The notes under the pieces are model-generated. The model was given only the letters and a program-made list of their open reading frames with translations, was not told the origin of the DNA and searched no databases. The position numbers were made by a program, and so were the translations under genes. From the NCBI GenBank assembly GCA_027023255.1, contig JALVVU010000114.1:1-37054 (forward strand): a stretch of 37,054 bases of DNA. Reading direction: 5' to 3'. Of this stretch, positions 1 through 37,054 are shown piece after piece. Every line of letters begins with the position of its first letter. Position 1 is the first letter of the stretch. This DNA comes from Desulfurococcales archaeon. GTDB taxonomy: Archaea; Thermoproteota; Thermoprotei_A; Sulfolobales; NBVN01.

Positions 1-1
1 A

Positions 2-817
2 ACGTTCATATCACCTCAACTGAAGTACCAGTCCCTTAAGAACGCGAGGGCAGCGCTGATAAGGAGGATTGAGGTGAAGCTTGGTGCGAAAGTAATAACC
101 ATGATCCACAGGCAGGAGAGGATAAGCCTCTTCGGTATACCCATATACAAGTTCATAGATATAGAGGATTCCGAGCAGGTACTTAGGGCAATAAGGTCAA
201 CACCGCCCGACCAGCCAATAGCGATGATATTGCATACGCCAGGCGGCCTAATGCTGGCAGCATCACAAATAGCTATGGCGCTGAAGCGGCACCCAGCGAA
301 GAAGATAGTCATAGTACCTCACTACGCCATGAGTGGAGGCACGCTAATAGCCCTAGCAGCAGATGAAATATGGATGGATCCAGACGCGGTACTAGGCCCA
401 GTAGACCCGCAACTAACAACACAAACAGGACAATACCCGGCACCATCGATAATAAGGGTAGTCAAGGAGAAAGGCATCGACAAGGTCAGCGATCAAACAC
501 TCATCATGGCTGACATAGCAGAAAAAGCACTCAACCAAACGAAGAAACTAGTAACGAAGCTACTGGAAGGAAAACTACCCCCGCAACAAATAGAGAAGGT
601 AATCGAAAAACTAGTCATGGGCACATACACCCACGACTGGCCAATAACACCTGAAGACCTACAGGAACTTGGGCTAAACATCAAAACACAACTACCACTC
701 GAAATATATGAACTCATGGAACTATACCCGCAAGAAAAACCAACACGCCCAACAGTAGAATACATACCAGGCCCAATACCACCAACCCACCCAACAAAAC
801 ACGCAAAACAGAAATAA
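2..817 (+). CDS. SDH/ClpP-class serine protease-like protein (5' partial)
   Basis: Member of the archaeal and bacterial serine dehydrogenase proteinase family (DUF114/SDH), which shares the ClpP/SppA crotonase-like fold. The frame is open to the left edge: an ATG-like internal start at 74 is possible, but the codons from 2 to 73 read KNARAALIRRIEVKL, which fits the usual N-terminal part of this family, so the true start and its membrane anchor probably lie outside the window. Visible motifs are HTPGG, which forms the oxyanion region, and HYAMSGGTLIAL, with the candidate nucleophile serine in MSGG. The C-terminal tail is rich in proline and lysine. The last third is A-rich in codon choice compared with the exosome genes. 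Family known; substrate not known. Confidence 0.85.
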   Translation, partial: TFISPQLKYQSLKNARAALIRRIEVKLGAKVITMIHRQERISLFGIPIYKFIDIEDSEQVLRAIRSTPPDQPIAMILHTPGGLMLAASQIAMALKRHPAKKIVIVPHYAMSGGTLIALAADEIWMDPDAVLGPVDPQLTTQTGQYPAPSIIRVVKEKGIDKVSDQTLIMADIAEKALNQTKKLVTKLLEGKLPPQQIEKVIEKLVMGTYTHDWPITPEDLQELGLNIKTQLPLEIYELMELYPQEKPTRPTVEYIPGPIPPTHPTKHAKQK

Positions 818-1014
818 AGGACCCGCAAACTACATGCAACCTGCTCCTAGCTAAGAACGAAGTAAAGGTTTTGGTTCACCTAACTGACTGATTGCTAAAT
901 CCGCATTGCTAGATACTTATTCCCTAACCTAATCAAAGTATAAAACATATGCTCTCACCATCATAAAATTAAGAAGTGGTGGGGGGCACCCACACACTGG
1001 TAGCGGGGGGTGGA

Positions 1015-1792
1015 CTCTCACGGGCTGGTCGCTGGCCATCATATGTGGTACTTTCAACCTTTTAAATATTTTTTTCCTGGCCGATGATGGCTGAGATGGC
1101 AATTAGAGAATTGAAGATAACTTCATAGATTTTGCTCTTACTTTAAATCCCACCTTCTCGGCATACTTCAAAAGGTTCTGTTTCTTTGATATTACTAATC
1201 TGTAAGCTTTTCCGTGTATTATTTCATAAATGCAAGGTTTTATCCCGATAAATTCGAGTAACGTAGAAACATCTTTTAATCCCCTTAAATTGACTGAGGT
1301 AACAACAATTCTTTTTGTACTTGTATCAACATAAGCCTCATCGTCGAAAAACGCTCTCAACCAGTTAGTTACTAGAAGCTCATTATCGCTTAGAGTTTTG
1401 ATATTAATTCTCCAGTTCTTTGAAGACCCGGCGCCTAGGCTTGTTAATCTGTGGAAAGCATATCTTGATTTAAACCGTGCAATGTACGAATACTTGTTTT
1501 TCCGCCAAATAACAGTCGGAGAAGCGTTGTACGCATGCTTTGCATCGCTAACGAATTCCTCGATAAGGATTCGATTTTTATTCGTGTACTCAATCACATA
1601 TCTTGTTCCTCGTTCACCTTTCTCAGTATAAAGATGACCATCTCCGCATACATGTGCATGTATTCTAACTTCGCTAGCCGTTGCAAATCTACTTTGATTC
1701 GTAAACATCATTGCTATCCACGTTCTTTCCAGCGATATAAAATGTTCCATGATTAGCAAAAGAGAAATGGAGGGGGCCAGCGACCAGCCCGT
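1015..1792 (-). other. 778-nt BHB intron in the T loop (59/60), HEG-bearing
   Basis: The boundaries form a textbook archaeal bulge-helix-bulge. The outer helix is the T stem (GGTGG at 1803-1799 with CCACC at 1013-1009). The central 4-bp helix is TTCA (1798-1795) with TGAG (1020-1017), one T.G wobble. The 3-nt bulges are AAA (1794-1792) and AGT (1016-1014). The inner helix is a perfect 17-bp pairing of 1791-1775 with 1037-1021. Cutting after the second base of each bulge joins TTCAAA to T, restoring the universal 7-nt T loop TTCAAAT. The endonuclease gene fills 657 of the 778 nt. Position 59/60 is a known non-canonical site for small tRNA introns in Thermoprotei, but those are far shorter. Confidence 0.9.
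1103..1759 (-). CDS. LAGLIDADG homing endonuclease in tRNA intron 2
   Basis: A 218-residue protein with two LAGLIDADG-type helices: motif 1 around residues 33-42 (HAHVCGDGHL, acidic D40) and motif 2 around 133-142 (WLRAFFDDEA, acidic D139/D140). This is the single-chain pseudo-symmetric layout of archaeal intron endonucleases such as I-DmoI. Such enzymes cut intronless alleles so that the intron is copied in; some also act as RNA maturases. The gene lies wholly inside the T-loop intron: TTG at 1759 is 33 nt after the 5' splice site, and an in-frame ATG at 1750 is an alternative start. It is visibly more A/T-rich than the neighbouring housekeeping genes, which suggests transfer. The motif acidic residues are intact, so the enzyme may be active. 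Its target is inferred to be the uninterrupted T-loop region of iMet tRNA genes. Confidence 0.85.
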   Translation of the reverse strand: MLIMEHFISLERTWIAMMFTNQSRFATASEVRIHAHVCGDGHLYTEKGERGTRYVIEYTNKNRILIEEFVSDAKHAYNASPTVIWRKNKYSYIARFKSRYAFHRLTSLGAGSSKNWRINIKTLSDNELLVTNWLRAFFDDEAYVDTSTKRIVVTSVNLRGLKDVSTLLEFIGIKPCIYEIIHGKAYRLVISKKQNLLKYAEKVGFKVRAKSMKLSSIL

Positions 1793-1813
1793 TTTGAACC
1801 ACCGACCTCGGGC

Positions 1814-3177
1814 TCGACCCCCTTATGGGGGCGTGTCTCCGAGGCGGGCGGCCCGGCCATCTTGTAACTCGTATAGTCAGCTTATATACTTTCTGTGAAT
1901 TCTATTAATTCGGAAACTAATTATAAATAAACCTTATGATTTTGTCAATCACAGCAACTTTCTCTAAATTACGAGAGCGTGTGAGAATGTCTATTGCTTC
2001 CCTTAATGAATCCCTGCACTTTTCTGTGATTTTAACCATCACCCTCTTATGGCTCACTATAGGTTTGGGCTTCAATTCGCTGTGCTCGCCAAGCCAGAGG
2101 GTTCTTACCCTATCAAAGGCTTCACGTTGCAGGTATAATATCAATACCTTACTCCTCCGGGGCTCCTTTCTTCGCTGAATATACGCTGAGCTTGCAGTTG
2201 TTATCAAACGCTGAAGTTCTCCCACCGTAAATCCGCATTCATAGTTCTTAGCCCAGTTAAGCAAGTATCTCTGTAGCCGCGCCCTTCTGATAGGATGAAA
2301 TACTAATTCTAAACAGTTTCTAGCGAAATCCATTTTCAGGAACCTGAAGGAGACTTCATAATTTGGTTTCCCACGATATGTTCCAAGTACGATATATCCT
2401 CTTTGTTCGGTGTGTGTAAGGATAGAGTAAATCGTCCTCCCCTTTACGCTCCCTCCTTTAGCCACAGATACTGCAAGGTACTTTCCCTCCTTACCCACGT
2501 ATCCGTCTCCATCAATTAGACCCGCAAGTAAGGCAGAGATGTAGGTACTGTCAAGACCATGTAGGTCGAATTGCCGGGACACCAGTACGTGAAGTAATTG
2601 AAGCAGGCTATCACGTTGTTTATGAAAAATACCTTTGCTTAGGACGCTGATGCTAAAGTATCTTTTCTTCCCTCTGCTTTGAGGATAGATTCTCACTCTT
2701 AAGTAGGCGCGTAAGGGAAGGAAGGTCATTATCACCGCTATAGAGGTTTCCTTCGTGACACCCCTGAAAGTTATTGTTTTATATCCGCCAATCAGTGCAG
2801 AGAGATTCCCGTCACATAAGATTAGGCCAATGCTCTTCCATAGATACCTAGCCATAAGGTGAGGGCTGAGTTTATGATTATCATCATAAAACAAAGTTGG
2901 AGCATTATTTTTCTGAATGGACTCAAGGATATCACTAATCAGTTCTTTATCGAGGCTCCGAAGTCTAACGACCCTCTCCATACTTCCTAACGCTCCCATG
3001 TCTATAGGTAGCTTAATAAAGTGAGTGATAAAGTGAGTGTCTTTACTAATGACTATGTTCGGTTTACAATTAATATTGTGCGCTCTGACTAAATAATCTC
3101 AAAACTTAAGCAACTTGAGAGTCAGGAGAACGAAGTTAAAGGATGCGTGGGTGGTGCCGGGCCGCCCCGGGACCTCT
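1814..3177 (-). other. ~1.36-kb HEG-bearing intron in the anticodon region (boundaries approximate)
   Basis: The sequence between the two halves of the anticodon arm. Near its ends, 3168-3157 and the region 1846-1857 form a GC-rich helix of 11-13 bp (GGCGGCCCGGC with GCCGGGCCGCC). Next to it, GAGG (3176-3173) pairs with CCTC (1844-1841), flanked by TCC on one strand and GGA on the other, which is the 3-4-3 geometry of a BHB but offset from the expected exon ends. A second hairpin, CCCCC-ATAA-GGGGG (1831-1818), lies just before exon 2. One reading is a large intron plus a small residual or nested intron; another is a relaxed BHB. About 160 nt separate the 5' splice region from the endonuclease start at 2999, and I recognise nothing else in that stretch. 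Confidence 0.75.
1917..2999 (-). CDS. LAGLIDADG homing endonuclease in tRNA intron 1
   Basis: A 360-residue protein with two LAGLIDADG motifs: SIGLILCDGNLS (about residues 56-67) and LLAGLIDGDGYV (about 157-168). The second is close to the family consensus, with both acidic positions kept. It is longer than the minimal archaeal intron endonucleases (about 190-220 aa). The extra C-terminal region is basic and may bind DNA; its last 40 residues are predicted helical. Start ATG at 2999; an in-frame ATG six codons later is possible. The gene is contained in the anticodon-region intron and is oriented with the tRNA. It shares no obvious close similarity with the 218-residue enzyme in intron 2 beyond the motifs, so the two introns probably arrived independently. 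Confidence 0.85.
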   Translation of the reverse strand: MGALGSMERVVRLRSLDKELISDILESIQKNNAPTLFYDDNHKLSPHLMARYLWKSIGLILCDGNLSALIGGYKTITFRGVTKETSIAVIMTFLPLRAYLRVRIYPQSRGKKRYFSISVLSKGIFHKQRDSLLQLLHVLVSRQFDLHGLDSTYISALLAGLIDGDGYVGKEGKYLAVSVAKGGSVKGRTIYSILTHTEQRGYIVLGTYRGKPNYEVSFRFLKMDFARNCLELVFHPIRRARLQRYLLNWAKNYECGFTVGELQRLITTASSAYIQRRKEPRRSKVLILYLQREAFDRVRTLWLGEHSELKPKPIVSHKRVMVKITEKCRDSLREAIDILTRSRNLEKVAVIDKIIRFIYN

Positions 3178-3247
3178 TATGAGCCCCGCGGGCTGCCTGG
3201 CTACCCCACCCCGCTGCTTTGGCCCCCCGTTCTTTGTGGGGTTGTTT

Positions 3248-3257
3248 GGTTTTTAAG
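3248..3257 (-). promoter_or_regulatory. TATA-like box for the initiator tRNA gene
   Basis: On the minus strand this reads CTTAAAAACC, about 33-42 nt upstream of tRNA base A1 (3215), which would leave a leader of several nucleotides for RNase P to remove. It overlaps the stop region of the DUF1152 gene. Inferred from position and A/T composition only. Confidence 0.5.
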
Positions 3258-4296
3258 TTTTGGTGTCTTGCTCTATTGTGTGAATTACTGTTTTACGTGC
3301 TTCTTGCTTGGCTTTTAGCCAGTCTGGTTTTGCTTGGGGTCCTGTGCCGTATAGTTTCGCGATTGTTAGTTCTAGGTCGAGTTCCGTTACTATGCCTGCT
3401 TTGTGTGCGGCGTTAAGCATCTCGTTCAGCGTTTTAGTGTGTTTTATTGCTTGGGGTAGTACGGTGACCTCCATTACGGTGTCTGTTTTGAGTACGTAGG
3501 TTATGGGTGTGTGGGGGCCTATTCTGACGGTTCGGCTTCCTTCCCTTATGGCCACCTCACCTACCTCCCCTCTTAACGCGTGGTATGCTGCCTTACCTGC
3601 CTCGGTGGTTGCTTTTGGCAGGATTTCCTCGTATATTCTTAGGTGGTCGCGCCAGAGCCCGACCGCGCCTAAGTACCCTCCCCGCTTCATGACGTCCTCA
3701 ATTCTCCTGAGGACGTAGTCAGCCGGGAGCTCCCCGTCAGCCCCCGGAGCCAGGACCGCCACCGAGGAGTCGCTGAAGTGGGAGACAGCAGCGACGCTAA
3801 CCGCGTCAGCTAATGGGGACCAGAGGGAGGGCTCCCACCCCCTAGCTAGGACATCACCGCCAACATCCAGCGCCATCAAGTGCGAGTACCCGGCCTCCCT
3901 GACCTCCTCCAAGCACTCAACAACGCCTAAGACACCACCCTCCAGGGTGAAGGCAGGGATCTCACCACCGAAAACCTCCGCAACGACGGAGGCGTTAGGG
4001 CGGAAAACGTAGTTCCCAGGCCTCTCAACGTAAGTGTCCTTAGACACCCATACGCACTTACCTACCCTAGCACCCCTAATGGCGTCCTTAGGCACAGGCC
4101 CGGGGAACGGGTCCTTAACCCATCGCTCCCAAAGCAGCGCCACAGGAACGCAGGACTCAACCCCAAAGAGGTCCTCGAGAACCCTACACATAACGTAAGC
4201 AGAGATAATATCCCCAGCACCACCCGCACCCAACACAGCCACGCCCGAATCCCGAATCCTTGAAATGAATTCAGCCACACTCAAGCACCACGCCAA
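3253..4296 (-). CDS. DUF1152 domain protein
   Basis: A 347-residue protein of the DUF1152 family, which is widespread in Archaea and of unknown function. A glycine-rich loop near the N-terminus (VLGAGGAGDIISAY, about residues 20-33) looks like a nucleotide-binding turn. Further motifs are LEGGVLGV and MALDVGGDVLARG. The region near 210 (SVAVLAPGADGELP) also fits the family. The frame opens with TTG at 4296, but a TATA-like box at 4301-4310 would place the RNA start near 4280, so a leaderless start at TTG 4284 or GTG 4278 is at least as likely. The gene ends just upstream of the iMet tRNA and runs away from the proteasome gene. Confidence 0.75.
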   Translation of the reverse strand: MAWCLSVAEFISRIRDSGVAVLGAGGAGDIISAYVMCRVLEDLFGVESCVPVALLWERWVKDPFPGPVPKDAIRGARVGKCVWVSKDTYVERPGNYVFRPNASVVAEVFGGEIPAFTLEGGVLGVVECLEEVREAGYSHLMALDVGGDVLARGWEPSLWSPLADAVSVAAVSHFSDSSVAVLAPGADGELPADYVLRRIEDVMKRGGYLGAVGLWRDHLRIYEEILPKATTEAGKAAYHALRGEVGEVAIREGSRTVRIGPHTPITYVLKTDTVMEVTVLPQAIKHTKTLNEMLNAAHKAGIVTELDLELTIAKLYGTGPQAKPDWLKAKQEARKTVIHTIEQDTKT

Positions 4297-4300
4297 GGAG

Positions 4301-4310
4301 GGTTTTAAGC
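4301..4310 (-). promoter_or_regulatory. TATA-like box for the DUF1152 gene
   Basis: Minus strand GCTTAAAACC. The usual 24-27 nt spacing to the transcription start points to the in-frame TTG/GTG codons at 4284-4278 rather than to TTG 4296. Confidence 0.4.
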
Positions 4311-4322
4311 CGGCCCCATTTA

Positions 4323-4333
4323 AGTTTATATTT
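4323..4333 (+). promoter_or_regulatory. TATA box of the proteasome-exosome operon
   Basis: AGTTTATATTT lies about 40 nt before the psmA start and is the only strong A/T box upstream. A GGAGG-type Shine-Dalgarno follows at 4351-4355, so the transcript has a short leader. Confidence 0.55.
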
Positions 4334-4364
4334 CTTCATTAACAGTGCTAGGAGGGTAAGAGGA

Positions 4365-5096
4365 TTGACGTTTGGACCACCTGCAATGGGTTACGATAGA
4401 GCAATAACTGTGTTCTCACCGGACGGCAAGCTTTACCAAGTTGAGTACGCCGCCGAAAACATCAAGAAGGGATGGACCACCGTAGCGGTCAAGATAAAGG
4501 ACGCCGCACTAATCGCGGCCGAGAAGAGGCGCATAGCCCCACTCATAGACATGAAGGACATAGTTAAGATCTACATAATAGACACGCACATAGGCTCTTC
4601 CTTCGCAGGACTAGCCGCTGACGGCAGGATACTCATCGACTACGCTAGGAAAGTAGCGATGAACTACAGGTTCATCTACGACGAACCCGCCGACGTGGAG
4701 TACGTCGTAAGGAACGTGTGCGATATCAAGCAAATATACACGCAACACGCCGGAGTAAGGCCCTTCGGCGTATCCCTAGTCTTCGCAGGGTACGACAAGA
4801 AAGGACCGCAATTATTTAAGACCGAAATCAACGGGTACTACTTCTCCTATAAAGCCCTAGCCCTAGGCTCGGGAGACCAGGCAGCCACGGAATACCTAGA
4901 GAAGCACTACAGGGACGACATGGACAGGGAGGAAGCCGTGAAGCTAGCGCTAAGCGCGCTGAGAGCCTCCACGGGCTCACCGCTATCACCAGACCTCGTA
5001 GAACTAGGGATAATCACCGAGGACGACAAGACCTTCAGGAAACTCTCCATGGAGGAAATAACTAAATACGTCAAGGCAGCCGGTGTTGATAAATGA
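4365..5096 (+). CDS. psmA: Proteasome subunit alpha
   Basis: Outer-ring subunit of the archaeal 20S proteasome, which gates access to the proteolytic beta rings and docks PAN/Cdc48-type ATPases. The 243-residue sequence has the alpha-specific N-terminal extension with [12 protein letters not shown] (residues 10-21) and LYQVEYA, and an [11 protein letters not shown] segment near 126. The start TTG at 4365 is chosen over ATG 4386 because archaeal alpha subunits begin [14 protein letters not shown], and GGAGGGTAAGAGG lies just upstream. It is the first gene of the co-directional cluster with SBDS and the exosome, and its stop overlaps the SBDS start by 4 nt (ATGA), indicating translational coupling. 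Confidence 0.97.
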
Positions 5097-5785
5097 CCCA
5101 CGAATACGTGATAGCCAGGTACGAGAAGGGAGGGCATAAGTTCGAGATACTGGTGGATCCAGACAAGGCCTTCAAGTACAGGGAAGGCGAGAAGATACCG
5201 ATAGATGACGTACTGGTTGGGGACTACATATACAAGGATGCGAGGAAAGGAGATAGGGCATCGCCGGAGGAGGTCAAGAAAGTATTCGGCACAACAGACA
5301 TCAAGAAGGTTGCGGACACCATACTGAGGAAGGGCGAACTACAGTTAACCACCGCCCAGAGAAGGAAGCTACTGGAGGCTAAGAGGAGGTTAATCATTAA
5401 CTACATAGCCCGCTCAGCAATAGACCCGAGAACCAAGACACCCATACCGCCTCAGAGGATCGAGAAAGCTATGGAGGAAGCTAAGGTAGCTGTGGATCTC
5501 TACAAGAGCGTTGAGGAGCAAGCAGCCAAGATAGTTAAGGCAATAGCAAGGCACCTCCCCATAAAGATAGCCAGGGCTTTAATCACTGTGAGGGTGCCAC
5601 CGACCGTCGCTGGGAGGGCGTACTCCGAACTAAGGAGGTTAGGGGAAGTCAAGAACGAGAGGTGGTTAAACGATGGCTCACTCCTAATCGAGATAGAGAT
5701 ACCCGCAGGAATGCAGGGAGAGGTAATGGACTCCATAAGCCGCACCACCCGCGGCATGGCTGAAGTTAAGGTCAAGGTGATGTGA
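5093..5785 (+). CDS. Ribosome maturation protein SDO1 (SBDS homologue)
   Basis: Archaeal SBDS/Sdo1 family, 230 residues. In eukaryotes the homologue helps release eIF6 from the 60S subunit; the archaeal protein is placed in the same step of large-subunit maturation and is known to associate with the exosome neighbourhood. Visible features are the N-terminal FYSH domain ([23 protein letters not shown], broken here at residues 8-30), [14 protein letters not shown] in the middle domain, and a ferredoxin-like C-terminal domain ([19 protein letters not shown]). The length is normal. The ATG overlaps the psmA stop; the next gene begins one base after its stop. Confidence 0.96.
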
Positions 5786-5786
5786 G

Positions 5787-6518
5787 TTGCCAGGCACCGT
5801 AAAGGTAGGTCAGAGGGAATTAGTCGCGCCAGGAGACCTTATCGCTGAAGGTGACTTCAAGATACTGTCCCCCTCCACCATCTACAAGGTAGGGAGGAAA
5901 TACTACTCAGCCGTCGTCGGGTTGGTGCAGTACGACGAATCAAACAACACACTAAAGATAATACCCCTAGAAGGCTACTACTACCCACAACCAGAGGACA
6001 TCGTGGTTGGCGTAATCAGGTCCGTAGGCCTAACAAGCTGGGAAGTAGACATAAGGGCACCCTTCCCAGGAATACTTTATGCTTCCGACTTCCTTGGGAG
6101 ACCAATAAACCCCGCTCGAGAGGAACTCACGGACTACCTAGACGTCGGGGACGTAATCGTCGCCAAGATAGAGGTATTCGACCGCACAAGGGACCCGCTA
6201 CTCAGCACTAAGGGCAAGGGGCTAGGGAAGGTAACGAAGGGAGCCATAGTCGAGATAAACCCAGCGAAAGTACCTAGAGTCATAGGGAAGAAAGGCTCCA
6301 TGCAATCAACCCTTGAGAACGAAACGGGGTGCAAGCTCGTTGTCGGACGCAACGGAAGGATAGTCATCGACTGCCCCAACCGGGACCTTAAGGACATACT
6401 TGTTTTGGCCATAAGGAAGATAGAGAGGGAGGCCCACATACCCGGGCTAACGGATCGTATAAAGGAGTTCATTGCGAAGGAAAAAGTTAGGAGGGGATTA
6501 ATAGGTGGGAGGAGCTAA
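5787..6518 (+). CDS. rrp4: Exosome RNA-binding subunit Rrp4
   Basis: Cap subunit of the archaeal RNA exosome that binds substrate RNA above the Rrp41/Rrp42 ring. Of 243 residues, the N-terminal part forms the Rrp4-type barrel, the middle is an S1 domain (about 60-140; [20 protein letters not shown]), and the C-terminal part is a KH domain with the GxxG loop in VIGKKGSMQ (about 167-175) followed by [11 protein letters not shown]. Start TTG at 5787, directly after the SBDS stop; no ATG lies nearby and family members begin in this region. Its 3' end overlaps rrp41 by 14 nt. Confidence 0.96.
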
Positions 6519-7245
6519 AGGAGAGAAACCAAAGCTAATCCTCGAAAACGGCTTGCGGCACGACGGGCGCAGGCCTGATGAACTACGCCCGATAAAAATG
6601 CAGGTAGGCGTGCTGAAGAACGCCAACGGCTCAGCCTACGTGGAATTCGGCAAGACAAGAGTAATAGCGGCGGTGTACGGACCTAGGGAAGCGCAGCCGA
6701 AGCACATAGCGATACCGTACCGCGCAGTACTCAGGTGCAGGTACCACATGGCACCGTTCTCAACTGATGACAGGAAATCACCAGCACCCACGAGGAGGGA
6801 GATAGAATTATCGAAGGTGATAAGGGAGGCACTCGAACCTGTAGTGCTCACCGAGATGTTCCCTAGGGCAGCCATAGACGTGTTCATAGAGGTAATAAGC
6901 GCCGACGGCGGCACGAGGACCACCTCATTAACAGCGGCATCACTAGCTCTAGCCGACGCCGGAATACCCATGAAGGACTTGGTGGCGGCAGTAGCTGTGG
7001 GCAAGGTTGACGGCGTCCTAGTCCTCGACATCGACCAGGTAGAGGATAACTTCGGCGAAGCCGATATGCCAGTAGCGGCAGCGCCCGCCCTAGGTGAAAT
7101 AACGCTACTCCAGCTGAATGGTGTCCTAACCAGGGAGGAGTTTGAGGAAGCCCTGGACTTAGCCCTCAAAGGCATAGAGCAGATCTATAGAATGCAGAAG
7201 GAGACCCTCAAGAAGAAATACTTAGAAGTGGAGGTGGAGGTGTAA
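6505..7245 (+). CDS. rrp41: Exosome catalytic subunit Rrp41
   Basis: RNase PH-fold subunit carrying the phosphorolytic 3'-5' exoribonuclease site and the 3'-polyadenylating activity of the archaeal exosome. The 246 residues include the phosphate-binding arginines in PTRREIELS (R97, R98) and the catalytic acidic cluster [13 protein letters not shown] (D175, D181, D187), so it should be active. [14 protein letters not shown] is the usual family core. Start GTG at 6505, preceded by AGGAGGGG, within the last codons of rrp4. A four-base gap follows before rrp42, so the hexameric-ring partners are co-translated. Confidence 0.97.
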
Positions 7246-7249
7246 CGCA

Positions 7250-8554
7250 ATGTCCGTAACCCCATCATCACCAGACTACATAATCCCCAAACTCAAGGCA
7301 GAAACGATAGCGTCGCTAGTCAAGAGAGGAACCAGGCTAGACGGGCGTGGACTCCACGACATAAGGCAGGTGGAGATCATACCTAACTACCTACCCAAAG
7401 CAGACGGCTCAGCCCTAGTGAAGCTAGGGAACACGCAGGTACTAGTAGGTGTGAAGCTAGAGGTAGGGACACCGTACCCCGACGCTCCAGACCAAGGCGT
7501 AATAATAGTTTCAGCAGAGTTCGTACCCATGGCATCACCGGTATTCGAGCCGGGGCCGCCTGACGAGAATGCCATCGAGCTAGCGAGGGTTATAGACAGG
7601 TCAATAAGGGAACTAGGCGCTATAGACCTAAGTAAGCTAGTCCTAATCCCAGGTAAGAAAGTGTGGGTGGTGTGGATAGACATCTACGTCCTAGACCACG
7701 ACGGGAACCTTGTGGACGCGTCATCAATAGCGACACTAGCCGCCCTACTAACCGCGAAGATACCTAAGGCAGTGATAAGCGAGGAAGACGAACAAATAGT
7801 CGTCGACAAAACCACGCACGTAGCGCAACTCCCATTGCTAAAGAAGGTGGTCACAGTAACCGTAGGGAAGCTAGGGAAAGCACTCATCGTGGACCCAGAC
7901 CTGGAAGAGGAAAGTGTGCTGGATACTAAGATAATATTCGCGATATCGGAAGACGGGAGGATAGCAGGGATCCAGAAGAGCGGTCCCTCCTCAATAACTA
8001 AGGACGAAGTCCTAAGAGCCACGGACATAGCGATAAAGAAAGGACGAGAACTAATCAAGATCATTGAACAAGCGGTCGAGGCCGCGGTAAAGCAAGCTGA
8101 AATCAAGGAGGAAAAGAAGGTAGAGGAAGTGAAGGAAGAGAAGGAGGAAGCACTTGAGGCGAAGGAAAGTGCTGTCGAAGAAGTGACGGAGGGTGAGGAA
8201 GTAGAGGAAACGTCCGAAACCATCGAAGCCGCCAAAGAGAAAGAGGAGAGTAAAGAAGAGGAAGTAACCGAGGAGAGGGAGGCTGAGGAACCAGTCAAGA
8301 AGCTAGAGGAGAAGGAGGAAGTGGAAGAAGAACCAGCAAAAAAAGAAGCCGCCCCGACCGCTCAAGAAGAAAAGGAAGGACAACCAACAGAAACAAAGCA
8401 AGAAGAAAAGGAAGAGGAAGCAAAGGAGGCAAAAAGGGAGAAAGTAGAGGAAGAAGCAGGGGAAAAGGTAGGAGCCGAAGAAGGGGTGGGCGAAGAGGAA
8501 AGCAGTAAGGAAAGGAAAACGAGTGACGAGGAAAACTTAAATTCAACTCAATAA
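7250..8554 (+). CDS. rrp42: Exosome subunit Rrp42 with long acidic C-terminal tail
   Basis: Non-catalytic RNase PH-fold partner of Rrp41 in the hexameric ring; it helps bind RNA and position the active site. Residues 1 to about 280 are a complete Rrp42 (TRLDGRGLHDIRQVEI, PGKKVWVVWIDIYVLDHDGN, NLVDASSIATLAALL). In place of the catalytic Asp cluster of Rrp41 there is a degenerate region around VDPDLEEE. Usual length is about 270-280 residues; here about 150 more follow, almost entirely Glu, Lys, Ala and Val (EEKKVEEVKEEKEEALEAKE and similar), low-complexity and probably helical or disordered. The stretch is in frame, without stops, and ends shortly before rpl37ae. The extension is real in the sequence; its role is unknown. 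Confidence 0.95.
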   Translation: MSVTPSSPDYIIPKLKAETIASLVKRGTRLDGRGLHDIRQVEIIPNYLPKADGSALVKLGNTQVLVGVKLEVGTPYPDAPDQGVIIVSAEFVPMASPVFEPGPPDENAIELARVIDRSIRELGAIDLSKLVLIPGKKVWVVWIDIYVLDHDGNLVDASSIATLAALLTAKIPKAVISEEDEQIVVDKTTHVAQLPLLKKVVTVTVGKLGKALIVDPDLEEESVLDTKIIFAISEDGRIAGIQKSGPSSITKDEVLRATDIAIKKGRELIKIIEQAVEAAVKQAEIKEEKKVEEVKEEKEEALEAKESAVEEVTEGEEVEETSETIEAAKEKEESKEEEVTEEREAEEPVKKLEEKEEVEEEPAKKEAAPTAQEEKEGQPTETKQEEKEEEAKEAKREKVEEEAGEKVGAEEGVGEEESSKERKTSDEENLNSTQ

Positions 8555-8577
8555 ACGAATGAGGCAGGTGCGGCAGA

Positions 8578-8844
8578 ATGGGCAAGAGAACTAAGGTAGT
8601 AGGTATCGCGGGGCGGTTCGGGGCTAGGTACGGCTCAACACTAAGGAAACGATGGAAGAGGGTCATGGAACGCAGGTACGCCCCCTATGAATGCCCCCAC
8701 TGTGGAACAAAGACCGTTATGAAGAGAATAGCCGTTGGTCTGTGGAAGTGCCCTAAGTGCGGAACGGTGTTTGCGGGGGGCGCGTACCAACCCACAACGG
8801 AGATCAGTAAGACCGTAATAGGGCGTCAAACAAGGCAATGGTAG
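8578..8844 (+). CDS. rpl37ae: Ribosomal protein eL43 (L37Ae)
   Basis: Small zinc-ribbon protein of the large ribosomal subunit, 88 residues, normal length. It begins with GKRTKVVGIAGRFGARYG, which is typical, and carries the zinc ligands CPHC (about 39-42) and CPKC (about 58-61). ATG at 8578 follows an AGGCAGGTGCGGC spacer. It sits between rrp42 and the Brix gene as in many archaeal exosome clusters. Confidence 0.97.
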   Translation: MGKRTKVVGIAGRFGARYGSTLRKRWKRVMERRYAPYECPHCGTKTVMKRIAVGLWKCPKCGTVFAGGAYQPTTEISKTVIGRQTRQW

Positions 8845-8858
8845 CGTGTTAACGGACG

Positions 8859-9434
8859 ATGAGTGTAGGAAGACACGAAAATAAATTATTGATAACCACA
8901 TCCCGCGAACCCTCTAGGAGAACACGGTCTTTTATCAAGGACTTAGTCACCACGATACCCCACGCAATAAAGTTTAACCGAGGTAAAGCCACGCTACTAG
9001 ACCTCTCCTCAATAGCCCGCAGAACGGGAGCATACGGTGTACTGATAGTCCTCGAGAAAAAGGCAAACCCCTCAGCACTTACTTTCCACACGCCCGAGCC
9101 AGACGGGCTCAAGAGGGTCTCGCTACTGAAGATAACATCGGTTAAGTTAATGAGGGAAATGCCGGACTCACAGAAGCCCCTAGGAATAAATAAGATCATC
9201 ATGAACCTCAAAGGAACCGAGAAGGACGAGCTACTCGCCGAGACAGCCGAGGAACTCATAAGGGCCTTACGGCCGGAAATAGCTCAATACGAGGCAGAGA
9301 CTGAGCCAGCCGTAGAGGTAATCCTCGGGAGAAGAGAGGACGGCGTGGCGGTGAACTTCGTATGCACCTCCACAGGTAGGCCCTGTGGTCCCCGCTTCGT
9401 AGTGACTAAGGTGATAAGGTATGACCAGCGATGA
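8859..9434 (+). CDS. Brix domain ribosome biogenesis protein (Imp4-like)
   Basis: Archaeal single Brix-domain protein, homologue of eukaryotic Imp4/Rpf factors that bind pre-rRNA during subunit assembly. The 191 residues contain LLITTSREPSRRTRSFIKDL (residues 9-28), the classic N-terminal Brix motif, and a middle GAYGVLIVLEKKANPSALTF strand pair. Length agrees with archaeal members. ATG 8859 lies 14 nt after rpl37ae, and its 3' end overlaps pcc1 by 14 nt. Confidence 0.93.
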   Translation: MSVGRHENKLLITTSREPSRRTRSFIKDLVTTIPHAIKFNRGKATLLDLSSIARRTGAYGVLIVLEKKANPSALTFHTPEPDGLKRVSLLKITSVKLMREMPDSQKPLGINKIIMNLKGTEKDELLAETAEELIRALRPEIAQYEAETEPAVEVILGRREDGVAVNFVCTSTGRPCGPRFVVTKVIRYDQR

Positions 9435-9696
9435 GGTCAAACACATATCACTAAGCATACTACTGGACGACATCCCCGAAGACCTAAGTGAAACACTAGT
9501 CAAGTCACTTAAGCCGGAAATGGAAAGTGAGATGCGTGGAGTTAGAGCCAGTATAAGCTTAGATAAGGGGGGCGTGAAGATCGAGATACGCGCACCCAAC
9601 CACTCAGCATTCAGGGCAGCTCTCAACAGCGTTCTGCGCTTATCCAGCACCGTGCTGAACCTCATAGACGAACTAAGGAGGAGGAACCTAGCTTAA
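9421..9696 (+). CDS. pcc1: KEOPS complex subunit Pcc1
   Basis: A 91-residue protein matching the Pcc1 family, the dimerisation subunit of KEOPS, which makes N6-threonylcarbamoyl-adenosine at position 37 of ANN-decoding tRNAs. The recognisable part is the C-terminal half: KIEIRAPNHSAFRAALNSVL then a helix STVLNLIDEL. In other archaea pcc1-like genes follow the Brix gene in this cluster, which strengthens the call. ATG 9421 lies inside the end of the Brix gene, suggesting coupling. Confidence 0.88.
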   Translation: MTSDEVKHISLSILLDDIPEDLSETLVKSLKPEMESEMRGVRASISLDKGGVKIEIRAPNHSAFRAALNSVLRLSSTVLNLIDELRRRNLA

Positions 9697-9705
9697 CCAC
9701 CAGCA

Positions 9706-9715
9706 ATATTTAAAG
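9706..9715 (+). promoter_or_regulatory. Internal TATA box before prefoldin beta
   Basis: ATATTTAAAG in the 53-nt gap after pcc1, followed by GAGGGTGAGG at 9735-9744 and the GTG start at 9750. Spacing fits a short-leader transcript that starts a second transcription unit within the cluster. Confidence 0.5.
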
Positions 9716-9749
9716 TCCTCCCCATCTATGGTGAGAGGGTGAGGATTAA

Positions 9750-10121
9750 GTGGCGCAAAGAATACCTCCCGAGCTAGAGCAGGCAGTGATAAAGTACCAG
9801 CAAGTGGAATCCCAGCTCGCTTCAATAATTGCGCAGAAATCCGTCATAACCTCAGAAATCAGCGAGATCGACAGGACCCTAAACATTCTGAAGTCCGTTA
9901 GCGAGGACACATCAGTATACAAGAACACAGGCTTCGTCCTAATCAAGGTTCCTAAGGACGAAGTAATCAAGGAGCTAGAGGAGAAGAAAGAGGAGCTAGA
10001 AATCAGACTCAACAGTTTCTCGAAAATGGAGGAAACCCTGAAAAAGCAGCTAGAAGAGCTAAAGAAGAAGCTCGAGAAATTCAGCTTAGGCAGACCCACG
10101 GGGGCTCCCAAAGCTGGTTAA
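9750..10121 (+). CDS. pfdB: Prefoldin subunit beta
   Basis: Subunit of the hexameric jellyfish-shaped chaperone that passes unfolded proteins to the thermosome. The 123 residues show the two coiled-coil arms (about 5-50 and 70-115; heptads in EELEKKEELEIRLNSF-like sequence and EETLKKQLEELKKKLEKF) around a central beta-hairpin (TGFVLIKVPKDEVIKEL). Start GTG 9750 after GAGGGTGAGG. The DUF3194 frame begins just before its stop. Confidence 0.95.
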   Translation: MAQRIPPELEQAVIKYQQVESQLASIIAQKSVITSEISEIDRTLNILKSVSEDTSVYKNTGFVLIKVPKDEVIKELEEKKEELEIRLNSFSKMEETLKKQLEELKKKLEKFSLGRPTGAPKAG

Positions 10122-10452
10122 GCGCAAGGTCCCCATCGAGAAGATAGGTATAAACGCGAGCTCATTAAGCACAGATGAGTTAGAGGAAATAGCGTTAAGG
10201 GCATCAGAAGAACTTCTTTCATCACTAAAACAACTCATACCAAGACGCGATGACTACCTAGCCCACATATCAATTCAACGTGAAGGAGAGGCCGTGAACG
10301 TCTTAGTAAATGTGGAGGTAGAGGGGACAGCACCGCTAACCCCTCAACTCGAGGCGCTAATAGATGAGGCCATAGACAAGGCGCTCAAGGTGGTAAGGGA
10401 TGAACTTAAGCGTAGAGCCAGCAGACGCAGAGAGGCTGAGGAAGTGGGTTGA
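10114..10452 (+). CDS. DUF3194 family protein, apparent CTG start
   Basis: An uninterrupted frame of about 112 codons that fills the space between prefoldin beta and the DHH gene. The protein reads VPIEKIGINASSLSTDELEE, an acidic helical N-terminal region, then AHISIQREGEAVNVLVNVEV and a C-terminal helix DEAIDKALKVVRDELKRR. This alpha-beta-alpha pattern matches DUF3194, which commonly lies directly after prefoldin beta in Archaea. No ATG, GTG or TTG occurs in frame between the upstream in-frame stop at 10087-10089 and the conserved part; CTG at 10114 is the best candidate start and overlaps the prefoldin stop by 8 nt. The 3' end overlaps the DHH gene by 53 nt. Family call fairly sure; start unusual. 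Confidence 0.8.
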   Translation: MVKRKVPIEKIGINASSLSTDELEEIALRASEELLSSLKQLIPRRDDYLAHISIQREGEAVNVLVNVEVEGTAPLTPQLEALIDEAIDKALKVVRDELKRRASRRREAEEVG

Positions 10453-11458
10453 GGGTCTAGGAGAGGGTACTGTATGCATAGCGATGCACAGGAATGCCGA
10501 CCCAGACGCCCTAGCCTCAGCCATGGGGGTTAAGGAAATACTTCAGAGCCTAACCATTAAGAAAAACATACTCGTACTAACGTCTGAGGGTCTAGAACAG
10601 GCATCGAAGAAACTCCTAGAGGCCCTAGCACCGAAGGCCGAGGTAATTAATAATAACCCAAGTAAGTGTGACGCAACCGTAATCGTTGATACCTCAACAC
10701 CGCAGCAGCTGAATAAGTTGTCCTCATTGCTGAGCAAGCCCTACGTCGTGATAGACCATCACGAGGTAAATGACCTGGTTGAGGGGGCAGACGTGAGCAT
10801 TCATAGACCATCAGCCGCGTCAACCAGCGAGCTGGTAGCTGAGTTAATGATGTACCTTAAAGTAAGACCTGATCCCAGAATCCTCACGTTCCTCATAGCT
10901 GGCGTGCTCTACGACACCAGGATACTTAGGTTAGCCAGCCCGGAAACCTTCGCCGTAATGGCGTGGCTAACCGAGAACGGAGGCGATTACAGGCAAGCTC
11001 TCAATATCCTCACACTACGGGAGGTAAGCCGCTCGGAAGTAATAGCCAGGTTGAAGGGCCTCTCAAGGACTGGATTATACAGGCTGAACAAGGAAGCAAT
11101 ACTTGCAGTGACATGCATCGGCGCACATGAGTCGGCCGTGCTTAAAGCCCTCATCGATGCCGGTGCCGACGTAGCCATCGCCGTAGCGAAAAGACCTAAC
11201 GCAACACGGATAACTATCCGCATATCACAGTCATTCCTCAAGAAGTTCGGGGGTGAACCCATAGCCTCAAACCTAGCACTACACTTCGCAAAAGAACTCG
11301 GTGGCTCGGGCGGAGGGCACGCGGGTGCTGCGGGAGCACTAATAAACTCTCGCGTAAGCCCTAAGCAGATCCTGAAAACCATAGCGCGTTTCTTCGCGAG
11401 AAAAGGGTATAGCATAGGAATACTTGAGGAGGGTCGTTGGATGGAGGAGTGTGAGTAG
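10400..11458 (+). CDS. DHH-family phosphoesterase
   Basis: A 352-residue DHH-DHHA1 protein related to NrnA/RecJ phosphoesterases that hydrolyse short oligonucleotides or phosphate esters with Mn2+. Metal-binding motifs are present: NADPDALAS (N32-S40), D97 in VIVDTST, DHH at 119-121 (VVIDHHEV), and VLYDTRIL near 170. The C-terminal DHHA1 domain ends with GGSGGGHAGAAG (about 300-311), the substrate-binding glycine loop. All key residues are intact. It overlaps DUF3194 and is two bases from the nuclease gene downstream, so RNA or nucleotide clean-up beside the exosome is plausible but inferred. Confidence 0.9.
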   Translation: MNLSVEPADAERLRKWVEGLGEGTVCIAMHRNADPDALASAMGVKEILQSLTIKKNILVLTSEGLEQASKKLLEALAPKAEVINNNPSKCDATVIVDTSTPQQLNKLSSLLSKPYVVIDHHEVNDLVEGADVSIHRPSAASTSELVAELMMYLKVRPDPRILTFLIAGVLYDTRILRLASPETFAVMAWLTENGGDYRQALNILTLREVSRSEVIARLKGLSRTGLYRLNKEAILAVTCIGAHESAVLKALIDAGADVAIAVAKRPNATRITIRISQSFLKKFGGEPIASNLALHFAKELGGSGGGHAGAAGALINSRVSPKQILKTIARFFARKGYSIGILEEGRWMEECE

Positions 11459-11460
11459 CG

Positions 11461-12192
11461 TTGGTGAAGGTTTACGTCGACCTCAGAGAGAAAGCCTCTC
11501 ACGTACCGAAGTACCTCACCGAGATGGGCGTATCAGTGATCTACAAGCAGCTAGAGGTAGGTGACTACATGGTTACCGAGGACACGGTCATCGAGAGAAA
11601 AAGGGTCGACGATCTAGCTCACTCGGTTTTCGAGGGAAGGTTTTTCGACCAGGTGCGTCGCCTAAAGGCATCCGGCCTAAGGACGTTCATCCTAGTCGAA
11701 GGCGACTTAATGTACTTACGCCGCATAACCAACAGGTACAAAGCCGTCGAGGCAGCGCTGGTAACAGCAGTGATATACAACAACATCCCAGTAATTTACA
11801 CGAGAAACTCAAGACACACGGCTGAAACAATAAAGCTGATCGCTGAGAAGCTCCAAACGACTAGGAAACCCTCCGCCGCAGCACTCTTCCCAACGTACAG
11901 GAAACAGCAGAAGCCTAAGGAACAGGACCTAAGCGAATGGCAACTCTACGTCCTTGCATCCTTCCCAGGCATAGGGCCGACACTAGCTGACAGATTACTA
12001 AGGAAGTTCGGCAGTCTGAGGGCGGTGCTCGAGGCTTCCCCCGTGGAGCTCTCGCGTGTAGAAGGTATTAGTGAGGAGAAGGCACAGTTAATTAAACGTA
12101 TACTTGACTACCCATATAACAAGAAACATGAAGGAGCAGGTGGGGGTTTAGAGCGGTTCTACAGCAAGGAACATGAGAAGAAGCAGGAGTGA
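11461..12192 (+). CDS. xpf: XPF/ERCC4-type structure-specific nuclease
   Basis: Short crenarchaeal XPF (243 residues), lacking the helicase domain of euryarchaeal Hef. These enzymes cut flaps, nicked junctions and fork structures as PCNA-dependent homodimers. The nuclease domain carries the ERKxxxD motif as ERKRVDD (E45-D51) with an upstream VDLRE (residues 6-10). A (HhH)2 domain follows (about 160-220: SFPGIGPTLADRLLRKFG, then SRVEGISEEKAQLIKRIL). The C-terminal GGLERFYSKE resembles a weak PIP box for PCNA. TTG at 11461 is the start, immediately after the DHH gene. Confidence 0.92.
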   Translation: MVKVYVDLREKASHVPKYLTEMGVSVIYKQLEVGDYMVTEDTVIERKRVDDLAHSVFEGRFFDQVRRLKASGLRTFILVEGDLMYLRRITNRYKAVEAALVTAVIYNNIPVIYTRNSRHTAETIKLIAEKLQTTRKPSAAALFPTYRKQQKPKEQDLSEWQLYVLASFPGIGPTLADRLLRKFGSLRAVLEASPVELSRVEGISEEKAQLIKRILDYPYNKKHEGAGGGLERFYSKEHEKKQE

Positions 12193-12208
12193 GTGCCTTA
12201 CTGCTAAG

Positions 12209-12218
12209 CTTTTAAATT
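12209..12218 (+). promoter_or_regulatory. TATA box of the EF-2 gene
   Basis: CTTTTAAATT, about 31-40 nt before ATG 12249. Normal TATA-to-start spacing puts transcription near 12240, downstream of the in-frame ATG at 12222, which argues for 12249 as the true start. Confidence 0.65.
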
Positions 12219-12248
12219 CCAATGCTTCTATCCCCTAGGTTAGGAATC

Positions 12249-14465
12249 ATGCCCAGATACAAGACTGTGGAACAAATACAGAAGCTAATGTCCAACCTAG
12301 AGCGCGTCAGGAACATAGGAATAATCGCGCACGTAGACCACGGCAAGACTACGACATCGGACTTGCTACTAGCAGCGGCAGGAATAATTTCAGTCAAGGT
12401 CGCTGGTGAGGCGCTGGCCCTAGACTACCTCGACGTCGAGCAGAAGAGAGGCGTCACCGTAAAGTCAGCCAACATTAGCCTCTACCACGAAATGGGTGGT
12501 AAAGGCTACGTAATCAACCTAATCGACACGCCCGGACACGTGGACTTCTCAGGTAAAGTCACAAGGTCCCTAAGAGTACTTGACGGTGCCATCGTCGTCG
12601 TAGACGCCGTTGAAGGCGTAATGACACAGACCGAAACCGTGCTAAGGCAGGCACTTGAGGAGAGGGTAAGACCACTCCTATACATCAACAAGGTCGACAG
12701 GCTCATAAAGGAACTCAAGCTATCACCTCAGGAAATACAGAAGAGATTCATAACGATCATCAAGGAAGTAAACAGTCTCATCAAGGAATACGCCGAACCA
12801 GAGTTCAGGGACAAGTGGTTACTAGATCCCGCAAAAGGCCAGGTAGCGTTCGGTTCAGCGAGGGACAAGATAGGACTGACGGTACCTTACGCCAAGAGAA
12901 AAGGAATAACGATCATGGACATGATGAACGCTTACGCCAAAGGAAAGCAAGCCGTGGAGGAATTACAGAAAGCTATACCACTTCACGAAGCCCTACTGGA
13001 AATGGTCATTAACCATGTGCCCAACCCGAAGGAAGCCCAGAAGTATAGGATACCTAAGATATGGAAGGGCGACATAAACTCCGAGTTAGGGCAAGCCATG
13101 ATGAACGCTGACCCCAACGGCCCGACGGTCTTCCTAGTGAGTGACATGAGGATAGACCCACACGCAGGCATGGTAGCGACTGGCAGGGTGTTCTCAGGAA
13201 CGCTAAGGCCCGGCCAGGAACTGTGGCTCGTCATGGCAAGAACGAAACAGAGGGCACTACAGGTTAGCCTCTACATGGGTCCGATTAGGGAGCAAGTGAA
13301 CGCGGTACTCGCCGGAAACATAGGTGCAGTGCTAGGCCTAGACAAAGCTAGGGCAGGTGAAACCGCGGTCGAGGTTGCCTTCAAGGATCAGGCAGCCCCG
13401 TTCGAAAAGCTACACTACGTATCCGAGCCTGTCGTGACGATGGCTATAGAGCCGAAGCGCATGCAGGACTTAACAAAGCTAATCGACGCGTTAAGGAAGA
13501 TGTCGATCGAGGACCCGAACCTAGTCGTGAAGATAAATGAGGAGACAGGCGAGTACCTAATATCTGGTATGGGCCCGCTCCACTTAGAGATCGTCCTAAC
13601 GCTCCTCAAGGAGAACTACGGGCTTGAAGTAGAAACATCACCACCCATCGTAGTTTACAGGGAAACCGTCAGGGCAGCCTCAAGAGTGCTTGAGGGTAAG
13701 TCACCGAACAAGCACAACAAGCTCTACATAAGTGTCGAGCCACTAAATAACGAGACAATCCAGCTAATTCAGCAGGGCGTCATCTCCGAGGACATGGACG
13801 CTAGGGAGAGGGCCAAGATACTCAGAGACAAGGCTGGATGGGACTACGACGAAGCCCGCCGCATATGGGCAATTGACGAGAACTTCAACATATTCGTGGA
13901 CAGGACCGTTGGTGTGCAGCACCTAAGGGAAGTCAAGGACACGATAATCCAGGGCTTCAGGTTAGCAATGGCTGAAGGCCCACTAGCCAAGGAACCGGTG
14001 AGGGGTGTTAAGGTAATACTGCATGACGCCATAGTGCACGAGGACCCAGCCCACAGAGGTCCAGCCCAGCTATTCCCGGCTGTCAGGAACCCGATATACG
14101 CTGGAATGCTCATGGCGCGTCCAACACTCCTAGAGCCCATACAGAAGCTGGACATTAAGGCCCCGATGGAAACAATGAGCGCGGTCATCTCGGTCATAAC
14201 AAGGAAGAGAGGTAAGGTACTGGACGTTATTCAGCTAAGCCCAACTCAAGTGAGGATAATAGCCGAGATACCCGTGGCGGAATCGATGAACCTAGCGAAT
14301 GAGTTAAGATCAGCCACGGCTGGCAGGGCCTTCTGGGGCACTGAATTCAGCAGGTGGGCTCCGGTACCTGACTCACTCCTAATGGACATAGTGAAGAAGA
14401 TCAGGCAGAGGAAGGGACTAAAGCCAGAACCGCCGAAGCCAGAGGACTTCATATCCCCCTACTAA
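12249..14465 (+). CDS. fusA: Translation elongation factor 2
   Basis: GTPase that moves tRNAs and mRNA through the ribosome after peptide-bond formation. The 738-residue product starting [10 protein letters not shown] shows G1 AHVDHGKT (27-34), G3 DTPGHVDF, and G4 NKVD (in LYINKVDRL). The domain IV tip near residue 600 holds [11 protein letters not shown], with the histidine expected to be diphthamide-modified. Length is normal. ATG 12249 is chosen over ATG 12222 because archaeal EF-2 begins MPRYK and because the TATA box lies too close to the earlier codon. The gene is monocistronic, converging on the GNAT gene. Confidence 0.97.
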
Positions 14466-14484
14466 TCCTAAGCTTTTTAGCAAC

Positions 14485-15330
14485 CTACATAACCCTAGGA
14501 GTGAACGAAACCCAAACACGCCTGCCAATTAACTCATAACCAATTCTCCTATACGCCCTTATCGCCGGGTAGTTATCCTCACGCACATGAAGCAATGCGT
14601 AGGCCCCCGAGAGAAGCGCCTCCCTAGTAACCGCCGCAGTAACGGCCTTAGCGAAACCCCTTCCCCTAAAGTCAGGGTGCGTGAACACTCCACCCACGAC
14701 CCACACGTGAGGTGTCCTCACGTAAGTCCTCGCAACTGACACTAGCTTACCGTCAATGAACACTCCGTAGCACACGTGATCATTAAGTGCCTCCAGTAGA
14801 ACCTCCCTCGGAATTCTCACACCCACGGAGTCCCAGAACTCCTGCAGGGCGCCTATGTCGCTGGGCTTTAATTTAACACACTCAGCCATGTAAGTAACGT
14901 CCCAAGGGAACGTATCTGGTGTCGCAACCATGTCAAGCATGATGCACTCATCACTCACGCTACCATACTTCAGCAACTCACGCTTGACGCTGGGGTACTC
15001 ATTAAAGGGTACCCAAACAAGCGACTTAAGCCTCAGCACCTCATACAAGGGCACACCACTTAACTCCCCGTACAGTATTACTGTCTGTGGCTCAAACTTA
15101 AACCAGGCGAGAGCATACCCAACAATAACGTCGTCCTCAACCCTAAGCAGGGCCTTGGACACGTCAGGGTAGACCGCGATGTCGTAGAGCAAGTAAGCAT
15201 AATTTATGGGATCGCTGAGGTAATTTCTCCCTACAAGCTTGATGAGTCTTGGATCACCGCCCTGAACCCTAAGTAATTTCTCAGTACTACTCAAGGAAGT
15301 GACCACCAATAAATAATAAAGAAGCAACAA
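14485..15330 (-). CDS. GNAT-family N-acetyltransferase
   Basis: A protein of up to 281 residues with a C-terminal GNAT domain. The acetyl-CoA pyrophosphate loop is in THPDFRGRGFAKAVTAAV, the R/QxxGxG/A motif as RGRGFA (about 217-222), followed by the usual LHVREDNYPAIRAYRRIGYE helix-strand. The N-terminal 140 residues look like a second, degenerate GNAT-like half (ALAWFKFEPQTVILYG). It starts 6 nt after the deacetylase stop, so the two are probably co-transcribed. TTG 15330 opens the frame, but GTG 15306 or TTG 15294 (preceded by GGTGGT) are plausible starts. The acceptor, protein or small amine, cannot be read from the sequence. Confidence 0.8.
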   Translation of the reverse strand: MLLLYYLLVVTSLSSTEKLLRVQGGDPRLIKLVGRNYLSDPINYAYLLYDIAVYPDVSKALLRVEDDVIVGYALAWFKFEPQTVILYGELSGVPLYEVLRLKSLVWVPFNEYPSVKRELLKYGSVSDECIMLDMVATPDTFPWDVTYMAECVKLKPSDIGALQEFWDSVGVRIPREVLLEALNDHVCYGVFIDGKLVSVARTYVRTPHVWVVGGVFTHPDFRGRGFAKAVTAAVTREALLSGAYALLHVREDNYPAIRAYRRIGYELIGRRVWVSFTPRVM

Positions 15331-15336
15331 AAACCC

Positions 15337-16374
15337 TTACCCGCGTAACTCTATGCCCCAGAACCTTTCCAGCACTGACATTACATCCCTTGCCCAAACA
15401 CCCTTAGTGGGTATCAGCACACGCTCCTTAACGGCCCTCTGTGAGAAACCCCTTAAGAAGCTCCTCAGACCAGCAGGTAATGCACTACCGTAGCCACCCT
15501 CCAACACTATCACCGCACCCTTAACACGGTGCTGAACTAGCTCAGCAACGAACGACCCAAGCGCCATGAACACCTCATCAGAAGCCCTCAGAGTGGACAT
15601 GGGGTCAAGGACGTGCGAGTCGAAACCAGCAGAAACAACTAAGACATCCGGTTTGAAAGCCTCTGCAAGCCTTGGTAACACCTCGTGAACTACCCACATG
15701 AACTCCCTATCGCTGGCGCCGTGTGGTAAAGGTATGTTTATCTTAGTGCCCTTAGCACCCTCCCCACCAACATCGTTGACACTCCCCGTGCCGGGGTATA
15801 TCCCATACTCATGCATGTCAATGTGAAGTACTCTCGGCTCGTGCCAGAATATTTCCTGTGTGCCGTTCCCGTGATGCGCATCAAAGTCTAGCACCATAAC
15901 CTTCAAGCCCTTACCTAGGAAATTCCGTATAGCTACGGCGGCGTTATTGAATATGCAGAAACCATTAGATAAAGCCCCCATCGCGGGCCCAGACCTTCCG
16001 GCATGGTGACCTGGCGGCCTAACCAATGCAAGCACAGGGGCACGTACCTCTAGGGAAACGTCAGCAGCGTTCCATGCCGCACTAGCAGCTAGGAGCGCTA
16101 CCTTGAACGTGTGTTCGTTAACGTACGTGTCAGCGTCTATGTAGTGAAGCCCCCTCTTACTCTCGCTCTCTATGTACTCAACATACTCTCTCTCGTGGAT
16201 TAGCTCAACAATTCTCCTCGAAGGTGGCGGGGGCTCAATTACCCTAAGTTCCTCCTTAGGAATAACCTCCTTAACGATAGAGAAAGCCATCAACACACGC
16301 TCAGGACTCTCAGGATGTGAGTTAATGGGATCCTCATGTAACGTGAAGGTTCTCGAAAAGTAAGTTATTAACAA
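15337..16374 (-). CDS. HDAC-fold deacetylase (class II HDAC / acetylpolyamine amidohydrolase family)
   Basis: Zinc hydrolase of 345 residues in the arginase-deacetylase superfamily, which removes acetyl groups from lysines or polyamines. Catalytic histidines H123-H124 are in RPPGHHAGR. Zinc ligands are D165 and H167 (DFDAHHGNGTQ) and D252 (SAGFDSH). VLEGGYGSA carries the transition-state tyrosine. All are intact. ATG 16374; the gene is 17 nt from the epimerase upstream and 6 nt from the GNAT downstream. Archaea use such enzymes on Alba-type chromatin proteins or polyamines; which applies here is open. Confidence 0.92.
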   Translation of the reverse strand: MLITYFSRTFTLHEDPINSHPESPERVLMAFSIVKEVIPKEELRVIEPPPPSRRIVELIHEREYVEYIESESKRGLHYIDADTYVNEHTFKVALLAASAAWNAADVSLEVRAPVLALVRPPGHHAGRSGPAMGALSNGFCIFNNAAVAIRNFLGKGLKVMVLDFDAHHGNGTQEIFWHEPRVLHIDMHEYGIYPGTGSVNDVGGEGAKGTKINIPLPHGASDREFMWVVHEVLPRLAEAFKPDVLVVSAGFDSHVLDPMSTLRASDEVFMALGSFVAELVQHRVKGAVIVLEGGYGSALPAGLRSFLRGFSQRAVKERVLIPTKGVWARDVMSVLERFWGIELRG

Positions 16375-16391
16375 CCCGCAACACCGGGTGA

Positions 16392-17363
16392 TTAATTACT
16401 TAGTGCTGCACGGATAGCGTCCCTTAGGGCTTCCTCAGAGTTCATTGAGGGTCTCCAACCATGTGCCTTTATTTTACTTATATCGAGAAGCATGAACTTA
16501 ACATCGCCTTTCCAACCCCTGCCATCGGGTGTAGCGGGCTTATAGCGGAACTCAACATCCTTTAAGCCCATCTCCTCAATAACTAACTCAGCTATTCTCT
16601 TGACGGTAACCCAGTCTTCATTTCCAAGATTAAACACTTCGTATGGCTTCCCGTTATTCCTTAATGCCTCCAACGCCACGTTAATACCTGAAATTAAGTC
16701 CTTAACGTGAAGGTAAGATTTTCTCTGTGTCCCGTCCCCAAGGATCTCAAGGACAGCCGGGTTTGATCGGAGCTTGCGTATGAAGTCGATGATTACGCCA
16801 TGGCTTTGCCGGGGTCCAACGATGTTAGCGAACCGTAGTATGAGGGACCTCACCCCGTATGCGATACTGTAAGTCACTATTAGGTTCTCAGACGCTAACT
16901 TAGCCGCCCCGTAAACGGAAATCGGCTCCTTAGGTTCATAATCCTCGGGTGTTGGGAACTTCTTCGCATCACCGTAAACCGTGGAGGAACTGGCAAACAC
17001 TAACTCCTTCACACCATTAACGCGGCATGCCTCCAAAACATTAAACGTCACTAAGACGTTCTCGTCAAAGTGAATTCTCGGGTTGGTCATGGAGACACGC
17101 ACTTCCGGGTTGGCTGCGAAGTGATAAACAATATCCGCATCCTTAAACTCACGAACCCACCTGCCGTTAGGGACCTTAAGGTCGTCGAGAACAAGCTTTA
17201 CTCTTCCGCTCCTCATTGCTTCCTTCAGAAAGTCCTTCCGTCCAGAGCTGAGATTATCAATCACTACTACGTCGTAACCCTCCTTAATTAGGGAATCAAC
17301 TATATGTGAACCTATAAATCCCGCGCCCCCCGTCACCACAGCCTTAACCAAGGATTTAATCAC
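16392..17363 (-). CDS. NAD-dependent sugar-nucleotide epimerase (GalE-like)
   Basis: Extended short-chain dehydrogenase/reductase, 323 residues. The Rossmann NAD motif is TGGAGFIGS (11-19) followed by acidic D36 in VVIDNLSSG. The catalytic triad is S126/S127 in FASSSTVYGD with Y151 and K155 in YGAAK. Substrate side has NIVGPRQSHG and DGTQRKSYLHV, as in UDP-glucose 4-epimerase and dTDP-glucose dehydratase relatives. The most likely role is making nucleotide sugars for glycan or N-glycosylation precursors; the exact sugar is not determined. It overlaps the preceding RecJ-like gene by 4 nt. Confidence 0.88.
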   Translation of the reverse strand: MIKSLVKAVVTGGAGFIGSHIVDSLIKEGYDVVVIDNLSSGRKDFLKEAMRSGRVKLVLDDLKVPNGRWVREFKDADIVYHFAANPEVRVSMTNPRIHFDENVLVTFNVLEACRVNGVKELVFASSSTVYGDAKKFPTPEDYEPKEPISVYGAAKLASENLIVTYSIAYGVRSLILRFANIVGPRQSHGVIIDFIRKLRSNPAVLEILGDGTQRKSYLHVKDLISGINVALEALRNNGKPYEVFNLGNEDWVTVKRIAELVIEEMGLKDVEFRYKPATPDGRGWKGDVKFMLLDISKIKAHGWRPSMNSEEALRDAIRAALSN

Positions 17364-18382
17364 CTCTTACGAGGCTTACGTTGCTGCTCAGCCGCTCTCA
17401 GCTGGGTGACTATAGCGTTAGCAATGACGTCAACCACGTCAAGCACATTATCAAGAGTGCTTTCCTGCGGGTTCCGGAACTTAATTATTATGTGGTTCCC
17501 CCTCAGGATTATACTGAGTTTCTCACTCATTTCCTTAGGTATCGCCGATATGACCTTCACGAAGCTGACGTCCCTCCTGTAGAGGCAGACCCTTATTGTG
17601 TGACCTAACTCGGTCTCTTGCACGAGTATAGCCACACCATCCTTCTTACAGACCTTCATTAGGATGTCGTAAGTTACGGGTTTCAGTAGCGGGTAGTTCT
17701 TCTTGATTAAATCCCTGTTGAACTTGCTTGAAATCACGATTACCTTAAGCTTATCGTACTGGATGTATTCTCTGTTCTCAAGGATTTTCTCCGCTAGTTC
17801 CATAGCCTTGTCGTATTTCTCATTTTCCTTCAGCAGTTCCTCCGAGGGTTTCAGGGTTTTCGTCCTCAGTACTTCCATCATGAACGTGTACATTAGCTGC
17901 CGAAATTCCTTGGAGCTGTAGTTAACCTTGAGGGCCCTAAGCATTACCCTGCCGAGCTTTGATACCCTATCGTATTCACCAGCATTAATTGCCTCGATGT
18001 CACGGAGAACCTGCTCAGGTATGTCTACGCGCTCGTTTAGGGTCTCCACATACTCCAACATTGTGGCCGATAGTGATCCGACATTGGAGAACCTCATTAT
18101 TAGGTCGCTCTTCCCTGTTGAGTCATACTTCAACACCACCCCTAGCCTCTTCTCCGGGATATACTGTATTGATACAGAGTCTTGTAGTATGGCACCATCT
18201 TTGTGACTAATACCCACGGCGTATGACTTAGTTATTGCCAAGCCCTTACGTTCGCTTGGGGATGGGAACTCCACGTATATCCTATACCCCTTACGTAGGA
18301 GGGCTGTTGCGAGTATTGCGGAGGCCGTGACTTCGTCCCAACCCCATCCTGAGTATATTGTGGTGCTTCTAGGCATTGCCAC
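17360..18382 (-). CDS. Degenerate DHH/RecJ-like protein (possible Cdc45/GINS-associated homologue)
   Basis: A 340-residue protein with a DHH-like N-terminal strand-loop-helix (TIYSGWGWDEVTASAILATA, residues 8-27) in which only one of the two usual acidic residues is left, and no DHH triplet follows. The C-terminal part (HTIRVCLYRRDVSFVKV, then a helix DNVLDVVDVIANAIV) resembles a RecJ/DHHA1-type end without the GGGH loop. Sulfolobus has a catalytically dead RecJ-like protein that binds GINS and the MCM helicase as a Cdc45 counterpart; this gene may be the equivalent, which is inference from the domain pattern and length only. Start ATG 18382; a second ATG two codons in is possible. Confidence 0.5.
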   Translation of the reverse strand: MAMPRSTTIYSGWGWDEVTASAILATALLRKGYRIYVEFPSPSERKGLAITKSYAVGISHKDGAILQDSVSIQYIPEKRLGVVLKYDSTGKSDLIMRFSNVGSLSATMLEYVETLNERVDIPEQVLRDIEAINAGEYDRVSKLGRVMLRALKVNYSSKEFRQLMYTFMMEVLRTKTLKPSEELLKENEKYDKAMELAEKILENREYIQYDKLKVIVISSKFNRDLIKKNYPLLKPVTYDILMKVCKKDGVAILVQETELGHTIRVCLYRRDVSFVKVISAIPKEMSEKLSIILRGNHIIIKFRNPQESTLDNVLDVVDVIANAIVTQLRAAEQQRKPRKR

Positions 18383-18490
18383 TCACCTTTAGACAAGGGA
18401 TTCAAGCCCATATCCCAGCACTATAAAGTCTTTCACACGCATCACGTGATCCTCACACTCGATTACGTAGTAGTTACTCTGCCTCTAACA

Positions 18491-18639
18491 CCTTAAAACT
18501 AAAATAAAATCTTTTGTTCCCGCAGAAGCCGGAATATGCGGAGGACCCCCTCAGGGGTGATGACGTTGAAACTACGTAAGCAAGGTTTTCTCAGAAAGTG
18601 CTTTTAGGAGGGCTTTGAGAATTAAGCGGGTGCCTAAAA
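18491..18639 (+). promoter_or_regulatory. Promoter and structured leader of the pyrophosphatase gene
   Basis: TATA-like CCTTAAAACT at 18491-18500 predicts an RNA start near 18520, leaving a leader of about 120 nt, long for this group. The leader begins with a hairpin (TCCCGCA at 18518-18524 with TGCGG-GGA ending near 18545, one bulged A), then ACCCC-CTCA-GGGGT (18545-18558). GTGATGA at 18557-18563 matches a C box, but no D box follows. GGAGGG at 18607-18612 is too far from GTG 18640 to be its Shine-Dalgarno. Confidence 0.35.
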
Positions 18640-20724
18640 GTGATCCCGATAACGGGACTAGCAGTAATAGCTGGTGTCGTCGCGATAATATATGCTTTCA
18701 CCCTCGCATTCCTTATTCTGAGGAAGCCGGCTGGCTCGGGGAGGATGGTTGAGATCCATAACTTCATCAAGGAAGGTGCGAAGGCCTACTTGAAGAAGCA
18801 GTACATGGTCATCCTAACAATCGCATTCATAATTACTGCTGTACTAGCGTTCATCAACCCACTAATGTCCTTAAGCTATATTCTAGGTGCGTTCTCGTCG
18901 GTAATAGCAGGGTACGTAGGAATGTGGGTCGCGGTAAACTCCAACGTCAGAACAACCTACGCTGCGAAGGAGCACGGCCTAAGTAAGGCGCTTAGGGTGG
19001 CGTTCAGTGGGGGTATGGTGCTGGGCCTAATGGATGTCGGTGTAGGTGTCCTCCTAGTTGCTCTCCAGTACATATTCTACGGCGGGACACCCGCAGCGGT
19101 AAGGGCCATGATAGGCTACAGCTTCGGAGCCTCCACAGTAGCCCTATTCGCTAGGGTAGGCGGCGGAATCTACACTAAAGCAGCAGACATAGGTGCTGAC
19201 CTAGTAGGTAAGGTAGAGGAAGGAATACCTGAGGACGACCCGAGAAATCCCGGAGTAATTGCTGACAACGTCGGCGATAACGTCGGCGATGTTGCCGGTA
19301 TGGGAGCCGACCTATTCGAGTCATACGTCGAGTCCATAATCTCAGCAATGATCATAGCCGCCACGGCAATCCTGGCGACCGCTGGCTCAAAGTGGGTTGA
19401 CTGGGCCTTGCTTCCCATGGCGGTCGCGGCAGCGGGAGTATTCTCCGCAATAATAACTTCATTCTTCGTGCGCGTCAGAGAGGGAGGCGATCCGTCTAAA
19501 CCGTTGACGTTCTCAACAATGCTTGCGGGTGTGTTGATCGCTGTGTTCACGTACCCGCTAGCCACGATGACTCTGGGAGCTGACGCGGGATTGAGGGCTT
19601 TCATAGTTGTCGTGGCCGGCATAATCGCTGGGATCATAGTCGGCCTCACGAGCGATTACTTCACGAACCCCCGTAAGAAGCCCGTGAGGAAGGTAGCGTT
19701 CATGTCTCAGACCGGTCCAGCACTAACAATACTCACCGGTATGGCCTATGGTTTCCTAAGCGTATTAATCCCCGCAATAGGCATAGCGGTTGCTGAGCTA
19801 ATCGCTTACCTAGTGCTCTCACCCTATGGCTTCTGGTACGGGATATACGGAGTAGCGCTGGCGGCGGTCGGCATGCTCTCCCTAACGGGGATAGTAGTCA
19901 GTGCGGATGCCTACGGACCAATAACGGATAACGCAGCCGGAATAGCCGAGCAGGCAGGGCTAGGCGAGGACGTCAGAGCGATAACCGACAGGCTAGATGC
20001 TGCGGGCAACACCATGAAGTCCGTGTCCAAGGGCTTCGCCATAGGGTCAGCTGCCTTAACAGCCTTAGCACTCATAGCAGCCTACTCCAGCACAATAATG
20101 AACATAACAGGATACAGCCTAGAGAAGATGAAGGAGTTAATGAGTATTCTCGACGCTAAAGTAATTAGCGGTGCCCTAATAGGCATGGCGTTACCAGCAG
20201 CATTCACAACGCTAGTCATACTAGCCGTCAGCGACGCGGCTTTCGTCCTGATTGAGGAGATCAGGAGGCAATTCAGAGAGAAGCCAGGGATACTGGAGTT
20301 CAAGGAGAAGCCGGACTATGGCAGGGCAGTATCTATAGTAACCACCTACGCTATTAAGAGGTTAGTCCAGCCAGGTGTGTTAGCGATAGCGTCACCGCTA
20401 ATCATAGGGTTCATACTAGGGCCCTACAGCTTGGGCGGTGCTCTGTTAGCCGCGACGCTCTCAGGACTCCTGCTAGGCCTCTTCCAGGGTAACGTAGGGA
20501 ATACTTGGGATAACGCCAAGAAATACGTTGAGGAAGGTCACTACGGAGGTAAGGGAAGTGAAACCCATAAAGCAGCGGTAATAGGCGACACTGTTGGTGA
20601 CCCATTAAAAGACGCTTCAGGGCCCTCGCTGAATATCCTGATAAAGCTTATGAGCGTAGTGTCCTTAGTGTTCGCGCAGCTAATAGTGACACACAACCTG
20701 CTGTCCCTCCTCGGCATTCATTAA
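18640..20724 (+). CDS. hppA: Membrane-bound proton-translocating pyrophosphatase
   Basis: Integral membrane pump of 694 residues with about 16 predicted membrane spans that couples PPi hydrolysis to ion transport. The active-site signatures are [19 protein letters not shown] (residues 199-217) and, near the end, [16 protein letters not shown]. Residue 460 is lysine (GNTMKS, where K+-dependent enzymes have alanine), the mark of K+-independent H+-pumping enzymes. The motif before it, [16 protein letters not shown], is intact. Start GTG 18640. No operon partner; divergent from the RecJ-like gene. Confidence 0.96.
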
Positions 20725-20969
20725 CGAACTAAACAATATGCGAGCCTTGTTTCTTCTGCTAACTTAAAACTAGGACAGCTTTCGGTGGCGGCTCTCATTA
20801 CATACCCCAAGAACCTTTGATATCCTCGATCTTCGCGTAATATTAAGGTGGGTAAAGGGAACCTCGGTTTCTCGCGGCCTCCACATCATCGGAGCCTCAG
20901 GTGTCCCAGCCTTAACCCCCATCGGTTGGGCCGCTATTAAAATTCATTATGAGGGGGCGTATTAAGGGT

Positions 20970-21506
20970 TTAATAGTCGATACCCTCCAGCGAAACAACT
21001 CCTCTCCTGAAGTAATGCTTGACTTCACGAACCTCACTCACGAGGTCGGCGGCATCCCTTATGGTGCTTGGGACGTAGCGCCCCGTCACGATAGCGTGCT
21101 TCTCCCGGTTACCTATAAATGTTTGGAGAGTTTCAAGCACACTCCACTCATCCACGAGGCCTAGATGTGTGGCTATGCCTAACTCGTCAAGCACCACCAG
21201 CTTGGGCTGGAACTCCTCAAGTAGCTTCGGCAGGATATGGTGGATGAACCCATATATCAACGCGGTGTTCACTAACGCGGTATCGCTTGTTAGGTCCCCA
21301 GGTGTAACGAATTCTTTCGTCCCAAGTAGGAACCACTTTAGCAAATCCTTGTAGCCGCCTGACCGGTAGAACATTGTTTCCCCGCTGGGTGTAGCCTTCA
21401 TGAATTGGGCCACGACTACCCGGTAGCCCCTCCCTAAGGCCCTAGCAACAACCCCCATGGCGGCCGTGGTCTTACCCTTGCCGGTACCGAAGTATACGAG
21501 CAACAT
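20970..21506 (-). CDS. cobO: Cob(I)alamin adenosyltransferase (CobO/BtuR/CobA type)
   Basis: Transfers the adenosyl group from ATP to reduced corrinoid in cobalamin synthesis and salvage. The 178 residues begin with the distinctive P-loop YFGTGKGKTTAAMG (residues 5-18), and a Walker-B-like VVLDELGIATHLGLV lies near 105-119. TGRYVPSTIRDAADLVSEVREVKH is the family C-terminal signature. Length is normal. Start ATG 21506, 2 nt downstream of the peptidase stop, so they are likely co-transcribed. Confidence 0.93.
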   Translation of the reverse strand: MLLVYFGTGKGKTTAAMGVVARALGRGYRVVVAQFMKATPSGETMFYRSGGYKDLLKWFLLGTKEFVTPGDLTSDTALVNTALIYGFIHHILPKLLEEFQPKLVVLDELGIATHLGLVDEWSVLETLQTFIGNREKHAIVTGRYVPSTIRDAADLVSEVREVKHYFRRGVVSLEGIDY

Positions 21507-21508
21507 CG

Positions 21509-23224
21509 CTAATCACCTAGGCTTAACGCGTTAATGCTGAGTAACCCCGTTATGATTAGGTTAAACGCGCTTATACTGACTCGAGTGCCCAGTTCTGCTT
21601 GAAGTGCCTTCCTTAAACCCTCTCCAGTGAGTCCCTTCTGGACAAGCATGACGGTCAATGTAAGGGCCGCTCTGAACCAGGGCATGGAGGCATAATTATC
21701 TCTTAACATGGTGGCTTCCTCAGGGGGCAACGAACGCCTGACCCGCCTTAGATTGGGCACGCCGTGCCCGACCGCCCTAAGCGGAGGGCCCTCGCTCCTG
21801 AAGGCGCTTAGCCCATCCCTGTACAGGGACGAGCGCAGCTCGCTGAGTAGGTCATCGTCAATTACGTTAAGGACGTCCATACCAGCCACTAAATTCCGGT
21901 ACGCATTAAGTATCCTCTCAGCATTGCTGGTACTCAGCACGTTAAGTGCTGCCGCAAGAGAGAAGTACGCGGCCCTCAGAGCTAAGTCCTGATCGAGCTT
22001 ATCAAAGGTGTCTAGGCTGGTGTGGTAGTACCTGTCCGGCCAGCTTATTAGGGCGACGGCCGGCACACCATAAGCAACGTATGACTCATGATCACTTCCG
22101 GGCTCGAAGTTAATGACCTTACTCCGTATCCCTGTCAACCTCTTGTGTGGCAGGAAACCCCTAGCACCGGCGAACACCTCCCTAAACACTCGGTATGTCA
22201 CTGCCTCCTGAGGCGACAGCATGTGGATCGGCGGCCTAACGAAAAGAAGCGTGGAGCCAGTCACGCTCTGCCTCTCACCAACCATGTCTAAGTTAATCGC
22301 GTGCATGACCCTGCGTATCTCACCCTCCGAACTTAAGTACCTGAGGAAATGCAGGGAACCTACGTACTCAGGAACCCAAACAAGCCTAATTCGCCCAACC
22401 CCCAACACTTGGTTGGCGTTGGGTGTCGAGCCAAGAGCCAAGGCTAGCTCAGCCAGTGCAGTAGCCCCACTAACGTTATCATTAATCATTCCAGCAGGGT
22501 GGCAGTAGTGAGCAACTAAGTGCACCTCAGCATCCCCAGAGCCGAATGACGCGGTGACGACAATGCCTTCAGCTCGGTCAACATAGCCTGCCTTGATGAA
22601 GCCCTTAACAACGACGCGTCCGTACTGCCTTATCAGCCGCTCAAGCTCCTCAACACTCCTTAAACTCACGGAAAACGCAGGTGCCTTCATAAGCCCAACA
22701 TCGCTCGGCGTTGGAAAGAGGCTGAAATACGGGACGGCGTTTCTCGGCGCGTCATCCCTATAAAACAGGACAGCCTGTGCACCCCTCCGGCAAATTTCCA
22801 GGTATTTCTCTAAGCCGCCCCACCTCGTGAGAACAACGCCATCTAGTGCATCAGGTAAGTCGTCACCTCTAACCACGATTAACTCTCCCTCGAACTCACC
22901 GCCGGGGCTATGGGCCACCACGCTAGTGGGTACCGTTTCAAAGGAAGAAACTAGGTAGTTAACGGGTTCAATAACGGTTAACTCTGAGGACTCAACCCAC
23001 CATCCCGTAAGAGGCTCGAACCAGTTCGGTGGATCACTATAGCTAAACCTAAACAACTCAACCTCAGCACCCGCGTCGGAGGCAACATCCCTCAAGTAGC
23101 GGGCAGCCTCATTAATTTCTTTCGAACCCTGGATCCTGTGGAATGAGGATAGCTCGGCCGCAACGCGTGTGAACCTAACCCAAGATAGGCGCCGCCTTAA
23201 GTCCTGAAGTAAGTTGCTTAGCAT
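21509..23224 (-). CDS. M28-type zinc aminopeptidase (DUF4910-like)
   Basis: A 571-residue cytoplasmic peptidase-like protein with no signal peptide. A PA-like inserted domain (about 110-220) precedes the M28 core. Zinc-site motifs are VAHYCHPAGMINDNVSG (H and D ligands, about 238-254), VWVPEYVGS (catalytic Glu region), INLDMVGE and GSDHESYVAYGVPA. The last 130 residues form an extra mostly helical domain, possibly a winged-helix-like fold (GLTGEGLRKALQAELG). It lies upstream of cobO in the same direction. Substrate preference unknown. Confidence 0.82.
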   Translation of the reverse strand: MLSNLLQDLRRRLSWVRFTRVAAELSSFHRIQGSKEINEAARYLRDVASDAGAEVELFRFSYSDPPNWFEPLTGWWVESSELTVIEPVNYLVSSFETVPTSVVAHSPGGEFEGELIVVRGDDLPDALDGVVLTRWGGLEKYLEICRRGAQAVLFYRDDAPRNAVPYFSLFPTPSDVGLMKAPAFSVSLRSVEELERLIRQYGRVVVKGFIKAGYVDRAEGIVVTASFGSGDAEVHLVAHYCHPAGMINDNVSGATALAELALALGSTPNANQVLGVGRIRLVWVPEYVGSLHFLRYLSSEGEIRRVMHAINLDMVGERQSVTGSTLLFVRPPIHMLSPQEAVTYRVFREVFAGARGFLPHKRLTGIRSKVINFEPGSDHESYVAYGVPAVALISWPDRYYHTSLDTFDKLDQDLALRAAYFSLAAALNVLSTSNAERILNAYRNLVAGMDVLNVIDDDLLSELRSSLYRDGLSAFRSEGPPLRAVGHGVPNLRRVRRSLPPEEATMLRDNYASMPWFRAALTLTVMLVQKGLTGEGLRKALQAELGTRVSISAFNLIITGLLSINALSLGD

Positions 23225-23306
23225 GGCGTCAGCACCGTACCGTGGCTACAATACCTTCGTTAATGGAAGGTAAAAATTGTTTCTGGGGTTGAGGCATGAT
23301 ATTAAG

Positions 23307-23525
23307 TCATTCTAGCCCGACACGTTTAGCGAAGTCAAATACCGTTAACGACACGACTTTACCGCTCTTGATCCGCACAGCTATGTCGTTCTCTGTTAAG
23401 AAAGATTCATCAGCATCCTCTATGTCATACCCGAAGTTTATGTAGAGGATGTCATTCTGCTTGTCGTACTCGAACCAAATGTTGTTTAGGTCCCCTATCC
23501 TTAACTCCTTAAGTTCTTCCCCCAT
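23307..23525 (-). CDS. DUF2283 family small protein
   Basis: A 72-residue protein matching DUF2283. The family core is IWFEYDKQNDILYINFGY (about 15-32) followed by DESFLTENDIAVRIKSGKVV and a short C-terminal helix. The family is common in archaea and often sits near toxin-like genes or alone; its function is unknown. The palindromic TATA-like AGTTTTAAATT at 23556-23566 could serve this gene and the small plus-strand gene opposite. ATG 23525 lies about 31 nt from it, so the mRNA would be nearly leaderless. Confidence 0.78.
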   Translation of the reverse strand: MGEELKELRIGDLNNIWFEYDKQNDILYINFGYDIEDADESFLTENDIAVRIKSGKVVSLTVFDFAKRVGLE

Positions 23526-23601
23526 ACTTACCCCTTATTCTCCGTACGTACATTAAGTTTTAAATTCCTACCATTGAACACCCTATGGTGTGGTGTGGGT
23601 G

Positions 23602-23730
23602 GTGGTGAAATCAAAGTTACTGAAATGCGAGGAAACATGTTCAGATTTCTGCTCATCTAAGTCCGGAGACGAATATTCAGCATGCATAACGGAATGCTTT
23701 AAGCAATGCATAGCAACTGATAAGAGTTAA
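23602..23730 (+). CDS. Tiny cysteine-rich protein with twin CX3CX3C
   Basis: A frame of about 42 codons. The sequence has two copies of Cys-x3-Cys-x3-Cys: CEETCSDFC and CITECFKQC, separated by an 11-residue linker. The spacing puts cysteines on one face of two helices, as in helical-hairpin disulfide proteins or metal-binding hairpins. Upstream is the TATA-like AGTTTTAAATT (23556-23566). Several consecutive in-frame GTG codons (23590, 23593, 23599, 23602, 23605) make the start ambiguous. The frame ends 16 nt before the convergent ahcY stop. I do not recognise a family; the regular cysteine pattern is the reason to believe it is coding. Confidence 0.55.
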   Translation: MVKSKLLKCEETCSDFCSSKSGDEYSACITECFKQCIATDKS

Positions 23731-23745
23731 CATGGGAAAAGCAGG

Positions 23746-25005
23746 TCATGTTCCAAGGTTCCAGCTTGATAAGTACCTTTTCTGCTCCTCCGTCAGCACA
23801 TCTATCTCGATACCCATTGACTTAAGCTTCAACCTTGCTATGTCTTCATCTATCCTCCTTGGGAGCGTGTACACGCGGCGCTGAAGGCTATCCTTATTCT
23901 CTGCTATGTACTTGACAGCGTATGCTTGGTTAGAGAAGCTCATATCCATGACCTCGCTTGGGTGACCCTCAGCAGCAACTAAGTTGACTAGGCGCCCCTC
24001 AGCCAGTAGGTATAGGCGCCTTCCGTCCTTTAGAGTGTACTCAGTAATGTACTTCCTTATGATTCTTTTCCTTACCGCGATATCCTCCAGATCCTTTACG
24101 CTGACCTCAACATTGAAGTGTCCGGCATTAGCTAGTATAGCTCCGTCCTTCATCTTAAGCATGTGTTCCTTGACGATAACGTCCTTATCGCCTGTTGCAG
24201 TAACGAAGATGTCCCCGAGCTCGGCAGCTTTACTCATAGGCATGACCTCGAAGCCATCCATGACAGCCTCTAACGCACGTATCGGGTCAACCTCAGTAAC
24301 GATGACGCGCGCCCCCATACCGCGAGCCCTTAGGGCTATGCCTCTACCAACCCACCCGTATCCGGCAACGACGAATACTTTACCAGCGATCAGTATGTTT
24401 GTTGCCCTTAAGATTCCGTCGATCGTGGACTGTCCCGTCCCGTAGCGATTATCGAATAGGTACTTCGTTAGAGAGTCGTTAACGGCTATGACGGGGTACT
24501 GTAGCTTTCCTTCTCTTTCCAGCGCCCTTAACCTTATCACACCTGTGGTCGTTTCCTCAGTTCCTCCCCACACGTTCCTCCCTATCTCAGCACCCTCCGA
24601 GTGTAGGTACGCGTGAAGGTCGGCGCCGTCATCCATGATGATGTGGGGACCCACACTAGCAACCTGCTTAATGCACCAGTAATACTCCTCGGGCTTCTGT
24701 CCTCTCCACGCGTACACGTGTATGCCATCCTCAGCTAAGGCAGCGGCAACGTCATCCTGCGTTGAAAGCGGGTTACTGCCAGCAAGCCACACCTCCGCAC
24801 CGCCAGCCTTAAGGGTCCTCACGAGCGCCGCGGTCTCCTTAGTGACGTGGAGCACGGCAGACACCCTTAACCCCTCTAGAGGCTTACTCCTGCTGAATTC
24901 CTCACGAATACTTATTAGGACCGGCATGTGATGCTCGGCCCACTCTATTTGAACCCAACCATCCTTAGCTAGGTTGGGATTTGCAATCCTGTATCCTTCT
25001 GACAT
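23746..25005 (-). CDS. ahcY: S-adenosylhomocysteine hydrolase
   Basis: Reversibly hydrolyses S-adenosylhomocysteine to adenosine and homocysteine, relieving product inhibition of methyltransferases. The 419 residues have the NAD-binding [18 protein letters not shown], the substrate segment [20 protein letters not shown], and [13 protein letters not shown] near the N-terminus. The C-terminal loop is short, as in archaeal and Thermotoga-type enzymes. Start ATG 25005. A TATA-like box (minus strand CCTTTAAACAG, about 25034-25044) predicts a transcript starting within about 10 nt of the ATG, effectively leaderless. Confidence 0.96.
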
Positions 25006-25092
25006 CGTGTTCGCCAGGTCTTAATGAGATTCAACTGTTTAAAGGAATACCCATGTTTCAGGTGTGATTCTAGGAAATAACTTAGTTCATTA

Positions 25093-25140
25093 CACGAATG
25101 CATGTCCTTAGAACAATGATTAAGTTGCCACGAATGCATG
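25093..25140. repeat. Two 12-bp direct repeats CACGAATGCATG
   Basis: Exact copies at 25093-25104 and 25129-25140, start-to-start spacing 36 bp, in the region between ahcY and the zinc-ribbon gene. The second copy lies 10 bp upstream of the TATA-like box (25150-25161) of the latter gene. Each contains the palindrome ATGCAT. They may be regulator sites. Confidence 0.6.
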
Positions 25141-25196
25141 AGGTAGATAGTTTTTAATATCACGAATCCGTAACTATAGAATGAGGGTGCATAACT

Positions 25197-25349
25197 ATGG
25201 TCAAGGGCTTCTGTGTCAAATGCAGGAAGAAAGTCGAGATTAAGAACCCCAAGGAGGTCACACTAAAGAACGGCAGGAAGGCAATAAAGGGTAAGTGCCC
25301 TATCTGTGGCACCACAGTCTACGTCTTCGTTCCCAGCAAGAAAAAGTAA
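25197..25349 (+). CDS. Small zinc-ribbon protein (DUF5679-like)
   Basis: A 50-residue protein. Two cysteine pairs, CVKC (residues 6-9) and CPIC (about 34-37), form a zinc ribbon; the ends are basic (KGF..., VPSKKK). This fits the DUF5679 family of archaeal and bacterial small zinc-binding proteins of unknown function. ATG 25197 is preceded by GAGGGTG (25183-25189) and a TATA-like TTTTTAATATC at 25151-25161. Start, length and promoter agree well. Likely a nucleic-acid-binding accessory protein, by inference from the basic zinc-ribbon character only. Confidence 0.85.
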   Translation: MVKGFCVKCRKKVEIKNPKEVTLKNGRKAIKGKCPICGTTVYVFVPSKKK

Positions 25350-25668
25350 GCTAAGCAACAAGCATAAGTGATCATGCCTCACTAAACGATTGACTTTTTC
25401 ACTCAAATCAACATCAATTAATACACCAAGGACTTGTTCTTAACTCCGCACATGTTGAGCATTAGCATCACGTTTATGCGTCCCTTAAGACGAACTAAAG
25501 TAGGGCCTATGAACGCAACCACCGACGCTGATAATTGAATAATTCCCATAATATGTGATGAGGTCCTGCGATGGTGAGGCCCTATATCATGATTAAGGTT
25601 CTTCAATAAGTATTGGGTCTAAGCGAAAGAAATTAAGTTACGGCCACAAAAATTAGAGGCGATTAGAA
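25350..25668. other. 319-nt gap with no gene I can support
   Basis: A/T-rich. A minus-strand frame (25606-25418, up to 62 codons, or 43 from the internal ATG) is open but has no recognisable domain or promoter. GTGATGA near 25555 resembles a C box without partner boxes. I see no tRNA, terminator or repeat here. Confidence 0.4.
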
Positions 25669-26523
25669 TTGCGTGTGAGCATAATTCAGATGCGAGTAAT
25701 TGACGGGGATGTACAAACAAACATTGCACGCGGACTGAAGCTAATCAAGGAAGCCGCCGAGAACTCTGACTTCATAGTTCTTCCTGAACTTTGGACTACA
25801 GGCTACGACTTCAGTGCGATAACGAAGTACGCGGAAGGTGAGGGTAAGGGGTGGTCCAACGAGTTGCTTAGAGCCGTCGCTGAGGAGTACGGGGTATATA
25901 TAGTCTCATCAGCACCTCTCAAGGAGAACGGTAAGCTGTATGATGCAGCCTTCCTAATAGGGCCTGACGGCATCATAGGCGCCTACAAGAAGATACACCT
26001 TTTCAGACCATACGGAGAGGACAAGATGTTCACGGCTGGGGATGAGTTAGGGTACTTCAGCACGTCCTTCGGTGGCGTGGGTGTAGCAATATGCTATGAC
26101 TTAAGGTTCCCTGAACTCTTCAGGTTACTCACCATGAAAGGCGCTAAAGTAATATTCGTTCCCGCGTCCTGGGGAGCGCCCCGCGCCCTGCAGTGGAAAA
26201 CATTGCTCAGAGCGCGGGCCGCGGAAAACCAAGTATTCGTGGTTGGGGTCAACAAAGTAGGGGAGAGTAGAGCCACAGGTGAACATTACTCAGGTAATTC
26301 CGCGGTTTACGACCCCTTTGGCTTCGAGCTATCACACTCGGAGGAAAGCGAACAAGTATTAACCGTAAACGTAGATCTGAGGACAGTAGATAAGATAAGG
26401 GAGATGCTCCCAATATGGTATGATAGGAGGACTGACCTCTATGGCGTTGGAAGCACGTGGGGAGTCCGGGACCCAGGATGGGGAAAGGGAGCCTCAGAAG
26501 CCTCAAACACTGAACCAACGTAA
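25669..26523 (+). CDS. Carbon-nitrogen hydrolase (nitrilase / omega-amidase-like)
   Basis: Nitrilase-superfamily amidase, 284 residues, with the full catalytic triad: E40 (LPELW), K108 (YKKIHLF) and C142 (AICYDLRFPEL). The last motif and HLFRPYGEDK are typical of the omega-amidase/Nit2 branch, which cleaves alpha-ketoglutaramate or similar short-chain amides; the exact substrate is not fixed by sequence. The start TTG at 25669 gives the standard RVSIIQM first strand. The 3' end overlaps the following membrane protein gene by 83 nt. Confidence 0.9.
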   Translation: MRVSIIQMRVIDGDVQTNIARGLKLIKEAAENSDFIVLPELWTTGYDFSAITKYAEGEGKGWSNELLRAVAEEYGVYIVSSAPLKENGKLYDAAFLIGPDGIIGAYKKIHLFRPYGEDKMFTAGDELGYFSTSFGGVGVAICYDLRFPELFRLLTMKGAKVIFVPASWGAPRALQWKTLLRARAAENQVFVVGVNKVGESRATGEHYSGNSAVYDPFGFELSHSEESEQVLTVNVDLRTVDKIREMLPIWYDRRTDLYGVGSTWGVRDPGWGKGASEASNTEPT

Positions 26524-28123
26524 GCGACTAGCCATAATTGTTGTAACAGCGATTATAGCGGCAAGCATAGTAATCGCTTTCGCCTACTACGAATACAGCT
26601 ACGAGTCCCACATCATAGACTACATCTCAGACGAATGCTGGTATGTGAGCGCAGCAAGAAATATCCTTAGAGTATACTTTGGCCTCACCCCCCACGGTCC
26701 ATGGGGCGGCGTCATGGCCACGGTCGAGCTAGAGAATCCACCATCATCAAGCACCTACGATGAGTGGGTGAATCAAGCCACACGTTACATCGAAAGTATC
26801 GGTGGAAAGGTGGTGAAAAGCAATGATTACTACGCATTTAAAGATGACGGGAACTTCCTCCCTGCCGTGTGTGTTGTAGTGCCTCCACAGAACGTGTCGT
26901 TACTTAAGGATGTTCCTCACAGCATCAAGTACGCGATAGGCTACTGCTATCCTAACGCCAGAGGAATACTTAACTACATGAACTTCGAGCACCCGCCCCT
27001 CGTCAAGTACCTTATTGGATTAGCTATGATTACCATAGGCGACTACCCTCCCTACTGGCGGATACCCTCAATCATTGCGGGTTGCTTAATACTCGTAATG
27101 ATTTTCCTAGCCCTAAGGAAAATATGCGGTGAGGTAGTTGGCGCGGCTCTAGGCCTGGTGGCGATGATCCTAACAGCGTTTGACATAACTTTCAGGTCCT
27201 TAAGCATGGTGGCGATGCTTGATATATTCGTGGCGTTATTCACTTACTTGACCTACTATATGACTGTGAGGGGAACTCTAGGCGGGTCAGCGGTAGCTTT
27301 AGGTCTAGGATTCGTGAGTAAGTTTAGCGGTGCCTTCCCAGGATTACCTGCCTTAGTGGCGTGGCTTAAGAGCAGGGAGAAGCCAGCTAGGACGTTGCTC
27401 TACCTCATATACGTCCCCGTAATTATGTTGCTCATACTGTCCATACCCTTCATAATTCATGATGGTTTCATGCAGTGGTGGGACTCATCCATAGTTGGCG
27501 CGATACGCTGGCACCTAAGCATTAAAACTACTGGTGGCCCTCCTCAAGCAATGCCGTGGGACTGGATCATAGGGAGGAATCCGTTCCCGCTTCACTACAC
27601 ATGGGACGCTAAAGCCGGTAAGTGGGTCGCTGACCTGGTCGCTAGGGGGAACCCAATACTATATATGGCCCTCGTGGCGTTATCAGTGTACATAATACCT
27701 AAAATCAAGGAGCTACCGGATAGAGGCCTTACGTACGGCTTCACTTGGGGCACGTTCTTCATGTACGTGTTAATATGGTTCCTTGGATCCAAGACGCAGT
27801 ACAGCTTCTACTCAGTGCAGGTAGTGCCCCTCTTCTACACACTGCTGGTTCTAGAGGTGTACTACTTACTCAACACGCCTAAGAATATAGTGGAGGTTGC
27901 TAAGAGTTGGAAGGACTGGATCTTAATTGCTTGGGACTGGCTAGCAGGATACGTCGAGGTAAAGGTTTCAGTAACTGTTAGGAGAGTGAAGCCTAGGAAA
28001 AAGGAGGAAGAAAAAGAGATGAAAGAAGAGGGAGAAGCCCATAGCACGGAAAGGGCTACTAGTGAGGATGTCCAGGGTAATAGGGAGGGTGGATTAGGGT
28101 CTAATGAGGGAGAGCGTGGTTGA
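26441..28123 (+). CDS. GT39/PMT-like membrane glycosyltransferase
   Basis: About 560 residues with one N-terminal span then an extracytoplasmic loop and about nine more spans. The loop-1 motif DECWYVSAARNIL carries the Asp-Glu pair of GT-C glycosyltransferases, and FEHPPLVKYLIG and SIIAGCLILVM follow as in protein-O-mannosyltransferase relatives. It should move a sugar from a dolichol-phosphate donor onto a protein or lipid outside the membrane. The C-terminal 60 residues are a soluble, highly charged tail. ATG 26441 is preferred over ATG 26420 because GGAGG (26426-26430) is correctly spaced before it. It overlaps the amidase gene by 83 nt. Confidence 0.85.
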   Translation: MALEARGESGTQDGEREPQKPQTLNQRKRLAIIVVTAIIAASIVIAFAYYEYSYESHIIDYISDECWYVSAARNILRVYFGLTPHGPWGGVMATVELENPPSSSTYDEWVNQATRYIESIGGKVVKSNDYYAFKDDGNFLPAVCVVVPPQNVSLLKDVPHSIKYAIGYCYPNARGILNYMNFEHPPLVKYLIGLAMITIGDYPPYWRIPSIIAGCLILVMIFLALRKICGEVVGAALGLVAMILTAFDITFRSLSMVAMLDIFVALFTYLTYYMTVRGTLGGSAVALGLGFVSKFSGAFPGLPALVAWLKSREKPARTLLYLIYVPVIMLLILSIPFIIHDGFMQWWDSSIVGAIRWHLSIKTTGGPPQAMPWDWIIGRNPFPLHYTWDAKAGKWVADLVARGNPILYMALVALSVYIIPKIKELPDRGLTYGFTWGTFFMYVLIWFLGSKTQYSFYSVQVVPLFYTLLVLEVYYLLNTPKNIVEVAKSWKDWILIAWDWLAGYVEVKVSVTVRRVKPRKKEEEKEMKEEGEAHSTERATSEDVQGNREGGLGSNEGERG

Positions 28124-28224
28124 AAGTTAATTAATGAAGCCCCACTCATTTGATGGCGTCATTCGGCAGTAATTCGGAGGTATTATTTGCCTGTTTAACA
28201 CTCACGCGTGTGCCCTCAAACAAC

Positions 28225-28235
28225 GCTTTTTAATG
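28225..28235 (+). promoter_or_regulatory. TATA box of ppdK
   Basis: GCTTTTTAATG, about 30-40 nt before GTG 28265, consistent with a leaderless or very short-leader transcript. No Shine-Dalgarno is visible before the GTG. Confidence 0.6.
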
Positions 28236-28264
28236 CATGCCCAATATGGGTTCGGTGGTCATAG

Positions 28265-31177
28265 GTGACTAAGAAGTACGTATTCGCATTCGAGGAGGGC
28301 GACTGGAAGAACAAGAAGCTACTCGGAGGCAAGGGAGCCTCACTAGCGCAGATGACGCAACTAGGCCTTCCAGTCCCTCCAGGATTCACCATCACTACTG
28401 AGGCATGCCGCGACTTCTACGCACCTAGGAAGGAGGAGATCGACAAGATCGTGAAGGAACTCGAGCGCAACCCGCCGCCCCAGGTTAGGGACGAGTTAAT
28501 CAAGAGGATCTGGGACATAATCAACTCACTAGACCTCCCAGAGGGCTTAATGGATCAGGTTAAGGAGTACATGAAGAAGCTTGAGGAGAAGACAGGCAAG
28601 AAGTTCGGCTTCCCGGACAACCCGCTCCTCGTGTCGGTGAGGTCTGGCGCCGCGGTCTCGATGCCTGGCATGATGGACACCGTGCTTAACCTAGGCCTCA
28701 ACGACACAGTCACGCCTGGCCTGGCTAAGCTAGCGGAGAACGAGTGGTTCGCCTACGACGCGTACCGCAGGTTCCTAGCGATGTTCGGCAGGATCGTGCT
28801 CGAGATACCCGAGGAGATCTTCGACAAGGAGTTCGACAAGCTTGATGAGGAGTTCAGGAAGGAGGCTGAGGAGAAGTTCAAGGACGAGATCGAGTCCGTG
28901 AAGAAGCAGTTCCCGAAGTATACCTTAAGGCTTGACGCGCAGCCCCCGAAGGAGATAGCCCCCAAGACCTGGGAGCTCGCTGTCAAGTACCTCAAGAAGC
29001 TGGTGGAGATATACAAGGACGTGATTCAGAAGCATTGGGGTACCTTCCCGCAGGACCCGTGGAAGCAGCTGGAGCTAGCGATTAAGGCAGTGTTTAGGTC
29101 GTGGATGAACCCCAGAGCGATCTACTACAGGATAGCCAACAACATAACCCCCGACATCGCGGACTGTACCGCCGTCAATATAGTGACGATGGTCTTCGGT
29201 AATATGGGATGGGACTCAGGAACGGGCGTGTACTTCACTAGGGATCCTGCGACCGGCGAGAACAAGCCCTACGGTGAGTTCTTGCCTAACGCCCAGGGCG
29301 AGGACGTAGTTGCCGGCATTAGGACCCCGCTACACCTAGATGAACTCAAGGCCAGGATGCCTAAGATCTACGACCAGCTAATCGAGGCAGGAAAGAAGCT
29401 AGAGAAGCTGAACAAGGACGTAATGGACATCGAGTTCACCATCGAGAAGGGCAAGCTCTACTTCCTGCAGAACAGAAAGGCTAAGATGACCCCCGTTGCT
29501 AGGGTGAAGACCGCCGTAGACATGGCTAAGGAGGGCATTATAACTAAGGAGGAGGCGATTCTCAAGGTATCCCCTGACGTCGTACTGAAGCTCCTCTACC
29601 CGAGGATCGACCCGAAGGCCAAGGTTGAGCCCATAGCTAAGGGTCTACCGGCATCACCTGGCGCCGTGAGCGGCCAGGTAGTCTTCCACCCAGACGATGC
29701 TGTGGAGTGGGCTAGGAAGGGTAAGAAGGTCATCCTAGTCAGAGTCGAGACTAAGCCCGACGACGTACACGGATTCTACGCGGCAGTCGGCATACTAACG
29801 TCAAGGGGTGGTATGACCTCCCACGCCGCAGTGGTTGCTAGAGGCATCGGCAAGCCTGCAGTCGTCGGTGCTGAGGCCATAAAGATCGACTACGAGAAGA
29901 AGGAGTTCAGAGTAGGTGACGTGGTCGTCAAGGAGGGTGACTGGATAACCATCGACGGCAACACCGGTAACGTGTACGTAGGGAAGGTACCGACGGTAGA
30001 GCCTGAGCTAATACCTGAACTACAGGAGCTCCTAGCTTGGGCAGACAGTGTCAGGAAGCTGGGTGTGAGGGCTAACGCTGACGTACCGGAGGACGCACGC
30101 ATCGCAAGGAAGTTCGGTGCTGAGGGCATAGGTCTGCTCAGGATCGAAAGGATGTTCAGAAAGCCCGAGAGGCTCGAGGCACTCAGGAAAGTAATCCTCT
30201 CGGAGACTAAGGAGGAGAGGGTCGAGCACCTGAAGAAGCTAGCAGCGATGATTAAGCCAGACTTCAAGGAAATGCTCAAGATAATGGACGGATTACCTGT
30301 AGTTATCAGGCTAATCGACCCGCCACTACACGAGTTCCTACCAGCACCTGAAGAGCTACTCAAGGAGATCTACGAAGCTAAGGTAGCTTACTACACGCTA
30401 AAATCATCAGAGGCTGTGAAAGGCATGGCGCCCGACATGCTCAAGGAGTACGAGAAGAAGATCGCCGAGCTAGAAGAACTGTACAGGAGAGTAATGGTAC
30501 TCAAGGAGCACAACCCAATGATGGGTCACAGAGGCGTTAGGGTAGGAGTGACGTACCCAGAGATCTACTACTACCTAACGAGGGCCATGGTTGAGGCGGC
30601 TGCTGAACTACTGAAGGAAGGCTATCACCCGAAGCTAGAGATAATGATACCGCAGGTAAGCGAGGTCAATGAAATAAGGTACGTGAAGCAAAACGCTGTA
30701 CTACCAGCTATCCAGGACGTGGAGAAAGAATACGGCATCAAAGTACCGGTAAAGATCGGCACAATGGTTGAGACTGTTAGGGCATGCTTAACAGCTGACG
30801 AGCTAGCTAAGGAGATGGACTTCTTCAGCTTCGGCACGAACGACCTAACACAGGCAACCTTCAGCTTCAGCAGGGACGACGTCGAGAATAAGTTCCTGCC
30901 GCAGTACCTGGAGCTAGAGATACTCAAGGCGAACCCGTTCCAGACCCTAGACACTAAGGGTGTAGGCAAGCTAGTAGCCATGGCGACGAAGGCGGGCAAG
31001 CAGGCTAATCCAGAGCTAGAGGTCGGCATATGTGGCGAGCACGGCGGTGATCCGGCATCAATAGAGTTCCTGCATCAGGCTGGCCTAGACTACGTGAGTG
31101 CCTCACCGTTCAGAATAGTGGTCGCTAGGCTGGCAGCGGCTCACGCCGCAATAAAGTACGGTGGAAAGAAAGAGTAA
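28265..31177 (+). CDS. ppdK: Pyruvate, phosphate dikinase
   Basis: Interconverts pyruvate, ATP and phosphate with PEP, AMP and PPi, linking glycolysis, gluconeogenesis and the PPi pool. The N-terminal ATP-grasp domain has LLGGKGASLAQM and PPGFTITTEAC. The swivelling phosphohistidine domain has GGMTSHAAVVARG with H520. The C-terminal PEP/pyruvate barrel ends with GICGEHGGDPASIEF. At 970 residues it is longer than the usual 870-900; the excess is mostly a Lys/Glu-rich helical stretch around residues 190-265. G- and C-ending codons (AAG, GAG, CTC) dominate, suggesting high expression. PPi made here could drive, or be drained by, the membrane pyrophosphatase upstream. Confidence 0.95.
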   Translation: MTKKYVFAFEEGDWKNKKLLGGKGASLAQMTQLGLPVPPGFTITTEACRDFYAPRKEEIDKIVKELERNPPPQVRDELIKRIWDIINSLDLPEGLMDQVKEYMKKLEEKTGKKFGFPDNPLLVSVRSGAAVSMPGMMDTVLNLGLNDTVTPGLAKLAENEWFAYDAYRRFLAMFGRIVLEIPEEIFDKEFDKLDEEFRKEAEEKFKDEIESVKKQFPKYTLRLDAQPPKEIAPKTWELAVKYLKKLVEIYKDVIQKHWGTFPQDPWKQLELAIKAVFRSWMNPRAIYYRIANNITPDIADCTAVNIVTMVFGNMGWDSGTGVYFTRDPATGENKPYGEFLPNAQGEDVVAGIRTPLHLDELKARMPKIYDQLIEAGKKLEKLNKDVMDIEFTIEKGKLYFLQNRKAKMTPVARVKTAVDMAKEGIITKEEAILKVSPDVVLKLLYPRIDPKAKVEPIAKGLPASPGAVSGQVVFHPDDAVEWARKGKKVILVRVETKPDDVHGFYAAVGILTSRGGMTSHAAVVARGIGKPAVVGAEAIKIDYEKKEFRVGDVVVKEGDWITIDGNTGNVYVGKVPTVEPELIPELQELLAWADSVRKLGVRANADVPEDARIARKFGAEGIGLLRIERMFRKPERLEALRKVILSETKEERVEHLKKLAAMIKPDFKEMLKIMDGLPVVIRLIDPPLHEFLPAPEELLKEIYEAKVAYYTLKSSEAVKGMAPDMLKEYEKKIAELEELYRRVMVLKEHNPMMGHRGVRVGVTYPEIYYYLTRAMVEAAAELLKEGYHPKLEIMIPQVSEVNEIRYVKQNAVLPAIQDVEKEYGIKVPVKIGTMVETVRACLTADELAKEMDFFSFGTNDLTQATFSFSRDDVENKFLPQYLELEILKANPFQTLDTKGVGKLVAMATKAGKQANPELEVGICGEHGGDPASIEFLHQAGLDYVSASPFRIVVARLAAAHAAIKYGGKKE

Positions 31178-31226
31178 AACCCAATAAGTTTTAACTGCAG
31201 ACATCACCCAATTATTTCCCCTAAAC

Positions 31227-31706
31227 TCACTCAACAGACCTAAGGAACTCCTCCACATGCGGCGTATCTTTAATCACTCGAAAAATTAAGCTGGTCATAC
31301 TCCTCTTGATGCGTGGATTCCTAATGAGTGACTTTATGAACTTATCGAGGTCAGGCACGCTCTTGAAGCTAAGGATTAACGCTATGTCGTACTCGCCCGT
31401 TATGTCGAATACCGCCTTAACGTTTGGTTTCTTAGCTAACTCACGTTCTACTTGCTCTATGTATGCTCCATCGACCTGAAGTAACGTCACAGCGTTCACC
31501 TGGTAACCGAGTTTAGCGTAGTTTATCAGTGCAGTATAACCCGAGACGTACCCGCGTTCCTCAAGCTTCTTAATTCTCTCGGTAATGGTTGAGGGTGACT
31601 TGCCTAACTCCCGTGCGAGCTTTCTAACACCTTCCTTCCCCCTCAACGCTAATGCTTTGAGTATTCGTAGATCTAAGTCGTCCAGTTCACGAGGCACGGC
31701 ATTCAC
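31227..31706 (-). CDS. Lrp/AsnC-family transcription regulator
   Basis: A 159-residue regulator with an N-terminal winged helix-turn-helix (LDLRILKALALRGKEGVRKL, then PSTITERIKKLEERGYVSGY) and a C-terminal RAM ligand-binding domain (VNAVTLLQVD..., GEYDIALILSF). Such proteins sense amino acids and control nitrogen or amino-acid genes. It is divergent from glutamine synthetase, so glnA is the obvious candidate target, as an inference from position. ATG 31706 follows GAGGTGA; a palindromic CATTTAAATG at 31745-31754 would be its TATA box. Confidence 0.92.
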   Translation of the reverse strand: MNAVPRELDDLDLRILKALALRGKEGVRKLARELGKSPSTITERIKKLEERGYVSGYTALINYAKLGYQVNAVTLLQVDGAYIEQVERELAKKPNVKAVFDITGEYDIALILSFKSVPDLDKFIKSLIRNPRIKRSMTSLIFRVIKDTPHVEEFLRSVE

Positions 31707-31710
31707 CTCT

Positions 31711-31789
31711 TGTTCGGTTCATCAATGAGTTTTCTGTGTTTAATCATTTAAATGTTCGCTTTCTTCGAGAAATCCTTATTTCTTGTTCG
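31711..31789. promoter_or_regulatory. Divergent lrp/glnA promoter with three TGTTCG repeats
   Basis: TGTTCG occurs in the same orientation at 31711-31716, 31753-31758 and 31784-31789. Start-to-start spacings of 42 and 31 bp are close to four and three helical turns, which places all copies on one DNA face. The middle copy abuts the TATA-like CATTTAAATG (31745-31754) and the first lies in the predicted leader of the regulator gene. Likely operator; protein unproven. Confidence 0.5.
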
Positions 31790-31814
31790 AATGATAACGT
31801 TAATTCTGTGAACA

Positions 31815-33149
31815 GTGATGAAGGGTATGCACGAAGACATATCGGACGGTATTGAATGGGTTGATGTGCACTACGTTGACCTGCGTGGAAGACTGCATTC
31901 GGTCTCAGTAACTTATGAGAGGGCTTCCAGGGGAGACGTCTTCTTCGACGGATCATCGGTCGACTTAGTAGACATAAGTGACAGCGACTTACACCTAGTA
32001 CCAGATATGTCAACTCTAGCCAAGATACCGTGGGGCGAGAGAAGGGCGAGAGCGCATGCAGACATATGGGTTAACGGGAAACCCTTCTGGGGTAACTCAA
32101 GGGGGGTAGCCCGAAACGCATCGCGCTACGTCCAAGAACACGGCTTCAGAGAGCTGATGGGCGCGGAAGTCGAGTTCTTCATTCATAAAGTTGAGTTCAA
32201 GGTTGGTAAGGGGGAGTTAATAGCTAGGGTGATTAACGACGAGGAACCCCCGACATGGTCGCTACCAACGAAGAGGGCATATGAAGTAACTGATAGTGAT
32301 AGCCCTGTAGCTGGTGTGAGGTGGGAGATTATCAGAGCATTACGGAAGATGGGCATTAAGGCATCAATACATCATCACGAAGTAGCTCCAAACCAAGCTG
32401 AGATATCGACCGCGTCCCGTGATGCGGTAGGTTTAGGAGATGATATCCTCACAATAAAGTTCGTGGCTAGGCACATAGCTAGGATGTGGGGATACGTCGC
32501 GAACTTTATGCCGAAACCGATTTTCGGCGATAATGGCTCAGGCATGCATATCCACGCTAGCCTCTGGAAGGACGGTATCAACGTATTCAGCGATGACTCC
32601 GACCCACACGGCATAAGTCAGTACTGCAGGTACTTCATAGGTGGGCTACTGGATCATGGGCGTGCACTGGCAGCAATAGTGTCGCCGACAACTAACTCAT
32701 ACAAGAGGCTGGTGCCTGGGTATGAAGCCCCCATATACCTAGCGTGGGGAGTCGCAAACAGATCCGCGGCAGTTAGAGTCCCTAGAACCCCATCACCCAA
32801 GAAGCGCAGGGTAGAGTTCAGGCCTCCCGACCCATTAGCGAACCCGTATTTAGCGTCAGCAGCGATACTTGCTGCAGGTTTGGATGGGATAAGGAAGAAG
32901 ATAGACCCGGGAGACCCAATACAGCGAAACATCTATCACATGAGTGAAAGGGAAGTCAAGGAGCTAGGCATAAAGACGCTGCCGAAAAGCCTAGATGAAG
33001 CGCTAGAGGAACTCGAGTCCGACTCAGAGTTCCTGCGACCAATATTCCCGCGAGAACTCATCGAGAAGTATATTGAGTTAAAGAAACAGGAGATACGGAG
33101 AGTAAACCTCTACCCATCACCAGCTGAGTTCATGGAGTACCTGTGGTGA
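31815..33149 (+). CDS. glnA: Glutamine synthetase type I
   Basis: ATP-dependent condensation of ammonia with glutamate. The 444 residues show all conserved motifs: GAEVEFF (metal site Glu), HHEVAPNQAE, NGSGMHIHASLW (ammonium/ATP site), RLVPGYEAPIYLAWG and RVEFRPPDPLANPY. No adenylylation loop with tyrosine is present, as in GSI-alpha enzymes, so control is probably transcriptional and by feedback. The start is GTG followed by ATG, then an internal ATG three codons on. Divergent from the Lrp-type gene and convergent with the MetRS-beta-like gene. Confidence 0.96.
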   Translation: MMKGMHEDISDGIEWVDVHYVDLRGRLHSVSVTYERASRGDVFFDGSSVDLVDISDSDLHLVPDMSTLAKIPWGERRARAHADIWVNGKPFWGNSRGVARNASRYVQEHGFRELMGAEVEFFIHKVEFKVGKGELIARVINDEEPPTWSLPTKRAYEVTDSDSPVAGVRWEIIRALRKMGIKASIHHHEVAPNQAEISTASRDAVGLGDDILTIKFVARHIARMWGYVANFMPKPIFGDNGSGMHIHASLWKDGINVFSDDSDPHGISQYCRYFIGGLLDHGRALAAIVSPTTNSYKRLVPGYEAPIYLAWGVANRSAAVRVPRTPSPKKRRVEFRPPDPLANPYLASAAILAAGLDGIRKKIDPGDPIQRNIYHMSEREVKELGIKTLPKSLDEALEELESDSEFLRPIFPRELIEKYIELKKQEIRRVNLYPSPAEFMEYLW

Positions 33150-33163
33150 AGAGGAGGAAAGAG

Positions 33164-33511
33164 TTAACAGATCTTAGTACCTGGCTTCACAGGTTTCTCA
33201 ACGGTTAATATCACGGGCGTTTCACCCTCACCGCAACCAGCCGCAAGCAACATCCCCTGAGATTCTAGGCCCATCATACGTTTAGGCTTAAGGTTAGCCA
33301 CCACGATAATGTACTTGCCCTGAAGATCCTCGGGAGCGTACCACTTAGCTAGGCCAGCCAGGATCTGCCTCTCGCCTAACTCACCTAGGTCAACTATTAA
33401 GCGTATTAACTTACGTGAACCCGGTACGCGTTCCGCGTGCTTCACATAACCAACCCTTAAGTCCACCTTGGCAAACTCAGAATACTCGATCATGTTGAGT
33501 GCTTCAGACAT
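33164..33511 (-). CDS. MetRS beta-like tRNA-binding (EMAP/OB-fold) protein
   Basis: About 115 residues. The OB-fold is of the kind appended to methionyl-tRNA synthetase or found alone in archaea: FAKVDLRVGYVKHAERVPGS, then LIVDLGELGERQILAGLAKWY, VVANLKPKRMMGLESQGMLLAA. It binds tRNA and improves aminoacylation by a partner synthetase. ATG 33511 (MSEALN) is chosen rather than the frame opening at 33535, because a TATA-like CATTTATATTTG (about 33541-33552, minus strand) would put the RNA start near 33520. Overlapping none; 14 nt from the glnA stop. Confidence 0.88.
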   Translation of the reverse strand: MSEALNMIEYSEFAKVDLRVGYVKHAERVPGSRKLIRLIVDLGELGERQILAGLAKWYAPEDLQGKYIIVVANLKPKRMMGLESQGMLLAAGCGEGETPVILTVEKPVKPGTKIC

Positions 33512-33601
33512 TCGAATCACCAAAGCCCAGAGCAAAACATCAAATATAAATGTGCTTCCTACTTGACCCTCTAAGTTAAGTTGGGACTAAAGATTGGTCC
33601 C

Positions 33602-34048
33602 CTAAGCTGTCAAGGCTTCCGCTTCTCTTTCTTTCAGGTCAGCTTCTTCGCCTCTAATGGGTTTAAACTTAACTACGTAAGGCACCACGCCATCTAAGGT
33701 AGGTGCTGTTCTCCTGATAGTAGCTTGCACTCTCATACCTACCCGTACTTCCTCCGGCTTCACATCCGTTAGTTGTGCCAGGACCTTCGCTTCCCCTAAC
33801 TTTATAATCGCTATTATTAAGGGCGCGTACTGCTCGAATCCCTTAATAGGTATGTTAAGCACTGTGTAAGTCAGTACCTCACCCTCACGCGGTAACTCTA
33901 TCTCGATAAGGTTCCTGGAACCGCACTTCGGGCATGCAGCCTTAGGTGGGTAGGTGACGAGACCGCAGTCCTGGCACTTGGTGCCTGAGAGCCTTATTAG
34001 GCGGTTCCTTAAACGCCATATCCTCTGGATCGTGGTCACGCGTATCAC
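33602..34048 (-). CDS. DUF35 zinc-ribbon/OB-fold protein, thiolase partner
   Basis: A 148-residue protein with a zinc ribbon (C25, C28, C39, C42 in CQDCG and CPKCG) and an OB-fold (EGEVLTYTVLNIP...). In archaea this family forms a scaffold that channels acetoacetyl-CoA from a thiolase to HMG-CoA synthase at the head of the mevalonate pathway. It overlaps the thiolase gene by 4 nt, which fits a stoichiometric complex. The C-terminal tail is acidic (EEADLKEREAE). Start TTG or ATG at 34048; no start problem visible. Confidence 0.9.
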   Translation of the reverse strand: MIRVTTIQRIWRLRNRLIRLSGTKCQDCGLVTYPPKAACPKCGSRNLIEIELPREGEVLTYTVLNIPIKGFEQYAPLIIAIIKLGEAKVLAQLTDVKPEEVRVGMRVQATIRRTAPTLDGVVPYVVKFKPIRGEEADLKEREAEALTA

Positions 34049-35196
34049 CTCCTCAAAACAACGGTGGTGACGTTCGAACCAACGCCACCTATGTTCTGCG
34101 CTAACCCAACTTCGCCACCCACCTTCAAGCCTGGGAAGTCACCGCGTAACTGCATGGCTATCTCAGCGACCTGGTATATGCCGGTCGCACCTACCGGGTG
34201 ACCCCTAGCCTTAAGACCTCCTGAAGGGTTGAGTACGGGCTTATCTCCAGGCCTAAATCTGCCTTCTGCCCAGAGCCTTGGGGCCTTACCCCTCTCGGCG
34301 AACCCTATTTCCTCTATGCTTATTGCTGCGACTATGCTGTACGCGTCATGTATCTCAGCGACATCAACGTCATCAATACTTACACCAGCCATCCTGAGGG
34401 CCCTATCCGTTGAGAGTTTAGCCGCTATGAACCTGTCCAGCTCGAACCTCGACGAAAGGTCAGGGCTGTCGAGGGCGTTACCTATACCGGCAACCCTCAC
34501 TGGCGTATCATTTAATTTCCGATACTTCTCGGAAACAAGCATGATTGCAGCTGCCCCATCGCTGAGCGGGCACGAGTCAAACAGCCTCACAGGATCAGCT
34601 ATTACTGGGGAATTAATCACTGTCTCCAGCGTTATCTTCTTCCTCAGCTGAGCATACGGGTTATGGTAGGCATTCTCATGCATCATCACCGCCCAGTGAG
34701 CCATCTCCTCACGCGTGACCCCATGTTTATCCATGTAGTACCGCATCACCAGGGCGTTTAAGCCGGCGAAGCTTATGCCGTAGATGAGTTCGTAGTCCGC
34801 GTCCGCAGCATATGCTAAGCCACGAGCAGTGTCAGGGGTGGGGCGCTCATGAAGCTTCTCTATACCCACTACCAAAACCTTATCAAATAAACCAGAGGAT
34901 ACTAGAGAGTAGCCAGCCAGTAGCGCGGCCCCTCCAGAACCGCACGCTCCCTCCGCCTTAAAGCCACTGATCCCTCTTAACCCTGTATGGTCAGCTATTA
35001 AGGCTGCGAGGTTCTCTTGCTCTACTAAGCTACTAAGCATGTTCCCGACGACGATCGCTTCAGGCTTCTCGTTCCCAGCATCCTCCATCGCCTTTACCAC
35101 GACCTCCGCAGCCAGATCCCTTAACGCAACATCTACTCTCTTACCTACCTCAGTTAGACCCACACCAACTATGAAGACATCACGCAATGCACGCAC
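34045..35196 (-). CDS. Acetyl-CoA C-acetyltransferase / SCP2-type thiolase
   Basis: A 383-residue thiolase of the archaeal type. The nucleophile is C85 in EGACGSGGAALLAG. H is in EIHDAYS (about 280), and GGLKARGHPVGATG (about 335-348) carries the second catalytic histidine. The C-terminus ends NIGGVGSNVTTVVL without the second cysteine of bacterial thiolases, as in the SCP2-like branch. It condenses two acetyl-CoA into acetoacetyl-CoA for isoprenoid lipid synthesis when paired with DUF35 and HMG-CoA synthase. Start ATG 35196, four bases after the following gene's stop. Confidence 0.92.
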   Translation of the reverse strand: MRALRDVFIVGVGLTEVGKRVDVALRDLAAEVVVKAMEDAGNEKPEAIVVGNMLSSLVEQENLAALIADHTGLRGISGFKAEGACGSGGAALLAGYSLVSSGLFDKVLVVGIEKLHERPTPDTARGLAYAADADYELIYGISFAGLNALVMRYYMDKHGVTREEMAHWAVMMHENAYHNPYAQLRKKITLETVINSPVIADPVRLFDSCPLSDGAAAIMLVSEKYRKLNDTPVRVAGIGNALDSPDLSSRFELDRFIAAKLSTDRALRMAGVSIDDVDVAEIHDAYSIVAAISIEEIGFAERGKAPRLWAEGRFRPGDKPVLNPSGGLKARGHPVGATGIYQVAEIAMQLRGDFPGLKVGGEVGLAQNIGGVGSNVTTVVLRR

Positions 35197-35199
35197 CCC

Positions 35200-36054
35200 C
35201 TACTTAGACTTACACCTCATAACAACTACGTAGACTCCCCCGCCTGTAGCCTCACCTATAAATAACATTTTAGTCCTCCCTATGCTGCAGCATCTCTCCA
35301 ATCCCTTAACCAGGGAGAGAGCTGCGGCTATGTGTCCCTTGAAGCCTGCCTTTAAAACCTCCTTAACGGGGCTTAGGTCAGCCGACTTGAGTTTAAGGGA
35401 AGCTATGGTCTTCTCAAGAATTTTAGGCTTACTCATGTACCCACTAACAACCTTAATGCTGGACATCTTGCTCCGACCCCTAAATAATTTCTTAATTATC
35501 CTTGGGAGGCTGGATAGAGTTATCTCTGAGAGAAGGTCTGAAAGGGCCCTTTCATCAGTGAGGGAAGTTCTCATGAAGCCCATGAATTCCTTACGCACTT
35601 CGTGTTTCAGGACGTCAACCTTACCCTTCTTATGGAATTCTATAGCGACTGAGGCTGCTGGTGGTTCTCCCCTAACGACAACCATTACTGAGGGAACGCT
35701 TCGGATTGCCTGCTCTATACCGTCATCAAGGGAGTTAAGTACGGTTACCTTAAGCCCGCCCATACCCAGTAGCTCAGGAACTACGTGGAAGTCTGGAGGG
35801 TGATTGTTAGTGTCCGCCACGAAGATAAGGTGTGTGTTGGGGGTTAAGTTAATCCTGCTAAGAACTTCGTAAGCCATAGTGATTTCATCCTCATCTATCG
35901 CGGGGGACGGCACCTTCCTGCCGTCGACCTCGGCAGTATTGGAGGGTGTGTACGTCGTCCAGTCTCTGATTGATGCCATGAATCCCAAACCTAAGTCGAA
36001 TATGGGAGCCCCCTTTTTATTGTTTAGGTTTTTGTTGAAGGTCAGTATAAACAA
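35200..36054 (-). CDS. HMG-CoA synthase-like protein, catalytic cysteine apparently lost
   Basis: A 284-residue protein next to the thiolase. The N-terminal third resembles archaeal HMG-CoA synthase: KVPSPAIDEDEITMAYEVLSR corresponds to its conserved (K)VPGPDEDTxTMAVEAA-type segment. The end, FKGHIAAALSLVKGLE followed by an FIGEATGGGVYVVVM strand, matches the GxTxxASPLLGLxxxL and SxGSGAGSDAF region. The nucleophile region that should read FxCKAGTxAL is replaced by TVLNSLDDGIEQAI, with no cysteine at that site. It is also shorter than the usual 350 residues. A thiolase-fold pseudo-enzyme is the likeliest reading. The start at 36054 is uncertain; TTG or ATG (MASIRDW) about 25 codons in are alternatives. 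Confidence 0.55.
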   Translation of the reverse strand: MFILTFNKNLNNKKGAPIFDLGLGFMASIRDWTTYTPSNTAEVDGRKVPSPAIDEDEITMAYEVLSRINLTPNTHLIFVADTNNHPPDFHVVPELLGMGGLKVTVLNSLDDGIEQAIRSVPSVMVVVRGEPPAASVAIEFHKKGKVDVLKHEVRKEFMGFMRTSLTDERALSDLLSEITLSSLPRIIKKLFRGRSKMSSIKVVSGYMSKPKILEKTIASLKLKSADLSPVKEVLKAGFKGHIAAALSLVKGLERCCSIGRTKMLFIGEATGGGVYVVVMRCKSK

Positions 36055-36144
36055 TTGTCTATAATTCCCTACCCGGACAGGGTCAGATAACTAACGTTTG
36101 TTGTTAGTAGAGTGCGCTTGGAGAGTAATTAACGTAGCGGTCAT

Positions 36145-36154
36145 ACTTTTAACG
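36145..36154 (+). promoter_or_regulatory. TATA-like box for the flippase-like gene
   Basis: ACTTTTAACG, 36-45 nt before TTG 36190, with GGTAGGGTCGGTC between. A short inverted repeat CTAAC-n7-GTTAG lies just upstream (36091-36107). Confidence 0.45.
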
Positions 36155-36189
36155 AAATACTTTACTCAGAGTACAGGTAGGGTCGGTCA

Positions 36190-37054
36190 TTGAGTAGAGT
36201 GAAATACTCAAAGCGACTGACAGTGATGGGCATTATTATAGGGATAATTGCGTACGCCGTAATATTCATCTACATATACAAGGGACACTTCCTAAAATTC
36301 TTCTACATAATCTCCAGAGGGGATGTTGAAGATGCGGCAGTCGCTTACGTAGCTAGGGTTGCTGCAATAACATGCCATGCTCTAACGTGGTGGATAATAA
36401 TTAGAACTTTCAGGAAGGTCAACCCCCTGAAGATACTCGAGATAACTTTCGCCGCAATATTCGTTGAGTTCATAGTACCTGTTGGCGGTGCAACGGAAGT
36501 TGCGAAGCTATTCCTAGTGCTTAAATTAGGGTCACTAAATAGAGAAGAAGGTATAGCGTCCATACTGATGCATAGGCTTGTTGTATCTCTAACGATCTTC
36601 GTGACGACCCTTGTATCCCTCATACTAATAAGTGCCCCGCCAATACTCTTCATAGTCCTAGGCCTCCCAGCCTTAGCACTTCTCCTCATTAACATGGGTG
36701 TCTACGTACTGCCTAAATCCAAAAAAGTCGAGCACCTTGCTGATAGGTTCTTTTCTAGGTTCGGTATCAGTGTCACGGGTTTCGCTGAGAACTATAAGTT
36801 ATGCATGGCGAAGATAAAGAAGTACAAAAAGTTCCTCGTGTTGGCTATTTTAATGGCTTTTGGTGAGAGGTTATCCAACGCTGTGTTCGGGATGGCCGTA
36901 GCGGGGATTGCAGGCACTCATCTAAGTATGCCGCAGGCTTTTCTAACGTTTGACTCGCTATACACGATAATCTGGCTGTTGCCAGCCATAACGCCCGGAG
37001 GTATCGGGATATTCGAGTTCATCCAGATGCTCCTCTTAAGCTACATAGGTGTTG
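36190..37054 (+). CDS. Flippase-like membrane protein, UPF0104/LPG-synthase TM family (3' partial)
   Basis: The frame opens at TTG 36190 and runs off the right edge (288 codons visible). At least seven hydrophobic spans are seen, the first RLTVMGIIIGIIAYAVIFIY. Family motifs include FIVPVGGATEVAKLF (the usual PxGGxGE-type turn) and, near the end, LLPAITPGGIGIFEFIQ. Relatives are lysylphosphatidylglycerol synthetase N-terminal domains and archaeal AglD-like proteins that move lipid-linked molecules. The C-terminus is outside the window, so an attached catalytic domain cannot be excluded. Located divergently from the HMG-CoA-synthase-like gene. Confidence 0.8.
   Translation, partial: MSRVKYSKRLTVMGIIIGIIAYAVIFIYIYKGHFLKFFYIISRGDVEDAAVAYVARVAAITCHALTWWIIIRTFRKVNPLKILEITFAAIFVEFIVPVGGATEVAKLFLVLKLGSLNREEGIASILMHRLVVSLTIFVTTLVSLILISAPPILFIVLGLPALALLLINMGVYVLPKSKKVEHLADRFFSRFGISVTGFAENYKLCMAKIKKYKKFLVLAILMAFGERLSNAVFGMAVAGIAGTHLSMPQAFLTFDSLYTIIWLLPAITPGGIGIFEFIQMLLLSYIGV

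What the first reader, a model, noticed from the sequence alone, without database searches (positions are those of the whole stretch)
998..3215. One initiator tRNA gene carrying two homing-endonuclease introns
Seen: the acceptor stem, T stem and D stem of an initiator tRNA-Met pair perfectly across 2.2 kb of minus strand, and both gaps contain an intact LAGLIDADG gene in the same orientation. Known: archaeal tRNA introns are normally tens of nt (up to roughly 130), and HEG-bearing BHB introns are classic for 16S/23S rRNA genes. Inference: two mobile introns have colonised the gene that starts all translation, using the universal T loop and anticodon loop as homing sites. To my knowledge a tRNA gene with two such introns is rare or undescribed. 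It would also be missed by tRNA finders that limit intron length, so the genome would look as if it lacked tRNA-iMet.
Basis: partly seen in the sequence, partly recalled or inferred. Interest (0 to 1): 0.95.

Follow-up and report, generated by a model that had tools for sequence, protein, structure and literature searches.

The report
Initiator tRNA gene split by endonucleases
In a heat-loving archaeon, the only gene found for the tRNA that starts every protein is cut into pieces by two selfish DNA-cutting genes, each with what looks like a fresh promoter placed in front of the next tRNA piece, which suggests how 'split' tRNA genes arise.

Summary
The minus-strand tRNA-iMet gene (998-3215) joins into the sequence of the intronless iMet of a same-family relative except in the D loop, and nothing else like it was found in the 92.6%-complete genome. 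The interruptions are 37/38 (1,343 nt, LAGLIDADG gene HEG1), 39/40 (20 nt) and 59/60 (778 nt, LAGLIDADG gene HEG2). All have bulge-helix-bulge-type junctions; the 39/40 helix covaries between species. Across 214 genomes of the order, three endonuclease families each keep to one iMet position: HEG1 at 37/38, HEG2 at 59/60, HEG3 at 30/31 (often antisense). Most long gaps, including both here, have a TATA box about 30 nt before the 3' complementary arm, the spacing of the host's own tRNA promoters, and a pyrimidine tract after the 5' arm. Some relatives have the halves on opposite strands or different contigs, so must trans-splice. Best reading: the iMet is probably made from three transcripts, and homing endonucleases are the splitting agents. 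Exon joining and site-specific insertion are strongly supported; separate transcription here is inferred. No published endonuclease-bearing archaeal tRNA gene was found.

The parts
3178..3215 (-). tRNA-iMet exon 1 (nt 1-37, anticodon CAU)
   Evidence: matches intronless iMet of relatives
3248..3260 (-). TATA/BRE of the iMet 5' piece (AAACTTAAAAACC)
   Evidence: 17.8 bits with the host tRNA-promoter PWM, best site in the region
1835..3177 (-). 37/38 insertion ('intron 1', 1,343 nt) holding HEG1
   Evidence: homologous insertion in G001, G004, G021, G044, G137, G147, G149
3156..3167 (-). 5' complementary arm of the 37/38 insertion (GGGCGGCCCGGC)
   Evidence: 12-bp perfect helix with 1846-1857
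3012..3020 (-). TATA-like TTTATTAAG shortly before the HEG1 start (own promoter, inferred)
   Evidence: read from sequence; not tested against controls
1917..2999 (-). HEG1, 360-aa double-motif LAGLIDADG protein (GLILCDGN and AGLIDGDG)
   Evidence: AlphaFold pLDDT 83.6, Foldseek top matches PI-SceI, bI3 maturase, I-DmoI
1881..1888 (-). TATATAAG, inferred promoter of the middle tRNA piece (-31 from the 3' arm)
1846..1857 (-). 3' complementary arm of the 37/38 insertion
1833..1834 (-). 2-nt micro-exon AC (tRNA nt 38-39)
   Evidence: joined sequence matches intronless relatives
1813..1832 (-).
   Evidence: BHB in 10 genomes with covarying central helix; fold z -4.08
1793..1812 (-). tRNA-iMet exon (nt 40-59)
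1015..1792 (-). 59/60 insertion (T loop, 778 nt) holding HEG2
   Evidence: homologous insertion in G001, G003, G006, G008, G139, G141, G143, G175, G176
1775..1792 (-). 5' complementary arm of the 59/60 insertion
   Evidence: 18-bp perfect helix with 1020-1037; fold z -11.5
1734..1742 (-). TATA-like element before ATG ATG at about 1711 (HEG2 promoter, inferred)
   Evidence: 7.0 bits with tRNA PWM
1103..1759 (-). HEG2, LAGLIDADG_3 protein, 218 aa (203 aa if it starts at the inner ATG)
   Evidence: Pfam PF14528 E 8.6e-14; catalytic-motif acidic residues invariant in a homologue 47% identical
1059..1068 (-). TATTTAAAAG, inferred promoter of the 3' tRNA piece (-31 from the 3' arm)
1020..1037 (-). 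3' complementary arm of the 59/60 insertion
998..1014 (-). tRNA-iMet exon (nt 60-73 + encoded CCA)

Best explanation
This is the organism's functional, apparently sole initiator tRNA gene, colonised at two sites by LAGLIDADG homing-endonuclease elements that are each specific for one position in iMet (HEG1 at 37/38, together with a 20-nt intron at 39/40; HEG2 at 59/60). Each endonuclease element brings or keeps a promoter just upstream of the next tRNA piece and a terminator-like tract after the previous one. The tRNA is therefore most likely transcribed as three short RNAs (nt 1-37; 38-59; 60-76). The G+C-rich arms (12-18 bp) pair them and rebuild bulge-helix-bulge substrates. The tRNA splicing endonuclease and ligase then remove the 39/40 intron first, then join 37/38 and 59/60. 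Shown: exons, arms, BHBs, intact HEGs, site specificity, promoter-like signals at fixed spacing, and separated halves in relatives. Inferred: that the HEGs are active, that the promoters fire, and that joining is mostly in trans in this genome.
For: Exon join equals the intronless relative outside the D loop. Single copy in the assembly (no CAU tRNA among 42 others). BHBs: 59/60 fold z -11.5; 39/40 helix covaries AGAC:GTCG, AGAT:ATCG, GGAT:ATCC, GGAC:GTCC. One endonuclease family per site in 214 genomes: HEG1 at 37/38 in 10 genomes (8 with both flanks seen, 2 with the 5' half only; one weak hit in a long frame elsewhere), HEG3 at 30/31 9 of 9, HEG2 at 59/60 10 of 11 strong hits. 23 of 26 gaps have a TATA-like element at -36..-26 from the 3' arm, against 5% (maximum 15%) in slid windows. 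A PWM trained only on host tRNA promoters peaks there, 6.6 bits versus -0.9 +/- 0.6 elsewhere, matching the -36 spacing of real tRNA promoters. Later-fetched gaps 9 of 12, control 13%. Pyrimidine tract after the 5' arm, 0.67 versus 0.48. Trans-split relatives: opposite strands G003, G012, G019, G047; other contigs G013, G024, G026. Precedent: Aeropyrum tRNA-Asp, a contiguous 'intron' with an internal promoter, shown split by northern blot (PMC3218864).
Against: No RNA data. The 37/38 TATA scores only 4.2 bits with the host tRNA PWM, below most real tRNA promoters (median 11.5 with the longer matrix), and a single such site is not rare by chance. In this genome all pieces and both HEGs lie in order on one strand, so read-through and cis-splicing are possible. 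The TATA word list was drawn up after seeing part of the sequences (the PWM test was not). Three orthologous 59/60 gaps have the TATA at -46 instead. The stand-alone fold of the 37/38 junction prefers a competing hairpin over the BHB (-55.7 versus -48.8 kcal/mol). Endonuclease activity is untested, and HEG1/HEG2 identities between near relatives fit vertical descent.
Confidence: 0.66

Rival explanations
1. Ordinary cis-spliced BHB introns that happen to carry homing endonuclease genes, as in archaeal rRNA. A full-length precursor is made from the iMet promoter and spliced in cis; the internal TATA boxes are leftovers or serve other transcripts.
For: All pieces are in order on the sense strand in the window, G001 and G004; BHBs are valid in cis; HEG-bearing BHB introns are classic for rRNA, and this genome has a LAGLIDADG frame beside its 23S rRNA gene.
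Against: TATA placement relative to the arm is conserved across unrelated inserts, including those with antisense HEGs and those that must be trans-spliced. Arms of 12-25 bp and a pyrimidine tract after the 5' arm resemble split-tRNA leaders. The short introns in relatives are tens of nt.
Confidence: 0.26
2. Disused or decaying copy: the working iMet gene is elsewhere (unassembled) and this locus is a mobile-element graveyard.
For: The MAG is 92.6% complete with 186 contigs.
Against: Exons, BHBs and promoter are intact; no other match to the 5' half or middle piece in G000, G001, G003 or G004; relatives also keep only the disrupted gene.
Confidence: 0.04
3. The LAGLIDADG proteins are domesticated, for example maturases or splicing helpers, and are not mobile.
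For: HEG1 is intact in three species of the genus, and its divergence (96%, 91% identity) parallels that of flanking proteins (98%, 94-96%).
Against: Patchy presence among species about 98% identical in flanking proteins (G003 lacks HEG1, G004 lacks HEG2); broken HEGs in G001, G006, G008, G019, G140, G141; an iMet gene with a HEG-free 59/60 mini-intron (G004).
Confidence: 0.1

Closest known systems
Tri-split tRNA-Gly of Caldivirga maquilingensis (Fujishima 2009; summarised in PMC10714607)
   Same: Three tRNA pieces joined through BHB leaders; to my knowledge the same two joints, 37/38 and 59/60
   Different: Its pieces are dispersed and no endonuclease gene is reported; here the pieces are in order with a LAGLIDADG gene in each gap
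Recently split tRNA-Asp/Lys of Desulfurococcales (Chan 2011, PMC3218864)
   Same: Contiguous halves with an internal promoter predicting a start 20-25 nt before the 3' exon and long G+C-rich arms; same order of hosts
   Different: The splitting agent was unknown ('viral or mobile element'); here the gap contents are identifiable endonuclease genes with site specificity
HEG-bearing BHB introns of archaeal 16S/23S rRNA (e.g. PMC4496867; I-DmoI type)
   Same: LAGLIDADG gene inside a BHB-bounded insert in an essential RNA gene
   Different: Host gene is a tRNA; inserts carry tRNA-type promoters; HEG3 is often antisense to the tRNA
Group I intron in bacterial tRNA-fMet anticodon loop (PMC8450103; endonuclease-bearing in some cyanobacteria, own knowledge)
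   Same: Initiator tRNA anticodon loop used as an intron site, and gene missed by tRNA finders
   Different: Ribozyme intron; no group I intron model matches here
Permuted and split iMet of Thermofilum pendens and Nanoarchaeum equitans (PMC3218864)
   Same: iMet broken at 37/38 and/or 59/60
   Different: No endonuclease reported; permuted order in T. pendens

Membership tests
Archaeal BHB tRNA intron | Exons join to a complete tRNA | tested here: met
Archaeal BHB tRNA intron | Bulge-helix-bulge at each junction | tested here: met
   59/60: GGTGG:CCACC, TTCA:TGAG, 3-nt bulges, long arm; 39/40 with covariation; 37/38 relaxed (3-bp central helix), possible only after 39/40 removal and not the MFE in isolation
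Archaeal BHB tRNA intron | Cleaved by the tRNA splicing endonuclease | not testable with these tools
   needs in vitro assay
LAGLIDADG homing endonuclease | Sequence family and catalytic motifs | tested here: met
   HEG2 PF14528 52 bits (cut-off 22.5); HEG1 below cut-off (15.4 bits) but two motifs and LAGLIDADG-type fold matches
LAGLIDADG homing endonuclease | Insert lies at a fixed target site with empty sites in relatives | tested here: met
LAGLIDADG homing endonuclease | Cuts the empty site | not testable with these tools
   needs protein assay
Split (trans-spliced) tRNA | Complementary G+C-rich leaders forming a BHB | tested here: met
   12- and 18-bp arms
Split (trans-spliced) tRNA | Each piece has its own promoter | tested here: inconclusive
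   TATA at the right distance, strong across species, moderate in the window itself
Split (trans-spliced) tRNA | Pieces are separate transcripts | not testable with these tools
   required by gene order only in relatives with halves on opposite strands or other contigs
Group I/II intron | Ribozyme core | tested here: not met
   no Rfam match at E up to 1 in 900-3400

The most novel reading that the evidence does not exclude
Homing endonucleases are the agents that split tRNA genes. Three LAGLIDADG families, each specific for one position of iMet, repeatedly insert together with a promoter, turn an intron into separately transcribed pieces, and after loss or inversion leave permanently trans-spliced tRNA genes; the window is a live intermediate with three RNAs in tandem.
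Probability: 0.5. Interest if true: 0.93.

Novelty: new variant of a known kind. Interest (0 to 1): 0.87.

Why it matters
The origin of split tRNAs has long been argued: ancestral halves versus late splitting by an unidentified mobile element. Here a candidate agent is visible. Within one order the iMet gene shows states ranging from intact gene, short intron, endonuclease insert with promoter, broken endonuclease and mini-intron to inverted or dispersed halves, each endonuclease family sticking to one joint. That makes the late-origin model directly testable. It also shows selfish elements colonising the one tRNA needed to start protein synthesis, possibly forcing ordered or trans splicing for it, and explains why annotation can report no initiator tRNA.

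Tried and rejected
Rfam and ARAGORN on the window (no tRNA, no group I/II intron). Viral contigs for HEG1 and HEG2: no relatives. PDB sequence searches: nothing significant. A first TATA test anchored on gapped duplexes gave no signal (3 of 26, about 2 expected), because weak extensions move the arm start upstream; re-anchoring on the longest contiguous helix gave 23 of 26, and the PWM test then agreed without a hand-made word list. Horizontal homing between near relatives from excess HEG identity: not seen, HEG identity is at or below that of flanking genes. Assembly artefact rejected: same structure in independent MAGs. Literature searches for endonucleases in archaeal tRNA genes returned BHB, rRNA-intron, split-tRNA or group I/II work, and I found none describing it; subscription papers are not covered.

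Full report
WHAT IS THERE. On the minus strand, 3215 to 998, four exons give a complete initiator tRNA. Exon 1 (3178-3215) carries nt 1-37, then a 2-nt exon AC (1833-1834), nt 40-59 (1793-1812) and nt 60-76 with CCA (998-1014). The join matches the uninterrupted iMet of G005, a member of the same family, apart from the D loop. No second copy was found: one hit each for the 5' half and the middle, and 42 other tRNAs with no CAU anticodon. The genome is a 92.6%-complete MAG. Named close relatives are Desulfurococcales MAGs.

A THIRD INTRON. A 20-nt intron at 39/40 (1813-1832) resolves this. Its bulge-helix-bulge uses CCTCGGAGAC, the 3' end of the 37/38 insert, as its 5' strand. The four-pair helix covaries in ten genomes (AGAC:GTCG, AGAT:ATCG, GGAT:ATCC, GGAC:GTCC). 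The same bases serve the 37/38 junction, which also needs CCCCG made contiguous, so 39/40 must go first (inference from structure). The HEG1-bearing genes whose 3' flank is held carry a mini-intron here.

THE TWO LARGE INSERTS. 37/38 (1,343 nt) holds HEG1 (360 aa, two LAGLIDADG motifs). It scores below the Pfam cut-off, but the AlphaFold model (pLDDT 83.6) finds PI-SceI, bI3 maturase and I-DmoI among the nearest solved structures, at marginal E-values of about 2e-3 to 2e-2 with probability about 1. 59/60 (778 nt) holds HEG2 (LAGLIDADG_3, E 8.6e-14). The T-loop junction is a textbook BHB: GGTGG:CCACC, TTCA:TGAG, bulges AA^A and AG^T, then a long arm (fold z -11.5).

SITE SPECIFICITY. In 214 genomes of the order, HEG1 relatives sit at iMet 37/38 in ten genomes (eight with both flanks, two with only the 5' half held; one weak hit in a long frame elsewhere). 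HEG2 relatives sit at 59/60 in ten of eleven strong cases. A third family, HEG3, sits at 30/31 in all nine genomes that have it, antisense to the tRNA in most. Six genomes hold two families at once (G000, G001, G003, G008, G139, G141). Broken HEGs (G001, G006, G008, G019, G140, G141) and a HEG-free 59/60 mini-intron (G004) look like stages of a gain-decay-loss cycle. Near relatives differ: G003 lacks HEG1 and G004 lacks HEG2 at about 98% flanking protein identity.

PROMOTERS AND SPLITTING. In 26 long gaps the 3' complementary arm is preceded at -36 to -26 by a TATA-like word in 23, against 5% in slid windows. With a matrix trained only on this genome's tRNA promoters the mean score peaks at that spacing (6.6 bits versus -0.9 +/- 0.6). 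Real tRNA promoters sit at -36 from the mature 5' end. Gaps fetched later: 9 of 12 against 13% (two of the 12 repeat earlier sequences, and three orthologous misses have the box at -46). The 5' arm is followed by a pyrimidine tract (0.67 versus 0.48). In the window the boxes are TATATAAG (1881-1888; 4.2 bits, weak) and TATTTAAAAG (1059-1068; 6.9 bits). In relatives the halves are on opposite strands (G003, G012, G019, G047) or on different contigs (G013, G024, G026), so trans-splicing is obligatory in the former and very likely in the latter. G003, in the same genus, looks like an in-place inversion of the 3' part beside HEG3 (inference).

MECHANISM. Most likely three short transcripts pair through their arms and are joined by the tRNA splicing machinery; read-through and cis-splicing remain possible in this genome. 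The precedent is Aeropyrum tRNA-Asp, whose contiguous intron has an internal promoter and was shown by northern blot to be two transcripts (PMC3218864). Chan and colleagues proposed a viral or mobile element acting at precisely that position but could not name it. LAGLIDADG elements fit that role here. Whether the elements carry the promoter, or only those insertions that gained one survive, is open.

LIMITS. No RNA or enzyme data. Order-wide counts depend on MAGs of mixed quality. The literature search covers open-access papers only.

Noticed in passing
G000 contig C22:17856-18053 (L154 1034-1299 is the 3' end of 23S rRNA): Another LAGLIDADG ORF (156 aa) lies next to a 23S rRNA segment, probably a classic rRNA HEG intron; LAGLIDADG matches inside ~1,000-aa frames on C82, C170 and C167 look like inteins.
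   Followed up: partly
window 3221-3230 with 978-987: The iMet 5' leader (GGGGGGC) can pair with the 3' trailer (GCCCCCC); other families show GGCGGGG with CCCCGCC, suggesting a conserved, covarying leader-trailer stem around iMet across the order.
   Followed up: no
L105, L107, L109 (G013, G024, G026), L106, L108 (G020, G028): In one genus iMet is split at 37/38 without any endonuclease; the C-rich trailer that normally ends the tRNA follows the 5' half instead of the 3' half.
   Followed up: partly
L129 437-1826 (G092): An antisense archaeal ATPase gene (PF01637) fills the 37/38 gap of an iMet gene, a non-endonuclease occupant.
   Followed up: partly
L179 (G147 C214): A degenerate HEG2 relative lies downstream of, not inside, an iMet gene that itself has several short introns including one near the T/acceptor stem.
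   Followed up: no
G000 tRNA set (L001-L036): Rfam plus ARAGORN find no elongator Met, Ile-CAU, Trp, Lys-UUU, Gln-UUG or Pro-UGG tRNA; some may also be multi-intron or split.
   Followed up: no
G046 (L116, L117) and G007 (L086, L087): Two iMet gene copies in the assembly, unlike most relatives.
   Followed up: no
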